This document shows, in pieces, positions 1 to 64,000 of a stretch of 64,000 nt of DNA (positions are counted from its first letter, which is position 1; each line of letters opens with the position of its first letter). The notes beneath the pieces are model-generated. The model worked only from the letters and a program-made list of their open reading frames with translations, was not told the origin of the DNA and searched no databases. A program made the translations under genes and the position numbers. The DNA comes from an uncultured Bacteroides sp. (GTDB lineage: Bacteria; Bacteroidota; Bacteroidia; Chitinophagales; Chitinophagaceae): positions 1-64,000 of the forward strand of contig CABHOP010000011.1 of NCBI GenBank assembly GCA_902168085.1, written 5' to 3'.

Positions 1-213
1 GGAGCGTATGTACCGCTGGTGTATCTGTTGTGCCGCCAGGTGCAGTGCAGAGTAGCTATGTACAGCCAGGATAAGCGCTGAAAGCATCTAAGCGCGAAAC
101 CTTCCTCAAGATGAGTTTACTTTTAAGGGTCGTCAGAGACGATGACGTTGATAGGCTACAGGTGTAAAGGTGGTAACATCAAAGCCGAGTAGTACTAATT
201 GCCCGTAAGCTTT
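1..213 (+). rRNA. rrl: 23S ribosomal RNA, 3' end (partial)
   Basis: This is the terminal part of domain VI of 23S rRNA, recognised from the conserved GATAAGCGCTGAAAGCATCT stretch and the closing GAGTAGTACTAATTGCCC. The 5' part lies outside the window. The 3' boundary is approximate. A 5S gene follows about 130 bp downstream in the normal rRNA operon order. The spacer between them carries no tRNA that I can see. Confidence 0.95.
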
Positions 214-345
214 AACTTTATTAAACTACTTCTGAAAAATTGCTTTCTTAATATGTCACCTTATTGTTAGTTGACTTGTTGAATAGTTGATTGGTTCTAC
301 CAATGACTAATCAACGGATAAACAAATCAACGGACGAACCATCTT

Positions 346-455
<110 letters not shown>

Positions 456-464
456 TTTATTACA

Positions 465-498
465 ACACGCCTCAACTTTTGTTGAGGCGTGTTTTTTT
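465..498 (+). terminator. rRNA operon terminator
   Basis: A perfect 12-bp stem (ACACGCCTCAAC / GTTGAGGCGTGT) with a TTTT loop is followed by a run of T. It closes the rRNA operon. No gene is visible between here and 629. Confidence 0.9.
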
Positions 499-628
499 AT
501 GTACATACCTGAAGAAATATCTAGCTTGCCCTGATGAACAGCAACCACTACGCATAATTAAAGCCGGACAAAGCCGGCCTTAAGCTAATTAAATAGACTT
601 GGATGACATAGAAGATACCCATAAGATA

Positions 629-1507
629 TCATCGTTTATTGCGCCAATCTTTATAGCTTGTTTTCTTTTTTGTTTTAGCAGGTGGTTTGGAATTTTCGTT
701 TTTATCTTCCTGCCTCTTTACTTCTTTTTTTACCACTGGCTTGTCCTTGGTTTTTGCAGTTTTAGGGTTACTAATGTTCGTGCTGCTGGATTCTGATAGA
801 AGAGATTCAATGGTATCAATTTCAGAATTAGTAAGATAACGCCATTTGCCAACAGGTAAATTACCCAAGGATACATTCATAATGCGTACACGAGTGAGCG
901 TTTTTACATTATAGCCTAAATATTCGCACATACGGCGTATTTGCCTGTTGAGACCCTGTGTAAGAATAATGCGAAATTTGCGGCTGCCTTCCTGGCGCAC
1001 AAAACATTTTTTAGTTACTTCATCCAGTATCGGCACACCATTACTCATTTTCTCAACAAAATCGGGTGTGATGGCTTTATCAACGGTTACTATGTATTCT
1101 TTCTCGTGATTGTTTTCAGCACGAAGTATTTTGTTCACGATATCACCATCATTGGTCAGGAATATCAGGCCGTCAGAATCCTTATCCAGCCTGCCTATGG
1201 GGAATACACGCTTAGGGTAATTGAGAAAACTAATGACGTTAGTCCTGTCTTTTGTGTCAGTAGTGGAGGTAACGCCAACCGGTTTATTCAATGCTATGTA
1301 TATTGGCCGTGCTGATTTTTTCTTCTTTAATGGTTCTCCATCAATAGCTACCGTATCGTGTTCATTTACACGGCTACCGGGCAAGGCTATCTTGTTATTG
1401 ATAGTTACACGTGCCTGTTCTATTAACTTATCGGCTTCCCTACGCGAACAGAAGCCGGTAGAGCTGATGTATTTGTTTAAGCTGATTGCTGATTCTATAC
1501 CTGCCAT
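629..1507 (-). CDS. rluF: RsuA/RluF-family rRNA pseudouridine synthase
   Basis: Converts a uridine in rRNA to pseudouridine; by family it is closest to RluF, which acts on 23S helix 74. An N-terminal S4 RNA-binding domain (LNKYISSTGFCSRREADKLI) is followed by the catalytic domain with GRLDKDSDGL, where Asp108 is the expected nucleophile. The last 60 or so residues are a Lys/Ser-rich basic tail, probably an RNA-binding extension. The ORF track starts 30 codons earlier. I chose the ATG at 1507 because the S4 domain begins there and because it forms a TAATG stop-start overlap with the upstream glycosyltransferase gene, which indicates translational coupling. The precise target uridine is inferred. 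Confidence 0.88.
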   Translation of the reverse strand: MAGIESAISLNKYISSTGFCSRREADKLIEQARVTINNKIALPGSRVNEHDTVAIDGEPLKKKKSARPIYIALNKPVGVTSTTDTKDRTNVISFLNYPKRVFPIGRLDKDSDGLIFLTNDGDIVNKILRAENNHEKEYIVTVDKAITPDFVEKMSNGVPILDEVTKKCFVRQEGSRKFRIILTQGLNRQIRRMCEYLGYNVKTLTRVRIMNVSLGNLPVGKWRYLTNSEIDTIESLLSESSSTNISNPKTAKTKDKPVVKKEVKRQEDKNENSKPPAKTKKKTSYKDWRNKR

Positions 1508-2286
1508 TAGTCTATTGTTTTGCCCTCTTTTTGCCATGCTGCATATTGGCGTGTCTTTGCATATTTTATCATTGTTTCCATAGCATTCAGCCTGCAAATG
1601 AGCAAGCCTTCATAGCCATCCAGGAAGCCAAGCCGAAAGATATAGTCAGATAAAAATTTCCATATGGGAACTATCCATATTTGTAGTTTACCATAATTCT
1701 TCCCTTTTTTGACACGCTGACGTGCAGCAATATCTGTGTATTTTTCTATTTTTTTGACATAATCTGAAATAGAGTAGAAGCTGTAGTGCAGCATGTCTCC
1801 CTGTAGCTTGCCTTCTTTTTCTGCTTTATCGTGTAGCAGCCATTTATCATGTGGGTTCTCACCTGTCCATTCACCTTTTGTTCGATTGAACAATCTTACT
1901 TTGGCATCGGGGTATAAACCGGAATGCCGTATCCATTTACCACAAAAATTATTAAGTCTTGCAAAACGGTAAGCGTTGAACCGAGGATTGGCTTTGACTG
2001 ATAATATATTCTTTTCTAGCTCCGGCGTAATAGCTTCGTCTGCATCCAATGATAAAACCCAATTGTGTGATGCATGCGCTGCGGCAAAATTCTTTTGCTC
2101 TATATGGCCAAGAAACTTTTGCAATACAATCTTAGCCCCATACCGCTGCGCTATCTCTACTGTTTTATCTGTAGAAAGGCTATCTACCACGACTATTTCA
2201 TCTGCCAGGTTTTTAACCGATTGCAGGCAGCGCTCCAGATTTTTTTCTTCATTAAGGGTGATGATGACTACACTCAATTGTATCAT
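1507..2286 (-). CDS. Family 2 glycosyltransferase, WaaE/KdtX-like
   Basis: Predicted GT-A fold glycosyltransferase of the type that adds a hexose to lipopolysaccharide inner core. The N-terminal motif VVIITLNEEKNLERCLQSV, the DSLSTDKT segment and the DAD metal-binding triad (Asp81/Asp83, SLDADEAITPEL) are intact over 259 aa. There is no signal peptide or clear membrane span, so it should act at the cytoplasmic face of the inner membrane. A perfect -7 box ends only five bases before the ATG, suggesting a leaderless transcript. The gene is coupled to the downstream pseudouridine synthase, with which it has no obvious functional link. Substrate is inferred from family only. Confidence 0.85.
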   Translation of the reverse strand: MIQLSVVIITLNEEKNLERCLQSVKNLADEIVVVDSLSTDKTVEIAQRYGAKIVLQKFLGHIEQKNFAAAHASHNWVLSLDADEAITPELEKNILSVKANPRFNAYRFARLNNFCGKWIRHSGLYPDAKVRLFNRTKGEWTGENPHDKWLLHDKAEKEGKLQGDMLHYSFYSISDYVKKIEKYTDIAARQRVKKGKNYGKLQIWIVPIWKFLSDYIFRLGFLDGYEGLLICRLNAMETMIKYAKTRQYAAWQKEGKTID

Positions 2287-2291
2287 TGCGG

Positions 2292-2299
2292 CAAATGTA
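2292..2299 (-). promoter_or_regulatory. -7 promoter box for the glycosyltransferase gene
   Basis: TACATTTG on the minus strand is a perfect TAnnTTTG box. Only five bases separate it from the ATG at 2286, so transcription would begin at or next to the start codon. Confidence 0.6.
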
Positions 2300-2301
2300 G
2301 C

Positions 2302-2330
2302 TGTAAAAAAATAAAGCCCCAGCGGGCTTT
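2302..2330 (-). terminator. Terminator of the lone response-regulator gene
   Basis: Read on the minus strand, AAAGCCC-GCTG-GGGCTTT is followed by ATTTTTTT. It separates the receiver gene at 2354-2815 from the next promoter. Confidence 0.85.
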
Positions 2331-2353
2331 ACCATATTCTGAATATTGTGTGT

Positions 2354-2815
2354 TTATGACAATAGCTGCTGACGCAACAGGAATTCAAGCTGGGCATTGG
2401 TAACACCAAGTTTTTCTGTTAATTCCTTCTCATCTTTCCGCAGTTTATACACATCATAAGCTCGCTGTATGGTCAGGTCCAGTTCCTCTTCATTCCATGG
2501 CTTGGTGAGGTAATGGAATATTTTTCCCTTGTTCACTGCATCTATCACAGCATTCAGGTCGGCATAACCGGTCAGCAAAATGCGCATGGGCTCCATATGT
2601 TTTTCCAGTATAGATTCCAGGAATTCTACACCGGTCATATTAGGCATGCGTTGGTCTGTAATAATAATATCAATAGGGTTATTGTCTAAAATCTTAATTG
2701 CTTCTTCACCACTGATAGCAGTAAATACATTATACTTCATCCTAAATGTAGCCTTGAACGAAACAAGATTGTTCTGTTCATCATCTACGTAAAGTATGTT
2801 TATTTTATCTGACAT
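2354..2815 (-). CDS. Single-domain response regulator (receiver + C-terminal helix)
   Basis: Phospho-accepting receiver protein of 153 aa. Acidic pocket Asp11/Asp12, phosphorylation site Asp54 (IIITDQRMPNMTG), Thr82 and Lys105 (TKPW) are all present. After the receiver there is about 35 aa predicted to be helical and ending ...LEFLLRQQLLS, with no DNA-binding or enzymatic output domain. It is closely similar along its whole receiver to the N-terminal receiver of the hybrid kinase at 8618-9712 (ILYVDDE.NNL, TGVEFLE, ILLTGYAD, KPW.EE), so the two are paralogues. It is transcribed away from the GNAT/ThiF/kinase run. Its likely role is a phosphorelay intermediate; partner unknown. Confidence 0.9.
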   Translation of the reverse strand: MSDKINILYVDDEQNNLVSFKATFRMKYNVFTAISGEEAIKILDNNPIDIIITDQRMPNMTGVEFLESILEKHMEPMRILLTGYADLNAVIDAVNKGKIFHYLTKPWNEEELDLTIQRAYDVYKLRKDEKELTEKLGVTNAQLEFLLRQQLLS

Positions 2816-3248
2816 TTGATTTTTATAATATGTTTTAATGGGCGCAAATGGTAGTATAAAAATCTGTACACGTAAGTTAAAGATTTTTAATAAATTTCTT
2901 GTTACCTTTAGATAATTTCTTTTTTATATAGCAAATTGTTGGCGTTAAACGTTATTTTTGCAGTAACAAAGATAATACAAGTCCATTACTGGTTAAGGCT
3001 GAGAGAGAGAAAAAAGCTATGATCGGGTAAATATGGGCACAAAAAATTTCCCACCCAATAATTCCTGTTCAAAAAACTAGGTATTGACATTTTACATTTT
3101 AGTATGTAAATTAATATTGTATTTGCACTCTACAGATTTTTTAAGGTAGGGTTCATTGATTATAAGCAGGTTATAACTATACATTGAAACAAAAGATAAA
3201 AAAAACGATGAACGCTCTTTTTCCGACAGTTAAAACACTGGACGCAAT
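2816..3248. other. AT-rich divergent control region, 433 bp
   Basis: Intergenic region between the lone receiver gene and the forward block. It holds a perfect forward -7 box at 2953, a weaker TGTATTTG box near 3118, and a TTGACA at 3084. No intrinsic terminator is visible. A forward transcript from 2953 would carry a leader of about 280 nt before the GNAT gene. The 14-codon mini-ORF occupies the last 45 bases. Confidence 0.5.
2953..2960 (+). promoter_or_regulatory. Candidate -7 box upstream of the GNAT/ThiF block
   Basis: TATTTTTG matches TAnnTTTG exactly. It lies about 290 bp upstream of the GNAT start, so it would produce a long leader. No convincing -33 TTTG was found at the right distance. 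Confidence 0.4.
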
Positions 3249-3252
3249 ATGA
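3208..3252 (+). CDS. Mini-ORF, 14 codons, overlapping the GNAT start
   Basis: Too short for the ORF track. It reads MNALFPTVKTLDAI and stops at TGA 3250-3252, which overlaps the GNAT ATG as ATGA. The bases before its ATG are very A-rich (AAAAGATAAAAAAAACG), the favoured initiation context in Bacteroidota, whereas the GNAT ATG has a poorer context. That arrangement is what a leader peptide for translational coupling would look like. A peptide substrate for the downstream ThiF enzyme is a more speculative reading. It could also be chance. Confidence 0.35.
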   Translation: MNALFPTVKTLDAI

Positions 3253-3959
3253 GTGATATAAAATTTGTAATCAAAGCTTTCAGGGCTCCTGACGATACGG
3301 CTGCTTGCCAGAAGTTTGTAGATGGGCATATGAAAGTATTGAAGATATACGGTATTACCATGATAACCTCTGCCAATATAGAATGGTTTGAGGATCCGGA
3401 CACTTATGTGATACTGGTAGAATCGGAAGATGGTGAGAAGGTATATGGCGGGGCAAGGGTACAAGTTGCCGGCGGCAAGTATGAGCTTCCTATAGAAAAG
3501 GCTGTAAAGGATATGGATGACAGTGTCCATGAAACAGTAAGGCAATATGCCGAAAGAGGAACGGCAGAGTTTTGCGGCCTTTGGAATTCGCGAGAGGTAG
3601 CAGGTTATGGCATTGGTAGTATGTACCTGGGCAGGGCGGCTGTGGCTATTACCCAGCAATTGAAATTGACAACGTTATTCGGCCTTTGTGCGCCTGCAAC
3701 GGTAAAGAACAGTGCACGGGTGGGTTTTGAGATAGCAACTTTCCTGGGCAATAATGGCACCTTTTATTATCCTAAAGAAGACCTTATAGCTACTGCTGTT
3801 ATCATTAATGATACTGAAACTTTACTTACTGCAGAACCTGAAGAGCGCGATATTATTTTCGACCTACGGAAAAAACCTGTGCAGTCGAAACTGGAAAGTG
3901 GCCCTAAAGGCCGAATTTTGGATGTTGTTTACGACCTAAGTATACCCAATATCAATTAA
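3249..3959 (+). CDS. GNAT/LuxI-like N-acyltransferase-fold protein
   Basis: A 236-aa soluble protein that I read as a member of the acyltransferase superfamily, with some resemblance to autoinducer-synthase-type proteins: an early Val/Leu/Glu-rich beta strand (TYVILVESEDGEKVYGGARV), then an LWNSREVAGYGIG segment in the place of the LuxI W-x-x-SR motif, and a helix-strand with VKNSARVGFEIATFLG. No signal peptide or membrane span. It begins inside the stop of the mini-ORF and is followed 19 bp later by the ThiF-nitroreductase gene, so the two are surely co-transcribed. Acyl-donor use is inference; a plain acetyltransferase or a non-catalytic fold relative is possible. The fold assignment is by eye and moderate. 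Confidence 0.55.
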   Translation: MSDIKFVIKAFRAPDDTAACQKFVDGHMKVLKIYGITMITSANIEWFEDPDTYVILVESEDGEKVYGGARVQVAGGKYELPIEKAVKDMDDSVHETVRQYAERGTAEFCGLWNSREVAGYGIGSMYLGRAAVAITQQLKLTTLFGLCAPATVKNSARVGFEIATFLGNNGTFYYPKEDLIATAVIINDTETLLTAEPEERDIIFDLRKKPVQSKLESGPKGRILDVVYDLSIPNIN

Positions 3960-3978
3960 GCCAAAGTCATTAAAGAAT

Positions 3979-6291
3979 ATGGATGAGATAAAAATTGTAA
4001 AGCAGCAAACTTTACAATATCAGGATGTGTATATGCCCCAGGTATTGAGGCTTACCAACAGTGAGGATAAAGCTGTTTTCGATGAATTATTAAGTTCAGG
4101 TTTTGTTTTTTTATTCGATGAAATAAAAGACCAGTTAAAAGAGCTTTTCAAAATACGCAATCCTAAAAGGCAGCTTACAGATGCAGATTATGAATCGCTG
4201 CTGCAAGCCCATATCGGCCAGACAGATATAGATAGATATGGCGTATGGGTATATTACCCATGGAGCAAAAGGCTGGTGCACCTGCTGGATGAACCTGAAT
4301 TCATAGAAGTACGTACCAGCCGCAATCAATATAAAATAACTAATAAAGAGCGAGACCTGCTTGCGACTAAAAAGATAGGTGTTATAGGCTTGTCTGTAGG
4401 GCAGTCGGTAGCAGTGACGCTGGCAATGGAGCGCTCATTTGGAGAGATAAGGCTCGCCGATTTTGATGTGTTAGAGCTCACCAACCTTAACCGTATACGT
4501 ACCGGCTTGTTCAATCTCGGTATTAAAAAAGTAATATCAGTAGCGCGGGAGATAGCAGAGATAGACCCTTATCTGAAAGTAACCATATTTGAAGATGGCC
4601 TTACGGAAGAGAATATGGATAAGTTTTACCTGGAAGGGGGTAAGCTGGACCTGCTGATAGATGAGTGTGATGGTGTAGATATGAAAATACTATGCCGCAT
4701 CAAAGCCCGGGAACTGAAAATACCGGTGCTGATGGAAGGTAGCGACCGGTGTACGATAGATGTAGAGCGTTTTGACCTGGAGCCTGAACGTTCTATTCTG
4801 CATGGATATATCGATCACCTGGATGTATCTAAGCTAAAACACCTGAAAACGAACGAAGAGAAGATGCCATACCTGGCGCCTATTGTAGGCCTGGCAACTA
4901 TATCCAGCCGCCTGCGTGCATCGGGTATAGAAATAGGGCAAACAATCACAACATGGCCACAGCTGGCATCGGCTGTAACATTGGGAGGTGGGGCAGTAGC
5001 CGACATTTGGCGCAGAATGGCACTGAACCAGTATAAAGGTTCCGGCCGTTTCTTCCTGGATATGGATGAACTGGTAGGCGACCCTAAAGTGGAAGCACCG
5101 GAAGCAGGTGTTGCAGTTAACCCGTTTATACCGCTTAGTCATGACGAAGCATTACAACTGGCATTGAACGCGAATTGCCAACTACCGGTAAATGCCATAG
5201 CGATACCTGAGCCAGATGTAGAAAAAATTGTAGATGCAGCAGGTACGGCCCCATCGGGCGGAAATGCACAGCCATGGAAATGGGTGTATAACAAAGGTAT
5301 ATTATTCTTATTCTTCGACAGATACTATGGTTATTCTTATATGGACTATAAGGATACGGCCTCTTATATAGCATTGGGGGCAGCTATAGAAAATGCCGTA
5401 TTAAAAGCGCATGAACTGGGTTATGAAGTGAAGGTGAACCTGCACGAGCCATCAGGAGAAGATATATTGATAGCAGACTTTACCTTCTATAACACCAAAG
5501 TAGCCGGTGCGGAGCAACACGATAATGATCAGCTTTCCAAAGTAATTACGCAGCGCCATACCAATAGGAAAATAACGGAACGTGTAGTGCTGCAACCGGA
5601 GGTGCTGGAAAGCCTTAAAACAGCGACAGAATCTGTGCCGGGTGCAAAACTGAATTTTTATGAAGACCCGGCCGTACTGGAAGAAATAGGTAAGATTATT
5701 TCTGAAACAGATCGCTACAGGGTATTATATCCTCAAAGCCACTACGACTTCATCTTCCAGGAAATGAGGTGGACAGCTAAAGAAGCTGAAGAACGCAGAA
5801 CCGGTATTGAGATCAGCACACTGGAACTTACACCTGCAAACATGCTGGGCATCAGGTTGGTGAAAGACCCTATGGCGGTTGAGCTGTTACGGGATATAAA
5901 CGGCGCTGACATATTGCGAAGTACATCGATAAAAAATATGACAACAGCCCCTGTGGCCGGATTGCTTACGATGCCCACTTATTTGGGAACGGATTTTGTA
6001 AATGGCGGCCGCGCTTCAGAGCGGCTGTGGCTAAAAGCTACAGAAATGGGGCTGGCATTTCAACCAATGAATGTGCCCCTGGCATTCTTTGCCCGGCTGA
6101 TAGATAATGCTTCAGACCTGCCAAGAGAGATCATCGATGAGGTAGCTGAATTGTACCGGCGTTATAATAAAGCATTGCATAGGAATGAAAGCAGGGCGGA
6201 TATTTACCTATTCAGGGTATTTAAGGCAGAGCCACCTAAGGTTTTGCCATATCGCAAAAAATTAAGCGATATACTTGTATTCAATAGTTAG
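3979..6291 (+). CDS. ThiF (E1-like) - nitroreductase fusion, Rv1355c/MoeY-like
   Basis: A 770-aa two-enzyme fusion. Residues about 130-370 form a ThiF/MoeB/E1-like adenylyltransferase: nucleotide loop GVIGLSVGQSV (residues 134-144), LADFDVLELTNLNR for ATP/Mg binding, and LLIDECDGVD. The usual GxGGxG loop is GLSVGQS, and I see no CxxC zinc pairs. Residues about 410-770 form an FMN nitroreductase domain beginning VEKIVDAAGTAPSGGNAQPW (Asn429, Trp433). The N-terminal 110 aa precede the Rossmann core. This architecture matches Mycobacterium Rv1355c (annotated MoeY); its reaction is unknown to me. ThiF enzymes activate a carboxylate by AMP; nitroreductase domains reduce or oxidise, for example in azoline oxidation. 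It sits between a GNAT-like gene and a kinase phosphorelay, suggesting synthesis of a sensed compound. Confidence 0.82.
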   Translation: MDEIKIVKQQTLQYQDVYMPQVLRLTNSEDKAVFDELLSSGFVFLFDEIKDQLKELFKIRNPKRQLTDADYESLLQAHIGQTDIDRYGVWVYYPWSKRLVHLLDEPEFIEVRTSRNQYKITNKERDLLATKKIGVIGLSVGQSVAVTLAMERSFGEIRLADFDVLELTNLNRIRTGLFNLGIKKVISVAREIAEIDPYLKVTIFEDGLTEENMDKFYLEGGKLDLLIDECDGVDMKILCRIKARELKIPVLMEGSDRCTIDVERFDLEPERSILHGYIDHLDVSKLKHLKTNEEKMPYLAPIVGLATISSRLRASGIEIGQTITTWPQLASAVTLGGGAVADIWRRMALNQYKGSGRFFLDMDELVGDPKVEAPEAGVAVNPFIPLSHDEALQLALNANCQLPVNAIAIPEPDVEKIVDAAGTAPSGGNAQPWKWVYNKGILFLFFDRYYGYSYMDYKDTASYIALGAAIENAVLKAHELGYEVKVNLHEPSGEDILIADFTFYNTKVAGAEQHDNDQLSKVITQRHTNRKITERVVLQPEVLESLKTATESVPGAKLNFYEDPAVLEEIGKIISETDRYRVLYPQSHYDFIFQEMRWTAKEAEERRTGIEISTLELTPANMLGIRLVKDPMAVELLRDINGADILRSTSIKNMTTAPVAGLLTMPTYLGTDFVNGGRASERLWLKATEMGLAFQPMNVPLAFFARLIDNASDLPREIIDEVAELYRRYNKALHRNESRADIYLFRVFKAEPPKVLPYRKKLSDILVFNS

Positions 6292-6424
6292 TAAGCTTAT
6301 TAAATTAAGAAATGTAGCTTAACGGGTTGTGAATAATAACAAAGTGTGATATATTAGTGAGGTGTTAAGGCCAAAGCCCAAAATTGAGATAAAGACAACA
6401 AAATAAACAGATTTTGCACCCGTC

Positions 6425-8608
6425 ATGAACGGTATTACGAGGTATATAAATAAAGAAAGGTTTCGATTTAGTCTGGCAGGATTAATATTGTTGTTATTTG
6501 TTTGCGTAAAAGCACGGGCCGATGTATTTATCTATAAAAATGATAAAGCTGAAGTTTCTACAGTAGTACCGGGAATGGTATGGAGTGTGCTGGAAGATAA
6601 AGAAGGTGCTTTAACATATCAGCAAGCATTTAATGCTACCGGGTATCAGAAAATAGATAGGCAAATAGCCAACCTGGGTGTTTCCAATTCCGTCTTTTGG
6701 CTGAAGGCCACTGTGCATAATGGTGCCAATAGCTATCCGCTCCTTTTAATGCTGGAGCAACCGCAGATAGATAAGGCAGAAATATATTCCTTTTCTAATG
6801 GTTCATTAATATTGGTTGATTCTATCAGCAAATGGGAACCTTTTTATAACAGGACCTATCACGATGCCAATTACGTTTTCAACACCGGTGCATTGCCCGA
6901 TTCTACTGTAGAATTACTGGTAAAAATAAAGTCTTCCGCACAATTAGTCTTTCCGATAAAACTGGGTACAGAAAAGCAAATAGCTGAATCCAGCGACAAG
7001 AAAGAATTGCTGTATGCATTGTTTAGTGGCATTATCATAGTGATGTCGCTATACAACTTGTTTGTATACTTTACCGTACGGGACAAGAGCTATCTGCTGT
7101 ATGTTATTTATATACTTCTTGTAGGGGTTACGCAAACCACACTACCGGGCTTTACCTTTAAATACCTTTGGCCACAATCTTCGTGGATGGCTTTGCAAGG
7201 GCCTACCATATTTGCATGCCTGGGCGCTATGGCAGCCATAGAATTCATTAAGGAATTTCTGAGAACGAAAGAACACGTCAGGCGCTTGCATTACGGCTTG
7301 CTTGTTTTCAATGGCATATTCGTTGTAGGCTTGTTGTTCTCGCTTACCGGCAACCGCACTCTGGGTTTCCAGATAATGCAGGCAAATACTGCAATTGCTT
7401 CCCTGTATTCTTTATATACATCTTATCGTATTTACAAGCTGGGTTACCGGCCTGCCAAGTTCTTTTTATATGCATGGACGATATTACTGATAGGTGCGGT
7501 AGTATTTGTATTGAAAGATTCCGGTGTTGTTCCGTACAATACACTTACCACATTTGCCCTGCAGATAACGTCGGTAATTGAAGTTGTGCTGCTGTCATTT
7601 GCTCTGGCCGATAAAATAAATATTCTGCGTAAAGAACGTGAAGAAGCGCAGGCATTAGCCATTACAGCTGCTCAGGAAAATGCACGTATTGTAAAAGAAC
7701 AAAACGTGATACTGGAAGCAAAAGTGAATGAACGTACCAAAGAACTTAAAGCATCTAACGATGGCCTGAATAAAGCATTGAAAGACCTGAAGGATGCGGA
7801 GATGCAACTGGTAGAATCTGAAAAGATGGCGTCGCTGGGCCAGTTAACTGCCGGTATAGCGCATGAGATCAATAACCCGATAAACTTTGTGACCTCGAAT
7901 GTAAAACCATTGAAGCGCGATGTGGATATGCTCATCACCATGCTGAACCAGGTAGAGGAAATATCTTTGCTGGACGAACCGGCAGATGGTAAACGGCAAA
8001 AGATAGACAGCCTGAAAGAAGAATATGATTTCGATTATCTGAAAACAGAGATACAATATTTACTTAACGGTATTCATGAAGGCTCCAGTCGCACGGCAGA
8101 AATAGTGAAAGGGCTGCGTATTTTCTCGCGCCTTGATGAAGATGACCTGAAGAAGGCTGATATAAACGAAGGCCTGGAGTCTACCATGGTTATTGTGAAT
8201 AACCAGATAGACAATGTGCGGATAACCAAGAATTACGGCGACTTGCCATTGGTAGAATGCTATCCGGGCAAACTGAACCAGGTATTCCTGAATATGATAT
8301 CGAATGCCCTGCACGCCGTAAAATCAAGGCATGGCAATGAGAAGACGGGAGAACTGACGATAGGTACCTACAGGAAAGAGGATAAGGTGTATATTAGTAT
8401 TAAGGATAATGGCACCGGTATGAATGAGGATACCAAGAAAAAACTGTTTGAGCCATTCTTTACCACCAAAGATGTAGGTGAAGGTACTGGCTTAGGCCTT
8501 TCTATAGCTTATAATACCATCGTGAAACATAATGGAGCAATCACGGTAAATTCAGTGTTGGGGGAAGGCACCGAATTCCTGATTGAAATACCCATCGTTC
8601 ACCAGTAA
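6425..8608 (+). CDS. 7TMR-DISM membrane sensor histidine kinase
   Basis: A 727-aa sensor kinase. It has an N-terminal signal/anchor ([17 protein letters not shown]), then a periplasmic 7TMR-DISM extracellular beta domain of about 150 aa typical of carbohydrate-like ligand sensing, then a seven-span membrane region at about 195-400 ([19 protein letters not shown] onward), a coiled coil at about 405-465, and the kinase core. His480 in [18 protein letters not shown] is the phosphorylation site. The ATPase has [14 protein letters not shown] and GTGLGLSI. No receiver domain is attached; the following gene starts 10 bp later and begins with one. There are 133 bp between it and the ThiF gene, without a clear terminator, so read-through is possible. 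Ligand unknown. Confidence 0.92.
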
Positions 8609-8617
8609 TAATGTAAG

Positions 8618-9712
8618 ATGTTGGAACAGAAGGATAAGATAAAAGTACTGTATATAGATGATGAGCCTAATAACCTCATCAGTTTCAAAGCATCTTTTCG
8701 CTTTGACTATACAGTGTATGTAGCGAATAATACGGATGAGGCGGTAGTACAGTTGCGCCAGCACCCCGATATCAGCGTAATACTTAGTGACCAGAAGATG
8801 CCGGATAAAACCGGTGTGGAGTTTTTTGAAGAGATAAGAAAAGAATTCCCCAACCCTGTGAGGATATTGATAACCGGTTATGCAGATATCGAGTCTGTAA
8901 TCAATGCCATCAACCGGGGCCATGTTTACCGCTATATCAAAAAGCCATGGTTGGAAGAGGATATAAAATCGTCTATAGAGCAGGCTTACAAATTCTACAT
9001 TACCACAGCCATGCTGGCGGTGAAGAATGATGAATTGCAAAAAGCTTATAACGAGCTGGATAAGTTTGCGTACAGTGCTACGCACGATATGCGCGGGCCT
9101 ATTCTAAGCGTGCTGGGTATAATAGACCTGGCAAAGAATACCGACGATATCAATGAAACCAGGGCCATGCTGGATATGATGGAAAATGCCATGCAGAAAT
9201 TGGATAACTATATTCAGAACCTGCACGACTATTACAGCATTCGCAGGGGTGAAGTGGCCATAGCTGAAATAAACTTTGAAGACACTGTAAAAGATTTGTC
9301 CGATATTTACGAGGTCAGCAGTAAAATGAGCAATGTTCGGTTCGTGAAAACGGTGGATCAGCAGGAAACTTTCAGGTCTGACGATGTTTCATTGAAAATA
9401 ATATTGAACAACCTGCTGTCCAATGCTTTTAAATATCAGCGTAAAGGCAATACGGACAGGCTGGTAGAACTGAAAGTGGAGGTAAGTAAAGGTATGGCAG
9501 TAATAACGGTATCTGATAATGGTATTGGGATACCGGAAAACAGCATCAACCAGATATTCAACATGTTTTACAGGGCTACTAGCGAAGAAGTGGGTTCCGG
9601 CTTTGGCTTGTATAATGTAAAGGATGCATTGGGGAAATTAGGAGGCAAAATAGACGTCTCATCAAAACAAAATGAAGGAACAACTTTTGTAGTAACAATA
9701 CCAAGTAAGTAA
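8618..9712 (+). CDS. Receiver - histidine kinase hybrid (soluble)
   Basis: A cytoplasmic protein with receiver first and kinase second. Receiver: Asp14/Asp15, phospho-Asp58 (VILSDQKMPDKTG), ITGYAD, KKPW. A linker helix leads to a HisKA domain with His156 in FAYSATHDMRGPILSVLG, followed by an ATPase with LLSNAFKYQ, DNGIGIPENSINQIFNMFYR and GSGFGLYNV. The receiver-first order means kinase activity could be switched by phosphate from the upstream 7TMR-DISM kinase. It is 10 bp after that gene and 6 bp before a single receiver gene, giving a three-step relay in one operon. Its receiver is paralogous to the divergent protein at 2354-2815. 364 aa. Confidence 0.92.
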   Translation: MLEQKDKIKVLYIDDEPNNLISFKASFRFDYTVYVANNTDEAVVQLRQHPDISVILSDQKMPDKTGVEFFEEIRKEFPNPVRILITGYADIESVINAINRGHVYRYIKKPWLEEDIKSSIEQAYKFYITTAMLAVKNDELQKAYNELDKFAYSATHDMRGPILSVLGIIDLAKNTDDINETRAMLDMMENAMQKLDNYIQNLHDYYSIRRGEVAIAEINFEDTVKDLSDIYEVSSKMSNVRFVKTVDQQETFRSDDVSLKIILNNLLSNAFKYQRKGNTDRLVELKVEVSKGMAVITVSDNGIGIPENSINQIFNMFYRATSEEVGSGFGLYNVKDALGKLGGKIDVSSKQNEGTTFVVTIPSK

Positions 9713-9717
9713 CACAA

Positions 9718-10113
9718 ATGTCTCAGGAAAAATTGAATTTTATAGTAGTTGATGATAGCAAGCTCGATTGTTTTATTGCTGAGAAGATAATTCAGAATTC
9801 AGGCAGGGCTGAAAAGATCAATACTTTTCAGCAGGCTACAGACGCGTTGGAACATGTTAAGAACCTGCCTTTGCCGCATGGCAAAACCATCATATTTGTG
9901 GATATACAGATGCCGGTGATGAATGGCTTTGAGTTTGTAGAATCTTTTGAAACACTACCGGATGAAACGAGGGAGGCTATTTCTATCTATATGCTTTCAT
10001 CCTCTATTAATGAAAATGATATAGCACGTGTAAGGGGGTATGCTTCGGTAAAACAGTTTCTGAACAAACCGCTAACTAATAACTCGATAGCTATGGTACT
10101 GGAGCAATTCTAA
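9718..10113 (+). CDS. Single-domain response regulator (CheY-like)
   Basis: A 131-aa stand-alone receiver. Acidic residues Asp12/Asp13 (VVDDSKLD), phospho-Asp62 (IIFVDIQMPVMNGFEF), a Ser-rich switch strand (MLSSSINEND) and Lys117 (FLNKPLT) are intact. There is no output domain. It is the last gene of the relay operon and is followed by a strong terminator. By the family pattern in Bacteroidota, such receivers are usual partners of hybrid kinases of the type encoded just upstream. The final target is not encoded here. It is more distant from the other two receivers than they are from each other. Confidence 0.92.
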   Translation: MSQEKLNFIVVDDSKLDCFIAEKIIQNSGRAEKINTFQQATDALEHVKNLPLPHGKTIIFVDIQMPVMNGFEFVESFETLPDETREAISIYMLSSSINENDIARVRGYASVKQFLNKPLTNNSIAMVLEQF

Positions 10114-10134
10114 AAGAAGCAAATAAAATAAGCA

Positions 10135-10160
10135 GGCCGGTCATCCGGCCTTATTTTTTT
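10135..10160 (+). terminator. Terminator of the phosphorelay operon
   Basis: GGCCGG-TCAT-CCGGCC followed by TTATTTTTTT. The T-run overlaps the stop codon of the convergent TraB/GumN gene. Confidence 0.85.
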
Positions 10161-11035
10161 ACTGGTGTTACAGTATAGCCGGCCTTACGCAGCAGGCTGA
10201 TGATGCCCATTTCGCCGGGTAGATGACCGGCACCAACAGCAAAGAAAACGGCGTTCGTATCCATTTTCTCTATCATGCGGGGCACCCATTTTTCATTGCG
10301 CATATCAAGGAAACCACTCAGGTCGATATCCTTTTTGCCCGATTCCTGTATCAACTTGTGCAGTGCCGGCAGGTCTTGCTTTTTATAAGCGTTTATCAAG
10401 GCTTCAAAACTATGCGGGTCTTCCTCAATGCCATTCACAGCCTCCATTATGTCTTTTATTACACTATCTACAGGCAGGTTGTCAAACAGGTCCAGTTGTT
10501 CGCTTACACTTTCAAGGCCAGTAATGTTCTTATTGGTTTTCTGGGCTTCCTGCATAATGTTTGCTTCGTAAGATTCCGGTGTATCGCAACTGGCGCCTTT
10601 AGTAGAAAACAAGGTTAGTAAGGCAATGGGTTTCATCGGCTGGAATACTTCCAGGTCCATACCCAGGCTATCGTGCACATATTTTTCAAGCTTGGCATAG
10701 TCCGCTTCTGAAAAATATTCTTTTAGTGTTTTGCCGTTTTTGTCCATCATGCCGGTTGCCACTTCCATCATCAGCGATGGTTCATCAAGGTCCATCTCAA
10801 AACACACTTCTTTGCAGGCATCAAGGCTCCTTTTCATAGCGGGTGTCCATACATAATCATCATGGCATATAAGATGTATAGTACCAAAGAGGTAAGAAGG
10901 CTGCTTCATTTCCTTACTGCTTATTTTCCAGAGCAATGTTTTTTCTGCAGCAGTAGTACCCGGCTGCGCATACGCATGCAACTGCAGCAATAACAGAAGG
11001 GGGAGGCAGATAAGGAACGTAAAGCTTCGTTTCAT
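10151..11035 (-). CDS. TraB/GumN-family protein, secreted
   Basis: A 294-aa protein with a signal peptide (hydrophobic run then HAYAQ at about 24). The TraB/GumN (Tiki-like) hallmarks are present: SYLFGTIHLI with His54 near the N-terminus, a Glu-rich strand (EVCFEMDLDEP), and a C-terminal FFAVGAGHLPGEMG. Members of this superfamily are related to metal-dependent proteases, but the bacterial substrate is unknown. It starts 3 bp after the ZIP transporter gene, so the two form an operon; metal supply to a periplasmic metalloenzyme is a possible but untested link. Length is normal for the family. Confidence 0.87.
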   Translation of the reverse strand: MKRSFTFLICLPLLLLLQLHAYAQPGTTAAEKTLLWKISSKEMKQPSYLFGTIHLICHDDYVWTPAMKRSLDACKEVCFEMDLDEPSLMMEVATGMMDKNGKTLKEYFSEADYAKLEKYVHDSLGMDLEVFQPMKPIALLTLFSTKGASCDTPESYEANIMQEAQKTNKNITGLESVSEQLDLFDNLPVDSVIKDIMEAVNGIEEDPHSFEALINAYKKQDLPALHKLIQESGKKDIDLSGFLDMRNEKWVPRMIEKMDTNAVFFAVGAGHLPGEMGIISLLRKAGYTVTPVKK

Positions 11036-11038
11036 AAG

Positions 11039-11770
11039 TTACTCGAATAACAGGGTGGCTATGCCTATGCTTACGCCTATTGCCATGGCTACTATCTTTT
11101 GCCAGGTAAGCATATGGTGCTTGGTACCGCTTTCAAAGAATATGGTAGTGGAAATATGGATAAAGGCACCGGCTACTATAGGTATCAATACCATTACCAC
11201 CTGCGACATGGCATAATAATTCGTACCAAGGCTATTCGCTAAAAAGCCGGCAACAGGTGTTATCAAAGAGAAGCCTACGAGCATTATCAAAGCTTTCGAT
11301 TTGCCTTTGGTACTTGCTACCAGTATTGTAGCCAGCATAGCTTCGGGCAGTTTATGTGCAGCTACTGCTAAGTATAAAGATGGCTCTGTAGCCGTTTCTC
11401 GATAGTTAAAACCAAGCGGCAGGCCTTCCATAAAGGCATGTACGGTAAGGCCCAGCAAAATGGATGTGAGCGGCACATGATGGTCGTGCCCGGCAGGATG
11501 TATATGTACATGACCATGTTCAAGGCCGTGTGTGAAACGTTGCAATACTAATTGCAAAAAGAAACCGCCTAAAAGATAAAACCCGGCTTTACCACCCAGT
11601 TCTTCAAATGTTTCGGGCAACAGGTGCAAAAACGTTATGCTCAACAGGAATGAACCCGAAAAGGCAAGTAGCAAATGCATGCGTCTATCGTCCAGCCCTT
11701 TCATCCATAGAGGAATGCTACCACCTATAAATGTGATGATAAACAATAAAATACCGTAATAAACCTGCAT
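11039..11770 (-). CDS. ZIP-family divalent metal transporter
   Basis: Inner-membrane zinc/iron-type uptake carrier, 243 aa. The membrane spans begin directly at MQVYYGILLFIITFIGG. A His-rich loop (HGLEHGHVHIHPAGHDHH) lies between spans 3 and 4, and the metal-site helices carry HAFMEGLPLG and AAHKLPEAM, the two canonical H-x-x-x-E motifs. The ORF track extends 130 codons further upstream, but that extension runs through the divergent YqgE gene and lacks coding character, so I place the start at 11770. A perfect minus-strand -7 box lies at 11848-11855. It is followed by the TraB/GumN gene with a 3-bp gap. Metal specificity cannot be read from sequence. Confidence 0.9.
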   Translation of the reverse strand: MQVYYGILLFIITFIGGSIPLWMKGLDDRRMHLLLAFSGSFLLSITFLHLLPETFEELGGKAGFYLLGGFFLQLVLQRFTHGLEHGHVHIHPAGHDHHVPLTSILLGLTVHAFMEGLPLGFNYRETATEPSLYLAVAAHKLPEAMLATILVASTKGKSKALIMLVGFSLITPVAGFLANSLGTNYYAMSQVVMVLIPIVAGAFIHISTTIFFESGTKHHMLTWQKIVAMAIGVSIGIATLLFE

Positions 11771-11847
11771 GCTACTTCTCGTTGGGGTGATCTGGACTGG
11801 TAAATGTAAGCCATTTCTTAACATTACAGCCCGGCAATTGAATTTTG

Positions 11848-11855
11848 CAAAAATA
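11848..11855 (-). promoter_or_regulatory. -7 promoter box for the ZIP-TraB operon
   Basis: TATTTTTG on the minus strand is a perfect TAnnTTTG, giving a leader of about 70 nt before 11770. It lies in the short divergent region shared with the YqgE gene. Confidence 0.55.
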
Positions 11856-11881
11856 CGTGTTTGTGTTATATTTATAAGGCA

Positions 11882-12463
11882 ATGGATTTTCTGAATATAC
11901 CAAAGCAAGAGGATATAAGACTGAAAACTGCCGGACAATTGCTGGTGGCTGAGCCGTTTTTGAGCGATCCTAACTTTTCCCGGGCTACAGTGCTGCTTTG
12001 CGACCATAGCGAAAAAGGGACAATAGGCTTTGTTATTAACAGGATCACTGACTTTAACCTGGAAGATCTGCTGCCTGAAATAGCGGTGCCTGCTATACCC
12101 ATATACACAGGTGGGCCGGTGCAGGCAGATACCATGCACATGCTGCACCGCATACCCCATTTGCTGGGCGGACAGGAGGTATGTCCCGGAATTTATTGGG
12201 GTGGGGCATTTGAAGCACTGAAAGATGCACTGATAAATAATACCTGCAATACAGATGATGTAAAGCTGTTATTGGGTTATTCCGGTTGGTCGGAAGGGCA
12301 GCTGGATACGGAAATGAAACAGGGTTCGTGGTATGTGGCAGAACCCAGCATTTCATTACTATTCGAAACCGATACCGCACAAATATGGCAGGATGCCATA
12401 CGTTCATTAGGTGCTGATTACACGCACCTGGTAAACCTGCCTGTGAATCCGCAGCTTAATTAA
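11882..12463 (+). CDS. YqgE/AlgH family protein
   Basis: A 193-aa cytoplasmic protein of the YqgE/AlgH (UPF0301) family. Recognisable segments are AGQLLVAEPFLSDPNFSRATVLLCDHSEKGTIGFVIN near the N-terminus, then IYTGGPVQADTMHMLHR and LLGYSGWSEGQLDTEMKQGSW. The molecular function of the family is not established. I start at ATG 11882 rather than 11861, because conserved sequence begins at DFLNIPKQEDIR and the upstream codons overlap the promoter region. It is divergent from the ZIP operon and lies upstream of the lipoprotein-uvrC pair. Confidence 0.9.
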   Translation: MDFLNIPKQEDIRLKTAGQLLVAEPFLSDPNFSRATVLLCDHSEKGTIGFVINRITDFNLEDLLPEIAVPAIPIYTGGPVQADTMHMLHRIPHLLGGQEVCPGIYWGGAFEALKDALINNTCNTDDVKLLLGYSGWSEGQLDTEMKQGSWYVAEPSISLLFETDTAQIWQDAIRSLGADYTHLVNLPVNPQLN

Positions 12464-12509
12464 TTATTATTTTTATCACCCCATGCCGTTTTATTAACTT
12501 AGCAAGCCT

Positions 12510-13094
12510 ATGTTATTCAAATCCCGTCTTTCTGTTTTATTGGTAAGTTTCCTGTTTGTAGTTGCTGCTTGTGGCAACAAGAAACAAAAAGAAACACCGC
12601 AACCTGATGCATCCGAAGGCACTTATTTTTCTATACGCCAGTTTGTATCAGACCAATGGGAAACGTTTCACGGACAGCCCTTTGCTATAGCCAAGATAGT
12701 AACGGTGAACGGCAAGACGGACAGCATTATGACCAATGCCGATAAGCTGGATTGGGGTAGTATATTTAAAATATTTTTTGCCACAGACATCAGTGATCCG
12801 AAGTTTCTGGGTAAGTACGATTTTTCACAGTTTGCAGACGATGCTACCGCCAGCAATAACTATTACTACGAGGCTAAAGAACCGGACTTGTTTACCCGCA
12901 AGTTGCACATTATATCAGACGATGTGACAAACAAAATAAAGTCGATATATATAGAAACCGATCAGAAAACAAAATGGGGATCGCGCATACAAAGGTTGTT
13001 TTATATACCTGTTAAAACCATCAGCATACAGGAATTTGAATCTACCACTAACGGCGATAAGAAAGAATTGAGAGTTGAGTACAGATTTATGTAG
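12510..13094 (+). CDS. Lipoprotein of unknown function
   Basis: A 194-aa lipoprotein with signal LLVSFLFVVAAC; the lipobox cysteine is Cys21. The mature part has a Lys/Pro linker and then a mostly beta domain (SIRQFVSDQWETFHGQPFAI, IYIETDQKTKWGSRIQRLFYIP, ELRVEYRF). I do not recognise the domain. The stop codon TAG is directly followed by the uvrC ATG, with no intervening base, so translation of uvrC is probably coupled to this gene. That is odd for a DNA repair gene and may simply reflect genome packing. A near-consensus TAACTTAG box lies just upstream of its start. Confidence 0.85.
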   Translation: MLFKSRLSVLLVSFLFVVAACGNKKQKETPQPDASEGTYFSIRQFVSDQWETFHGQPFAIAKIVTVNGKTDSIMTNADKLDWGSIFKIFFATDISDPKFLGKYDFSQFADDATASNNYYYEAKEPDLFTRKLHIISDDVTNKIKSIYIETDQKTKWGSRIQRLFYIPVKTISIQEFESTTNGDKKELRVEYRFM

Positions 13095-14927
13095 ATGACA
13101 AAAGAACAGTTTAGTAAAATAGTATCTTCTATACCACATCAGCCCGGCTGTTATAAATACTACGACGAGCATAGTGAATTATTATATGTAGGTAAAGCAA
13201 AAGACCTGCGAAAACGGGTTAGTTCCTATTTCAATAAAACGGTAGATAATTACAAAACCCGCAGGCTGGTTACGCTTATCAACCATATCGACTTTACCGT
13301 TACCAATAATGAGCATGATGCCTTCCTGCTCGAAAATTCACTTATCAAGCACTATCAGCCAAGGTTCAATATAGACCTGAAGGATGATAAGTCTTACCCC
13401 TACATTGTTATAAAGAAAGAGCCATTCCCTCGTGTGTTCCTTACACGCAGGGTGATACGTGATGGTTCTGAATACCTGGGCCCTTTTACCGGTGTTGCCA
13501 GGGTGCGCGAACTGTTGGGGCTGATAAAACAAAACATCCCGCTACGCACCTGCAACCTAAACTTATCGCCGGCAAACATTGCTAAAGGGAAGTTTAAAGT
13601 ATGCCTTGAGTATCACCTGGGAAATTGTAAAGGCCCTTGTGAGGGGCTGCAAACAGAACAAGACTATGCAGACAACCTGATACAGGTAAGGCATATACTG
13701 AAAGGGAATACTGGTGAGGTTATCAAGTATCTGAAAGATGAAATGATGCAAATGGCATCTGATATGCAGTTTGAAAAGGCCGGAATATTCAAACAAAAGA
13801 TTGATGACCTGCAACGGTATCAGAGCCGTTCAGCAGTTGTCAGTTCTCACCTCGGCAACCTGGATGTAGCCACCATCATCAGTGATGAAGCGAATGCTTA
13901 TGTCAATTATATGATGGTGAGCAATGGCAGTATCATCTATGCTAAGACATTGCAGGTAGAAAAGAAACTGGAAGAAGAAGATGCGGACATATTAGCATTG
14001 GCATTGGATAAAATGCGTACCACCTTTCAAAGCAATGCCACCGAAATAGTAGTACCTTTTGAAATAGATGTAACCGATGAATCTTTAAAAGTGACCGTGC
14101 CTAAAGCCGGGGATAAAAAAAAGCTGCTGGAGCTAAGCTATAAGAATGCGGAAATAACCCAGCAGGATGAAAAACGTAAAGACCTGCTGCTGATAGGGGA
14201 GGCCGCTAAACAAAATGCATCGGTAGTGCTGGAAGAGCTGCAAGATGCCTTGCAACTGATAGAATTGCCGGAACATATTGAATGTTTTGATAACTCCAAC
14301 TTCCAGGGGGCCTATCCGGTTGCCGCCATGGTGTGCTTTAAGCACGGGCAACCGTCAAAGAAAGATTACAGGCATTATCACATCAAAACCGTAGAGGGTA
14401 TTAACGACTTTGCCTCCATGTCGGAAGTTGTGTACAGGCGCTATAAAAGATTGCTGGAAGAAAAAGCGCCACTACCACAACTGGTGATAATAGATGGTGG
14501 CAAGGGACAACTGGGTGCAGCACTGGAAAGTATAGAAAAACTGGGCCTTACCGGCAGAATGACCATAGTGGGCCTGGCAAAACGTGAAGAGTCTATCTTC
14601 TTCCCCGGCGATAGTGAACCGCTACAATTGCCATATGACAGCCCGGCCCATTTACTGATAAGACGGATACGTGACGAGGTGCACCGGTTTGGCATAACGT
14701 TCCATAGGCAAACACGCAGCAAAGGCACTTTTAAAAATGAACTGGAAGGCATACAAGGCATAGGCGAGAAAACAGCCACGGAACTACTCCGCGAATTTCG
14801 TTCTGTAAAAAATATAAAGACGCTTACCGAGCGCGAACTGACCCGCGTTATCGGGGCCTCTAAAGCGCGTATCGTGTGGAGTTATTTTCATGCTAATGAA
14901 GGCGACCCCACAGCGCCGGATGCTTAA
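13095..14927 (+). CDS. uvrC: Excinuclease ABC subunit C
   Basis: Nucleotide-excision repair endonuclease that makes the 3' and 5' incisions after UvrAB loading. 610 aa, full length. It has the GIY-YIG nuclease (PGCYKYYDEHSELLYVGKAK), a UVR motif for UvrB contact at about 210-240 (MQFEKAGIFKQKIDDL), the RNase H-like 5' nuclease (ECFDNSNFQGAYPVAAMV, with LVIIDGGKGQL) and C-terminal helix-hairpin-helix (LEGIQGIGEKTATELL). It starts immediately after the lipoprotein stop. All catalytic blocks look intact. Confidence 0.97.
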   Translation: MTKEQFSKIVSSIPHQPGCYKYYDEHSELLYVGKAKDLRKRVSSYFNKTVDNYKTRRLVTLINHIDFTVTNNEHDAFLLENSLIKHYQPRFNIDLKDDKSYPYIVIKKEPFPRVFLTRRVIRDGSEYLGPFTGVARVRELLGLIKQNIPLRTCNLNLSPANIAKGKFKVCLEYHLGNCKGPCEGLQTEQDYADNLIQVRHILKGNTGEVIKYLKDEMMQMASDMQFEKAGIFKQKIDDLQRYQSRSAVVSSHLGNLDVATIISDEANAYVNYMMVSNGSIIYAKTLQVEKKLEEEDADILALALDKMRTTFQSNATEIVVPFEIDVTDESLKVTVPKAGDKKKLLELSYKNAEITQQDEKRKDLLLIGEAAKQNASVVLEELQDALQLIELPEHIECFDNSNFQGAYPVAAMVCFKHGQPSKKDYRHYHIKTVEGINDFASMSEVVYRRYKRLLEEKAPLPQLVIIDGGKGQLGAALESIEKLGLTGRMTIVGLAKREESIFFPGDSEPLQLPYDSPAHLLIRRIRDEVHRFGITFHRQTRSKGTFKNELEGIQGIGEKTATELLREFRSVKNIKTLTERELTRVIGASKARIVWSYFHANEGDPTAPDA

Positions 14928-14976
14928 TGATAGCCGCCTTTGTGATTTTGGTCACTTTTACCCTGTTATTTAGAGC

Positions 14977-14984
14977 TATCTTTG
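14977..14984 (+). promoter_or_regulatory. -7 promoter box for the DUF983 gene
   Basis: TATCTTTG is a perfect TAnnTTTG and ends 17 bases before the ATG at 15002. A TTTG at 14947 lies upstream, but at a spacing longer than the usual -33 distance. Confidence 0.6.
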
Positions 14985-15001
14985 CGTAAAAGAGTTTTTA
15001 G

Positions 15002-15412
15002 ATGTCTACACAGAAGCCGGCGTTAGTGCCAAGCATGCTAAAAGGTAAATGTCCGAATTGCCGCAAAGGAAATATGTACACCAATAAAAGTGTATTTCCA
15101 TTGGGCAAAATGATGGATATGCCTGAACGCTGCCCGGTATGTGGCCAGAAATATGAATTGGAGGTTGGTTTTTATTATGGAACAGGTTATGTAAGCTATG
15201 CGTTATCAGTAGGGCTTTTCTTTTTCAACCTGGTATGGTACTGGCTTATTTTTGGCCTGTCTTACCAGGATTACAGCATTTTTTACTATCTCATTACCAG
15301 TATCATTATTGTTATCGTGCTGCAGCCGTGGCTGATGCGCTTTTCACGTGTGTTATACTTATATATGTTTGTGAAGTATGGTAAGGGTGCTACACTTAAG
15401 ACAGAAGAGTAA
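15002..15412 (+). CDS. DUF983 family membrane protein
   Basis: A 136-aa inner-membrane protein. The N-terminus holds a zinc-ribbon-like pair of motifs, KGKCPNCRKGNMY and PERCPVCGQKYELE, followed by two or three membrane spans (SYALSVGLFFFNLVWYWLIF and YYLITSIIIVIVLQPWLM). This arrangement is the DUF983 family, common in Bacteroidota and Alphaproteobacteria. Function is unknown. It has its own promoter and precedes accC by 49 bp. Confidence 0.9.
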   Translation: MSTQKPALVPSMLKGKCPNCRKGNMYTNKSVFPLGKMMDMPERCPVCGQKYELEVGFYYGTGYVSYALSVGLFFFNLVWYWLIFGLSYQDYSIFYYLITSIIIVIVLQPWLMRFSRVLYLYMFVKYGKGATLKTEE

Positions 15413-15461
15413 TACCTCCATTTATACAAACATTTGCATCTATCCACTATCTTAGCAGCTT

Positions 15462-16943
15462 ATGCATAAAATATTGGTAGCCAATCGTGGCGAAATTGCT
15501 CTGCGCGTTATGCGCACTGCCAGGGAAATGAATATTAAAACCGTGGCAGTATACTCAGAAGCGGACAGGAACATGCCATTTGTGCGTTATGCAGACGAAG
15601 CCGTATGTATTGGCCCTGCACCATCTGCACAGTCTTACCTGAGGGCCGATAAAATAATAGAAGTAGCCAAACAAACGGGAGCCGATGCCATCCATCCGGG
15701 TTATGGCTTCCTGAGTGAGAATGCAGGCTTTTCAAAAGCTGTGAGCGATGCCGGTTTGATATTCATAGGTCCTTCTGCCCGTTCTATAGAAATGATGGGT
15801 AGCAAGATAGCCGCCAAACAGGCTGCTAAAAAATTCAATGTACCAATGGTGCCCGGTACGGAAGACCCTGTAAAGGATGCTGCCGAGGCAAAAGAGATAG
15901 CTACCCGTATAGGTTTTCCCATACTCATCAAAGCATCGGCCGGTGGTGGTGGTAAGGGTATGCGTGTAGTAAATAACGAAGGCGAGCTGGAAGAGCAAAT
16001 GCGCATGGCAAAAAGCGAAGCCATGAGCGCGTTTGGCGATGATGCCGTTTTTATAGAAAAATATGTGGGTGCACCACGTCATATAGAGATTCAGCTTTTA
16101 GGCGATCAGCATGGTAACTATGTGTACCTGTTTGAAAGGGAGTGTTCTATTCAGCGCCGTCACCAGAAACTGATAGAAGAAGCGCCATCCAGCTGCCTGA
16201 CAGCGGATATACGCAAGGCTATGGGTGAAAGTGCTGTAGCAGTAGCGCGTTCTTGTAATTACTATGGTGCCGGTACGGTTGAGTTCCTTGTAGATGAAAA
16301 CCTTAACTACTACTTCCTGGAGATGAACACCCGTCTGCAGGTGGAACACTGTGTAACAGAAATGATAACAGGCATCGACCTGGTGAAGGAACAGATAAAA
16401 GTTGCAAGGGGAGAAAAGCTGTCATTTGGCCAGGATGATTTGAAGATGAACGGACACTCGCTGGAATTGCGTGTATGTGCAGAAGATCCGATGAACAACT
16501 TTTTGCCGGATACCGGTAAGCTGGAGATGTATCAGCCACCCAAAGGGCCGGGTGTACGCGTAGATGATGGTTATGAGCAAGGTCAGGATATTCCTATATT
16601 TTATGACCCAATGATAGCTAAACTGGTAGTGCACGCATCTACGCGCGAGGAAGCGATAGACCGCCTGTGCCGTGCTGTAGATGAATATTATATCAAGGGT
16701 ATACAAACCACGCTGAGTTTTGGTAAGTGGGCTGTGCAGACAGAACCATTCCGCTCAGGGAACTTTGATACAAAGTTTATTGAGAAGTATTTCAAACCGG
16801 AATACCTGGTAGAAGATAATGCTGATAGTGAAGCAGTTGCCGCTTTACTGGCATCTGTAGTATGGAACAAGGAAAAGAAGCCAACAGGGGTAACAAATTC
16901 TACAAACGGGCATATGCCAAACTGGAAACTGAGAAGGAAATAA
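15462..16943 (+). CDS. accC: Biotin carboxylase (acetyl-CoA carboxylase subunit)
   Basis: Carboxylates the biotin of the carrier protein using ATP and bicarbonate; first step of malonyl-CoA synthesis, or of a related acyl-CoA carboxylase. N-terminal biotin carboxylase domain HKILVANRGEIALRVMRTAR, ATP-grasp loop ASAGGGGKGMRVV, and the catalytic EMNTRLQVEH. 493 aa, about 40 longer than E. coli AccC, with the extra residues forming a hydrophilic C-terminal tail. No accB or carboxyltransferase gene lies nearby, so the carrier partner is elsewhere. A near-consensus TATCTTAG box is at 15448. Confidence 0.95.
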   Translation: MHKILVANRGEIALRVMRTAREMNIKTVAVYSEADRNMPFVRYADEAVCIGPAPSAQSYLRADKIIEVAKQTGADAIHPGYGFLSENAGFSKAVSDAGLIFIGPSARSIEMMGSKIAAKQAAKKFNVPMVPGTEDPVKDAAEAKEIATRIGFPILIKASAGGGGKGMRVVNNEGELEEQMRMAKSEAMSAFGDDAVFIEKYVGAPRHIEIQLLGDQHGNYVYLFERECSIQRRHQKLIEEAPSSCLTADIRKAMGESAVAVARSCNYYGAGTVEFLVDENLNYYFLEMNTRLQVEHCVTEMITGIDLVKEQIKVARGEKLSFGQDDLKMNGHSLELRVCAEDPMNNFLPDTGKLEMYQPPKGPGVRVDDGYEQGQDIPIFYDPMIAKLVVHASTREEAIDRLCRAVDEYYIKGIQTTLSFGKWAVQTEPFRSGNFDTKFIEKYFKPEYLVEDNADSEAVAALLASVVWNKEKKPTGVTNSTNGHMPNWKLRRK

Positions 16944-16973
16944 TGTATTCAGTTATCCATAACTAATTCATAT

Positions 16974-17002
16974 AAAGCGCCTTCGGGCGCTTTTGTTTTT
17001 TC
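16974..17002 (+). terminator. Terminator after accC
   Basis: AAAGCGCC-TTC-GGGCGCTTTT hairpin followed by GTTTTTTC. Confidence 0.8.
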
Positions 17003-17083
17003 TTAACAGTATGCATGCGCTTTTGGTAGCATACTTGTATTTATTTGAATGAGAAAGATAGTTGAATTTTAAAATGAGATGTT

Positions 17084-17428
17084 ATGAAAACCGGGATATT
17101 AAGCACGATTCTATTAACAGCCATGCTCGTTTTTGCAACAGGGCCTGATGCCTCTGCCGACTGTGGCAGGAAAGGGAAATGCAAAGGCCACCACAAGCAC
17201 TATAGTAAACATTATTATAAAAGGCCGCATCACAGAGATGTAGTGGTAGTACGGCATAGGCCTGTGAGAAGGGTGCACCGCAGTGCAGTAGTGGTGGCTC
17301 CGGCTCCGCGTTACAGAACACGCACGGTAGTGGTGGCACCACCGCCGCCAAGAACTGTAGTAGTAGCGCCATTGCCGCATCCGCCATTGCCACCGCGCCC
17401 ACCGTTGCCGCATCCATTGCTGAGGTAG
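17084..17428 (+). CDS. Small secreted basic protein with VVVAP repeats
   Basis: A 114-aa protein with a signal peptide (MKTGILSTILLTAMLVFATG...ASA). The mature part is His/Lys/Arg-rich (KGKCKGHHKHYSKHYYKR) and then carries VVVRH, VVVAPAP, VVVAPPPP and VVVAPLPHPP blocks ending in a Pro/Leu/His tail. It has no enzyme motif. Such low-complexity basic, Pro-rich sequences suggest a cell-surface or periplasmic structural or metal-binding peptide. Shadow ORFs on the minus strand cover the same bases, but only this frame has a proper signal peptide. It stands alone between two terminators. No homologue is recalled. Confidence 0.7.
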   Translation: MKTGILSTILLTAMLVFATGPDASADCGRKGKCKGHHKHYSKHYYKRPHHRDVVVVRHRPVRRVHRSAVVVAPAPRYRTRTVVVAPPPPRTVVVAPLPHPPLPPRPPLPHPLLR

Positions 17429-17450
17429 AAAATACGGTATTAATAGTTGA

Positions 17451-17483
17451 TAGTAGTGTGAGCTTCAGACGCTCAAACTACTA
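17451..17483. repeat. Inverted repeat downstream of the VVVAP gene
   Basis: TAGTAGTGTGAGC and GCTCAAACTACTA form a 13-bp stem with one mismatch and a 7-base loop. No T-run follows directly, and a conventional terminator comes right after at 17488, so this is an additional RNA hairpin or operator. Confidence 0.6.
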
Positions 17484-17487
17484 TAAT

Positions 17488-17518
17488 TTAAAAGCCCTCC
17501 AACCGGAGGGCTTTTATC
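17488..17518. terminator. Bidirectional terminator between convergent genes
   Basis: AAAGCCCTCC-AACC-GGAGGGCTTTT hairpin. It ends both the forward small secreted gene and the reverse glutathione peroxidase gene, whose stop lies at its edge. Confidence 0.85.
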
Positions 17519-18059
17519 ATTTCTCAATGTCTGCTATCAGCTCTTTGCTTAGTGGCTTTACTTTCGACATATACACGCCTACCAGTTCGCCCTTCTCATT
17601 TATAAGATATTTCTGAAAATTCCATTTCACTTCGCTGTCAGCATATTTGTTGTAAGCCTTTTGCGTCAGCCATTGATATATTGGTGCCTTATCATCACCT
17701 TTTACAGATATTTTGGCAGCCATAGGAAACGTTACGCCATAGTTCTTTTTGCAAAAACCGGCTATTTCTGCATTCGTACCCGGTTCTTGTGCACCAAAGT
17801 TGTTGGCCGGAAAGCCTACCACTACCAGTTTGCCTTTATATTTTTCCGATAGTGCCTGCAGGTCTTCGTATTGAGGTGTGTAACCACATTCAGAAGCTGT
17901 ATTAACAATCAGTATTTTTTTGCCTTTGAAGCTTGAAAAGTCGATAGTACCGCCAGAAAGGCCTTCTACTTTAAAATCATAAATGCTGGCAGGAACATCG
18001 TTTTTAGGCTCCGGTGCAAAAAAGAAAAACTTGAAGAATAGCAGGACACTTAGTAACAT
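17517..18059 (-). CDS. Glutathione peroxidase family, exported
   Basis: Thiol peroxidase of the GPx family, 180 aa. The catalytic triad is visible: Cys58 (NTASECGYTPQY), Gln91 (FPANNFGAQEPG) and Trp146 (VKWNFQKYL). It uses cysteine, not selenocysteine. The N-terminus begins with a strongly hydrophobic stretch (LLSVLLFFKFFFFA), so it is likely periplasmic or membrane-anchored. Bacteroidota lack glutathione in most cases, so thioredoxin is the more probable reductant; this is inference. A perfect minus-strand -7 box lies at 18109-18116. Confidence 0.93.
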   Translation of the reverse strand: MLLSVLLFFKFFFFAPEPKNDVPASIYDFKVEGLSGGTIDFSSFKGKKILIVNTASECGYTPQYEDLQALSEKYKGKLVVVGFPANNFGAQEPGTNAEIAGFCKKNYGVTFPMAAKISVKGDDKAPIYQWLTQKAYNKYADSEVKWNFQKYLINEKGELVGVYMSKVKPLSKELIADIEK

Positions 18060-18108
18060 ATGTGCTTTTGTTTAGATAATCAACAAACAATACAGAAAAA
18101 AGTTGCGG

Positions 18109-18116
18109 CAAACCTA
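18109..18116 (-). promoter_or_regulatory. -7 promoter box for the GPx gene
   Basis: TAGGTTTG on the minus strand is a perfect TAnnTTTG, about 50 bp upstream of the start at 18059. It lies close to the divergent -7 box at 18160. Confidence 0.6.
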
Positions 18117-18159
18117 AGGACAAATCGTGAAACCGTATGTTAATGCAAGCCTTTAGTAC

Positions 18160-18167
18160 TATTTTTG
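18160..18167 (+). promoter_or_regulatory. -7 promoter box for the Big_5 lipoprotein gene
   Basis: TATTTTTG matches TAnnTTTG and ends seven bases before the ATG at 18175, so the transcript would be leaderless or nearly so. Confidence 0.6.
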
Positions 18168-18174
18168 GCAGCAA

Positions 18175-19680
18175 ATGATGCGTTCGGCCATTCGCTTTTT
18201 TATCATAATCATTGTGTTGTGCCTTGGTGCCGGTTGTGCCAATATAGTACCACCGGAAGGTGGCAAGAAAGATACAACACCTCCTAAACTGGTATCGGTA
18301 TCGCCCGCAGATTCTTTATTGAATACAAGAGTCAGTAAGATAGACCTGCGCTTTAATGAATATGTGGAGTTGAACAATGCTTCTGCTGAGGTACAAGTTT
18401 CGCCACTACTGCCTTTTCCCCCTACGGTATCATTAAATGGCAGGCATGTAACGGTGAGTATGCCCGATAGTGTATTGATGGAAAATACCACGTATCGTGT
18501 ATCGATGAATAATGCGATAAAAGACCTGCGCGAAGGCAATCCGTTTCCGCCATATACCTATGTATTCAGTACCAGTAGCTATTTCGATTCATTGCAATTA
18601 GGGGGTATAGTATATGATGCAGCAACCGGTATGCCTGACTCCAGCAGCCTGATACTTGTTTACAGCGCAGCAAAAAGCGATAGCGTGGTGGTACAGGAAA
18701 AGCCATTGTATATAGGCAAGGTAGCTACCGGGGGCCATTTCGACGTAAAAGGATTGCCGGGCAAACGCTTCAGGATATATGCCCTGCACGATGCTAATAA
18801 AAACCTCACGTATGATGGTGGTGAAGAAATGATAGGCTTTATTGATAGTATCGTAGTGCCTACCGATAGCATAGCACAGCTTATCATTTTAAAGGTGTTC
18901 AAAGAAACGATGCCACCTGATTCTGCAAAGAGCGTAACGCAACGTAGCGGGATAAATAAATTGAGAAAGAACCGCGATGCCGATAAGGATGTATGGGGAT
19001 ATGGTGTGGCCATTGATATATCCGACATTAATAAGCGAACAGTAGAAATAATTGAACCTATCAAGATAACCCTTAGCCGTGCGGCAGATACGCTGAACCC
19101 GCAGCGGATATTCTTAAGTTATGATAGTAGCGGAGTAGCGGTAGAGACTGCCTTTACGTTGAAAAAAGATACTGCTAAGCCCGAGTTGCTATTATTAAAC
19201 AGCAACTGGAAAGAAGATATGGTATATACGCTTCGCTTGTTGAAGGGCTTTGCCAAAGATAGTGCCGGTAATGAGCTCATGCCATCGAAGTATATATTCA
19301 GAACAAAGAATGATGATGACTATGGTAAATTGTCTGTAAACATTCCTGTAAAATATAAGTCGCCCGAATATCTGTTTATGGTAAATGGGGATGCTGATAC
19401 GATATATAACCAGCAGATAACAGACACCGTGGTAAGGCTTATACGGATAAAGCCCGGCAATTATCGCTTGCGCATCATTGTAGATAAAAACCGCAATGGT
19501 AAATGGGATACGGGTGACCTGTTTGAAAAACGCCAGCCGGAGAATGTAATACCTTATACGGATGTATTGCAGGTAAAAGCCGGTTGGGATAATACCATAG
19601 ATTTCGAGAAGCTGGAAAAAGGTAAGAAATCAAAAGCAGCGAACTCCCCCGGTAAGCGGGAGCAAACTCCTGAGAAATAG
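18175..19680 (+). CDS. Lipoprotein with Ig-like (Big_5) domain
   Basis: A 501-aa lipoprotein, lipobox CLGAGC with Cys21. Directly after the cysteine comes IVPPEGGKKDTTPPKLVSVSPAD, the typical entry of a Big_5 Ig-like domain seen in Bacteroidota surface lipoproteins, reaching to about residue 130. The rest holds further beta domains and segments such as YALHDANKNLTYD and IIVDKNRNGKWDTGDLFEKR, which resemble small calcium-binding loops. A hydrophilic Lys-rich tail ends the protein. It is probably anchored to the outer membrane. The S9 peptidase follows after about 37 bp and may be co-transcribed. Function unknown. Confidence 0.85.
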   Translation: MMRSAIRFFIIIIVLCLGAGCANIVPPEGGKKDTTPPKLVSVSPADSLLNTRVSKIDLRFNEYVELNNASAEVQVSPLLPFPPTVSLNGRHVTVSMPDSVLMENTTYRVSMNNAIKDLREGNPFPPYTYVFSTSSYFDSLQLGGIVYDAATGMPDSSSLILVYSAAKSDSVVVQEKPLYIGKVATGGHFDVKGLPGKRFRIYALHDANKNLTYDGGEEMIGFIDSIVVPTDSIAQLIILKVFKETMPPDSAKSVTQRSGINKLRKNRDADKDVWGYGVAIDISDINKRTVEIIEPIKITLSRAADTLNPQRIFLSYDSSGVAVETAFTLKKDTAKPELLLLNSNWKEDMVYTLRLLKGFAKDSAGNELMPSKYIFRTKNDDDYGKLSVNIPVKYKSPEYLFMVNGDADTIYNQQITDTVVRLIRIKPGNYRLRIIVDKNRNGKWDTGDLFEKRQPENVIPYTDVLQVKAGWDNTIDFEKLEKGKKSKAANSPGKREQTPEK

Positions 19681-19717
19681 CCATATATTTAACGCTTTGT
19701 ATATAAACAAAAATAAC

Positions 19718-21736
19718 ATGAAAAAACTGTGGTTCCCACTACTGCTATTGAGCATGCCGGCCCTGGCACAAGAACCCCTGACACCGGAAATGCTATGGAG
19801 TTTGAAGCGGGTAGGTGGTGAAGAACTGACCCCAAGCCGCAAGTCAGTTTATTTTTCAAGCCGTCAATACGATTGGAAAACTGAAAAAAGCAGCACAAAA
19901 AAATACCTGCTGAATATAGCTAAAGGCACTGCCAAAGAATGGACAATGCCGGAAGGCAAGACTATCTTTCAGCGCAGTGCAGATGCATGGTATAGCATGG
20001 ATGATAAAGCCATCTATAGCAGTACAGACAAAGGAAAGAACTGGAGGCAATTTGCATCGCTGGAAGGAGTTGATAATGTGCATGTATCGCCCGATGGTAA
20101 ATATATAGCCTACTCAAAAGACGTGCTGGTACTGCCCATGAATGGTACCGACATTTATAAAGACCTGCCTAAAACAACACTGCAGGCATATACCGACCTG
20201 AACTACAGGCACTGGGATACTTGGGAAGATGGTAAGTTCTCGCACATTTTTATAATGAATGTGACGACTGGTGAGTCTAAAGACATTATGAAGGGCGAGC
20301 CGTATGACGCTCCGCAAAAACCTTTCGGCGGTGGGGAAGACTTTGTATGGGCGCCCGATAGCAAAGGCCTTGTATATGTGTGTAAAAAGAAAGTAGGGAA
20401 GGACTATGCACAAAGCACCAATACCGATATTTACCACTACGATATTAAAACAGGAAATACCACCAACTGGACAGCAGGTATGATGGGCTACGATATGGCC
20501 CCATCATTCAGCCCCGACGGCAAGCGTATTGCTTTTACCAGCATGAGGCGCGATGGCTTTGAAGCTGATAAGACCGATATATATGTGATGGATTATGGCA
20601 AGGCTACGGCAGGAAAGCTAAACCTGACAGCCGGCTGGGATGGCCATGCTGAAGGTTTTATTTGGGATAGCACAGGAAGCACCATTTATTTCAATGCACC
20701 AATAAAAGGTACGCAGCAAGTATTTGAAGTGGAAGTACCCGGCAACCTTATGGTGAAAATGATGCCGGTAGTGCGCCAGCTAACTGATGGCAAGTTTGAT
20801 ATCAATGGCATTGTAGGGCAGTCGGCCAGCGGGCTGGTAGTATCGTGTACGGATATGAATCATGCAGCGGAGCTTTATCTTGTAAATACAGATAACGGCA
20901 ACCTGCGTGCATTGACGCATGAGAATGATGCAGCCTACAGCAACATACAGCTTAGCAATACCGAGCTGCGTACGGTTAAAACCAGTGATGGCAAAAACAT
21001 GGGTGTATGGGTGGTGTATCCGCCAAACTTCGACCCTAATAAAAAATATCCAACATTGCTGTATTGCCAGGGTGGACCGCAGTCTGCATTGTCACAATTC
21101 TACAGCTTCCGCTGGAATTTTCAGTTGATGGCGGCTAATGGATATATAGTAGTAGCGCCCAACCGCCGCGGTATGCCGGGCTGGGGCACCAAATGGAATG
21201 AAGACATCAGTAAAGACTGGGGCGGACAGCCCATGCGTGATTACTTGTCTGCAATAGACGATGTAGCCAAAGAAAGTTATGTAGATAAAAACCGCTTAGG
21301 TTGTGTAGGGGCCAGCTATGGTGGCTACAGCGTATTTATGCTGGCAGGTATGCATGAAAACAGGTTTAAATCGTTTATTGCGCACGATGGCTTGTTCGAC
21401 CTGAAGAGCTGGTATGGCACTACAGAAGAGTTGTGGTTTGCCAACTGGGATATAGGAGGCAATTATTGGAGTAACCCACAACCTGCAAGCTATCAGAAAT
21501 TCAACCCAAGCAACTTTCTGGCTAAATGGAACACGCCTATCATGATTATACAAGGTGGTATCGATTATCGGGTACCTATCGAGCAAGGGTTGGAAGCCTT
21601 CCAGGCTGCACAACTGCGTGGTATCAAAAGCAAACTGCTGTACTTCCCGAATGAGAACCACTGGATATTACATCCGCAAAATGGTATTGCATGGCACAGG
21701 GAGTTTTACAAATGGCTGGATGAAACACTGAAATAA
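19718..21736 (+). CDS. S9 family serine peptidase (DPP IV/acylaminoacyl-like)
   Basis: Exported peptidase of the prolyl-oligopeptidase clan, 672 aa. It has a signal peptide (MKKLWFPLLLLSMPALAQ), an N-terminal beta-propeller with repeated FSPDGKRIAF-type blades, and a C-terminal alpha/beta hydrolase with the nucleophile in GASYGGYSVF, Asp in IIQGGIDYRVP and His in PNENHWI. These give the Ser-Asp-His triad. The start is placed at 19718 because the signal peptide begins there. By family it cleaves short peptides in the periplasm. A strong terminator follows. Confidence 0.94.
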   Translation: MKKLWFPLLLLSMPALAQEPLTPEMLWSLKRVGGEELTPSRKSVYFSSRQYDWKTEKSSTKKYLLNIAKGTAKEWTMPEGKTIFQRSADAWYSMDDKAIYSSTDKGKNWRQFASLEGVDNVHVSPDGKYIAYSKDVLVLPMNGTDIYKDLPKTTLQAYTDLNYRHWDTWEDGKFSHIFIMNVTTGESKDIMKGEPYDAPQKPFGGGEDFVWAPDSKGLVYVCKKKVGKDYAQSTNTDIYHYDIKTGNTTNWTAGMMGYDMAPSFSPDGKRIAFTSMRRDGFEADKTDIYVMDYGKATAGKLNLTAGWDGHAEGFIWDSTGSTIYFNAPIKGTQQVFEVEVPGNLMVKMMPVVRQLTDGKFDINGIVGQSASGLVVSCTDMNHAAELYLVNTDNGNLRALTHENDAAYSNIQLSNTELRTVKTSDGKNMGVWVVYPPNFDPNKKYPTLLYCQGGPQSALSQFYSFRWNFQLMAANGYIVVAPNRRGMPGWGTKWNEDISKDWGGQPMRDYLSAIDDVAKESYVDKNRLGCVGASYGGYSVFMLAGMHENRFKSFIAHDGLFDLKSWYGTTEELWFANWDIGGNYWSNPQPASYQKFNPSNFLAKWNTPIMIIQGGIDYRVPIEQGLEAFQAAQLRGIKSKLLYFPNENHWILHPQNGIAWHREFYKWLDETLK

Positions 21737-21755
21737 GGTATACACTGAAATATTG

Positions 21756-21787
21756 CGCCGCAACAATAACTGTTGCGGCGTTTTTGT
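21756..21787 (+). terminator. Terminator after the S9 peptidase
   Basis: CGCCGCAACA-ATAAC-TGTTGCGGCG followed by TTTTTGTTT. Confidence 0.9.
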
Positions 21788-21833
21788 TTACAGGATAAGG
21801 ATAACTCTGCGTTTTTTACTAATATCGCCCTGC

Positions 21834-22565
21834 ATGTGGGCAAAGCTGAAAAAAAAATGGAAACGTAAGCTGCTGGCAAAATTGCTGGCAGGTAACAATG
21901 TGGAGTGTAATGTGTGCAACCATAGATACGCCAGTTTCTTTCCTTACCTGAACCGTGCCAATGCACAGTGCCCCAACTGCGGCAGCCTGGAACGTACACG
22001 GCTTATTTATCGCTTTATTACGGAACTGGAACTATTAAGGCCCGGTAGTAAAATGCTGCATATAGCACCGGAGGCTGCACTGTTTCACAAGTTCAAAGCA
22101 ATGTTGGGTGATGGCTACCTGCCTGCAGATAAGTTTGAAGAAGGCTATACGTACCCAAATGATACCCTTAATATGGATATTACAGCCATAGAACTGCCCG
22201 ATAATAGCATGGATATGGTAATGGCCATACATGTGCTGGAGCATGTGCCGGATGATGCCAAAGCCTTGCGCGAGGTATATCGTGTATTAAAGCCGGGTGG
22301 GGTAGCTATATTGCAAGTGCCGTATGAGGCTGATAGAAAAACGACGTATGAAGATGCCACTATTGTGAACCCTGAAGCACGCAGGCAGCATTTCGGGCAG
22401 AGCGACCATGTGCGTATTTACGGCAGTGATTATATAGAACGTTTTGTGCAGCCGGGTTTCATTATTGAGCATGCGGATTATGCGGCGCGCATTGATAAAG
22501 CTACGCGGGAACGGTATGTTTTTAAAGACGAAGAGATATTTTTGCTAAGGAAACCTTTGCAATAA
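21834..22565 (+). CDS. SAM-dependent methyltransferase with N-terminal zinc ribbon
   Basis: A class I methyltransferase of 243 aa. A CxxC-type finger precedes the enzyme domain (VECNVCNHRYASF and AQCPNCGSLERTR), and the core has MLHIAPEAALFH, DITAIELPDNSMDMVMAIHVLEHVPDD and REVYRVLKPGGVAILQVP. The glycine-rich motif I is degenerate (HIAPE), as often seen in sugar or lipid methyltransferases of this type. The track ORF begins at a TTG inside the preceding terminator; I place the start at ATG 21834. Substrate unknown; a glycan O-methyltransferase role is possible. The EVE gene follows after 17 bp. Confidence 0.85.
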   Translation: MWAKLKKKWKRKLLAKLLAGNNVECNVCNHRYASFFPYLNRANAQCPNCGSLERTRLIYRFITELELLRPGSKMLHIAPEAALFHKFKAMLGDGYLPADKFEEGYTYPNDTLNMDITAIELPDNSMDMVMAIHVLEHVPDDAKALREVYRVLKPGGVAILQVPYEADRKTTYEDATIVNPEARRQHFGQSDHVRIYGSDYIERFVQPGFIIEHADYAARIDKATRERYVFKDEEIFLLRKPLQ

Positions 22566-22582
22566 ACTAAATAAGAAAGCAA

Positions 22583-22993
22583 ATGAATTACTGGTTGGTA
22601 AAATCGGAACCATTTAAATATAGCTGGGATCAATTTGTAAAAGATGGCAAAACCCACTGGGACGGTGTACGCAACTATGCTGCACGCAACAACCTGAAGG
22701 AAATGGCGAAGGGCGACCATGTATTGTTTTATCACAGCAATGAAGGACTGGCGATAGTAGGCATTGCAGAAGTAGTGAAAACGGCCTATCAAGACCCGAC
22801 AACTGATGACCCGAATTGGGTAGTAGTTGACCTGAAGCCACTGAAAGCTATTCCCAATCCCGTAACGCTGGCTGATATAAAAGCTACGCCTGAACTGAAA
22901 GGTATGGACCTGGTACGCTTGGGCCGACTGAGTGTAGGCACTGTAAAACCTGAGGAGTATAAGCGTATATTGAAAATGGGAGGAGTGAAATAA
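22583..22993 (+). CDS. EVE domain protein
   Basis: A 136-aa stand-alone EVE (PUA-like) domain: NYWLVKSEPFKYSWDQFVKDGKTHWDGVRNYAARNNLK at the start, GDHVLFYHSNEGLAIVGIAEV, and WVVVDLKPLKAI. The family binds modified bases in DNA or RNA; many bacterial genomes hold a single housekeeping copy like this. It is followed 2 bp later by a small secreted gene. No restriction or modification genes are nearby, so I do not infer a defence role. Confidence 0.93.
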   Translation: MNYWLVKSEPFKYSWDQFVKDGKTHWDGVRNYAARNNLKEMAKGDHVLFYHSNEGLAIVGIAEVVKTAYQDPTTDDPNWVVVDLKPLKAIPNPVTLADIKATPELKGMDLVRLGRLSVGTVKPEEYKRILKMGGVK

Positions 22994-22995
22994 TT

Positions 22996-23589
22996 ATGCT
23001 TAGTCGTATAGGTTTTGCTGTATTAGCTTTGTTTTTTTGCAATATTCAGCTGGTTTTTTCTCAAAAGCCAACCAAACTTCGTCATGTAAGAATTAGGGAC
23101 CAAAGAAATGAATATGGACGTACCATCATGTATGGTTCCTATGTGCCTATGCGTGGTATTAACAGCGGTGCCAAGCTAATAGGTGTTTACAATATCGATA
23201 GTAATAAACATTACTATTTTAATATTGCATTAGGTGGAAAAGAAGGTAGCTTTTTCAGATGGTATACACCACCTGGCAGGTATATTATATTGAAGCATTA
23301 TTGGGCACAAGAGCGATTTGAAGGTGGCCTGGGCCATGCCGATGATGTTTTCAAATGGGGTAGAATGGCAAATAGTTCCGGTTTGAACCGCAACCCTGTT
23401 GATGGCATAGAAGAACGATTTACATTTTATATAGCCCCTGATACAGTAACCTATGTAGGAGCTTGGCACTTTGAAAACTTACAAGTATCCTTTGCCAATG
23501 AAAAGATTATGCAGGATTCTACAGAGCTTTATAAGACAGTGAGAAAAAAACTGGATATTACTAATAGCCTTATAAATATACCAAAATAA
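22996..23589 (+). CDS. Secreted protein of unknown function
   Basis: A 197-aa protein with a signal peptide (FAVLALFFCNIQLVFSQ). The mature part is rich in aromatic and basic residues with beta-strand patterning (KHYYFNIALGGKEGSFFRWYTPPGRYIILKHYW, RFTFYIAPDTVTYVGAWHFENL). The PGRYIILK-to-VTYVGAWHF arrangement recalls small periplasmic beta-sandwich proteins that bind a surface component, but I do not recognise the family. It sits 2 bp after the EVE gene and its stop abuts the stop of the convergent hydroxylase gene. Confidence 0.75.
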   Translation: MLSRIGFAVLALFFCNIQLVFSQKPTKLRHVRIRDQRNEYGRTIMYGSYVPMRGINSGAKLIGVYNIDSNKHYYFNIALGGKEGSFFRWYTPPGRYIILKHYWAQERFEGGLGHADDVFKWGRMANSSGLNRNPVDGIEERFTFYIAPDTVTYVGAWHFENLQVSFANEKIMQDSTELYKTVRKKLDITNSLINIPK

Positions 23590-24489
23590 TCAGGCCTGTA
23601 TTCTTTCCCGCTGCCACTCATCATACATCGCCTTCGATGTATTTCTACTGCCATCGTGGCTCCAGCCGGGTGTCTTAAATATGTAGCCCAGTTTGTCTTT
23701 GAATGAGATAGGCTGTTTCAGGTCTTCACCAATATTCTTCCATTCGTGGAAGATAATATGCGTAGGGTGGTGCTGGCGTTCTATTGGAGATGTGAGCCCG
23801 TAACGTGGCGGTTCATCGTCCAGTTCTTCGGCAAAGGTGCCAAACATCCTGTCCCATATTATCAATGCCATACCCATGTTTTTATCCAGGTAAGGGGCAT
23901 TGCTGGCGTGATGCACGCGATGGTGTGATGGGGTAACAAAAATGTATTCTATCCAGCGCGGAAGTTTTTTTATAGCCTGTGTATGCACCAATATGCCATA
24001 GGTTTGTGTGATGGCATACATAAACAGGATGTCTATAGGTTGGAAACCTAACAGTGCCAATGGTATGAAGTACATATACCTGTAAAAAGGCATAAAGACA
24101 GAAGAGCGGAAACCTGTGGTCAAATTATATTCCTCGCTGCTATGATGGGTTACGTGTACTGCCCAAAACAAGCGGCAGCTATGGTCCACATAATGTTCCA
24201 CCCAGAACAGCAAATCTTCGCACAGGAATAACAGCACCCAATAAGCTATCGGGTTCCACTGTATATCCAGCTTGTACTGAAAGAAAAATATAAGCACTGC
24301 CAATGCAAACCCACGCAGCAGCAGGTCTATGCCGGCATTTACCAGGTTCAGGTATATATTCATAGCTGTTTCCTTCCAGCTATAGTATTTACGATGGCGA
24401 TAATTGCTCAGTATTATCTCCAGCGGTATCAGTATCGCATAGATGGGGATGGAAAACAGTAGTAGTATTTGTTGCTGCAGCTCAGTCAT
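23590..24489 (-). CDS. Sterol desaturase / fatty acid hydroxylase family membrane protein
   Basis: A 299-aa integral membrane di-iron oxygenase. The histidine clusters are in place: WVEHYVDHSCRLFWAVHVTHHSSEEYN and SHHRVHHASNAPYLDKN, which bind two irons. Four or five membrane spans precede and separate them. By family it hydroxylates or desaturates a lipid acyl chain or isoprenoid, possibly in ornithine-lipid, sphingolipid or hopanoid/carotenoid metabolism; the substrate cannot be read here. It is separated from frr by a weak hairpin. Confidence 0.92.
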   Translation of the reverse strand: MTELQQQILLLFSIPIYAILIPLEIILSNYRHRKYYSWKETAMNIYLNLVNAGIDLLLRGFALAVLIFFFQYKLDIQWNPIAYWVLLFLCEDLLFWVEHYVDHSCRLFWAVHVTHHSSEEYNLTTGFRSSVFMPFYRYMYFIPLALLGFQPIDILFMYAITQTYGILVHTQAIKKLPRWIEYIFVTPSHHRVHHASNAPYLDKNMGMALIIWDRMFGTFAEELDDEPPRYGLTSPIERQHHPTHIIFHEWKNIGEDLKQPISFKDKLGYIFKTPGWSHDGSRNTSKAMYDEWQRERIQA

Positions 24490-24506
24490 TGCACAGTATA
24501 TATTAA

Positions 24507-24534
24507 CAAAGCCCGTATAACCGGGCTTTGCATT
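24507..24534 (-). terminator. Weak terminator after frr
   Basis: On the minus strand CAAAGCCCG-GTTATA-CGGGCTTTG is followed only by TTAATATA, a poor T-run. It sits directly at the frr stop. Confidence 0.45.
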
Positions 24535-25097
24535 TATATAGTCATTATTTCTTTGTCTTTGTCTTTGCAGTGCTGGTCTACAATGGCAATGTATTTATCG
24601 GTAACGCCTTGTACACGTGTTTCTGCATCCTTGGCGGCATCTTCACTCAGGCCGTTTTTCTGTTCTTTCTTTATTTGTTCTATCGCATCGCGGCGCAGGT
24701 TGCGCACAGATACTTTGGCTTGTTCGCCTTCATTGTTCACACGTTTCACCAGTTCTTTACGGCGCTCTTCAGTAAGCGGCGGCAAAAACAGGCGGATGAT
24801 ATTGCCGTCATTCTGCGGGTTCAATCCAATGTTGGATGCGATAATAGCTTTTTCTATGGGGCCCAGCATGTTTTTTTCCCATGGTTGAATAGAAAGTGTA
24901 CGGGCATCAGGCGTAGTAATATTGGCAACTTGTGAAAGTGCGGTAGATGCACCATAATAATCTACAAAAACGCCATCTAATATCTGGGGGTTGGCTTTGC
25001 CGGCACGTATCCTGCCCAGTTCCGTTTCCAGGTGATTGATAGCTTTTTTCATCTGGCTGGTGGCCTCATCTATTATCATGTCTAATACCTCGCTCAT
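24534..25097 (-). CDS. frr: Ribosome recycling factor
   Basis: Splits post-termination ribosomes together with EF-G. 187 aa, normal length, three-helix coiled bundle plus beta domain. Recognisable segments are HLETELGRIRAGKANPQILDGVFVDYYGASTALSQVANI and ERRKELVKRVNNEGEQAKVSVRNLRRDAIEQIKK. A perfect minus-strand -7 box lies 24 bp upstream. The usual neighbour pyrH is not adjacent here. Confidence 0.97.
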   Translation of the reverse strand: MSEVLDMIIDEATSQMKKAINHLETELGRIRAGKANPQILDGVFVDYYGASTALSQVANITTPDARTLSIQPWEKNMLGPIEKAIIASNIGLNPQNDGNIIRLFLPPLTEERRKELVKRVNNEGEQAKVSVRNLRRDAIEQIKKEQKNGLSEDAAKDAETRVQGVTDKYIAIVDQHCKDKDKEIMTI

Positions 25098-25120
25098 GCT
25101 GTGTTTTATTTTTGGGTAGG

Positions 25121-25128
25121 CAAATGTA
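25121..25128 (-). promoter_or_regulatory. -7 promoter box for frr
   Basis: TACATTTG on the minus strand, perfect TAnnTTTG, 23 bp before the ATG at 25097. Confidence 0.6.
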
Positions 25129-25229
25129 AAAAAGTTCCGTTACATACTTTATACCGATACTTTTCTATATATTTATTTCAGGTATAAATACTTTAACTTT
25201 CCTTATTTGGATAGCCTTTTATACATCGG

Positions 25230-25237
25230 TAAATTTG
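25230..25237 (+). promoter_or_regulatory. -7 promoter box for the IscA-like gene
   Basis: TAAATTTG is a perfect TAnnTTTG, ending 23 bases before the ATG at 25261. Confidence 0.55.
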
Positions 25238-25260
25238 TATAAAATATAGGAATAATATAG

Positions 25261-25605
25261 ATGGAAACAATAGCAAAAAGTCCCGTTAGCCTGACACAAG
25301 ATGCTGTGAATGAAGTAAAAAGGCTGATGGCAGAACCGGGTTTTGAAGGTGGGCAATACTTGCGTATAGGTGTAAAGGGGGGCGGTTGCTCGGGCCTTAG
25401 CTATATGCTGGGTTTCGACAGGCAGGAAGAGGACGATGAGATGTTTGACATGGAAGGCATATCTGTAGTGATGAAAAAAGCGCACGGTATATACCTGATG
25501 GGTATGCAGGTAGATTTTCAGGATGGATTGAATGCACGTGGTTTTGTGTTCAATAACCCCAATGCCAGCAGCACATGTGGCTGTGGCACGTCTTTCGCAG
25601 TTTAA
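25261..25605 (+). CDS. HesB/IscA-type iron-sulfur cluster carrier
   Basis: A 114-aa A-type Fe-S carrier that receives clusters from the scaffold and delivers them to target proteins. The three cysteines are Cys43 in GGGCSGLSYML and Cys106/Cys108 in STCGCGTSF. It is not next to suf or isc genes in this window. The following MORN-like gene begins 13 bases after its stop. Length and motif spacing are normal. Confidence 0.95.
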   Translation: METIAKSPVSLTQDAVNEVKRLMAEPGFEGGQYLRIGVKGGGCSGLSYMLGFDRQEEDDEMFDMEGISVVMKKAHGIYLMGMQVDFQDGLNARGFVFNNPNASSTCGCGTSFAV

Positions 25606-25618
25606 AAGGTGTAACATA

Positions 25619-26251
25619 TTGTATAAGAGCATTTTCATATCATTGGTATTGTGCGCAGCCGGTTTACAGGTGCAGGCACAGAAAGCTGCTACCGAAGAAA
25701 TCAATAAGGTGGATGGAAAAGGTGCGCGCCATGGTAAATGGTTACTCAACCAACCTGGACGTATGGGCGAAGCCGCTTTTTCAGAATTCGGTACTTATGA
25801 CCACGGTACTAAAATGGGGCAGTGGTATAAGCTGGATAATGAGGGAGACCTGATGGCTATTGAAACCTTTAAGAGTAATGTGCTGGATGGTGAGGTGAAA
25901 TACTATGATAAAGGAAAACTGACTACAATAGGCTATTATTTAAGCCTTAACCCGGCGAATGATTTTGATACGTTTTACGTAATTGACCCCATAACAGATG
26001 TAGAGGTAAGGCGCATTATACCTACCGATAAGCGCACCATCAGGCATGGTACCTGGCGTTTCTATGATACGGAAAATGGGCGCCTGGTTCGAGAAGAGGA
26101 TTACCAGGCCGATGAACTGGTATTTCATAAAGATTATGAAATGTCGAAGGCAGACAGCCTATACTACGCTAAACGGCAAACTAAACTGCCGCATGCTAAG
26201 AAGAAAGTGTACACACCTCCAGCTGCGAAACAAACCAGTTACACAAACTAA
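25619..26251 (+). CDS. Secreted MORN-repeat-like protein, TTG start
   Basis: About 210 aa with signal peptide FISLVLCAAGLQVQAQ. The mature part shows MORN_2/YwqK-like blocks: GKGARHGKWLL, GTKMGQWYKLDNEGD, DGEVKYYDKGKLTTIGYY and RHGTWRFYDTENGRLVREEDY. These short antiparallel-hairpin repeats usually form extended beta surfaces. The track ORF starts 29 codons earlier inside the IscA-like gene, in another frame; I favour the TTG at 25619 because it follows an AAAAGG element and opens directly into the signal peptide. Role unknown. Confidence 0.8.
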   Translation: MYKSIFISLVLCAAGLQVQAQKAATEEINKVDGKGARHGKWLLNQPGRMGEAAFSEFGTYDHGTKMGQWYKLDNEGDLMAIETFKSNVLDGEVKYYDKGKLTTIGYYLSLNPANDFDTFYVIDPITDVEVRRIIPTDKRTIRHGTWRFYDTENGRLVREEDYQADELVFHKDYEMSKADSLYYAKRQTKLPHAKKKVYTPPAAKQTSYTN

Positions 26252-26258
26252 ATAAGAA

Positions 26259-26281
26259 AGCCCATCTGTGAGGATGGGCTC
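26259..26281 (-). terminator. Terminator of the BON-protein gene
   Basis: On the minus strand AGCCCATC-CTCACA-GATGGGCT is followed by TTCTTATTT. It also lies just after the forward MORN gene but lacks a T-run on that strand. Confidence 0.7.
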
Positions 26282-26303
26282 TATACTGCAATTAACCGTA
26301 TGG

Positions 26304-27443
26304 TTATTGGCTGTTCTTATTTTTATTGTTGGCAGATGTCCTGCTTTCCGATGTGTTGTCAGTGCCGGATGACGAATTATTCCTGTCGTTCCAGCTATTG
26401 TTGTTGTTTTGCACACGCAGGTGGTTTTCTACATTCATAACACCCGATATCGACTCCGCAATGCTTTCTGCGCGGCGTTTAGCCTCACGGCTTTCTACAT
26501 TGCCTTTCAATATTACTTCGCAATTGCTTACACTTACTTCTATATCAGAAGCATCCAGTTGTGAATCATCAGCCAAGCGATCGCTGATATCTTCTTTTAT
26601 TCTTTCATCAGAACGTTTGTAGCCCTTAGGGCCTTTACCTGAATGTTGGCCCCGGCTACTTGTTTGCTGGTTCCAGCCACTGTTGCGCGATGTGTTCCAA
26701 TCGCTGTTGTTGCCGCCCCAGTTCCCTTGATTGGTAGATTGGCCTAATGAGCCTCCATTTGCGCCTTGTCCCCAGCTACCTTGATTCCCATAGTTACCTT
26801 GGTTACCATATTGGCTGCCGTAATTGGAACCACCTGCGTTATAGTCATTGCCATAGCGCGTGCTGCCATAGCCACCGCTGCTCGGGTTGCTGTTCATGCT
26901 TTGCCAGTTATTATCATAATTGTGCTGGCCATAGCCTTGATTTCCATAAGTGTGCGCATAATTGCTTTGGTTGTAACCGCTATCATTATACCCCTGGCCG
27001 TACTGATTGCCATACAGTTGCCTGTATTGATTATCAGGGTTGAAATTCTGGCTGCCTGAATTTGAATAATTACTACCAAACGGGCTGGTATATTGCGAAT
27101 CATTTCGTGGGTTGCCATAGCTGCTTTCACCACTGTATGGCTGGCTTTGCCATTGCGATTGCTGATTCTGCCTTTGGTTATTATAGCCACCTTGCCAATC
27201 TTCGCGATAACCCCCGCGTCCACGGTTCTGGTTTTGCCAATCGCTATAGCCCTGATCTTGTTGAGGGCGGTTGTAGCGGGTACCTTCATTATCCCATTGA
27301 TTATAATCAGAAGAAGCAGCGTTCATATAATCTTCATTGTTCCTGGTTGATGAGGAGCGATAATCGTTAGGATTTGAATAGTCATTTCCTTGCAGCGCAT
27401 TATCAGCAGTTTCCCTGTACTGAGAGCGTGAGTTTGTTGCCAT
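26304..27443 (-). CDS. BON domain protein with long prion-like Gly/Asn/Tyr/Gln region
   Basis: A 379-aa protein without signal peptide. Residues about 1-270 are of very low complexity: Tyr, Asn, Gln, Gly and Ser dominate, with many NYGNQG, YGNQ, SGGYGS and QGYGQH motifs, Trp-rich patches (NQGNWGGNNSDWN) and some Arg. A single BON domain follows at about 280-345 (DERIKEDISDRLADDSQLDASDIEVSVSNCEVILKGNVESREAKRRAE), then an Asn/Ser-rich tail. BON domains bind lipid or other proteins and are usually exported; this one shows no export signal, which is odd. The composition resembles eukaryotic phase-separating proteins. The ORF is confirmed by the BON domain being in frame. Confidence 0.88.
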   Translation of the reverse strand: MATNSRSQYRETADNALQGNDYSNPNDYRSSSTRNNEDYMNAASSDYNQWDNEGTRYNRPQQDQGYSDWQNQNRGRGGYREDWQGGYNNQRQNQQSQWQSQPYSGESSYGNPRNDSQYTSPFGSNYSNSGSQNFNPDNQYRQLYGNQYGQGYNDSGYNQSNYAHTYGNQGYGQHNYDNNWQSMNSNPSSGGYGSTRYGNDYNAGGSNYGSQYGNQGNYGNQGSWGQGANGGSLGQSTNQGNWGGNNSDWNTSRNSGWNQQTSSRGQHSGKGPKGYKRSDERIKEDISDRLADDSQLDASDIEVSVSNCEVILKGNVESREAKRRAESIAESISGVMNVENHLRVQNNNNSWNDRNNSSSGTDNTSESRTSANNKNKNSQ

Positions 27444-27641
27444 AACTAGTGATTTTTTAAAGTTTATGATTTACTCTTTCTGTACTAAAAACTATGCCTG
27501 CACGTATATACCCATTGCATGTAGAACAATGTACACAAGCTGAAAAGCCTTGGTTGTAGATGTGTCTGTAACGATTTTAGATAACAACTATGTGTGGCTG
27601 GTATTAGATTTATAACGCAGCGTTTCAATAGTCGCGCATAT

Positions 27642-29024
27642 TTATAGCCTGAATAATAAGGCGGCAATAATGCGGTCTTCCGATTTTACAAGGTCGGGTT
27701 GCCAGCCGGTAGGTATAGGGGTAGTGGTGTAGCCTGTAGGCGATGTAACACCACCGCGCCCTGCAAAATAGGGTACACTAGATTGCCTGTGTACATATTC
27801 TATACGGAAGGTGATACTTTGGTTAGGCATCCAGTCGAAATTAGTAGAGCAGTCCCAACCAGTAAACGTGTCGCCGGGATTAGCACTGAATGGGTGGCTG
27901 CCGGCTGTTTGTGTAGGATTGGTAGGGTTTGGCAGTGGGCTGGCATCGCCGGTAGGGTACAGCACCAGGTAGCGGCCTGGGTTGGTCATATACCCGCCAC
28001 CCATGGTCCATGCAAATTTATTTTTATTGAACCATATGCGATTATATATCATGCCGCTGATAAAATGCTGTGAAGGAGTAGTAGCATCACCATTGAAGGC
28101 TTTTACGCCACCACCGGTTTCAAACCCGAAATCACCCGTTAATGAAAATGCCATCCGACTTATGCCACGCGATGTGGGACGATTATAGTATCGCACTAGC
28201 AAACTGTTGTCGGAGTGAAACCTTTTCCTGCCCGGTATATTTGCTGCATCGCTGCCATAATAATCATTAGTTAACAGCTTGATGTATTCCTGCGGGCACC
28301 AGGTAATATTCATACCTAGCCCGGGCATGCTATTGAACTTGCCATAACTCTGCCAGCCATTTATGATCCAGGGCTCTATTTTCAACTTTGCGCTTGGATA
28401 TATCTGCACACGCAAGCCGTTAAAGAACCAGGGAGTATTATCGGATGTAAATGAAGCCTGGTATTCCCAGTTCTCCACCTGGTAATAAGAGTTCAGCCCG
28501 ATATAAGACATGAACATACCTGCATCTACATTGATGCCATGCCATACATTGAAATGGTAGCCTGCATAGGCTTCGCTCAGGTAGCGGTATACATTCGCCA
28601 GTTCATATTGCCCCCGATATACGCTATAATCATTACGCGGTACTACTATGGAACGTGTGCCAAACTGTGTCATTATTTTGGCATGTGCATTTTGGTAATT
28701 GAATTCACCACCTATGCCTGCAAAAGAAACCTGCATTTCATTATTCCGCGCCAGTGCGGTAGAGCCTACCACCGTATTGTCTATCGGGTTGTTGAAGGAA
28801 TGGGTGTAATTGACATCCAGCATTACGCTTCCTGTAAAATATTTAGTTTGCAATGCAGAATGCGTGCGTCGGTCGCTACCGTTTTGCCACGTCATATCCA
28901 TACCGGCAAAAGGTGTCTTTTCTTCTTTTGGTTCGGTGACTTGTTCTTGTTTTGTCTTTGATTGCGCTGGATTATTTATTAATGCTATAGCGTATAGAAA
29001 GCATAGCCATATACCTTTTTTCAT
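27642..29024 (-). CDS. Outer-membrane beta-barrel porin (OmpL/BBP2-like)
   Basis: A 460-aa outer-membrane protein with a signal peptide (GIWLCFLYAIALINNPAQS). The sequence has alternating strands with aromatic ends and the features of the bbp2/OmpL-like putative porin family, such as YLSEAYAGYHFNVWHGINVDAGMFMSYIGLNSYYQVENWEYQASF. The protein ends in a typical terminal Phe/Leu signature (IIAALLFRL). It probably forms a diffusion channel for small solutes. No inner-membrane transporter lies next to it. Confidence 0.87.
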   Translation of the reverse strand: MKKGIWLCFLYAIALINNPAQSKTKQEQVTEPKEEKTPFAGMDMTWQNGSDRRTHSALQTKYFTGSVMLDVNYTHSFNNPIDNTVVGSTALARNNEMQVSFAGIGGEFNYQNAHAKIMTQFGTRSIVVPRNDYSVYRGQYELANVYRYLSEAYAGYHFNVWHGINVDAGMFMSYIGLNSYYQVENWEYQASFTSDNTPWFFNGLRVQIYPSAKLKIEPWIINGWQSYGKFNSMPGLGMNITWCPQEYIKLLTNDYYGSDAANIPGRKRFHSDNSLLVRYYNRPTSRGISRMAFSLTGDFGFETGGGVKAFNGDATTPSQHFISGMIYNRIWFNKNKFAWTMGGGYMTNPGRYLVLYPTGDASPLPNPTNPTQTAGSHPFSANPGDTFTGWDCSTNFDWMPNQSITFRIEYVHRQSSVPYFAGRGGVTSPTGYTTTPIPTGWQPDLVKSEDRIIAALLFRL

Positions 29025-29193
29025 TTATGATTTATTTAGTTTTAGAAATGTATGTGAAAGCGTCCGGTGTATCCGGATGATTAAATCCTATATTCTTAAC
29101 CGTAAAGTTGGAAGCTTCTTATCAGCGTAGAAGTATTGGTAGAAGAATGTACCAGCAAAAATAAAAGAGTAGTTGCACCGGGATAATGAGATT

Positions 29194-29255
29194 CCACAAC
29201 GCTATTTTTTGACGACGCAAAGTTATAGTCCGTTATGCTGATAATAGCGTTGTGG
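29194..29255. repeat. Perfect 13-bp inverted repeat with 36-nt spacer
   Basis: CCACAACGCTATT and AATAGCGTTGTGG are exact reverse complements. The spacer is AT-rich. The element lies in the roughly 300-bp divergent region between the porin and rRNA methyltransferase genes, about 70 bp before the latter. The rest of the region holds nothing that I can name. Confidence 0.7.
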
Positions 29256-29325
29256 CAATATATTATTTACTTATAGAAACTATAGAACAAATGCATATTG
29301 GTACTATTATTATCTTGCAGCCCAG

Positions 29326-30285
29326 ATGCAGTACGACTTTTCTCAGAAGCTGCCGATGTTTGAAAACCGGCTGCGCAAAATGTATAAACATTATAGCAAG
29401 CTGGCCCGCAGACAAGAGGTGGCATGTTTTCGTTTTTACGATCACGATTTGCCGGAGTTCCCTTTTGCTATAGAACTGTATAATAATGTAGTGCATGCAG
29501 CAGAATACAAACGCAGGCATGGCATGGAAGATGAAGAGCATGAAGCCTGGCTGGAAGCCTGTAAAGGCATTATAGCAACCGTGCTGGAAATAGACCCTGC
29601 TAATGTGTTTATGAAAGTGCGCCAGCGCAAAGCAGGCAGGCAAGGCCAGTACGAAAAATTCTCTGAAGAAAGAGTAGAACGCATTGTACCTGAAGGGGGC
29701 TTGAATTTTATCATCAACCTTACGGATTACCTGGATACAGGCTTGTTTCTCGATCATCGCATTACCCGCAATATGGTACGTGAAGAAGCTAAAGGTAAAC
29801 GTGTACTGAACCTGTTTTGCTATACAGGCTCATTTAGCGTATACGCGGCACATGGTGGAGCGGCGAGTGTTACTTCGGTAGACCTGTCTAAAACCTACCT
29901 GAACTGGGCTAAGCGTAATATGCAGTATAACAAATTGTATGATGATAAGAAGCATGAATTTGTACATGCCGATGTGATGGAAGTGATACGCGACCTGCCT
30001 GCAGATACATTTGACATTATTGTTTGTGACCCGCCTACCTTCTCTAATAGTAAGCGTATGGACGAGACTTTTGATGTGCAGCGCGACCATGTAGCATTGC
30101 TGAAACAATTGCTGAAAGCATGCACCGATGGTGGCAGGATATATTTCAGCAACAATTACCGGAACTTTGAGCTGGACAGGGATAAGATACCCACGCCACA
30201 TATACAGGATATTACCGCAGCCACTACGCCTTTCGACTTCCAGGGTAGGCTGCACCGCAAATGTTATATCATAGATAAGCTATAA
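29326..30285 (+). CDS. Class I rRNA methyltransferase, RlmK-like
   Basis: A 319-aa SAM-dependent methyltransferase resembling the C-terminal RlmK half of RlmKL and the RlmI group. Motifs: NLFCYTGSFSVYAAHGGAASVTSVDLSKTYL (SAM site), FVHADVMEVIRDLP and the catalytic DPPTFSNSKRM. The N-terminal part lacks a THUMP domain, so it corresponds to a free RlmK, expected to make m7G in 23S rRNA; this is inference. The ABC ATPase gene starts 11 bp later and may be co-transcribed. Confidence 0.9.
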   Translation: MQYDFSQKLPMFENRLRKMYKHYSKLARRQEVACFRFYDHDLPEFPFAIELYNNVVHAAEYKRRHGMEDEEHEAWLEACKGIIATVLEIDPANVFMKVRQRKAGRQGQYEKFSEERVERIVPEGGLNFIINLTDYLDTGLFLDHRITRNMVREEAKGKRVLNLFCYTGSFSVYAAHGGAASVTSVDLSKTYLNWAKRNMQYNKLYDDKKHEFVHADVMEVIRDLPADTFDIIVCDPPTFSNSKRMDETFDVQRDHVALLKQLLKACTDGGRIYFSNNYRNFELDRDKIPTPHIQDITAATTPFDFQGRLHRKCYIIDKL

Positions 30286-30296
30286 ATTGCACCGAT

Positions 30297-31058
30297 ATGG
30301 ATAATGCCATCATAATAGTAAAGGACCTGGTAAAGAAGTATGGCGATTTCACGGCTGTAAAGGGTATCAGTTTCGAAGTGAAGCACGGCGAGATATTTGG
30401 TTTGCTGGGCCCTAATGGTGCGGGTAAAACCACTACACTGGAAATTATTGAAACCCTTCGCGAGAAAACAAGCGGTGAAGTATGGGTAGATGGCAAGAAC
30501 CTTGACAAGGAAGCACAGGATATTAAGAAGATAATAGGTGTGCAACTGCAGGCCGCAGGCTATTACCCCAACCTGAACCTGGTGCAGATTATAAAACTAT
30601 TTGCAGGGCTTTACAATCGTGAGGTAGACCCGATGGCATTACTGGATACCGTGAACCTGCAGGATAAAGCAAAGAATAAATTCAAAGAGCTATCAGGCGG
30701 GCAAAAGCAACGCTTCTCTATAGCCACCACGCTTATAAATGAACCCAAGGTCATCTTCCTGGATGAACCTACTACGGGCCTCGATCCACAGGCACGCCGC
30801 AACCTTTGGGACCTTATAAAAGCGGTTCGCGAGCGTGGTGCTACCGTAGTTATCACTACGCATTATATGGATGAAGCCGAAGTACTGTGCGATAGGGTAG
30901 CGATAGTGGATAGCGGGGAAGTGATAGCGTTGGATACACCGGATAACCTTATCGATAACCTCATAGCGTCCGGCTTTAAGCGTCCTAAGCAGGTAAAAGA
31001 AGCCAACCTGGAAGATGTATTCCTGAATAAAACGGGTAGAGAGTGGCGCAATGAATAG
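30297..31058 (+). CDS. ABC transporter ATP-binding protein (no adjacent permease)
   Basis: A 253-aa ATPase of the ABC-2/CcmA type. Walker A GLLGPNGAGKTTT, signature LSGGQKQRFS, Walker B VIFLDEPTTGLDP and switch His in ITTHYMDEAE are intact. The C-terminal segment EANLEDVFLNKTG is the usual end of ABC-2 drug or antibiotic export ATPases. In most genomes an ABC-2 permease gene follows, but here the next ORF encodes a small secreted protein, with which it overlaps by 8 bases. The permease must be elsewhere, or the ATPase serves another complex. Confidence 0.95.
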   Translation: MDNAIIIVKDLVKKYGDFTAVKGISFEVKHGEIFGLLGPNGAGKTTTLEIIETLREKTSGEVWVDGKNLDKEAQDIKKIIGVQLQAAGYYPNLNLVQIIKLFAGLYNREVDPMALLDTVNLQDKAKNKFKELSGGQKQRFSIATTLINEPKVIFLDEPTTGLDPQARRNLWDLIKAVRERGATVVITTHYMDEAEVLCDRVAIVDSGEVIALDTPDNLIDNLIASGFKRPKQVKEANLEDVFLNKTGREWRNE

Positions 31059-31404
31059 GTTGTATATACTGCTGGTAATGCTATTGGCTGCTAATGTTGC
31101 ATTTGCACAACAGGATAGCATCACGGCGGAAGATAAAGCCTACACTGCCATCGAAGCCATCCCTGAAATACAGCAACTGATAAAGAACGATACCGGCAAA
31201 GTATGGCAACTGATGATGCGCACCACGCGCACGCCATCTGCCAATTTCAAATACTATTGGATACAGGTAGGCCAAACCAATAAAGAACGCTTTTATACCC
31301 AGTTCAATTTTTATGTAGACCCCAAAGATTTCGAGGTCTACCTGCTGGATACAAAAACAGATTCCATCTTTACCGTGCCGCAATGGCGCTTACGGTATCC
31401 TTAA
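31051..31404 (+). CDS. Small exported protein overlapping the ABC gene
   Basis: A 117-aa protein with a signal peptide (RLYILLVMLLAANVAFAQQ). The mature part is mixed alpha/beta with YWIQVGQTNKERFYTQFNFYVDPKDFEVYLLD; I do not recognise it, although the pattern resembles small Bacteroidota periplasmic proteins of the PepSY/cystatin-like sort. Its ATG lies inside the ABC ATPase gene (8-bp overlap), so translation is coupled. Its stop overlaps the stop of the convergent HerA-like gene. Confidence 0.85.
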   Translation: MNRLYILLVMLLAANVAFAQQDSITAEDKAYTAIEAIPEIQQLIKNDTGKVWQLMMRTTRTPSANFKYYWIQVGQTNKERFYTQFNFYVDPKDFEVYLLDTKTDSIFTVPQWRLRYP

Positions 31405-32939
31405 AACCAACTACTTTTTTTCTTGCGGCTGGTACCACCCAGTCCCAGTGACCCCAGCAGGCTACGTACTATTGTATTGCCCGCCGTGCGCATCATGCTT
31501 TTAGCTATCGGGTTATCTACTATGGTTTCCAGAATATTCTTTTCTTCCGCCTCGGCAGCTTTCTTTGCAGGTGCTTCTTCTTTAGCTGCTTCCAGTTTTT
31601 GAGATAATATTTCATAGGCACTTTCGCGCTCTACGGGTTGGTTATATTTACCTGCCAGTTGAGATTTATTTACCAGGGCATCTATCTCCTGCGCCGTTAG
31701 TATATCCATCCGCGATTTTGGTGGGCACATCATGGTAGCTACCAGTGGGGTAGGTATGCCTTTTTCATCCAGTAGTGTTACCAGTGCTTCGCCAATACCC
31801 AGTTGGGTGATGATATCTTCTGTTTTATAAAAATCGCTATCCGGATAGTTGGCAGCAGTTAGTTTGATGTCTTTACGGTCGTTGGCAGTAAAGGCACGCA
31901 GCGCATGCTGAATCTTCAAGCCCAGTTGCCCCAATACCGCAGGCGCCACATCCATCGGGTTCTGCGTGATGAAGAAGATACCTACACCTTTAGAACGTAT
32001 CAGCTTGATGATGGTTTCCAGTTGGTTTATCAGCACCTCATTAGCATCAGAAAATATCAGGTGGGCCTCGTCTATAAACATCACCAGTTTTGGCTGGTCC
32101 AGGTCGCCGGCCTCTGGTAGGGTAGCGTATAGCTCCGATAACAGCTGCAGCATGAACGTAGAGAACAGTTTAGGCCGGTCTTGCAAGTCGGTAACGCGTA
32201 CAATGTTGATGATACCACGGCCATCATCGGCAATACGCATCAGGTCATCTACTTCAAATGATTTCTCACCAAAGAACTGGTCGGCTCCTTGCTGTTGCAG
32301 CTCTATCACTTTGCGCATGATAGTACCTACCGATGCAGCAGATATATTACCATAGGTATCGCTCAATTCCTTCTTGCCTTCGTTGGCAGCCCATTGCAGT
32401 GTTTTTTGCAGGTCTTTCAGGTCTAGCAACGGCAACTGGTGGTCATCACAATACTTGAATAACATCGAAAGAATACTTTCCTGCGTAGGGTTCAGGCCCA
32501 ATATCTTAGATAACAACACCGGCCCGAATTCCGTAACCGTAGCACGCAGGCGTACTGCCGGTTCATCACTCAGCGATAGCAGCTCTACAGGGTAGCCCGC
32601 TGGTGTATACGTGATGCCCATATGCTGGGCACGTTCATTTATTTTGTCGTTGGCTACGCCCGGTGCGGCTATACCGCTCAGGTCACCTTTTATATCCATC
32701 ATCAGCACAGGCACACTGGCATCACTCAGTGCCTCGGCTAACACTTGCAGGGTTTTTGTTTTTCCCGTACCTGTAGCGCCGCTTATCAGTCCGTGGCGGT
32801 TCAGTGTTTTCAGTGGTGCAGTAACCGTAGCTTCTGCCACCAATGCACCATCCAATATGCCTTTCCCCAGCATAAAGGAAGCGCCCTTGAATGTATAGCC
32901 CTTATTTATCGTTTCGATGAATTGTTCTTTCGTTGCCAT
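31401..32939 (-). CDS. HerA-like ATPase, DUF853 family
   Basis: A 512-aa P-loop ATPase of the HerA/FtsK superfamily with the DUF853 C-terminal region. Walker A SGATGTGKTKTLQVLAEAL, MMDIKGDLSGI, Walker B VMFIDEAHLIF and sensor FFITQNPMD are clear. The C-terminus is Lys/Glu-rich and then has SLLGSLGLGGTSRKKKSSWF. The start is set at ATG 32939, since the common N-terminus begins ATKEQFIETINKGY. Function is unknown in detail; DUF853 proteins are widespread and not tied to phage defence as such. Convergent with the ABC operon. Confidence 0.92.
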   Translation of the reverse strand: MATKEQFIETINKGYTFKGASFMLGKGILDGALVAEATVTAPLKTLNRHGLISGATGTGKTKTLQVLAEALSDASVPVLMMDIKGDLSGIAAPGVANDKINERAQHMGITYTPAGYPVELLSLSDEPAVRLRATVTEFGPVLLSKILGLNPTQESILSMLFKYCDDHQLPLLDLKDLQKTLQWAANEGKKELSDTYGNISAASVGTIMRKVIELQQQGADQFFGEKSFEVDDLMRIADDGRGIINIVRVTDLQDRPKLFSTFMLQLLSELYATLPEAGDLDQPKLVMFIDEAHLIFSDANEVLINQLETIIKLIRSKGVGIFFITQNPMDVAPAVLGQLGLKIQHALRAFTANDRKDIKLTAANYPDSDFYKTEDIITQLGIGEALVTLLDEKGIPTPLVATMMCPPKSRMDILTAQEIDALVNKSQLAGKYNQPVERESAYEILSQKLEAAKEEAPAKKAAEAEEKNILETIVDNPIAKSMMRTAGNTIVRSLLGSLGLGGTSRKKKSSWF

Positions 32940-32949
32940 AGAGGTGAGA

Positions 32950-32979
32950 AATAAAAAGTCCTGCAAATAATACAGGACT
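32950..32979 (-). terminator. Terminator after the acyl-CoA dehydrogenase gene
   Basis: On the minus strand AGTCCTG-TATTATTTG-CAGGACT followed by TTTTATTT, between the dehydrogenase and HerA-like genes. Confidence 0.8.
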
Positions 32980-33014
32980 AATTTAAAAACGTTTTTGCTA
33001 TTCGCGGTTGCCGG

Positions 33015-34796
33015 TTAAAAGAAATAACCTTGCTTTTCCAGTATTTGAGCGCTCAGCCTGCGGCGTGCATCCTTAGTATTAAAGCTCGCCGTTTTGGTAT
33101 AGCGTTTCAGGCCCATCAGCATCATGCGTTGTTCGTCACCATCAGCAAAAGCATTGATGGCATTCTTACCTGCGTGGTTGATGCGGTCTGCTGCATCGGC
33201 TATCAGTGTTTGCGTAGCATCTATGGCCAGTACGGCATTTTCGTTATTGTTCTGCTGCATCTTCATAGTGCGTAATAATGCACTTTCGGCCATAAAAGTT
33301 TCATTCACCATATCGGCCAGGTACATCAGTATTTCCTGCTCGCCTTCTATCTTCATCATCAGCTTTTGCACGGCGGCACCGGCACACATCAGTATTGCTT
33401 TTTTGAAATTCGCTATTGCTTTCAGCTCTGCTGCAAATGGTGCATCGTCCTCCCCAAAATCAGGTATGCTGGTCAGCTCCTTCTGTATAGCCATAGCAGG
33501 CCCCAAAAGGTTGATGCGGCCTTTCATGGCACGCTTCAGGTACATATCCAGCGTCAGTAGCCTGTTTATCTCGTTCGTGCCTTCAAATATCCTGTTGATG
33601 CGGCTATCTCTATAAGCGCGTGAGATATTGTACTCGTCAGAAAAGCCATTACCACCATGTATCTGCACCCCTTCATCCACCACATAGTCCAGCGTTTCAG
33701 AGCCTATTACCTTCAGTATGGCGCATTCTATAGCATACTCCTCGGCGGCCCCCAGCAGCGTTTCATCTTCACCCTTGCCGGCTTCTGCCAGTTCGTGTTC
33801 TTTATCAGCTATCCAGCGTGCAGAACGGTACAGCGCACTTTCCGTAGCATATATCTTGATGGCCATCTCTGCCATCTTGTGTTGTATGGCACCAAACTGT
33901 GCTATGGGGGTTTTAAACTGTTCGCGGGTAGCGGCATAGGCTACGCTGATGTTCATAGCGCGTTTAGCGCCGCCCAGTGCCGCAGCACATAGTTTCAGCC
34001 TGCCTATGTTCAGTATATTGAAGGCAATAATGTGCCCACGGCCTATTTCGCCCAGCAGGTTCTCTACCGGCACTTTGCAGTTCTCAAAAAACAACTGGCG
34101 TGTGCTGGAACCTTTGATGCCCATTTTATGTTCTTCTTCGCCAAAGCTTAACCCTTCCGTACCACGTTCTACTATAAAGGCACTGAACTTATCGCCATCT
34201 ATTTTAGCAAATACGGTAAATACATCTGCAAAGCCAGCGTTGGTTATCCATATCTTTTGCCCGTTTATAATATAGTGCTTGCCATCCTCGCTCAATACGG
34301 CAGTAGTGCGCGCACCCAATGCATCAGAGCCCGAATTGGGTTCCGTAAGGGCGTAGGCGCCTTTCATTTCGCCCGTTGCCAGTTTAGGTACATATTTTTG
34401 TTTTTGTTCTTCCGTGCCGAAGTACAGGATAGGCAATGTACCTATGCCCGTATGCGCGGCCATAGCTACTGCAAAGGAATGCCCGCCACCCAGTGCTTCA
34501 TTTATAAGCGTAGCAGTCACAAAGTCTTCACCAAGCCCGTTATATTTTTCGGGTAATGCGGCACCCAGCAGGCCCAGCTCGCCTGCTTTATCCAGCAGCT
34601 GCGGCATCAGGCCTTCTTTTTGTTTGTCTATATCCAGGATATGGGGAAGTACTTCTTTATCGAGAAACTCGTTGCAGGTTTGTTCTATCAGTCTTTGTTC
34701 TTCGTTGAAATCTTCCGGCGTAAAAGTATCGGCAGGGTTGGAAGGCTGAACCAGGAATCCACCGCCTATCAATGCGGATTTTGTATTTGCTTCCAT
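33015..34796 (-). CDS. Acyl-CoA dehydrogenase
   Basis: FAD enzyme that oxidises acyl-CoA to enoyl-CoA in beta-oxidation. 593 aa, longer than the classic 380-aa type because of a C-terminal helical extension (about 430-593), as in the VLCAD/FadE-like long-chain enzymes. Motifs: YALTEPNSGSDALG, WITNAGFADVFTVFAKID, QIHGGNGFSDEYNISRAYRDSRINRIFEGTNEINRLL. It stands alone with a terminator behind. No thiolase or hydratase gene is nearby, so the chain-length range is not defined. Confidence 0.95.
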   Translation of the reverse strand: MEANTKSALIGGGFLVQPSNPADTFTPEDFNEEQRLIEQTCNEFLDKEVLPHILDIDKQKEGLMPQLLDKAGELGLLGAALPEKYNGLGEDFVTATLINEALGGGHSFAVAMAAHTGIGTLPILYFGTEEQKQKYVPKLATGEMKGAYALTEPNSGSDALGARTTAVLSEDGKHYIINGQKIWITNAGFADVFTVFAKIDGDKFSAFIVERGTEGLSFGEEEHKMGIKGSSTRQLFFENCKVPVENLLGEIGRGHIIAFNILNIGRLKLCAAALGGAKRAMNISVAYAATREQFKTPIAQFGAIQHKMAEMAIKIYATESALYRSARWIADKEHELAEAGKGEDETLLGAAEEYAIECAILKVIGSETLDYVVDEGVQIHGGNGFSDEYNISRAYRDSRINRIFEGTNEINRLLTLDMYLKRAMKGRINLLGPAMAIQKELTSIPDFGEDDAPFAAELKAIANFKKAILMCAGAAVQKLMMKIEGEQEILMYLADMVNETFMAESALLRTMKMQQNNNENAVLAIDATQTLIADAADRINHAGKNAINAFADGDEQRMMLMGLKRYTKTASFNTKDARRRLSAQILEKQGYFF

Positions 34797-34880
34797 AAGC
34801 TAAAATTGTTTCTATAAATCTAACAAAAATTGCGCGTCAACGTTGTTAATTTTTTGTTGACGAATGGTGCTGCGAATGAT

Positions 34881-34888
34881 TATTTTTG
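34881..34888 (+). promoter_or_regulatory. -7 promoter box for the hydrolase gene
   Basis: TATTTTTG, a perfect TAnnTTTG, 25 bases before the ATG at 34914. Confidence 0.55.
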
Positions 34889-34913
34889 AGCTTTGACAAC
34901 GGCTTTACAATAG

Positions 34914-35729
34914 ATGGATAACAGCAGCGGATATATACCTGTAGGCAATAAAAAATTGCATTACCTGCGTAGCGGTAGTGGTAGCAAGGTGCTGCTGGCC
35001 TTTCATGGTTATGGCAATAGTGCCAATTTATTATTATCTATAGCCGAACCATTGCAGGCACAATACACATTGATAAGCGTAGACCTGCCGCATCATGGTA
35101 ATAGTGAATGGCCTGATACCGAATACCTGGAGCCGGCTGCTTTGCCCCAAATAGTAACACATATACAGCAAACTTTTAAGGTAGAGAAAATAAGCCTGCT
35201 GGGCTATAGCATGGGCGGCCGTGTATGCCTGAAGATAACCGAGATGGTGCCGCAGTATGTAGATGCAATTGTATTGCTGGCTTCCGATGGTTTGCAATTC
35301 AATTCATTTTATTATTTCGTTACGCGTACTACGCCGGGTAAGTATTTATTTCATCGCTTCCTTACCAATCCGGCACGATATACGGGTATGATAGAGTGGG
35401 CGAGGAAGCGCAATTGGATAGATGCTTCGCGCTACAAGTTTGCCATGCAATACCTGAAAGCGGAGCAGGACAGGCAATTTCTGCTGAAGGTGTGGCCGTG
35501 CATGGCGCATATCCTGCCCGATTATAAAAAGCTGAAACGTGTATTGAACGAGCATAAGATACCCGTGCACATCATTATGGGTATGCACGATAGGGTAATA
35601 CCTGTAGCGCTGGCAAAGCAGTTCAAGCGCGATACGGAAACCGTTACGCTGCATATCGTGGACAAAGGCCATCGTCTGCTGGATAGTGATACCATCCCTT
35701 TAGTAGCCCAATGCCTGCTTGCGGAATGA
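34914..35729 (+). CDS. Alpha/beta hydrolase
   Basis: A 271-aa cytoplasmic alpha/beta hydrolase. LLAFHGYGNSANLLL gives the oxyanion loop, the nucleophile is in SLLGYSMGGRVCL, Asp in IIMGMHDRVIP and His in DKGHRLLD. Substrate unknown; thioesterase or lipase-like activity is possible. The glycosyltransferase gene overlaps its stop (ATGA), giving a translationally coupled pair. Confidence 0.9.
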   Translation: MDNSSGYIPVGNKKLHYLRSGSGSKVLLAFHGYGNSANLLLSIAEPLQAQYTLISVDLPHHGNSEWPDTEYLEPAALPQIVTHIQQTFKVEKISLLGYSMGGRVCLKITEMVPQYVDAIVLLASDGLQFNSFYYFVTRTTPGKYLFHRFLTNPARYTGMIEWARKRNWIDASRYKFAMQYLKAEQDRQFLLKVWPCMAHILPDYKKLKRVLNEHKIPVHIIMGMHDRVIPVALAKQFKRDTETVTLHIVDKGHRLLDSDTIPLVAQCLLAE

Positions 35730-36862
35730 TAATAGTGATTATCATATGCGTGTTATTGGGCATAGGCTATGCTGCGCTAATGCTGCTATACCGTAAAGGT
35801 TGGCAGGAGCAGCCGACGTTCATAGTAGATGAAGGTTTCATACCCACTACCACACTCAGCATCATCATCCCTGCCCGCAATGAAGAGACTAATATTGGCC
35901 GTTGCCTTGATTCCATCTTCGCGCAGGACTATCCGCGCCATTTGATAGAAGTAGTGGTAATAGACGACCATTCTACAGATGCTACAGCCAGCATAGTAAA
36001 AGGCTATGACAAGCCGAACCTGAAATGCCTGCATCTTGCCGATTATTTGGATGATGAAACCATAGCTTATAAAAAGAAAGCGCTAACTACCGGCATCAAT
36101 AACAGTACCGGCGAACTTATCATCACTACCGATGCCGATTGCTTTGCCGGCAACCAATGGCTGAAACATATCGCTGCTATCTTTGAAAAGGAGCAGCCTG
36201 TAATGATTGTGGCCCCGGTAGATTTCACCACGAACGGCGATGTGGTTCAAACCTTCCAGTCGCTCGACTTTATGAGTATGCAGGGCATAACGGGGGCAGC
36301 CCACAAGCTGAACCTTGGCAATATGAGCAATGGCGCTAATCTTGCATTCTCCCGCAAAGCCTACCTTTCTGTAGATGGTTATAAAGGTATAGACCATCTT
36401 GCTTCGGGAGATGACTATTTACTGATGATGAAGCTGAATGCCGCATGGCCTTCTCGCATCGCCTACCTGAAGGCAGAAGCAGCTATTGTGCACACACCAC
36501 CACAACCCACCTGGGGTAGCTTCCTGCAGCAGCGCATCCGCTGGGCATCCAAATCGGGCAAGTACGATGATAAGCGTCTTACGGGCATTTTGTTACTGGT
36601 TTATCTGTTCAATTTTTCTTTCCTTGTATTGTTGCTGCTGGGTTTCTGGAATGCATGGTTATGGGCATTAGCACTTACACTACTGGTATTAAAGACCGAG
36701 GTGGAAATATATTACCTGTACCCTGTCAGCAGCTTCTTCCGCAAGCGCAAGCAGCTATGGATATTCCCGTTGCTGCAACCATTACATATCCTTTATATCA
36801 TATCAGCGGGCTTCCTGGGCTTCGTAGGGGTTTATAAATGGAAGGGTAGAAAAGTAAAATAA
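35726..36862 (+). CDS. Membrane glycosyltransferase, family 2
   Basis: A 378-aa GT2 enzyme with an N-terminal membrane span (MIIVIIICVLLGIGYAALMLL) and three C-terminal spans, the layout of processive or lipid-linked transferases. Motifs: LSIIIPARNEETNIGRCLDSI, VVVIDDHSTDAT, ITTDADCFAG (DxD) and QQRIRWASKSGKY, close to the QxxRW motif. It is translationally coupled to the hydrolase by an ATGA overlap. The product may be a membrane glycolipid or exported glycan. Confidence 0.9.
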   Translation: MIIVIIICVLLGIGYAALMLLYRKGWQEQPTFIVDEGFIPTTTLSIIIPARNEETNIGRCLDSIFAQDYPRHLIEVVVIDDHSTDATASIVKGYDKPNLKCLHLADYLDDETIAYKKKALTTGINNSTGELIITTDADCFAGNQWLKHIAAIFEKEQPVMIVAPVDFTTNGDVVQTFQSLDFMSMQGITGAAHKLNLGNMSNGANLAFSRKAYLSVDGYKGIDHLASGDDYLLMMKLNAAWPSRIAYLKAEAAIVHTPPQPTWGSFLQQRIRWASKSGKYDDKRLTGILLLVYLFNFSFLVLLLLGFWNAWLWALALTLLVLKTEVEIYYLYPVSSFFRKRKQLWIFPLLQPLHILYIISAGFLGFVGVYKWKGRKVK

Positions 36863-36935
36863 TATTCATGTTCAAAGGCATAGCAATCATGCCTATTTTG
36901 TTTTATTTTACAATATTAATTAGCATAAGAGAGGT

Positions 36936-37340
36936 ATGCGCAAAGCTATTTTCATATCCATCGTTATCATATTGGTAGCTGTAACAGGTTATATATATTG
37001 GTTCTATTACAATCCCTATAGCGATGGCAGCCGCGAGGGCGTACTGCAAAAGTTCTCCCGCAAGGGCAATGTATTCAAAACCTATGAGGGCGAAATGATA
37101 CAACTGGGCTTTGGCCAGAGGGGCGCCGCCATCAATTCTCAATATTTCTACTTCAGTGTAAACGATGTAGCCCTGGCCGACTCGATAGAAAAATGCATCG
37201 GTAAGATCGTCAAGTTCCACTACACACAATATCGCCGCAACCTGCCCTGGCGTGGCGAAAATTATGATAAAGTCAATGCAGAGCGGGGCCAATATGTGGT
37301 TGACCGTATAGAAATGGTGCGCAATGCAGACTACTACTAA
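36936..37340 (+). CDS. Small membrane-anchored protein of unknown function
   Basis: A 134-aa protein with one N-terminal membrane span (AIFISIVIILVAVTGYIYWFYY) and a soluble domain with GVLQKFSRKGNVFKTYEGEMIQLGFGQRG, then YFYFSVNDVALADSIEKCIGKIVKFHYTQYRRNLPWRG. I do not recognise the domain, which looks like a compact beta fold. Its stop overlaps the stop of the convergent RsmI-like gene by four bases. Confidence 0.75.
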   Translation: MRKAIFISIVIILVAVTGYIYWFYYNPYSDGSREGVLQKFSRKGNVFKTYEGEMIQLGFGQRGAAINSQYFYFSVNDVALADSIEKCIGKIVKFHYTQYRRNLPWRGENYDKVNAERGQYVVDRIEMVRNADYY

Positions 37341-38041
37341 GCCAGTATCAGGAAGACAGCAGGCGATTTTTCCAGTGTAGGTTTCTTTTTCTTCCAGTCA
37401 CCAATGCTTTGTGTTTTTATATAAGCATCGGCGGCTGTTATGTTTTGTGCTATACACAGCCTGGTGCTATCGCTGCATTGTTTCAATACTTCATCCAGTA
37501 GCTGGTTATTGCGGTAGGGGGTCTCTATAAATAATTGAGTCTGGTTCTCTTTTCTTGATAATGCTTCCAGCGCTTTCAGCTTCTGTGTACGTGCCGGGTC
37601 TTTTATAGGCAGGTAGCCATTAAAACAAAAGCTTTGCCCGTTCAGTCCCGATGCCATAAGTGCTAATACTAATGAGCTGGGCCCTGTTAACGGCACTACC
37701 GTAGCGCCTATACTATGTGCTACTGCAGCTACTTCTGCGCCGGGGTCGGCTATGCCGGGGCATCCGGCTTCACTCATCACACCTACATTTTGGCCCTCGT
37801 TCAGCCATTTTTTCAATGTAGCCATATCAGCACCTTCATGCTTATCTATTTCAGAAAAAGCTATTTCTTCTATCACCAGCTCCCTGTGCAGCGATTTAAG
37901 GAAACGCCTGGCGGTACGCACATTCTCAGCAAAGTAGTATTTCAACTCTTTTGTATGTGTCCGTACTTCTGGCGAAAGTGTTTGTACTGCGCCTTCTGCT
38001 ATTGGTATCGGTACCAGGTATAATATTCCTTTTTTGCTCAT
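37337..38041 (-). CDS. RsmI-like SAM-dependent methyltransferase
   Basis: Tetrapyrrole-methylase-fold protein of 234 aa, related to RsmI, which methylates the ribose of C1402 in 16S rRNA. Segments: [20 protein letters not shown] at the start, [49 protein letters not shown] and [16 protein letters not shown]. It is shorter than E. coli RsmI (286 aa), lacking the C-terminal extension, which is the usual state for the second Bacteroidota RsmI-like copy. Target inferred from family. Confidence 0.87.
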
Positions 38042-38077
38042 AGCCGGGTTAAAAATACGGCATTGTGCTGCAACCTG

Positions 38078-38085
38078 TACTTTTG
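38078..38085 (+). promoter_or_regulatory. -7 promoter box for the DNA glycosylase gene
   Basis: TACTTTTG is a perfect TAnnTTTG ending only five bases before the ATG at 38090, so the mRNA is predicted to be leaderless. Confidence 0.6.
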
Positions 38086-38089
38086 CACT

Positions 38090-38695
38090 ATGATATTGCC
38101 CGAATCGTTTTACACACGCAAGGATGTAGTGAAGATAGCTCAGGAATTACTCGGTAAAGTATTGGTCACGAATATAGATGGCATCTATACATCGGGTATG
38201 ATAGTGGAAACAGAAGCGTATGCTGGTGCTGCCGATAAAGCATCGCATGCCCATGGTAACAGGCGCACCAAACGTACAGAGATCATGTTTGGGCAAGGTG
38301 GTATGGCGTATGTATATCTGTGTTATGGCATCCATCATTTATTTAATGTAGTTACCAATATGCGCGATGTACCGCATGCAGTATTAATACGCGCAGTAGA
38401 GCCTTTAGAAGGCATAGAACATATGCTGGAACGGCGAGGAAAGGAAAAGCTGACACCATCGCTTACAGCCGGTCCCGGTGCTATGAGTATGGCATTGGGT
38501 ATTCATACCAGCCAGACGGGCAAATCTTTACTGGACAATGAAATATATATAGAAGACAGAGGCTTCAGGATACCGTCTAAAGATATTGTGCCAGGTACAA
38601 GGGTAGGTGTAGCCTATGCGCAGGAAGATGCATACCTGCCTTACCGGTTTTTCATCCGGGGCAATAAATACGTAAGCAAAGGAAAAGGGTTATAA
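38090..38695 (+). CDS. DNA-3-methyladenine glycosylase (MPG/AAG family)
   Basis: Base-excision repair glycosylase that removes alkylated purines. 201 aa. Segments: [37 protein letters not shown] (catalytic Glu), [43 protein letters not shown] and [14 protein letters not shown]. The track starts nine codons earlier, but the -7 box lies just before ATG 38090, so that is the start. A terminator hairpin follows. Confidence 0.95.
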
Positions 38696-38697
38696 AA

Positions 38698-38725
38698 AGA
38701 AAAGCCCTGCATTTGCAGGGCTTTC
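38698..38725. terminator. Bidirectional hairpin between convergent genes
   Basis: AAAGCCCTGCA-TT-TGCAGGGCTTT. The minus strand continues TTCTTTTTATA, so it is strongest for the PorP/SprF gene; the plus strand has a shorter T-run for the glycosylase gene. Confidence 0.8.
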
Positions 38726-38744
38726 TGTTAGTATTCTTTACCTC

Positions 38745-39782
38745 TTAGAACTTAGGACAAGCGAAGTTGTAAGTAGGAGTAGATTCACGTTTGTTGATAG
38801 CACCGTTGAATATCAGCGATACTTCCAGTGCGCCATTGCTGTTGGTAGCACGAGAGAAGCCAGACATTGTCAGGTCGTAGCTGATACCCAGTTTCATTTT
38901 AGACCATTCGAAACCTACATAAGGAGCCAGGGCATCGTTGTAGCGATACCAGCCACCCAGGTATAATACGGTGTTTTTAGCATATTCAGCATCGTGGCCG
39001 GGGTTCAGTACGAAACCTACTGCGGCACCTGCCAGTACTTCTGTAGCGCTGGCTTGAGATTGAACCAAACCGCTCGCATACAGTACGATATTCTCATTCA
39101 GGTCGAATGAACCACCCAGGTAACCTGTGTAACGAGAGTGAATTTTGTGGTTATCACCCAGAAAGCTCTCAACAGGCTGTGTCAGGTGGTAGTATGAGAA
39201 ACCTACATAAGCAGTAGAGTGTTCTGTCATACGGCCTGAATACATTAAACCTAAGTTGAAATCAGGATATGTAAGATCCGAATTGTTCATTGCTTCATTG
39301 CTTTGTCCGCTGGCGGTACCGGTAGAAGCGTTCCATTGGTCTTCAAATATCAGCTTAGACGGGTCTACGCTTTTCTGAACCAATATACCTTGCAGGCCCA
39401 ATGACAGGGTGTGTTGTTTTTCATAACCAAAAGCTTTGTGATAAGCTAATGATAATCCGACACTTGTATTTTGCAAACCGCCCGAACCGGAACGGTCGTA
39501 AAGCCCTAACAGACCTATGCCTACTGCATCTCCGTTATCCAGGGTACCCTTCATAGCAGCCATATCAAAGGATATGGTACCTGTAACATAAGGGTTAGAA
39601 GATACACTGCTCCATTGTGAACGGTAGTTGGCCGCCAGGCGAAGGTCGCCCTGGGTAAGGCCCGTAAGCGCAGGGTTTAGTGTGAGGGGTGATGCAAAAT
39701 ATTGGGTGAAGTGCGGATCTTGTGCCATTGCCGAAGTCGCTAACATCATTGATGCACCCACGCCTAGTAATATTTTCTTCAT
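38745..39782 (-). CDS. PorP/SprF family type IX secretion membrane protein
   Basis: A 345-aa outer-membrane beta-barrel protein with a signal peptide (ILLGVGASMMLATSAMAQ) and the PorP/SprF entry DPHFTQYFASPLTLNPALTG. Members help T9SS-exported proteins with a type B C-terminal domain reach the surface. The gene stands alone here. It fits the CHU_C-type protein at 51593-54058, although family members are many and pairing is not proved. The start is placed at ATG 39782, where the signal peptide begins. Confidence 0.93.
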   Translation of the reverse strand: MKKILLGVGASMMLATSAMAQDPHFTQYFASPLTLNPALTGLTQGDLRLAANYRSQWSSVSSNPYVTGTISFDMAAMKGTLDNGDAVGIGLLGLYDRSGSGGLQNTSVGLSLAYHKAFGYEKQHTLSLGLQGILVQKSVDPSKLIFEDQWNASTGTASGQSNEAMNNSDLTYPDFNLGLMYSGRMTEHSTAYVGFSYYHLTQPVESFLGDNHKIHSRYTGYLGGSFDLNENIVLYASGLVQSQASATEVLAGAAVGFVLNPGHDAEYAKNTVLYLGGWYRYNDALAPYVGFEWSKMKLGISYDLTMSGFSRATNSNGALEVSLIFNGAINKRESTPTYNFACPKF

Positions 39783-39882
39783 CTGGGTAACGTTTATGAA
39801 TTTTATAATTGAGTTTCTGAAAGCCAAAATAAGCCAAATAATCCTATTATCCAAGACAGTAGGAATAATAATTTTAGTTGGG

Positions 39883-40530
39883 TTAAGACTGTTTTTTTAA
39901 TCCGAAAGCTAAGTCCCCTGCATCTCCCAGCCCGGGAACGATGTAGCCCCTTGCAGTCAGTTCTTCATCCACCGCTCCCGTCCATATCTCCACTTCCGGA
40001 AATTTACGCTTTAAAAGCTCTATGCCCTCGGTGCAGGCAATGGCCGAAACGATATGTATTTTACTGGGTTGGGCTACATTTGTAAGGGTTTCCAGTGCCA
40101 ATACCAATGACGCACCCGTTGCCAGCATCGGGTCGGCAATAATTAAGATACGGTTGGTAAGGTCGGGGCAGGTAAAATATTGCTGTTCTATTTCAAAACT
40201 GCCATCACGGTGGTGTTTGCGATACCCCGCAATAAAAGCATTATCTGCTTTGTCAAAATAATTGAGCAGCCCCTGGTGCAGTGGCACGCCCGCCCTTAAA
40301 ATGGTGGCCAGCACAGGTTGCTCTGCTTCCCGGCATATCGCTTCTCCCATAGGCGTTTGCACGGTCAGCATGTTATAATTCATCGTTTTGCTGATCTCAT
40401 AAGCAGCTATTTCGCCTATACGTTCCATATTCCTGCGAAAACGCATACGGTCGCCCTGTACCTCTACATCCCTTATTTCCCGTACCCATTGACATAGAAC
40501 CGAGTTTTGCTCGCTCAGATTGTGAACCAT
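39883..40530 (-). CDS. upp: Uracil phosphoribosyltransferase
   Basis: Salvages uracil to UMP with PRPP. 215 aa. PRPP loop RILIIADPMLATGASLVLAL, FIAGYRKHHRDGSFEIEQQYF and the C-terminal IVPGLGDAGDLAFG are typical. The gene is flanked by spacer on both sides and probably monocistronic. Full length, no anomalies. Confidence 0.96.
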   Translation of the reverse strand: MVHNLSEQNSVLCQWVREIRDVEVQGDRMRFRRNMERIGEIAAYEISKTMNYNMLTVQTPMGEAICREAEQPVLATILRAGVPLHQGLLNYFDKADNAFIAGYRKHHRDGSFEIEQQYFTCPDLTNRILIIADPMLATGASLVLALETLTNVAQPSKIHIVSAIACTEGIELLKRKFPEVEIWTGAVDEELTARGYIVPGLGDAGDLAFGLKKQS

Positions 40531-40695
40531 AACATCTTAATTAATGTGGTAATGCAATGTACTGCAAAATAACCGGCTATCATATAGGCTTGTTAATGGA
40601 TTGTTTAAATGTGTAATTTGTTCAGCTATTGCCGTTAAAGTGGCGTTAAACTGCCTATGGCATATTTTGATACATACGGCAAGCTTCTATTTTTG

Positions 40696-40703
40696 TACCT
40701 TTG
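40696..40703 (+). promoter_or_regulatory. -7 promoter box for the uppS-bamA operon
   Basis: TACCTTTG is a perfect TAnnTTTG; the uppS ATG lies 36 bases further on. A TTTG at 40666 is upstream but with a longer than usual spacing. Confidence 0.6.
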
Positions 40704-40739
40704 CACACCTTTTCAAAAGAGGGTAACACAAATTCCAAG

Positions 40740-41501
40740 ATGGACATTCTACAATCTCTTGACCGCTCCAGGCTGCCACAGCACATAGCCATTATAATGG
40801 ATGGTAATGGCCGTTGGGCAAAAGAACAGGGGCAGGACCGTGTTTTCGGTCATCATGAAGGTGTGCTTAGTGTGCGCGATATTGTAAACGGCTGTGCGGA
40901 AATAGGCATATCTTACCTTACACTATATGCATTTTCTACCGAAAACTGGAACAGGCCTAAAGAAGAAGTAGATGCGCTGATGGAATTGCTGGTGAATACC
41001 ATCAGGAAGGAGGTAGAAGAATTGAAGAAAAATAATGTGCGCCTGCACGTTATTGGTGATTTTGAAAGCCTGCCTGCTGTATGCCAGAAGGAATTGAACG
41101 AAGCAAAAGAAATGACAGCCGCTAATACGGGGCTCAACCTGATACTGGCACTCAGCTACAGTTCCCGCTGGGAAATGATAGATGCTGCCAAAAAGATGGT
41201 GGCCGATGCTGCTGCCGGTAAGCTGAAGCCGGAAGAGGTGAATGATGCTGTGTTTCATAAATATCTTAATACGGCACCCTTTCCCGATCCTGAATTGATG
41301 ATACGCACGAGTGGGGAATACAGGATCAGCAATTTTTTACTTTACCAACTGGCCTATGCAGAGCTGTATTTTACACCTGTGCACTGGCCGGCATTCCGAA
41401 AACAAAATTTATACGAAGCGCTGCTTGATTACCAAAAACGTGAGCGCCGTTTCGGTAAAACGAGTGAACAAATTCAAACGAATTCTCCCCAGCATGCCTA
41501 A
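40740..41501 (+). CDS. uppS: Isoprenyl transferase (undecaprenyl diphosphate synthase)
   Basis: Makes undecaprenyl diphosphate, the carrier lipid for peptidoglycan and O-antigen. 253 aa. Motifs: HIAIIMDGNGRWAKEQGQ (Asp for Mg), LTLYAFSTENWNRP, PDPELMIRTSGEYRISNFLLYQLAYAELYF and PAFRKQNLYEALLDYQKRERRFG. The track ORF starts 13 codons earlier, next to the -7 box. Its stop lies inside the start of bamA (8-bp overlap), an arrangement that ties lipid carrier synthesis to outer-membrane assembly; this order is common in Bacteroidota. Confidence 0.96.
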   Translation: MDILQSLDRSRLPQHIAIIMDGNGRWAKEQGQDRVFGHHEGVLSVRDIVNGCAEIGISYLTLYAFSTENWNRPKEEVDALMELLVNTIRKEVEELKKNNVRLHVIGDFESLPAVCQKELNEAKEMTAANTGLNLILALSYSSRWEMIDAAKKMVADAAAGKLKPEEVNDAVFHKYLNTAPFPDPELMIRTSGEYRISNFLLYQLAYAELYFTPVHWPAFRKQNLYEALLDYQKRERRFGKTSEQIQTNSPQHA

Positions 41502-44190
41502 GAGCTTTTTGCGTTATTCTTTATTGTTTACTACTCTGCTTGCAGCTAATGCGCAGCATTTATATGCGCAGCTGGCTATGCCGGGAGACAGTACTACCAA
41601 CCTCAGCAGTTTGCGTCAGCAAAGGCAAAGCTTTTCCGACCCTGCTACCCCCAAACAGTATGAAATAGCCGGTATCACCGTTAGCGGCACCCGTTATCTG
41701 GATGAAGACCTGTTGATAGCCGTTACAGGCCTAACCATTGGTGGTAAAATAAAATTGCCGCACGATGAAAGCATTGCCAAAGCTATCCGCAACCTGTGGA
41801 AGCAAGAGCTTTTTTCCGATGTTTCCGTAAGCATTACCAAAACAATAGGCACTAAGATATTTCTTGATATTAAAGTAGAAGAACGCCCGCGCCTGGCACG
41901 CTACAACTTTAAAGGCATTAAGAAAAGTGAAGCACAGGAACTGAAAGATAAATCGGGACTTGTAAAAGGTAGGGTAGTGACAGAAGCTACCAAGAAAGAG
42001 GCGATGGTGCGTATCGAAAAGTATTTCTTTGAAAAGGGGTACGGCGATGTGCGCATGAAAGTGACGGAACGGATTGATACCATTTCTACCAACTCCATTA
42101 TACTCACCTTCGATATTGATAAAGGAAACAAAACCCACATCAACCAGGTAAGTATAGCAGGTAATGACAATGCCAATACGCTGAAGCTGAAACGCATGTT
42201 GCGTTCTACTAAAGAGATGGCGCGTATATCTATATACCCTGCTGATGCTACCAGTATGTTTGGAAAGGAGGAACGTTCTTTCGGTAAATACATGAAAGAG
42301 TTCCATTTCTTATCACTTTCAAAAACACTGGAAGCGCTCGACCCTTATTTCCGTTATAATTTCTTCAGCTCTTCTAAGTTCAACCAGAAGAAGTATGAAG
42401 ATGATAAACAAGGACTGATAGAATATTATAATACATTAGGTTTCCGCGATGCTGCTATCGAAAAGGATACGGTTTATCGTGTGGAAAATGGTAATGTAAA
42501 CATTGATATTAAAGTAAAGGAAGGCCGCCGTTATTACTTTGGCGATATAGAGTGGAAGGGTAACACCAAATACTCCAACGACTTTCTTACCAAAACATTG
42601 GGTATAAAGAAAGGCGACATCTATAACCAGCAACTGCTGGATACCCGACTGGGCCGCGCTATGAGCCCCGAGGGTGGTGAAGATATCAGTAGCTACTACA
42701 TGGATGACGGATACTTGTTTTTCAACGTAGACCCCGTAGAAACTTCAATCATTGGCGATACTATTAATTATGAGATGCGCATTACGGAAGGGCCGCAGGC
42801 TACTATCCGTAACATAACCATAACAGGTAACGACCGTACCAATGAGCACGTAGTACGCCGCGAACTCAGGACACTACCCGGTAATAAATTCAGCCGTACC
42901 GACCTGATACGTTCACAGCGCGAGATAGCCAACCTTGGCTTCTTCGACCAGGAGAAAATAGGCATACAACCTAAACCTAACCAGGAAGATGGTACCGTAG
43001 ACATTGAATACAGCCTTGTAGAAAAATCGAGCGACCAATTGCAGCTTTCTGCAGGTTTCGGTGGCGGTGTTAGCTTCTATGGTAATATTGGTATTGTATT
43101 CAGCAACTTCTCGCTGCGCAATATCTTCAAACCGCAATTCTGGGATCCGCTTCCGGTAGGAGATGGCCAGCGCCTGTCGCTGAACTATCAATCGAATGGT
43201 AAATACTACAACTCTTTGAACTTCTCGTTCACGGAGCCCTGGCTGGGTGGTAAAAAGCCAAATGCATTAACTACCAGCCTGCTGTATAGCCGCTATTCAG
43301 GTGTTGGTGCACCGCTACCTGCCGACTCTTCATTCATCAGTGTATGGGGTGGTGGCCTGTCGCTTAGTAAGCGTGTGAAGTGGCCGGATGATAACTTCGT
43401 ATTTACCTATGGGGCAAACTATCAGAACTATCAGCTAAAAGATTACTCCCTGCTGACAGATAACAACAATAATCCATTCAGAAATGGGTTTAGTAATAAC
43501 CTGTACTTCAAATTAGTATTAGCACGTTATTCTGTCGATCAGCCGCTGTACCCGCGTAGTGGTTCTAACATCAGCTTTACATTCCAGTTTACGCTGCCAT
43601 ACAGCCTGTTTAGCGATAAGGATTATGCTAATGAAACTGTGCAGGAAAAGTATAAATGGGTGGAGTATCATAAATACCGTTTCACGGCAGAGTGGTACCA
43701 GAAGATCACCGGCAACCTGGTATTTAAGTTAGCTACCAAGTATGGTTACCTGGGTTATTACAACCCGGAATTGGGTTACTCTCCGTTCGAGCGTTTCCAG
43801 CTGGGTGGCGATGGTCTTTCAGGACGTAACTTCTTCGTGGGCCGCGATATCATAGCGCACCGTGGTTATAAGGATCCGTATCAAACTAACGCTGTAATAT
43901 TTAATAAATATACTGCAGAGGTGCGCTATCCGTTCTCGTTAAGTCCTACATCTACTATATACGGTCTTGCGTTTGTAGAGGCAGCCAATGCGTGGAATGA
44001 TTTTAATGATTACAATCCTTTCAAGCTGAAACGTTCTGCTGGTTTGGGTGTCAGGCTGTTCCTGCCTATGTTCGGCCTGTTGGGTCTTGACTATGGGGTT
44101 GGCTTCGATAGCTTCAACAGGGCTACCGGTGCTACCAAGCTGTCCGATATCGCCGCCTTTACCTTCATGCTGGGCTTCGAGCCGGATTGA
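41494..44190 (+). CDS. bamA: Outer-membrane assembly protein BamA
   Basis: Central Omp85 protein that inserts beta-barrels into the outer membrane. 898 aa with signal peptide (SFLRYSLLFTTLLAANAQHLYAQ), POTRA repeats from about residue 50 to 480 (YEIAGITVSGTRYLDEDLL, RLARYNFKGIKKSEAQEL, TIRNITITGNDRTNEHVVRREL) and a C-terminal barrel ending FTFMLGFEPD. POTRA 3-4 contain a KEMARISIYP segment that looks longer than in E. coli. The 61 codons ahead of 41494 overlap uppS in another frame and are not part of it. The ompH pair follows 42 bp later. Confidence 0.95.
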   Translation: MPKSFLRYSLLFTTLLAANAQHLYAQLAMPGDSTTNLSSLRQQRQSFSDPATPKQYEIAGITVSGTRYLDEDLLIAVTGLTIGGKIKLPHDESIAKAIRNLWKQELFSDVSVSITKTIGTKIFLDIKVEERPRLARYNFKGIKKSEAQELKDKSGLVKGRVVTEATKKEAMVRIEKYFFEKGYGDVRMKVTERIDTISTNSIILTFDIDKGNKTHINQVSIAGNDNANTLKLKRMLRSTKEMARISIYPADATSMFGKEERSFGKYMKEFHFLSLSKTLEALDPYFRYNFFSSSKFNQKKYEDDKQGLIEYYNTLGFRDAAIEKDTVYRVENGNVNIDIKVKEGRRYYFGDIEWKGNTKYSNDFLTKTLGIKKGDIYNQQLLDTRLGRAMSPEGGEDISSYYMDDGYLFFNVDPVETSIIGDTINYEMRITEGPQATIRNITITGNDRTNEHVVRRELRTLPGNKFSRTDLIRSQREIANLGFFDQEKIGIQPKPNQEDGTVDIEYSLVEKSSDQLQLSAGFGGGVSFYGNIGIVFSNFSLRNIFKPQFWDPLPVGDGQRLSLNYQSNGKYYNSLNFSFTEPWLGGKKPNALTTSLLYSRYSGVGAPLPADSSFISVWGGGLSLSKRVKWPDDNFVFTYGANYQNYQLKDYSLLTDNNNNPFRNGFSNNLYFKLVLARYSVDQPLYPRSGSNISFTFQFTLPYSLFSDKDYANETVQEKYKWVEYHKYRFTAEWYQKITGNLVFKLATKYGYLGYYNPELGYSPFERFQLGGDGLSGRNFFVGRDIIAHRGYKDPYQTNAVIFNKYTAEVRYPFSLSPTSTIYGLAFVEAANAWNDFNDYNPFKLKRSAGLGVRLFLPMFGLLGLDYGVGFDSFNRATGATKLSDIAAFTFMLGFEPD

Positions 44191-44231
44191 TGCTAATGGA
44201 TTATATTGCATAATAATAAACTCAGTAAAAG

Positions 44232-44744
44232 ATGAAAAAGATAGTTTTAAGTATTGCCCTTATACTTAGCGTTATTGCCGCTAACGCACAACGCTATTGT
44301 ATCATTGATAGTAAATACATACTGGATAAGGTAGTAGATTATAAAGATGCCCAAACGCGCCTGGATAAGCTATCGAAAGACTGGCAGACCGATATAGACA
44401 ACCGTATGCAGGAAGTAGACCGCATGTATAAAGCCTACCAGGCCGAACGTGCCATGCTTTCCGACGACATGCGTAAAAAACGTGAGGATGAGATTGTGCT
44501 GAAAGAGAAATCGGCCAAAGACCTGCAGAAGCAACGCTTTGGTTATGAAGGAGAACTGTTCAAAGAGCGCCAGAAACTGGTAAAACCCATACAAGACAGG
44601 GTGTACAATGCAGTGCAGAAAATGGCGCAGACAAAAGGTTTTGATTTGGTTCTGGATAAGGCCGGTGGTGTAACAATGTTCTATGCAGATCCGAAACTGG
44701 ATAAAAGTGAGGATGTGTTAAAATTACTTGGAATAAACAAATAA
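44232..44744 (+). CDS. OmpH/Skp-family periplasmic chaperone (first copy)
   Basis: A 170-aa periplasmic holdase that delivers unfolded outer-membrane proteins to Bam. It has a signal peptide (IVLSIALILSVIAANAQ), CIIDSKYILDKVVDYKDAQ as the opening strand, then a long charged coiled coil (DIDNRMQEVDRMYKAYQAER...KQRFGYEGELFKERQKLVKP) and the tail KGFDLVLDKAGGVTMFYADP. It follows bamA and precedes a second copy, a tandem duplication typical of Bacteroidota. Confidence 0.92.
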   Translation: MKKIVLSIALILSVIAANAQRYCIIDSKYILDKVVDYKDAQTRLDKLSKDWQTDIDNRMQEVDRMYKAYQAERAMLSDDMRKKREDEIVLKEKSAKDLQKQRFGYEGELFKERQKLVKPIQDRVYNAVQKMAQTKGFDLVLDKAGGVTMFYADPKLDKSEDVLKLLGINK

Positions 44745-44795
44745 TGGCATTTACTTTGCACAGCTTAAATAAATAAAAGTTATACAATATACACA

Positions 44796-45302
44796 ATGAA
44801 AAAAATCGTATTATTTCTTGCCTGCGGTTTGTTGATCGGCAACATGGCATTTGCTCAAGCTACGAAATTCGGTTATATAGATTCTCGCGAACTGCTGAAA
44901 GCTATGCCCGAAATGACGAAGGCTGAAGCTGATATTCAAACCTATGCTAAATCTTTCCAGGATCAGCTGCAGACAATGAGCCAGGAGTATGAGAAAAAAG
45001 TGAAAGAGTTTCAAGCTGGCGAAAAAACCATGACAGATGCGGTAAAAGAAGTGAAAGTGAAAGAGATTCAGGACCTGGAAGGCCGCATCCAAAGCACCAA
45101 CCAAAGTGCACAGGAAAAAGTAGAAAAGAAAAGGCAGGAACTGCTGCAACCTATTTTGGATAAAGCAGACAAAGCAATAAAAGATGTAGCTAAGGAAAAA
45201 GCATACGATTATGTTTTCGATTCAAGCACCGGCACTTTATTGCATGCTAAAGAAAGCGATAACATCCTGGCACTGGTAAAAGCCAAACTGGGTATTAAAT
45301 AA
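44796..45302 (+). CDS. OmpH/Skp-family periplasmic chaperone (second copy)
   Basis: A 168-aa paralogue of the preceding protein: signal peptide (IVLFLACGLLIGNMAFAQ), FGYIDSRELLKAMPEMTKAEADIQ, a Lys/Glu-rich coiled coil, and the end KAYDYVFDSSTGTLLHAKES. Similar domain order and length. Both copies lie behind bamA, so they should be transcribed with it. A strong terminator follows. The copies differ enough to suggest separate client ranges. Confidence 0.92.
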   Translation: MKKIVLFLACGLLIGNMAFAQATKFGYIDSRELLKAMPEMTKAEADIQTYAKSFQDQLQTMSQEYEKKVKEFQAGEKTMTDAVKEVKVKEIQDLEGRIQSTNQSAQEKVEKKRQELLQPILDKADKAIKDVAKEKAYDYVFDSSTGTLLHAKESDNILALVKAKLGIK

Positions 45303-45324
45303 TCATAGTAAATCTGATAAAAGA

Positions 45325-45352
45325 AAAGGAGCACAATGTGCTCCTTTTTTTA
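45325..45352 (+). terminator. Terminator after the bamA-ompH operon
   Basis: AAGGAGCAC-AAT-GTGCTCCTT followed by TTTTT. It reaches into the stop region of the convergent DUF1684 gene. Confidence 0.9.
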
Positions 45353-45955
45353 ATGCTCTTTGCCAAACAATTTCTCGCCCGCCCTTATAGGTATCTTTAA
45401 GCGGTTTTCTACCGGCGGAATGGGGCAGTTATAGCCTCCCGCATAGGCACAATATGGGTTGTAGCACTTGTTAAAGTCAAGTACTATCCTGCCATCTTTT
45501 ATATCTGCAGTAGATAGGTCTATATACCTGCCGCCTCCGTATGTTTCGGTATAAGTAGTTTCGTCTGTAAAAGGCACGAAAAGATGCTGTGCATGTGCCG
45601 TGTCTTCCAGCAGTTTCAGGTTTTGATATACTTGCAATGCCTGCTGTTTTCCGCCAATGGCAAAGGTAAGCACCCCATATTGCCTGAATTGTTTGGTTTT
45701 GCCACTATAGGTAGGCATATCAAATGGCTTAGCCTCCGGTGTCTCCGTTATAGTAGCTACTACACGATACAGGCTATTGGCATTGTAAAAGCGTAAATAG
45801 GCCGTATCACCGCCCTTCAGCGGGCCTCGCGGCTCTGTTATGAATGCTTCCTTGTACTGCTGCCTGTGTGCCGCTATCCGCTCTTCATACGAATGCTGGG
45901 CCTGCGCAGCATAACAGGCGCAGAGCAGTAGGGCAGTGCTGATGATATATTTCAT
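45350..45955 (-). CDS. DUF1684 family secreted protein
   Basis: A 201-aa exported protein with a signal peptide (IISTALLLCACYAAQAQ). The signature DFNKCYNPYCAYAGGYNCPIPPVENRLKIPIRAGEK near the C-terminus marks DUF1684. The N-terminal half has EERIAAHRQQYKEAFITEP. The family is widespread in Bacteroidota and Actinobacteria, without established function. The signal region contains a possible lipobox (LLCAC), but the Ala-x-Ala cleavage after QAQ is more likely. Stands alone, convergent with ompH. Confidence 0.9.
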   Translation of the reverse strand: MKYIISTALLLCACYAAQAQHSYEERIAAHRQQYKEAFITEPRGPLKGGDTAYLRFYNANSLYRVVATITETPEAKPFDMPTYSGKTKQFRQYGVLTFAIGGKQQALQVYQNLKLLEDTAHAQHLFVPFTDETTYTETYGGGRYIDLSTADIKDGRIVLDFNKCYNPYCAYAGGYNCPIPPVENRLKIPIRAGEKLFGKEH

Positions 45956-45962
45956 GCTATTA

Positions 45963-45990
45963 AAAAAGCCCCGTATCGTTACGGGGCTTC
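45963..45990 (-). terminator. Terminator of the sigma-factor gene
   Basis: On the minus strand AAGCCCCGTAACGATACGGGGCTT is followed by TTTTAATAG, directly behind the rpoD stop. Confidence 0.85.
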
Positions 45991-46012
45991 AAATTTATGT
46001 GTAAAATTACGA

Positions 46013-46882
46013 TTAGTTTCCGAGGTATGATTTAAGCAACTGGCAGCGTGTAGCAGTGCGCAGTTTGGTTATCGCTTTGTCTTTTATCTGGCGTACACGC
46101 TCACGTGTCAGTGAGAATTTTTCGCCTATGTCCTCCAGGCTCATAGGATGTTCTACACCTATGCCGAAATACAGTTTGATAACATCGCGCTGGCGGTCTG
46201 TAAGGGTGCTGAGCGAACGCTCAATTTCACAACGCAGGGAATCGTAATGCTCCAGTTCTGAATCTGCAGAGTCTGAATTGGGGTTTTCCAATACATCCAG
46301 CAGCGTATTATCTTCACTGTCTACAAACGGTGCATCTACAGATACGTGGCGTGCAGCCACACCCAGTGTCGTTTCTACTTCTTCCGTACCAATCTCCAGC
46401 AGTTCTGCCAGTTCTTCGGTAGATGGTTCGCGTTCAAATTCCTGTTCCAGTTGAGAGTAAGCCTTGCTTATTTTGTTAGACAAGCCCACTTTGTTCAGTG
46501 GCAGGCGCACAATACGTGATTGTTCAGCCAATGCCTGCAGTATCGATTGGCGTATCCACCATACTGCATAAGAAATGAATTTAAAGCCGCGTGTTTCGTC
46601 AAAGCGTTGTGCCGCTTTTATCAGGCCCAGGTTTCCTTCATTGATAAGGTCGCTTAACGAAAGTCCCTGGTTTTGATATTGTTTAGCAACAGATACTACG
46701 AAACGCAAGTTGGCCTTTGTCAGTTTTTCAAGGGCGCGCTGGTCGCCTTGCTTTATCCGGATGGCAAGTTGTACTTCTTCTTCCGGTGTAATCAGGTCTA
46801 CTTTACCAATTTCCTGGAGATACTTTTCCAGTGATTGGCTCTCACGATTGGTAATGGACTTCGTGATCTTTAGTTGACGCAT
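46013..46882 (-). CDS. rpoD: Primary RNA polymerase sigma factor, short Bacteroidota type
   Basis: Housekeeping sigma factor of 289 aa. It opens with [28 protein letters not shown], has region 2 ([47 protein letters not shown]), region 3 and region 4 ([16 protein letters not shown] and [15 protein letters not shown]). Region 1.1 is absent, as usual in Bacteroidota. This sigma reads the TAnnTTTG promoters listed here. A second ATG at 46888 would add two residues; I prefer 46882 because the family begins with MRQLKI. A perfect -7 box lies about 75 bp upstream. Confidence 0.95.
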
Positions 46883-46955
46883 AGACATAGGCAGAGCTTT
46901 TGTTTAAGTTAGAGAATAGAAGGAGTATAATGAGTAGATTGTGACATTGTTGTGG

Positions 46956-46963
46956 CAAATCTA
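46956..46963 (-). promoter_or_regulatory. -7 promoter box for rpoD
   Basis: TAGATTTG on the minus strand, a perfect TAnnTTTG. The sigma factor thus appears to read its own promoter. Confidence 0.6.
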
Positions 46964-47134
46964 AGTGTCAGAGCAATTCAACCCAAAAAAAAAATTAAGA
47001 AATTCTTAACAGCAAAAATCAAACCAATTTTATGGAGGAGCAAGCTTATTTTACAGGAATTTACTGAAATAATTTTGATTGTTCAAACCTTTTTTTATTA
47101 TTGCAGCAACGTTAAGCTTTCGAGAACATTTACG

Positions 47135-47518
47135 ATGAGTAAGAAAAAGACAATGTATACACTTGAGTTTCCGGTAAGGTGCTCTCCTTCTATTCTATAC
47201 GAATTTTTATCTACCCCTGTTGGTTTGCAAGAATGGTTTGCTGATAAGGTCGATCAGCGCGATCATACTTTTTACTTTAGCTGGAATGGTGCTACAGACA
47301 CGGCTGACGTGGTGGAGCAACTGGAGAATGAATTTGTAAAATATCGTTGGGATTATTACGATGATGATGAATTTTTCGAGTTTCGGATAGAACAAAGTCC
47401 GATAACAAACGAAACAATTCTGAAAATAACTGACTTCGCAGATAAGTATGATATCAAAGATCAGGAACGCTTGTGGAATTCACAGGTGAGTGATCTGAAG
47501 CATCGTATCGGCAGCTAA
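47135..47518 (+). CDS. START/AHSA1-like domain protein
   Basis: A 127-aa cytoplasmic helix-grip protein. After MSKKKTMYTLEFPVRCSPSILYEFLSTPVGLQEWFADKVD comes FYFSWNGATDTADVVEQLENEFVKYRWDYYDDDEFFEFRIEQ and a final helix DQERLWNSQVSDLKHRI, the layout of START-like/AHSA1 folds that bind small hydrophobic ligands or chaperones. The track ORF includes about 60 codons of AT-rich upstream sequence without coding character; I start at ATG 47135. Common as a short single-copy gene in Bacteroidota. Role unknown. Confidence 0.88.
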   Translation: MSKKKTMYTLEFPVRCSPSILYEFLSTPVGLQEWFADKVDQRDHTFYFSWNGATDTADVVEQLENEFVKYRWDYYDDDEFFEFRIEQSPITNETILKITDFADKYDIKDQERLWNSQVSDLKHRIGS

Positions 47519-47540
47519 GCATCGTTTTTTGAAAAAAAAT

Positions 47541-47571
47541 TAAAAGCTTGCTGAAAAGCAAGCTTTTTTAC
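47541..47571 (+). terminator. Terminator after the START-like gene
   Basis: AAAAGCTTGCT-GAAA-AGCAAGCTTTTTT hairpin with T-run. Confidence 0.85.
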
Positions 47572-47628
47572 TATGTTAAAAGCACAGGTTTATCTATAGC
47601 AAAGCAACCATAAAGCGGTAGTTTTCTG

Positions 47629-47636
47629 TAGGTTTG
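47629..47636 (+). promoter_or_regulatory. -7 promoter box for the lptF/G gene
   Basis: TAGGTTTG, a perfect TAnnTTTG. It overlaps the upstream-most TTG used by the ORF track, so the true start must lie a little downstream. Confidence 0.6.
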
Positions 47637-47654
47637 CACAAATTCTTGCCGGCA

Positions 47655-49115
47655 TTGATCAAAAAACTGGACATACTTATACTCCGCAGTTTCATCGGCC
47701 CGTTCATTGTTACCTTTTTTATCACATTATTTGTGCTGGTAATGCAGTTCTTCTGGCTGTATATGGATGAGCTGATAGGTAAGGGCTTAGGAGTGTGGAT
47801 GATTGTTCAGTTGCTGTTCTACATGTCTACCACCATGGTGCCGCTGGCATTGCCTTTAGGCATCCTGCTGGCTTCTATCATGACCTTTGGCAACATGGGC
47901 GAGAATTTTGAGCTGGTGGCCATCAAGGCTGCAGGCATATCCTTGCTGCGCTTTATGCGGCCCTTGCTGTTCTTCATCCTGCTTATTGGCCTGGGGGCCT
48001 TTGTTTTCAGCAATAATGTGATACCATACGCCAATCTTAAGGCATTATCCCTGTTATACGACCTGCGCAATTCAAAGCCTACTTTTAATATTCGCCCCGG
48101 TCAGTTCAATAAAGACATCGATGGCTTTTCTATAAGAGTGGGAGAGAAGGATAAAGACGGGCAAACCATACGAAACATACTTATTTACGACCATACATCC
48201 GGTAGCGGTAATAACAAGGTAGTACTTGCCAGGCAGGGGCAAATGCTGCCTACGCCCGATAAGCATTACCTGATATTCAGGCTGAATGATGGGTGGCGAT
48301 ATGAAGAAAATATAAACAATGAAGGCAGCCGCAATACCAACCAGCAGGTGCGCATGTACTTCAAAAGCTGGGATATGGTTTTCGACCTTTCATCTTTCAG
48401 GGTAAACCGCACGAACGAAAACCTCTTCAAAGATGCCTACCAGATGATGAATGTAAGGCAGCTGAGCCAGCGTATAGATAGTTTCAAACGCTATGAAAAC
48501 CATGTGGCTAAAAATGTAGGCATATACATAGGTCCTAATATAGCGGCACTGGGCAATAACAATTTTATAGATACACTGAAAGTAAAGCCGACAGCTAAAC
48601 TTGCTGCCCGTGCGTACGATTCTACCTTTCTGCAATTTGTACCCGATACACTAAGGGGCAGGGTAATGCAGAATGCCGTGAACCAGGCACGTAATGCTAA
48701 AGGCCTGCTGGATATTTCTGCTACCGATAAGGCTATGCAGTTCAATAACTATCTGCAATTCAATATCGAATGGCACCGGAAGTTTACCCTGTCATTTGCC
48801 TGTGTGCTGTTGTTTTTAATAGGTGCACCACTGGGGGCTATTATACGCAAGGGTGGATTGGGTATGCCGTTGGTAATAGCGGTATTATTCTTCGTGGTGT
48901 TCCATATCATGTCTATAACCGGCGAAAAGCTGGCAAAGGCAAATGCTGTACCCAGTTGGGCAGGCATGTGGATGGCAACGGCCATGCTATTGCCCATAGC
49001 TTTTGTCTTGATAAACCAGGCCCGCAACGATTCACAAATATTCAGTAAAGAATGGTATGCACGCGTGTGGAGTAAAATAATTGCACCGTTTAAACGTAGA
49101 AAACAAATTGGATAA
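47655..49115 (+). CDS. LptF/LptG family LPS-transport permease, probable TTG start
   Basis: Inner-membrane permease subunit of the LPS export complex (YjgP/YjgQ family), about 486 aa. It begins IKKLDILILRSFIGPFIVTFFITLFVLVMQFFWLYMDEL (membrane), has the central periplasmic beta-jellyroll (FNIRPGQFNKDIDGFSIRVG, IRNILIYDHTSGSG) and ends with three spans (FTLSFACVLLFLIGAPLGAIIRKGGLGMPLVIAVL). There is no ATG before the first span. The track begins at TTG 47634, which lies inside the -7 box, so I favour TTG 47655. A single-gene LptF/G, acting alone or with a distant partner, is common in Bacteroidota. Confidence 0.88.
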   Translation: MIKKLDILILRSFIGPFIVTFFITLFVLVMQFFWLYMDELIGKGLGVWMIVQLLFYMSTTMVPLALPLGILLASIMTFGNMGENFELVAIKAAGISLLRFMRPLLFFILLIGLGAFVFSNNVIPYANLKALSLLYDLRNSKPTFNIRPGQFNKDIDGFSIRVGEKDKDGQTIRNILIYDHTSGSGNNKVVLARQGQMLPTPDKHYLIFRLNDGWRYEENINNEGSRNTNQQVRMYFKSWDMVFDLSSFRVNRTNENLFKDAYQMMNVRQLSQRIDSFKRYENHVAKNVGIYIGPNIAALGNNNFIDTLKVKPTAKLAARAYDSTFLQFVPDTLRGRVMQNAVNQARNAKGLLDISATDKAMQFNNYLQFNIEWHRKFTLSFACVLLFLIGAPLGAIIRKGGLGMPLVIAVLFFVVFHIMSITGEKLAKANAVPSWAGMWMATAMLLPIAFVLINQARNDSQIFSKEWYARVWSKIIAPFKRRKQIG

Positions 49116-49749
49116 GCCGTACACTTCATACAACCCCTTCTTCATTATTCCTTTTATTCTCTGGATAATGGCAGGGGGTATCGCATTATCAGTATATGAT
49201 AAGCAAACGCTATTCGCAGCCTTCAATACGCATCATAGCAGCGTAGGCGACATGCTGATGGAGTATATCACCTTTATGGGTGAAGGTAGTTTCGTTACCA
49301 TTGTATTGCTTTTGCTGTTGGGTTTCAGCCGCCTGCGCAACTGGTGGTATTTTACCGCCGCCGTTATAGCCGGTGTGCTGCCATCTCTCATTACACAGGC
49401 TATAAAAAGCGCAACAAGGGCACCGCGCCCGCTCAAATACTTTAATGAAGCACCCTGGATACATACCTTGCCCGAATGGCCGCGCGTAATGGAGCGTAGC
49501 TTTCCTTCGGGGCATAGCTGTGGCGCTTTCAGCTTGTTTTGCCTGCTGTCTTTATTATTACCTCCAAAATTCAGACCTTTAGGCCTGTTGTTTTTCGTAT
49601 GCGCTCTGGCAGTAGCCTATTCGCGTATGTACCTGGCCGCCCATTTTTTCGAGGATATATATGTAGGCAGCATCATAGGTGGTTGTTTCAGCATGTTTAC
49701 TATTGCTGTAATGAAACGCTACCAGCCTGCCTTTTTCAAAAAGCGTTGA
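49108..49749 (+). CDS. PAP2-family lipid phosphatase, TTG start
   Basis: A membrane phosphatase of about 213 aa with five or six spans. The three PAP2 motifs are KSATRAPRP, SFPSGHSCGAFS and SRMYLAAHFFEDIYVG. Such enzymes dephosphorylate undecaprenyl diphosphate, phosphatidylglycerol phosphate or lipid A. No ATG lies before the first span; the TTG at 49108 overlaps the lptF/G stop by eight bases and fits coupling. Position between an LPS permease and a GT39 glycosyltransferase suggests lipid A or lipid-carrier modification. Confidence 0.87.
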   Translation: MDKPYTSYNPFFIIPFILWIMAGGIALSVYDKQTLFAAFNTHHSSVGDMLMEYITFMGEGSFVTIVLLLLLGFSRLRNWWYFTAAVIAGVLPSLITQAIKSATRAPRPLKYFNEAPWIHTLPEWPRVMERSFPSGHSCGAFSLFCLLSLLLPPKFRPLGLLFFVCALAVAYSRMYLAAHFFEDIYVGSIIGGCFSMFTIAVMKRYQPAFFKKR

Positions 49750-49773
49750 TTAACTTTTTCAAACCGTATGTAA

Positions 49774-51387
49774 ATGCCAAATTACATCCGTTACTTCATT
49801 ATAATAGCCGGTGCCGCACTGTTGTTCTTTCCCTTTCTGGGGCAGGTGCACCTGTTCGATTGGGATGAGATAAACTTTGCCGAGTGTGCCCGCGAAATGA
49901 TTGTTTCGGGCGATTATCTGCAGGTGCAGATAAATTATAAACCCTTCTGGGAAAAACCACCGCTTTTTATATGGATGCAGGTGCTATCCATGAAGGTGTT
50001 TGGCATTAATGAATATGCAGCACGTTTCCCCAATGCACTGATGGGTGTGGTAACGCTTACATCGCTCTTTTACATTGGCAAAAGGGTGATAAATGAGAAA
50101 ATGGCCGGTTGGTGGGTATTGCTGTATGCAGCATCGTGGTTACCTCATTTCTACTTCAAAACGGGTATTATTGATCCCACTTTCAACTTTTTCATCTTTA
50201 TAGCCTTCTTCCAGGTACACCTCATAAAGTTTGGGGAGCGAAAACTGGTGCATGCTTTACTGGCAGGTGTGTTTCTAGGGCTTGCGGTGCTTACTAAGGG
50301 GCCCGTGGCTATTTTGGTGGCCCTGCTGTCATTTGTAGTATATATTATCGTAAATAAGGGGTTATGGGGCTACAAACCGCTGCATTTACTGGTCGTCGCA
50401 TTGTCTGCCTTTGCTACTACCTGCATCTGGTTTGGCATAGAGGTATTAAACCATGGCTGGGCACTGGTGAGCGATTTTATCGTGTACCAAATCAGGCTTT
50501 TCCAGACAGAAGATGCAGGGCATGGCGGACCATTCTTCTATCACTTTATCATTCTGCTTATTGGCTGTTTCCCTGCTGCGGCATTCCTGTTTCAGTACAG
50601 CCGGAAACGTATTATGGATAATGAAAGCCACCGTGAATTCACCCGCTGGATGTGGATAATGTTTTGGGTGGTGTTATTACTGTTTTCCATCGTTAAGACC
50701 AAAATTGTCCACTATTCATCGTTGTGCTACTTTCCGCTTACATACCTGGCTGCACTGCAGCTTTACAGGCTGTCTACGGAAAAGGTAAAGGTAAAGCCAT
50801 TGGTAAAAGGCATCTTGCTTTTTACAGGCTCACTGGTAGCTATAGCCATCATGTGCCTGCCATTAGTAGGGCTAAATAAGGACAAACTCATTCCGCTTAT
50901 TGATGACCCGTTTGCGGTAGGCAACCTGCAGGCCCCTGTTTCATGGAGCTATGCAGAGTGCATGTGGGGCTTACTATACCTCATCGGCATATGGGTAGCC
51001 GTTATGATGATGAATAAAGATTTCCGAAAGGGCATGATAACGCTGTGCGTTGTCAATCTTGTTATTTTACAGGTCACTGTCATCCATTTTACACCCAAGA
51101 TTGAGGCTTTTTCACAACGTGCCGCTATCGATTACTTTAAAAGTTTCCGGGGCAAAGATGTATATGTACATGTATTAGGTTATAAAAGCTATGCACATCT
51201 CTTTTATACAGATAAACAGCCGCAGGCCAATCCCAACTACGATAATGAAGACTGGCTGTTGAATGGCAATATTGATAAGCCTGCTTACTTTATATGCAAA
51301 ATAATGGATGCCGGTAAATACCGTGCAATGCCTCAACTGCAGGAAACGGGAAGCGCCAATGGTTTTGTATTCTTCCGGCGGAAATAA
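49774..51387 (+). CDS. GT39/ArnT-like membrane glycosyltransferase
   Basis: A polytopic GT-C enzyme of 537 aa that uses a lipid-linked sugar donor. The N-terminal LFDWDEINFAECAREMIVSGDYLQVQINYKPFWEKPPLFIWMQ carries the catalytic DE pair and the KPP motif shared with ArnT and protein O-mannosyltransferases. Ten or more spans follow. In ArnT the acceptor is lipid A, which would fit the upstream LPS permease and PAP2 phosphatase. Sugar unknown. The region after its stop contains no clear forward gene. Confidence 0.9.
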   Translation: MPNYIRYFIIIAGAALLFFPFLGQVHLFDWDEINFAECAREMIVSGDYLQVQINYKPFWEKPPLFIWMQVLSMKVFGINEYAARFPNALMGVVTLTSLFYIGKRVINEKMAGWWVLLYAASWLPHFYFKTGIIDPTFNFFIFIAFFQVHLIKFGERKLVHALLAGVFLGLAVLTKGPVAILVALLSFVVYIIVNKGLWGYKPLHLLVVALSAFATTCIWFGIEVLNHGWALVSDFIVYQIRLFQTEDAGHGGPFFYHFIILLIGCFPAAAFLFQYSRKRIMDNESHREFTRWMWIMFWVVLLLFSIVKTKIVHYSSLCYFPLTYLAALQLYRLSTEKVKVKPLVKGILLFTGSLVAIAIMCLPLVGLNKDKLIPLIDDPFAVGNLQAPVSWSYAECMWGLLYLIGIWVAVMMMNKDFRKGMITLCVVNLVILQVTVIHFTPKIEAFSQRAAIDYFKSFRGKDVYVHVLGYKSYAHLFYTDKQPQANPNYDNEDWLLNGNIDKPAYFICKIMDAGKYRAMPQLQETGSANGFVFFRRK

Positions 51388-51541
51388 TAGTACTTTTTCT
51401 ACATCATATTTAATCAGCCTCTTTCCTAAGGGGCTTTTTCTTGCGCCTTTAAATACGGTTTTGGCGGGCTGTGTTGCAACCTTTTGCCGTTCCTCAATCA
51501 TCATGGCAGTACGTGTTTTCACCTCTGCATGCAAGCAAAAA

Positions 51542-51569
51542 ATAAGCCCCGGAATTATCCGGGGCTCTA
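51542..51569 (-). terminator. Terminator of the CHU_C-domain gene
   Basis: On the minus strand AGCCCCGGA-TAATT-CCGGGGCT then TATTTTTTGC. Confidence 0.85.
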
Positions 51570-51592
51570 TGATGAAGGTCTGAAATTGTATG

Positions 51593-54058
51593 TTATCGTA
51601 CCAGTATTACTTCACCCTTCTGGTCTACACTCTTACCATCGCACTGGAAGTTGATGTAGTAGAAGTAAGTACCGGCATCTTGTGGTTTGCCATTCAGGGT
51701 ACCATCCCAGCCACCGCGTGTGTTAGCAGTTTCATATACCACCTGGCCATAACGGTTCACTACTTTGAAGGTGCGCATATTTACAAAACGCTCGTTGCCG
51801 GTAGCCTGAGGGAATGGGCGGAACAGATCGTTCCTGCCATCATTGTTAGGCGTAAATGCCGTTGGGAAACCAATTTCGCAGCAAGACTTTGTATTGATCA
51901 GCACACTGTCTGAATTGAAACAGCCAAACTCATCTGTTACACTTAGTTTCACATAGCTCTTATAATCTATGCGTGCATAGGTAACAGGCAGGGAGCTGTA
52001 GGTATCAAAGAACCTTGATGGTGTCCATGAGTATTTGGCAGCCGGTAGTATCGTGTTAGCTGTCATCAGTATGCTATCGCCTATGCAGAACAGGCGGTCG
52101 GCAGTATAGCCATCTACTTTAAAGGTAGCATCGGGTTTTGCATGTATATAAGTACTGTCTACTATCGTGTTAGCACACAGTTCATCTACCAGTCGCAGGG
52201 TGATGTATTTTTTACCTGCATCATTCCATATCACACCGTAAGGACCCTGGTCGGTAGAGTAGTGCGTGGTATAACCGCCATCCCAAGACCAGAAGAAAGA
52301 ATCTACAGTAGAAGTATAGCTGCGCAGCGATACCAGTTCTGTCTGGCCCTGGCATATGTTAGGCCTTACTTCTATGTCAGCCGTAGGTACCGGGTCTACA
52401 CGTATGTTTTTGGTATAGGTTTCGCTCCAGCAATTGCTGTGGCCTACGGTCAGTTTTATTGTTTTAACACCCGCAGAGTCGATGCCTAAGTACAGTGGTG
52501 TTTCAAATGAAGAACCATCCAGTATCCTTACACCGTCAAACGGAGGGAAATCCCATGCATAAGTAGATTGAGGGAAGGCGCTGCCATAGTAACCCAGGGT
52601 CAGCGTATCGCCCTGGCATATCGCATCGCGCGATGCCAGTATCAAACCATTCGGACGGAAGGTAACGATGACTTCCATGCGGGCGCGTTCACTTTCGCAA
52701 CCATCTACCGTTTGCGATACATAGTAGTAGAAAGTATCTTTTGCAGTAGTATTAGGTGCCGGTGCCAGTGTAGTGGGTATACCGCCTGTTGGCTCATAAT
52801 ACCATTTCAGTTCCTGTCCATTTGCATTTACAGGGAAAGATGCGGCATTTTCGCAATAGAAGGTAGGGGTAGTAACCACAGGCACATTTGGCTTAGGTGC
52901 TGCGCTGTATACCACCATGGTACGCGGGCTTTCGCAACCGCTTATGGTTTGCGATACCCAGAAGGTATCTTTATGTGCCGTAGTCGTGTTGAAGTTAACA
53001 GCTGCAGGCGTGATGGGCGAACCGCCTGTTTCCGTATAGTACCATTTAGGGTCTGGGCCCAGTACGGTTACCGGTTGGAAAGGTTCATTCAGGCAATAGT
53101 TTACTTTACCTTCAAATTTAGGTGCCGGCGGCGACAGGAATATCACATCTGCACAGCCTTTTTCTGTTATAAAAGTAGTATTGCTGCCTGTAACGGTAGC
53201 GCAGTACTGGCCTGCCAGCGAGGCATCAAAACTTGGAATGATCAGGGTATCATCTGTTTGGCCGGGTATCACGTTTCCGTTTTTATCATACCAGGTATAT
53301 ACGGGGTTTTCAAAATAAGCGCTCGATTTAGCGCTGATGATCACAGTAGAACCTTTACAGGCAGGGGTTGGGTTCACTGTAAGTACCGGCGGGTTCAGCG
53401 GATAGAATTTGATATTTCCTTCAAATGCAAAGGTATCAGTTGTGCTTGGGCTAAAAATACCTGCATTGGGTGCTACACCTGTATATTGATTGGTATCCAC
53501 CGTATGCAGTCTTACACCACCTGCGGTAAACCCTCTTGGTGCCGGCGCATTACTGTTTGTTCTACCACGTGCTACTATCGAATCATTGCATACTACCGCA
53601 AATCGCATCATGGATTTGGAAGGTACTACTATTGCTAGGTTCTTGAAAATCGGTTCAACGCCAAAAGAGGCACCTCCGCTGTAGACAGTAGACTGTGCAT
53701 TGGTCCAACCCGTAGCTGTCGATATATTAGGTGCTCCACTAAGCCAGGTGGATGTCTGCCACAGCTCATAAGTGGCACCATTAGCACTTATTACTACGTT
53801 TACAGGACCAGGATAAGTGAACGGTTGGTTTGAAATGTGCAGGCTGCTTACATCCGTTATTAATATGGGATAATTATTAGTATTCTCAACGGAGAATGTA
53901 ACATACCTATTGGGGAACGCACCATCTATAAGTACATGTGTTGGAGGAGTTGCCGGGAAGGTATAAGGTGTGTTAATCGTCACCTGTGCCTGCCCTTGCA
54001 TCGCTGCCAGCAATGTACTACATACCAATAAGCCTTGCCTGAATAGCTTTTTTATCAT
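51593..54058 (-). CDS. T9SS-exported adhesin-like protein with CHU_C domain
   Basis: An 821-aa secreted protein with a signal peptide (LLVCSTLLAAMQGQAQ). The N-terminal region (to about 225) is a beta domain, then several Ig-like modules follow (one at about 230-310), then two related units with WYYTETGGSP and KWYYEPTGGIP, each ending VSQT(I/V)(S/D)GCES, and PKD-like units. The C-terminal about 90 residues are the gliding-motility-associated CHU_C type B signal: GFPTAFTPNNDGRNDLFRPFPQ, KVVNRYGQVVYET, GWDGTLNGKPQDAGTYFYYI. That tail directs T9SS export, usually needing a PorP/SprF partner. Probably a surface adhesin or cell-cell matrix protein. Confidence 0.92.
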   Translation of the reverse strand: MIKKLFRQGLLVCSTLLAAMQGQAQVTINTPYTFPATPPTHVLIDGAFPNRYVTFSVENTNNYPILITDVSSLHISNQPFTYPGPVNVVISANGATYELWQTSTWLSGAPNISTATGWTNAQSTVYSGGASFGVEPIFKNLAIVVPSKSMMRFAVVCNDSIVARGRTNSNAPAPRGFTAGGVRLHTVDTNQYTGVAPNAGIFSPSTTDTFAFEGNIKFYPLNPPVLTVNPTPACKGSTVIISAKSSAYFENPVYTWYDKNGNVIPGQTDDTLIIPSFDASLAGQYCATVTGSNTTFITEKGCADVIFLSPPAPKFEGKVNYCLNEPFQPVTVLGPDPKWYYTETGGSPITPAAVNFNTTTAHKDTFWVSQTISGCESPRTMVVYSAAPKPNVPVVTTPTFYCENAASFPVNANGQELKWYYEPTGGIPTTLAPAPNTTAKDTFYYYVSQTVDGCESERARMEVIVTFRPNGLILASRDAICQGDTLTLGYYGSAFPQSTYAWDFPPFDGVRILDGSSFETPLYLGIDSAGVKTIKLTVGHSNCWSETYTKNIRVDPVPTADIEVRPNICQGQTELVSLRSYTSTVDSFFWSWDGGYTTHYSTDQGPYGVIWNDAGKKYITLRLVDELCANTIVDSTYIHAKPDATFKVDGYTADRLFCIGDSILMTANTILPAAKYSWTPSRFFDTYSSLPVTYARIDYKSYVKLSVTDEFGCFNSDSVLINTKSCCEIGFPTAFTPNNDGRNDLFRPFPQATGNERFVNMRTFKVVNRYGQVVYETANTRGGWDGTLNGKPQDAGTYFYYINFQCDGKSVDQKGEVILVR

Positions 54059-54298
54059 GGGTTAACTTGTTTCTTATTATTTGAAAACTTGCTATAAACC
54101 TATATTATATTATTATGACAGCAAAAAGCCTTCCAAACGTTGGTGGTGCTTAAATGGCGATGTGCTGCTAATAATGGTGTTAAAATACTAATAATTATGG
54201 TTTTTGCAAACCTTGTGTTAAAATAAAACACCAATTTGCCCCGGTATTTTAATGAGATATTAATACCATCCGCACATATGTATGACAGTTGGCAAGTG

Positions 54299-55291
54299 TT
54301 ACAGCCCTGCCAGGAAGGCCATCGTATCTACACCATCGGCATAGTCGTTTAGCGATGGCGACTGTGCAGCGCCAAATGCAGTTTGCCCGTGCCCCACTAT
54401 ACATTGTATATCCTCGCTGCCGCTTAATTCCTGCAGCAGGGCATTTTTATCGTCATAACGCCTGTAGTGCAGTACACTTACGGCGCTGAAGGGTAGGGCG
54501 TTTTCCACCATCAGCAGGCTGTCGTTGCTAAGGTAGGCCACCTTGTTCAGCAGGTATATGGCCAGGTAATAGTCGTAGTTGTTCTTATACTTATGGTGGT
54601 GTATCATGTCTGCATACTTATTGCAGGCATCCATCAGTTTGGGCATATCATAGTCCTGCGGCACGCATACCTGCGTTACGTTCCTGCACCCCAGGCCAAA
54701 GTAGGTAAAGATGTCATCGGCCAGCCTGTCCAGCTCCTCTGGCGTTTCGCTGCCATCCAGTACGGCTACCGATGTACGGTTTCGGCGGATGATATGGGGG
54801 TATTTTCCAAAATATTGCTCAAAATAGCGGGCGGTATTATTGCTGCCCGTGGCTATATAGGCATCGCAGCCTTTCAGGTTGTCGGCTATCGTCACCTGTC
54901 CGGCCACTGCCGGTTCCCATTCCACCAGTTTTTCTACTAAGTGTTTCAGCAGTACCTCGTCTTTTCCCGATAGTTTCAGCACGATGGAGTGCCCGCTCAT
55001 AAATCCGCACAGAAAATCGTGAAACCCTACCAATGGTATATTGCCCGCCATCACCATGCCCACCTTTTTAGGTGCGGTAGCCACAGGGTAGGGGGCTATC
55101 CATGCATGTAATGCATCGGACTGCAGAAACCGGGAAACGATATTACGGACTGCTTGTGTTATATGGCCGGGGGTAAACCAGCCATTAGCCTGCACGGCCC
55201 GCTGTTGCGCCGTTTCCCAGGCTTCGTCCTGCCCCTGCATATAGTGGCCCAGCCGTTCCAGTAATGCTATTCTTCCTGCTGTCGTCAACAT
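54299..55291 (-). CDS. LuxC-type acyl-CoA reductase
   Basis: A 330-aa aldehyde-dehydrogenase-fold enzyme that reduces acyl-CoA to aldehyde. Segments: [59 protein letters not shown] and [15 protein letters not shown], where the Cys is the probable acylation site. The ORF runs further upstream through the divergent region; I start at ATG 55291. It is divergent from a 4Fe-4S ferredoxin gene, a pair I know as recurring in Bacteroidota. There are no luxAB or other lux genes, so bioluminescence is not implied; fatty aldehyde or alcohol formation is more likely. Confidence 0.9.
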
Positions 55292-55358
55292 GCCATTTAT
55301 ATTTTGGGTGCGAAATTGTAACTTTACCGCCACAATAACCAAAAGAAGATTCAGAATT

Positions 55359-55706
55359 ATGGCTATAAAGATAACGGATGAGTGTATAAACTGCGGTGCC
55401 TGCGAACCCGAATGCCCCAACAACGCGATATATGAAGGTGGCGTAGAATGGGCTATGGCCGATGGCACCGGCGTAAAGGGCGACTATGTAATGATGGATG
55501 GCTCTGTAACGGGTGCTAACGAAAAGCACGAACCGATAGCAGTAGATACCTACTACATTACCCCCAATAAATGCACCGAATGCCAGGGCTTTCACGATGA
55601 GCCGCAATGCGCTGCCGTATGCCCGGTAGACTGCTGTGTACCCGATGAAATGTATCGCGAAACGGTAGAAGAACTACTGGCCAAAAAAGAAAAAATGCAC
55701 CTGTAA
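55359..55706 (+). CDS. 4Fe-4S dicluster ferredoxin
   Basis: A 115-aa bacterial-type ferredoxin. Cluster motifs are [12 protein letters not shown] and [18 protein letters not shown]; the insert between the third and fourth Cys of the second is that of the YfhL/Allochromatium type. Ends in a short Glu/Lys helix. Divergent from the acyl-CoA reductase gene, it is a candidate electron carrier for that pathway, although LuxC enzymes use NADPH, so the link is unclear. A near-consensus TAACTTTA box lies upstream. The track start lies 23 codons too early. Confidence 0.95.
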
Positions 55707-55740
55707 GGGTAGCTGACAAAGTACTCAGCTGAAACACATT

Positions 55741-55776
55741 AAAAAAAGCCTTTTCCTATCGAAAAGGCTTTTTCTA
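55741..55776. terminator. Bidirectional terminator
   Basis: AAAAAGCCTTTTC-CTAT-CGAAAAGGCTTTTT between the ferredoxin and the convergent DUF6438 gene. Confidence 0.9.
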
Positions 55777-55793
55777 TATAGTATGGTGTCAAC

Positions 55794-56309
55794 TTATTGT
55801 TTCGGCAGGTCGCCCACTTTTTTCCAGCCTATACCCGGCTTGGCCACTGCATCTATTTTGTTCGCCATCATTTGCAGGTATTTAGGGCCAAAATGGGCAT
55901 TGTGTATCTTCTTTTCCTTGCCATCTATGGTAAACCCGTAGATGATGCCCGGTATATCGGCTATCATATTCTCATATACATCCTTACAGGTATCTACACG
56001 GTAGTTGGTAAATTCCTTCATCAGCTTCTGGGCGTCTTTAGGCTCTATTTCACGCTCGTACACACCGGTATATTCGGTAAACTGCCTGCCGGTATAGCGC
56101 ACAATGCCATTGCGGAATATTTCTACCTGGTAAGAGGGGCAGCGACCAAAGCACGAAGTACGCTCCATGCTGATGTAGCTAACGCCGGCTATGGTTTTAG
56201 TGGCTTTGGTGGTTTTGGTAGTGCCGCCAGTGGTTTTCTTTTGCTGGGCGCAGGCAGTAAACATCAGTGCCAGCGAGGCTACGGCAAAAGCAGAAACGTA
56301 TCTCTTCAT
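55794..56309 (-). CDS. DUF6438-type lipoprotein
   Basis: A 171-aa lipoprotein; signal AFAVASLALMFTAC gives lipobox Cys20. A Lys/Thr-rich linker (KKTTGGTTKTTKATKT) leads to YISMERTSCFGRCPSYQVEIFRNGIVRYTG, the DUF6438 pattern with a CxxxC pair, and to GIIYGFTIDGKEKKIHN. Function unknown. The track ORF runs about 59 codons too far upstream; ATG 56309 begins the signal peptide. A perfect minus-strand -7 box lies 36 bp upstream. Confidence 0.85.
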   Translation of the reverse strand: MKRYVSAFAVASLALMFTACAQQKKTTGGTTKTTKATKTIAGVSYISMERTSCFGRCPSYQVEIFRNGIVRYTGRQFTEYTGVYEREIEPKDAQKLMKEFTNYRVDTCKDVYENMIADIPGIIYGFTIDGKEKKIHNAHFGPKYLQMMANKIDAVAKPGIGWKKVGDLPKQ

Positions 56310-56345
56310 TACAAAACTTGTTTTAATTATCGGTTTTACGGTTGC

Positions 56346-56353
56346 CAAAGATA
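56346..56353 (-). promoter_or_regulatory. -7 promoter box for the DUF6438 lipoprotein gene
   Basis: TATCTTTG on the minus strand, a perfect TAnnTTTG, upstream of the start at 56309. Confidence 0.6.
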
Positions 56354-56492
56354 AGATAAGATGCGGCACCTTGTGTAAGGTAAGCGTAAGATTAAGTGTT
56401 AAAGACTGTGAAAAACACCGGTGTTTTTTACATATGTGTTTTGTAGGTTGTGCAGGCGAAATATTTCGTAACACCTTAAAACACAAAAACTC

Positions 56493-57113
56493 ATGAGAAA
56501 AACCCTTTTAGTAATCGCACTGCTGTGCTACACCCTCACATCGGCATTCGCACAAAAACTGACCCTTACCAACAATAGTTGTGGTGACGTATTCATCCGT
56601 CTGCATGCGGATGATAATACGGGTTGTGGGCCTGCCAGTATTGATGAATCCGATGCCATTTATCTTACAGCCGGCAGTACTATTGTTTATAGTTTTACGG
56701 GTACGATAGGTACCAGTAGTGTAGTAGGTACAAACTTTGTTTGGATAAGTACCGGCACATCAGGTACACCAAGTGCTACATTGGCGGGACCACCCTCGTC
56801 TTTTAATTTCTTTAAAGCAGATGTTTGGTCTTCTTGCGCACCTGGCGGGTGGCCTGTTTCCGGTATCTGCTACCTGTCAAATCCTGTAAATATGCCATTT
56901 GATGGTGTTACAATAGACAATCCAAATTGTTCTGGAACTTCTTCAAATGCTTTTGTAAATTCTACTGCATGTGGAACCTGTGACCCGTGTAGAGAATATC
57001 ATGCACCCTGCACACCTCCTGGTCCATCACTTTGTCACTGGTATAGTTGGGGGACAAATATTACGGCTGCGTTTACCGCTTCAGGTAGTGACTGGAGTGT
57101 AACTGTTTACTAA
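56493..57113 (+). CDS. Secreted Cys-rich protein of unknown function
   Basis: A 206-aa protein with a signal peptide (TLLVIALLCYTLTSAFAQ). The mature part has ten cysteines, including GTCDPC and APC clusters near the C-terminus, and is otherwise Ser/Thr/Gly/Pro-rich with beta-strand patterning (LTLTNNSCGDVFIRLHAD, TGCGPASIDESDAIYLTAGSTIVYSF). This looks like a disulfide-stabilised extracellular protein. No CHU_C or type A sorting signal is visible. Not recognised; codon pattern and A-rich start are normal for the genome. A terminator follows. Confidence 0.8.
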   Translation: MRKTLLVIALLCYTLTSAFAQKLTLTNNSCGDVFIRLHADDNTGCGPASIDESDAIYLTAGSTIVYSFTGTIGTSSVVGTNFVWISTGTSGTPSATLAGPPSSFNFFKADVWSSCAPGGWPVSGICYLSNPVNMPFDGVTIDNPNCSGTSSNAFVNSTACGTCDPCREYHAPCTPPGPSLCHWYSWGTNITAAFTASGSDWSVTVY

Positions 57114-57121
57114 ATACATTC

Positions 57122-57158
57122 ATAACCCAAGGTGCATACTTTGGGTTATTTTATTTCC
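57122..57158 (+). terminator. Terminator after the Cys-rich gene
   Basis: AACCCAA-GGTGCATAC-TTTGGGTT followed by ATTTTATTT. Confidence 0.8.
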
Positions 57159-57177
57159 ATATATTTTTAAAATGGCG

Positions 57178-57185
57178 TATATTTG
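57178..57185 (+). promoter_or_regulatory. Candidate -7 box upstream of dprA
   Basis: TATATTTG, a perfect TAnnTTTG, 150 bp before the dprA ATG. It would give a long A-rich leader that contains an inverted repeat. Confidence 0.45.
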
Positions 57186-57258
57186 CTATGATTGTGTATG
57201 TTTAAAAAGAAAAAAATACTACCTCTATAAAACCGGAAACAACCCGAAGCAATTTTTG

Positions 57259-57312
57259 AGTTTGTTGCGAAAAAGAAAAAAGTGAAAATTTCACAACAAA
57301 ACACAACAAACT
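57259..57312. repeat. Inverted repeat in the dprA leader
   Basis: AGTTTGTTG and CAACAAACT are perfect 9-bp reverse complements, 36 nt apart. Inside the spacer lies a second palindrome, GTGAAA-A-TTTCAC. No T-run follows. Could be an RNA structure or operator. Confidence 0.5.
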
Positions 57313-57335
57313 GAGGAATTGAATATTTTTAAGCC

Positions 57336-58433
57336 ATGAATGAAGAATGGCGTTATAGACTGGCACTCACCTTTGTAAAACAAACAGGCCCTAAAACAGG
57401 CAGGGCATTACTGGCACAATACGGCTCGGCATCAGCGGTATTTCACGCCCCGCTCAAAGAGCTGAAAATGATAGAAGGTATGGGCGAAGTACGTGCCCGC
57501 GCTTTTCGCGATGAGGCCGTAATGGAACGTGCCGATAAAGAACTGGCATATCTTGCCGAAAACAACATCACTCCCATATGGCTGCAGGACGATAACTACC
57601 CCCAACGCCTGAAGGCATGTATAGATAGTCCGCTGCTGCTGTATTATAAAGGCAATGGCAACCTGGATGCACAGAAGATAGTAGCCATAGTAGGCACCCG
57701 CCGCAGTACCGATTATGGCCTGAAACTAACGCAAGACCTTATTGCCGGCCTTGCCGACCAGGAGGATATACTCATCACCAGTGGCCTTGCCGATGGTATT
57801 GATACCATAGCCCATAAAGAGGCACTGAAAAACAATATACCCACCGTAGGAGTAGTAGGCCATGGCCACGACCAGATGTACCCGGCAGGTAATAGAGGGT
57901 TAGCCAAAGAAATGCAGCAGCATGGTGGTATGCTTACAGAGTTCCCATCGGGTACTATACCTATGAAGGAGAACTTCCCCATGCGCAACAGGGTAGTGGC
58001 CGGCCTTAGTGATGTAACCGTAGTGGTGGAAAGCGATATAAAAGGTGGCGCGTTGATAACTGCCCGTATAGCTGCCAGCTACAACCGCGATGTGGCAGCA
58101 TTCCCCGGCAGGGTAAGCGATAAGCGTTCGGGTGGGTGCAATGAACTGATACGCACCAATACCGCCGCGATGATAACCCGTGCTGAAGACCTGCTGGAAC
58201 TGATGAACTGGGGCAAAGCAAAAAAGAAACCCGTTCAGAAACAACTGTTCATCAACCTGTCGCCCGATGAGCAAACGCTCATGAACCTGCTGCAGGGTGC
58301 TGACAGTATGCATGCCGATGACCTGTACCATAAAAGTGGCATGACCAGTTCTCAACTGGCATCTACGCTGCTATTGCTCGAAATGCAGGGATTGGTAAAG
58401 ACTTTACCGGGTAAGATGTACAGGGTGGAGTAG
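57336..58433 (+). CDS. dprA: DNA processing protein DprA
   Basis: Loads RecA on incoming single-stranded DNA in natural transformation. 365 aa: N-terminal SAM/HhH-like part (GPKTGRALLAQYGSASAVFH, MIEGMGEVRARAFRDE), Rossmann core (VAIVGTRRSTDYGLKLTQDLI, ITSGLADGIDTIAHKEAL, ALITARIAASYNRDVAAFPG) and a C-terminal winged helix (LYHKSGMTSSQLASTLLLLEMQGLVKTLPGKMY). All parts intact. Its presence hints at competence but is not proof. Its leader contains inverted repeats. Convergent with rimO, with three bases between stops. Confidence 0.95.
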   Translation: MNEEWRYRLALTFVKQTGPKTGRALLAQYGSASAVFHAPLKELKMIEGMGEVRARAFRDEAVMERADKELAYLAENNITPIWLQDDNYPQRLKACIDSPLLLYYKGNGNLDAQKIVAIVGTRRSTDYGLKLTQDLIAGLADQEDILITSGLADGIDTIAHKEALKNNIPTVGVVGHGHDQMYPAGNRGLAKEMQQHGGMLTEFPSGTIPMKENFPMRNRVVAGLSDVTVVVESDIKGGALITARIAASYNRDVAAFPGRVSDKRSGGCNELIRTNTAAMITRAEDLLELMNWGKAKKKPVQKQLFINLSPDEQTLMNLLQGADSMHADDLYHKSGMTSSQLASTLLLLEMQGLVKTLPGKMYRVE

Positions 58434-58436
58434 TGC

Positions 58437-59747
58437 TTATGCTACTACATCGCCCTCCAGGTCATAATCATATGCCTTGGTTATGTGTACATTCACAAAC
58501 TCGCCGGGTGCCAGTGGTCTGTCGGTATTGATGATAACCTCGTTATCTACCTCCACGCTGTCAAATTCGGTGCGGCCCAGGTAGCGTCCGGCTTCTTTCT
58601 TGTCTACTATTACTTTGAAGGTTTGGCCTATTTTCTCCTGGTTCTTTTCATACGATATTTCCTGCTGCACTTCCATTATCTCCTGTGCACGTGCTTCTTT
58701 CTCTTCGGCAGGTATATTGTCTTCAAATTCGTAGGCGCTGGTGTTCTCTTCATGAGAGTAGGTGAAGATACCCACGCGGTCCAGCCTTACATCTTCGAGG
58801 AATTGTTTTAGTTGGTCTACATCATCCCTTGTTTCCCCGGGGAAGCCGGCTATCAGGGTGCTGCGTATAGCTATACCGGGCACTTTATCGCGGATGGCAG
58901 CTACCAGGTCATATATCTCCTGTGTTTCCATCTGGCGTTTCATGGCCTTCAGCATATTGTTGGAGATGTGCTGAAGCGGCATATCCAGGTAATTGCAGAT
59001 GTTGTCGCGCTCGCGCATTACATCCAGTATATCCAGCGGGAATTTTGATGGGTAGGCATAGTGCAGGCGTATCCATTGCAGGCCCGGCACATCGCTCAGG
59101 TGTTTCAGCAGGTCGGCCAGTGCACGCTTCTTGTATATGTCAAGGCCGTAATAAGTAAGCTCCTGTGCTATCAGCATTACTTCCTTCACGCCCATAGACA
59201 CGAGTTTCTTAGCCTCGGCTACTACTTCTTCTATGGTTTTAGATATATGGCCACCACGCATCAGTGGAATGGCACAGAAAGAGCAGGTACGGTTGCAACC
59301 CTCAGATATCTTGAGGTATGCGTAGTGCTTGGGCGTGCTCAGCAGGCGTTCGCCTACCAGCTCGGTTTTATAATCTGCGTTGAATTGCTTGAGTATCAGT
59401 GGCAGCTCCATGGTGCCAAACCATGCATCTACTTCGGGTATTTCGGTCATCAGGTCGCTGCGGTAGCGTTCGCTCAGGCAGCCGGTGATGTACACTTTAT
59501 CCAGTTTTCCTTTTTTCTTCAGTTCTACCTGTTCCAGTATGGTGTTTACGCTTTCTTCCTTGGCCTTGTCTATAAAGCCGCAGGTATTCACCACCACTAT
59601 GTTGTGATCCAGCTTTTCGCTTTCGTGGGCTACGTTTATGCCATTGGCATTCAGCTGGCCACTCAGCACCTCACTGTCCACCATATTTTTAGAGCAGCCC
59701 AGTGTTATGATATTTACCTTATCCTGTTTTAGTTTTTTCGTTTTCAC
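58437..59747 (-). CDS. rimO: Ribosomal protein S12 methylthiotransferase
   Basis: Radical SAM enzyme that adds a methylthio group to an aspartate of S12. 436 aa: UPF0004 domain (ITLGCSKNMVDSEVLSGQL, VNTCGFIDKAKEESVN, VYITGCLSERY) with three cluster cysteines, radical SAM core (EGCNRTCSFCAIPLMRGGHIS) with CxxxCxxC, and a C-terminal TRAM domain (GQTFKVIVDKKEAGRYLGRTEFDSVEVDNEV). It lies 23 bp after der in the same direction, so both share a promoter. Confidence 0.97.
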   Translation of the reverse strand: MKTKKLKQDKVNIITLGCSKNMVDSEVLSGQLNANGINVAHESEKLDHNIVVVNTCGFIDKAKEESVNTILEQVELKKKGKLDKVYITGCLSERYRSDLMTEIPEVDAWFGTMELPLILKQFNADYKTELVGERLLSTPKHYAYLKISEGCNRTCSFCAIPLMRGGHISKTIEEVVAEAKKLVSMGVKEVMLIAQELTYYGLDIYKKRALADLLKHLSDVPGLQWIRLHYAYPSKFPLDILDVMRERDNICNYLDMPLQHISNNMLKAMKRQMETQEIYDLVAAIRDKVPGIAIRSTLIAGFPGETRDDVDQLKQFLEDVRLDRVGIFTYSHEENTSAYEFEDNIPAEEKEARAQEIMEVQQEISYEKNQEKIGQTFKVIVDKKEAGRYLGRTEFDSVEVDNEVIINTDRPLAPGEFVNVHITKAYDYDLEGDVVA

Positions 59748-59770
59748 TATATCAATGTTTTAAGCTGCTA

Positions 59771-61117
59771 TTATTTTTTACGGAAGAAGATGCGAATGGG
59801 CACACCGCTAAACTGGAAGTGGCTGCGCAGTTTGTTCTCCAAAAAGTTGCGGTACGGGTCTTTGATAGCATCCGGGTAATTGGCAAAGAATGCAAAAGAA
59901 GGTACGGCAGTAGGTATCTGCGATACGAACTTGATCTTTACACTATGCCCGCGAGACATAGGTGGTGCAAAGCGTTCTATCTCTTTCAGCATGATGTCGT
60001 TCAGTACCGAAGTAGCTATGCGACGCTGCCTGTTATCATATACCTCCAGTGTTTTTTCCATAGCCTGGAAGATACGTTGCTTGTCTTTGGCGGATATGAA
60101 GATGATAGGCACATCTGTAAATGGCGCTATCCTTTGCTTGATGGCTTTCTCATAATCGCGGGCGGTATTGGTTTGCTTTTCAGCTACCAGGTCCCATTTG
60201 TTTACCAGCAGTACAACGCCTTTACCCTTGCGTGTAGCCAGGCTGAAGATGTTCACATCCTGCGCGGTCATACCTTGTTCGGCATCTATCAGCATCAGGC
60301 ATACATCGGCTTCATCCATAGCGCGTATGGCACGTATCACCGAATAGAACTCCAGGTCTTCATGCACATTCTTCTTCTTGCGCAACCCTGCAGTATCTAT
60401 CAGCACGAACTCTTTACCAAACTGCTTATAGTATGTATGTATAGTATCGCGTGTAGTGCCGGGTATGTTGGAAACAATGGTGCGCTCTTCACCTATCAGT
60501 GCATTCAGCAGGGTAGACTTACCGGCATTGGGCTGACCTATAATGGCAAACTTGGGTATTGTCTCCTGTTCTGTTTCTATTTCGTTACCGTCCTCATCCA
60601 GTTCTATTTCTTTATCTTCTACAGGTATCTGGCTGGCTACTTCATCCAGCAATTCACCCGTACCACTACCGGATATGGATGATATAAAGAACGTCTTATC
60701 GAAGCCTAATGAATAGAACTCTGTAGCATCCAGTGCACGCTCTGCATTATCTACCTTATTTACCACAAGCAACACAGGCTTGGGGCTGCGGCGCAGTATA
60801 TTGGCCATATCCTGGTCCTGGTCGGTAATACCGGTAACCGTATCGCATACGAAAATGATGAGGTTGGCCTCATCTACAGCTATCTGTACCTGTTTGCGTA
60901 TCTCAGTTTCAAACACATCGGCTGAATTGGCTACAAAGCCACCGGTGTCTATTACGTTGAAAGCTTTGCCATTCCAGTCGGCTACGCCATACTGGCGGTC
61001 GCGGGTTACACCACTCACGTCATCTACTATCGCTTTACGCTGTTCCAGCAACCTGTTGAACAATGTTGACTTTCCTACGTTGGGCCTTCCTACTATCGCT
61101 ACCGTAAATCCGGGCAT
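59771..61117 (-). CDS. der: Ribosome biogenesis GTPase Der (EngA)
   Basis: Double GTPase for 50S assembly. 448 aa with two G domains (VAIVGRPNVGKSTLFNRLL and FAIIGQPNAGKSTLLNALIG, each followed by an NKxD motif) and the KH-like C-terminal domain (RGHSVKIKFVSQIPTAVPSFAFFANYPD). Between the two G domains there is an acidic stretch (VEDKEIELDEDGNEIETEQE). Full length. It leads the der-rimO operon and has a perfect minus-strand -7 box 18 bp upstream. Confidence 0.97.
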   Translation of the reverse strand: MPGFTVAIVGRPNVGKSTLFNRLLEQRKAIVDDVSGVTRDRQYGVADWNGKAFNVIDTGGFVANSADVFETEIRKQVQIAVDEANLIIFVCDTVTGITDQDQDMANILRRSPKPVLLVVNKVDNAERALDATEFYSLGFDKTFFISSISGSGTGELLDEVASQIPVEDKEIELDEDGNEIETEQETIPKFAIIGQPNAGKSTLLNALIGEERTIVSNIPGTTRDTIHTYYKQFGKEFVLIDTAGLRKKKNVHEDLEFYSVIRAIRAMDEADVCLMLIDAEQGMTAQDVNIFSLATRKGKGVVLLVNKWDLVAEKQTNTARDYEKAIKQRIAPFTDVPIIFISAKDKQRIFQAMEKTLEVYDNRQRRIATSVLNDIMLKEIERFAPPMSRGHSVKIKFVSQIPTAVPSFAFFANYPDAIKDPYRNFLENKLRSHFQFSGVPIRIFFRKK

Positions 61118-61134
61118 ATTAAAAAATTAGTTGG

Positions 61135-61142
61135 CAAAGGTA
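61135..61142 (-). promoter_or_regulatory. -7 promoter box for der-rimO
   Basis: TACCTTTG on the minus strand, a perfect TAnnTTTG, 17 bases before the ATG at 61117. Confidence 0.65.
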
Positions 61143-61254
61143 CTATTATAATTGCAGCTATAGCCTGTTTTCATGACAAATATTAACAATGGCTGGAATA
61201 TCAGCTGCTTTTAACCTCCATTTATACCGGCAATCTTTTATGGCCGATGCTTTG

Positions 61255-61262
61255 TAGCTTTG
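61255..61262 (+). promoter_or_regulatory. -7 promoter box for the TPR-tilS pair
   Basis: TAGCTTTG, a perfect TAnnTTTG, 11 bases before the ATG at 61274. Confidence 0.6.
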
Positions 61263-61273
61263 CGCGATACAGT

Positions 61274-61588
61274 ATGACTGACAGGATAGAAAAACTCAAA
61301 GCCTTTTTGCAAACCTCTCCCGAGGATTGTTTTCTGAACCATGCACTGGCATTGGAATATATAAAACTGGGTGACGATAACCAGGCGCTGGCGCTGTTTC
61401 GTAAAAACCTGCAGCACGATGAGAACTATGTAGCCACCTACTACCACCTGGGCAAGCTGCTGGAACGTGTGGGTGAAAGCGAAGAAGCCATCACCATATA
61501 CGCGAAGGGCATGGAGAAAGCCAAGGCGGCCAAGGATATGCACAGCTACAACGAATTGCAGAGCGCTTACGAAGACCTGGCTTATTAG
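61274..61588 (+). CDS. Small tetratricopeptide-repeat protein
   Basis: A 104-aa cytoplasmic protein holding two TPR units (CFLNHALALEYIKLGDDNQALALFRKNLQHDENY and VATYYHLGKLLERVGESEEAITIYAKGMEKA) and a final helix. TPRs mediate protein contacts. The gene starts just after a -7 box and ends 3 bases before tilS, so the two are co-transcribed; this pairing recurs in Bacteroidota, but a role in tRNA modification is not shown. The track start lies nine codons too early. Confidence 0.88.
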   Translation: MTDRIEKLKAFLQTSPEDCFLNHALALEYIKLGDDNQALALFRKNLQHDENYVATYYHLGKLLERVGESEEAITIYAKGMEKAKAAKDMHSYNELQSAYEDLAY

Positions 61589-61591
61589 GAT

Positions 61592-62920
61592 ATGGACTTA
61601 CAAAAGCAATTCATACAGCACTGGAATGAAAAGGGTTTTGCCACGGTGCCGCAAAACACACTGCTGGCCGTAAGCGGTGGCAGCGATAGCATGACGATGG
61701 CTACTTTGTTTTTACAGGCAGGCATACCATTTGGTATAGCGCATTGCAACTTTCAGTTGAGAGGAGAAGAAGCCGATAAGGATGAAGCACTGGTAAGGCA
61801 ATGGGCCTTTAGCCATAGTATACCGTTTCACCATGTGCGCTTTGATACCACGCAGAAGATGGAAGAGTGGAAAAAGGGCGTGCAGGAAACGGCCCGCATA
61901 CTGCGCTACGAATGGCTGGAACAGATACGTGCGGAATACAACTACCAATACATAGCTACCGCACACCATGCCAATGATAATGTAGAGACCCTGCTGATGA
62001 ACCTGTTTAAAGGTACGGGTATGGCGGGGCTGCATGGCATACCCCTGCGCAACGACAAGATAATAAGGCCGCTGCTCTTTGCCCCTAAAACGGCGATAAC
62101 GGCTTATATAGCCCAGCATAATGTGCCCTACAGGGATGATGCATCGAACGCGACGGATAACTACCTGCGTAATGAGGTGCGCCACCATATAATACCGGTA
62201 GTAGAGCAGATATTTCCCAACGGGGTGCAACACCTGAACGAGAGCATCAACCGCTTTGCAGAGGCAGAGGTGCTGTATAAGAAAGCAATAGAGGAAGAAC
62301 GCAAGAAGCTGGTAGAAAAGCGTGGACAGGACTACTATATACCCATACTGAAACTACAGAAGCGCGAACCGCTACATACGATATGCTACGAGCTGTTTAA
62401 ACCCTATGGATACTCGGCACAGCAGGTACCCCAAATCATATCGCTGCTGGCATCTGAAAGCGGGCATTATGTAGATAGTGCTACGCATAGGGTATTGCGC
62501 AACAGGGGTTTTCTCATCATCACATCGCTGCAAACTGAGGCTGCCGACCATGTGCATATAGATGCCGTGCCTTGTACCATAGATACACCGCATGGTAAGT
62601 TTACCTTTAGTATAACAGATAAGCCGGATAACATACCCACCGATGCCAACCTTGCCTATATAGATATGGATGTGGCTACCTTGCCGCTGACCCTGCGCAA
62701 ATGGCGCACAGGCGATTATTTCTACCCCTTAGGTATGGGTATGAAAAAGAAGAAGGTGAGCAAATACTTTAAAGACCAGAAGATAGCCCTGCACGAAAAA
62801 GACCATGTATGGGTGCTGGAAAGTAATAAACGTATAGTATGGCTATGCGGCATGCGCCTGGATGAACGCTTTAAACTATTGCCGAAGACACAGCATGTGT
62901 TGAGGGTGGAGGTGAGGTAA
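61592..62920 (+). CDS. tilS: tRNA(Ile)-lysidine synthetase
   Basis: Adds lysine to C34 of tRNA-Ile2 so that it reads AUA codons. 442 aa: PP-loop AVSGGSDSMTMATLFLQAG near the N-terminus, IATAHHANDNVETLLMNLFKGTGMAGLHGIP, VPYRDDASNATDNYLRNEVRHHIIP, and the TilS C-terminal domain (WRTGDYFYPLGMGMKKKKVSKYFKDQKI, MRLDERFKL). Full length. Essential gene in most bacteria. It is followed by about 485 bp of noncoding repeats. Confidence 0.97.
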   Translation: MDLQKQFIQHWNEKGFATVPQNTLLAVSGGSDSMTMATLFLQAGIPFGIAHCNFQLRGEEADKDEALVRQWAFSHSIPFHHVRFDTTQKMEEWKKGVQETARILRYEWLEQIRAEYNYQYIATAHHANDNVETLLMNLFKGTGMAGLHGIPLRNDKIIRPLLFAPKTAITAYIAQHNVPYRDDASNATDNYLRNEVRHHIIPVVEQIFPNGVQHLNESINRFAEAEVLYKKAIEEERKKLVEKRGQDYYIPILKLQKREPLHTICYELFKPYGYSAQQVPQIISLLASESGHYVDSATHRVLRNRGFLIITSLQTEAADHVHIDAVPCTIDTPHGKFTFSITDKPDNIPTDANLAYIDMDVATLPLTLRKWRTGDYFYPLGMGMKKKKVSKYFKDQKIALHEKDHVWVLESNKRIVWLCGMRLDERFKLLPKTQHVLRVEVR

Positions 62921-62924
62921 ATTA

Positions 62925-63393
62925 CTCGCAATGACGTTATAAATTTTACCGTCATAGCGAGGAGAGTATTTGCGAAGGCAAATATGTACCGTGGCTATCT
63001 CACGATAACATGAGTAGCGTAACACTTATTTCTTGAGATTACCACGTCGCTGCGCTCCTCGTAATGACGATAGTGGGGGTAGTGAGTGAATGCTCAGCAG
63101 CGATATACAGCACAAGGGTGCGACGCAACTGATGTTGCATAGTAGCACTGCAGATCGTTACACAATACTCAATTTACGACGTTGCTCGTCGCGCTTCTTA
63201 GCAACGGCGGGTGTATCACTTGTTACACCTGTTACAGTGTTACAGAGGGGTGAGTAACGAAATAGAGCACAAGGGTGCGATTGCTTCGTCATACTTCCTC
63301 GTAACAGGCTACACGGATGCTGCATAGTAGCACTGTGGTGATACGCAACAATTATATCTTGAGGTTGCTTCGTCGTGCCTCCTCGCAATGACG
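62925..63393. repeat. Noncoding cluster of dispersed and internal repeats
   Basis: No credible gene lies between tilS and the rhomboid gene. Copies of a module ending in CTCGCAATGACG occur at 62925-62936, inverted at 62950-62964, at 63031-63069 (TTGAGATTACCACGTCGC..CTCCTCGTAATGACG), partly at 63281-63306 and at 63358-63393 (TTGAGGTTGCTTCGTCGTGCCTCCTCGCAATGACG). A second pair of direct repeats is also present: AGCACAAGGGTGCGA at 63109 and 63266, and GCATAGTAGCACTG at 63137 and 63322. This looks like an REP/RPE-like intergenic repeat family that has duplicated locally. Confidence 0.75.
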
Positions 63394-63405
63394 CATGAAG
63401 TAGTT

Positions 63406-64000
63406 TTAAAACGTGGGGTTCATTATCTGCTCGAGGAAGATGCGGCCGTGGGTGGGGTCGAACAGGAAGGTGAATACAAAGCCGAATACGGCACCCCAGA
63501 AGTGGGCACCATGGCCTATATTATCGTTCCCTTTTTTATCCATATAGGCTGAATAAGCAAGGTAGGCTATAGCGAATATGATGCCCGGCATGGGTATGAT
63601 GATGAGTATAATCTTCGTCCACGGGGCAAAGTAGATGGCCGAGAACAGTACCGATGCTACACCGCCCGATGCGCCGAGGGCACGGTAATAACTATCATTC
63701 TTATGCTTGGCATAGGGTGGTAGCGAGCTGGCTATGATGCCTGCCAGGTATAACACCGGAAACAGGTAGGGCTTGCCTATCATGGCAAAGAACGTTTCCA
63801 CATGCGTACCGAACATATAGAGGGTGAACATGTTGAAAAACAGGTGCATATAGTCGGCATGAATGAAGCCGGAGGTAAGAAACCTGTGATATTCTGAAGG
63901 GCTATCCATGCGGCGGGGCCACAGCAGGAGCTTATCCATCAGTGTTGCATTATTAAAAGCGCCTAATGATACCAGTACCGTTACAATAACAATGATCAGT
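63406..64000 (-). CDS. Rhomboid family intramembrane serine protease (partial, cut by window end)
   Basis: The C-terminal about 200 residues of a rhomboid protease. The 177-aa track ORF starts at an internal Met; the frame stays open to the window edge and reads LIIVIVTVLVSLGAFNNATL, a further membrane span, so the true start lies at or beyond 64000. Motifs: RFLTSGFIHADYMHLFFNMFTLYMFG, the catalytic Ser in ALGASGGVASVLFSAIYF (GxSG) and His in NIGHGAHFWGAVFGFVF. Serine and histidine form the dyad. Substrate unknown. Repeats lie between it and tilS. Confidence 0.93.
   Translation of the reverse strand, partial: LIIVIVTVLVSLGAFNNATLMDKLLLWPRRMDSPSEYHRFLTSGFIHADYMHLFFNMFTLYMFGTHVETFFAMIGKPYLFPVLYLAGIIASSLPPYAKHKNDSYYRALGASGGVASVLFSAIYFAPWTKIILIIIPMPGIIFAIAYLAYSAYMDKKGNDNIGHGAHFWGAVFGFVFTFLFDPTHGRIFLEQIMNPTF

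Follow-up and report, generated by a model that had tools for sequence, protein, structure and literature searches.

A BON-domain protein with no export signal and an arm of prion-like composition, from a family of several phyla with stress-type promoter elements

The BON locus and its product

The stretch of DNA that we analysed, hereafter the window, spans 64,000 nucleotides of a Chitinophagaceae-type genome of 3.58 Mb and carries a gene encoding a BON-domain protein, whose features are collected in Table 1. Read from the sequence, the inverted repeat downstream of this gene is likely a terminator shared by the two convergent genes. On the other side, a gene for a BBP2 beta-barrel porin (27642-29024) lies between the BON gene and an rlmI-like methyltransferase gene. 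The nearest relative of the locus, in genome G011, is 93% identical and syntenic with it, but the BBP2 gene is absent there, indicating a recent gain or loss. An operon with the upstream porin is disfavoured, since the BON gene and 170 bp of its upstream region are conserved in G011 in spite of the missing porin. No conserved gene neighbourhood was found beyond the pair formed by the window and G011, nor any partner or ligand of the BON protein. In four other Bacteroidota loci (L039, L042, L045 and L048), the gene just upstream of the BON gene ends, as judged by eye, like the C-terminus of a response regulator receiver. The record of locus L071, which matches G011:C75, is titled Azovibrio restrictus, a betaproteobacterium, and the proteins of the G011 contig are 93-99% identical to those of the window genome; this record is likely a misnamed MAG.

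Table 1. Features of the BON gene and its flanks, in window coordinates.
Feature	Position	Strand	Evidence
ORF, 379 aa: disordered arm, GKGPKGY linker, BON domain, Ser/Asn/Thr-rich tail	26304..27443	-	translation, Pfam, AlphaFold
N-terminal low-complexity arm, predicted disordered, residues 1-266	26646..27443	-	composition, AlphaFold, dN/dS
Hypervariable patch, codons 219-266 (two closest genomes compared)	26646..26789	-	dS 1.03, dN 0.22
Family-specific linker HSGKGPKGYKR, residues 267-277	26613..26645	-	alignment of relatives
BON domain, residues 278-345, closest solved relative OsmY	26409..26612	-	Pfam, AlphaFold, sequence/fold comparison
Ser/Asn/Thr-rich C-terminal tail, residues 346-379	26307..26408	-	translation, alignment
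GGCATAGTTTTT, promoter-like element common to Bacteroidota members, 55 bp upstream of ATG	27487..27498	-	motif comparison; conserved in G011
Inverted repeat gcccatc-tgtgag-gatgggc between convergent genes	26260..26279	.	read from sequence

The arm consists largely of Asn (47 residues, 18%), Gly (40, 15%), Ser (37, 14%), Gln (35, 13%) and Tyr (28, 10.5%), with 15 Arg, 15 Asp and 9 Trp, and contains no Lys, Ile, Val or Cys at all. We took the 59 ORFs of the window as the background of composition: with 6.9% Lys in the other ORFs, the probability of finding none in 269 residues is about 5e-9, and the maximum of Gln plus Asn per 80 residues is 29 in the arm against 17 in the next-highest ORF. The arm holds 39 aromatic residues and 21 Gly/aromatic adjacencies. 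AlphaFold, run on an alignment of 30 members, gave residues 1-268 a pLDDT that stays below 50 almost throughout, and the arm is accordingly predicted to be disordered. These results bear out the preliminary description of a prion-like Tyr/Asn/Gln/Gly region of about 270 residues, as well as its likening of the region to eukaryotic phase-separating domains, insofar as the arm is long, predicted disordered and prion-like or FUS-like in composition. Two of its details did not hold: instead of dozens of NYGNQG and related motifs, the arm has one exact NYGNQG, three YGNQG, six YGN and four NQG, and instead of Trp patches its nine Trp are scattered (positions 50, 69, 83, 98, 180, 224, 242, 249 and 257). 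Tandem repetition in the DNA of the gene is negligible, with a single 31-bp array.

Yeast-type prion domains have at least 30 Gln/Asn in 80 residues, a density that is reached by the G011 copy (30) and by two other relatives (35-36). Hydrophilins, in turn, have more than 6% Gly and a hydrophilicity above 1. With 12.1% Gly and a mean Kyte-Doolittle hydropathy of -1.71, the window protein has both the high Gly and the high hydrophilicity of this class, and a hydrophilin-like composition was also found in 76 of 78 relatives; the published definition is a qualitative one (PMC4190154).

Pfam BON (PF04972) matched residues 278-345 over profile positions 1-68 of 69 (E = 9.9e-19; 67.9 bits against a gathering cut-off of 27), and the predicted fold is helix-strand-strand-helix-strand at a pLDDT of about 96. 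This core is nearest to OsmY both by sequence and by fold. It is preceded by a linker whose G269, G271, P272, Y275 and R277 do not vary among 30 members, which represent several phyla.

We found no hydrophobic N-terminal segment or signal peptide in the window protein, and no lipobox, transmembrane segment or Pfam/NCBIfam secretion domain. The open frame reaches only nine codons above the ATG (388 aa in total), and these add no hydrophobic stretch; therefore no missed upstream signal peptide fits, and the absence of an export signal noted earlier stands. Among 79 relatives, a hydrophobic N-terminal segment occurs in one (L034), where an internal Met, apparently the more usual start, follows it. 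From these sequence features, the protein is very probably cytosolic. Such a location is in itself not odd for a BON protein, contrary to what had been supposed, since CBS-BON architectures are on record and E. coli Kbp has no signal sequence (PMC7806268); the title of a reference in the same paper calls Kbp a cytoplasmic K+ sensor.

The family and selection on its arm

With an 82-residue core as query, a scan of the genomes of 84,980 species revealed members in Bacteroidota, Rhizobiales, Rhodobacterales, Caulobacterales, Acidobacteria and Planctomycetes. Further members, from Azospirillum, Sinorhizobium, Deinococcus, Burkholderia, Cupriavidus and Novosphingobium, came from plasmid records. 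The relatives share a disordered arm of about 100-500 residues, a linker of the form H-x-G-K/R-G-P-K/R-x-Y-x-R and the BON domain, behind which a Ser/Thr-rich (S/T/N) tail is frequent. The length and sequence of the arm vary widely across genera. The architecture was thought to be unusual, a view that its recurrence in several phyla does not support. For the subfamily with an invariant GxGPxxYxR linker before the BON domain and a Lys-poor, aromatic, disordered arm, we coined the name RGKGP-BON; the window protein displays all of these traits. Within the Chitinophagaceae the family is present in 22 of 299 genomes, a patchy spread that marks it as an accessory gene. Phage records contained OsmY-type matches only and no family members, so we rejected a phage origin.

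Several relatives are annotated as 'BON domain-containing' or 'SWFGD domain-containing'. The SWFGD motif (NF033157, 29 residues) lies between arm and linker in the congener paralogues L013 and L014; the NCBIfam profile found no match in the window protein or in L004.

Between the window and G011, the dN/dS of the arm is 0.114 overall and 0.037 over residues 1-218 (30 synonymous and 6 nonsynonymous changes), values to be set beside 0.01-0.06 for most of the housekeeping neighbours and 0.13 for one of them. Arms of other relative pairs with measurable dS gave 0.07-0.13. Composition is maintained as well: each of the 47 Asn codons of the arm is one base from Lys, yet Lys codons number zero, and in comparison with other ORFs of their own loci Lys is depleted in 74 and aromatic residues are enriched in 71 of 78 relatives. 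Residues 1-218 of the arm are thus under strong purifying selection, and therefore the objection foreseen by the preliminary description, namely a rapid decay of the repeat region in close relatives with no selection on composition, fails. Codons 219-266 (26646-26789) stand apart, with a dS of about 1.0 inside an otherwise conserved gene, which suggests local recombination or conversion.

It is mainly in Bacteroidota that the arm is rich in Asn and Gln; elsewhere it is rich in Arg and Asp. Mean N+Q of the arm is 20% in Bacteroidota and 6% in Alphaproteobacteria, whose arms have Arg and Asp/Glu instead. We considered GC drift as the source of the N/Q richness, but the overall correlation of N/Q with GC (rho = -0.68) has phylum as a confounder and is lost among Bacteroidota alone (rho = 0.19); N/Q richness is therefore a trait of the lineage. 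One suggestive exception is L038, a low-GC acidobacterium (36% GC, 22% N+Q).

Promoter-like elements upstream of the family

Bacteroidota members share the sequence GGYAYRRTTTT at 41-63 bp before the start codon, and the element is present in 23 of 37 distinct members. It was noticed in one set of sequences and tested on another, largely independent one, in which GGYAYNN(N)TTTT preceded 15 of 20 members against 13 of 528 control windows (p = 7e-18); to judge by length, composition and motifs, in which they are identical, 4 of these 20 sequences appear to be present in the first set already. Elsewhere in the home genome it stands ahead of DJ-1/PfpI, DUF2383, DUF3606, low-affinity iron permease, OmpA and receiver-like genes, and the enrichment before ORFs is modest when this genome is taken alone (20 of 30 matches, against 3 of 13 for the reversed pattern; p = 0.018). 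Across four congeners, a longer form of the element gave 37 matches and its reversed pattern 4, with DUF2383, OmpA, YetF, response regulator and hybrid kinase genes behind it. We take the genes of both lists to belong to stress-type families. Strong enrichment of TGGYAYRRTTTTTT over the reversed pattern, ahead of orthologous stress-type genes, was seen in the home genome and in G005, G010, G013 and G014, and a receiver-like gene of the home genome (L147) carries a GGYAYRRTTTT-type element. Its occurrence suggests that TGGYAYRRTTTTTT is a general-stress promoter in this family.

As to the sigma factor, a canonical sigma-54 promoter was rejected: the GG half fits, but the -12 GC of the canonical site is missing from GGYAYRRTTTTT, and matches to the canonical pattern exceed the control no more than about twofold. 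A sigma-54 core-binding domain is present in two proteins of the home genome (G000:C50:22166-22747 and G000:C22:12756-13331), and one of these may read the divergent, GG-only element. Nor did we find, upstream of the window gene, the housekeeping promoter of Bacteroidota (-33 TTTG/-7 TAnnTTTG).

Alphaproteobacterial members have a different element. The EcfG general-stress motif GGAAC-N15-18-CGTT, whose published consensus is GGAAC-N16-CGTT (PMC3892343, PMC7083833), lies upstream of 14 of 53 members, in 13 of them at -45 to -91, whereas 0.4 were expected from shuffles and 26 of 894 control windows contained it (Fisher p = 4e-9); close kinship among many of the members makes the counts less than fully independent, but the spacers of the sites differ, and several orders are represented among them. 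About three quarters of the alphaproteobacterial members have no strict EcfG site. Variants of the form GGAAC-N-GTT were seen upstream of 4 of 5 further plasmid members, including that of S. meliloti pSymB, with a looser pattern and no control. The EcfG regulon papers that we consulted name no BON genes in their main text.

The linker-BON core is conserved across phyla, and the promoter elements are consistent with stress control. From the motif enrichment, we regard stress regulation of the window gene as probable.

A candidate stress protein and its known relatives

Because the protein shows no sign of export and genes of the family often lie behind stress-type promoters, its most likely role is an intracellular one in surviving stress. 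This role is better supported than a condensate or a storage body, with either of which the sequence is compatible. The explanation to which we incline, if by a small degree, is a general-stress, non-exported RGKGP-BON protein in which an OsmY-like BON head carries a hydrophilin-like disordered arm. Under osmotic, drying or stationary-phase stress, such a protein would accumulate in the cytosol, its BON/linker part might bind a partner (a client protein, nucleic acid or a membrane surface), and its arm could act as a hydrophilin-like protectant, self-associating weakly via Tyr/Trp/Arg stickers; with falling cell water, the arms would form a protective gel or assembly. The chances that the arm is such a protectant appear evenly balanced, and true phase separation of the protein in cells seems rather doubtful.

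Only slightly less credible than such phase separation in general is a dedicated scaffold whose arm would drive cytosolic liquid or gel condensates concentrating BON-bound clients or RNA, by analogy with FUS-like domains or the disordered insert of Bacteroides Rho. The FUS-like, Lys-free composition of the arm with its many aromatics (39 in 266 residues) and Gly/aromatic adjacencies (21), its predicted disorder and the selection on it would all suit this role, as would the phase separation by a disordered region that is reported for Bacteroides thetaiotaomicron Rho under starvation (PMC10284900), but the N/Q content is specific to Bacteroidota, the 6% N+Q of alphaproteobacterial members implies that a prion-like mechanism is no family-wide requirement, and the densest stretch of the window arm falls just below the prion-domain cut-off. 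We likewise think it unlikely, and a shade more so, that the whole family consists of stress-induced cytosolic condensate- or gel-formers across phyla, with a BON head binding a client or membrane, a Lys-free aromatic arm (N/Q-rich in Bacteroidota, R/D-rich in Alphaproteobacteria) driving assembly, and unrelated general-stress promoters in the different phyla.

The remaining explanations fare worse. A peripheral protein of the cytosolic membrane face, in which the BON domain and the basic GKGPKGYxR linker would bind anionic phospholipid and the arm would form a hydrated brush during osmotic stress, is improbable: the second BON domain of DolP does bind anionic phospholipid and the core of the basic linker is invariant, but DolP binding depends on W127 in helix 1 of BON2, BON domains have been argued not to be generalist lipid binders (PMC7806268), residues 278-345 contain no Trp, and OsmY, the closest structure, lacks that Trp as well. 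It is very unlikely that the protein is exported or reaches the surface by a non-classical route, with the arm as an adhesive or a filler of the envelope; the envelope is where several named BON proteins (OsmY, DolP) act, but none of the export features sought is present, and 78 of 79 relatives have no hydrophobic N-terminus. Least credible of all is that the arm arose as neutral low-complexity drift by repeat expansion on a BON gene, as its variability across genera and the hypervariable codons might indicate, against which stand the excess of synonymous changes in residues 1-218, the missing Lys and the depletion of Lys and enrichment of aromatics in nearly all relatives.

Seen within its family, the window gene is no isolated curiosity; it belongs to a broader class that is unstudied. 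Bacterial stress-linked disordered proteins are few and poorly understood, and the family occurs in culturable, genetically tractable hosts such as Sinorhizobium and Azospirillum; with a selected arm and apparent ties to general-stress promoters in two phyla, the question of whether a FUS-like arm serves stress survival is therefore directly testable. In the open literature (subscription journals lay outside the search), we found no paper that links BON to prion-like sequence or describes the arm, and no account of selection or promoter evidence for the family; the findings on selection and promoters are new here.

Among known proteins, E. coli OsmY shares the BON fold and an osmotic or stress association, but it is periplasmic, with a signal sequence, two BON domains and no disordered arm. 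The window protein lacks the two BON domains and the signal sequence or lipobox that characterise OsmY and DolP, having a single BON, and scored 32.7 bits with the full-length NCBIfam OsmY model, against a cut-off of 174. E. coli Kbp (YgaU) is similar in its single BON and lack of a signal sequence, but differs in its LysM, K+ binding and want of a long disordered arm; Pfam found no LysM in the window protein. A. baumannii DtpC, considered as a BON desiccation protein, was rejected as diiron-oxidase-like. Like hydrophilins and LEA-like proteins, the window protein is Gly-rich (12%), hydrophilic, predicted disordered and probably stress-induced, unlike typical LEA proteins in its fused folded BON domain and its aromatic-rich, Lys-free arm. 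Bacteroides Rho is also a Bacteroidota protein with a long disordered region and a stress context (PMC10284900), but it is a different protein with a different domain. The closest counterparts are the SWFGD/BON proteins, for example of Paracoccus aestuarii (WP_119886659.1), Azospirillum argentinense (WP_051658447.1) and S. meliloti pSymB (WKL39751.1), which share the aromatic/Gly/Arg disordered arm, the RGKGP/RGRGP linker, a single BON, the absence of a signal peptide and, in many, a stress-type promoter; the window protein differs from them in having no SWFGD motif, far more Asn/Gln and less Arg/Asp. The family is already in the databases under two names, and the window protein is an N/Q-rich member of it.
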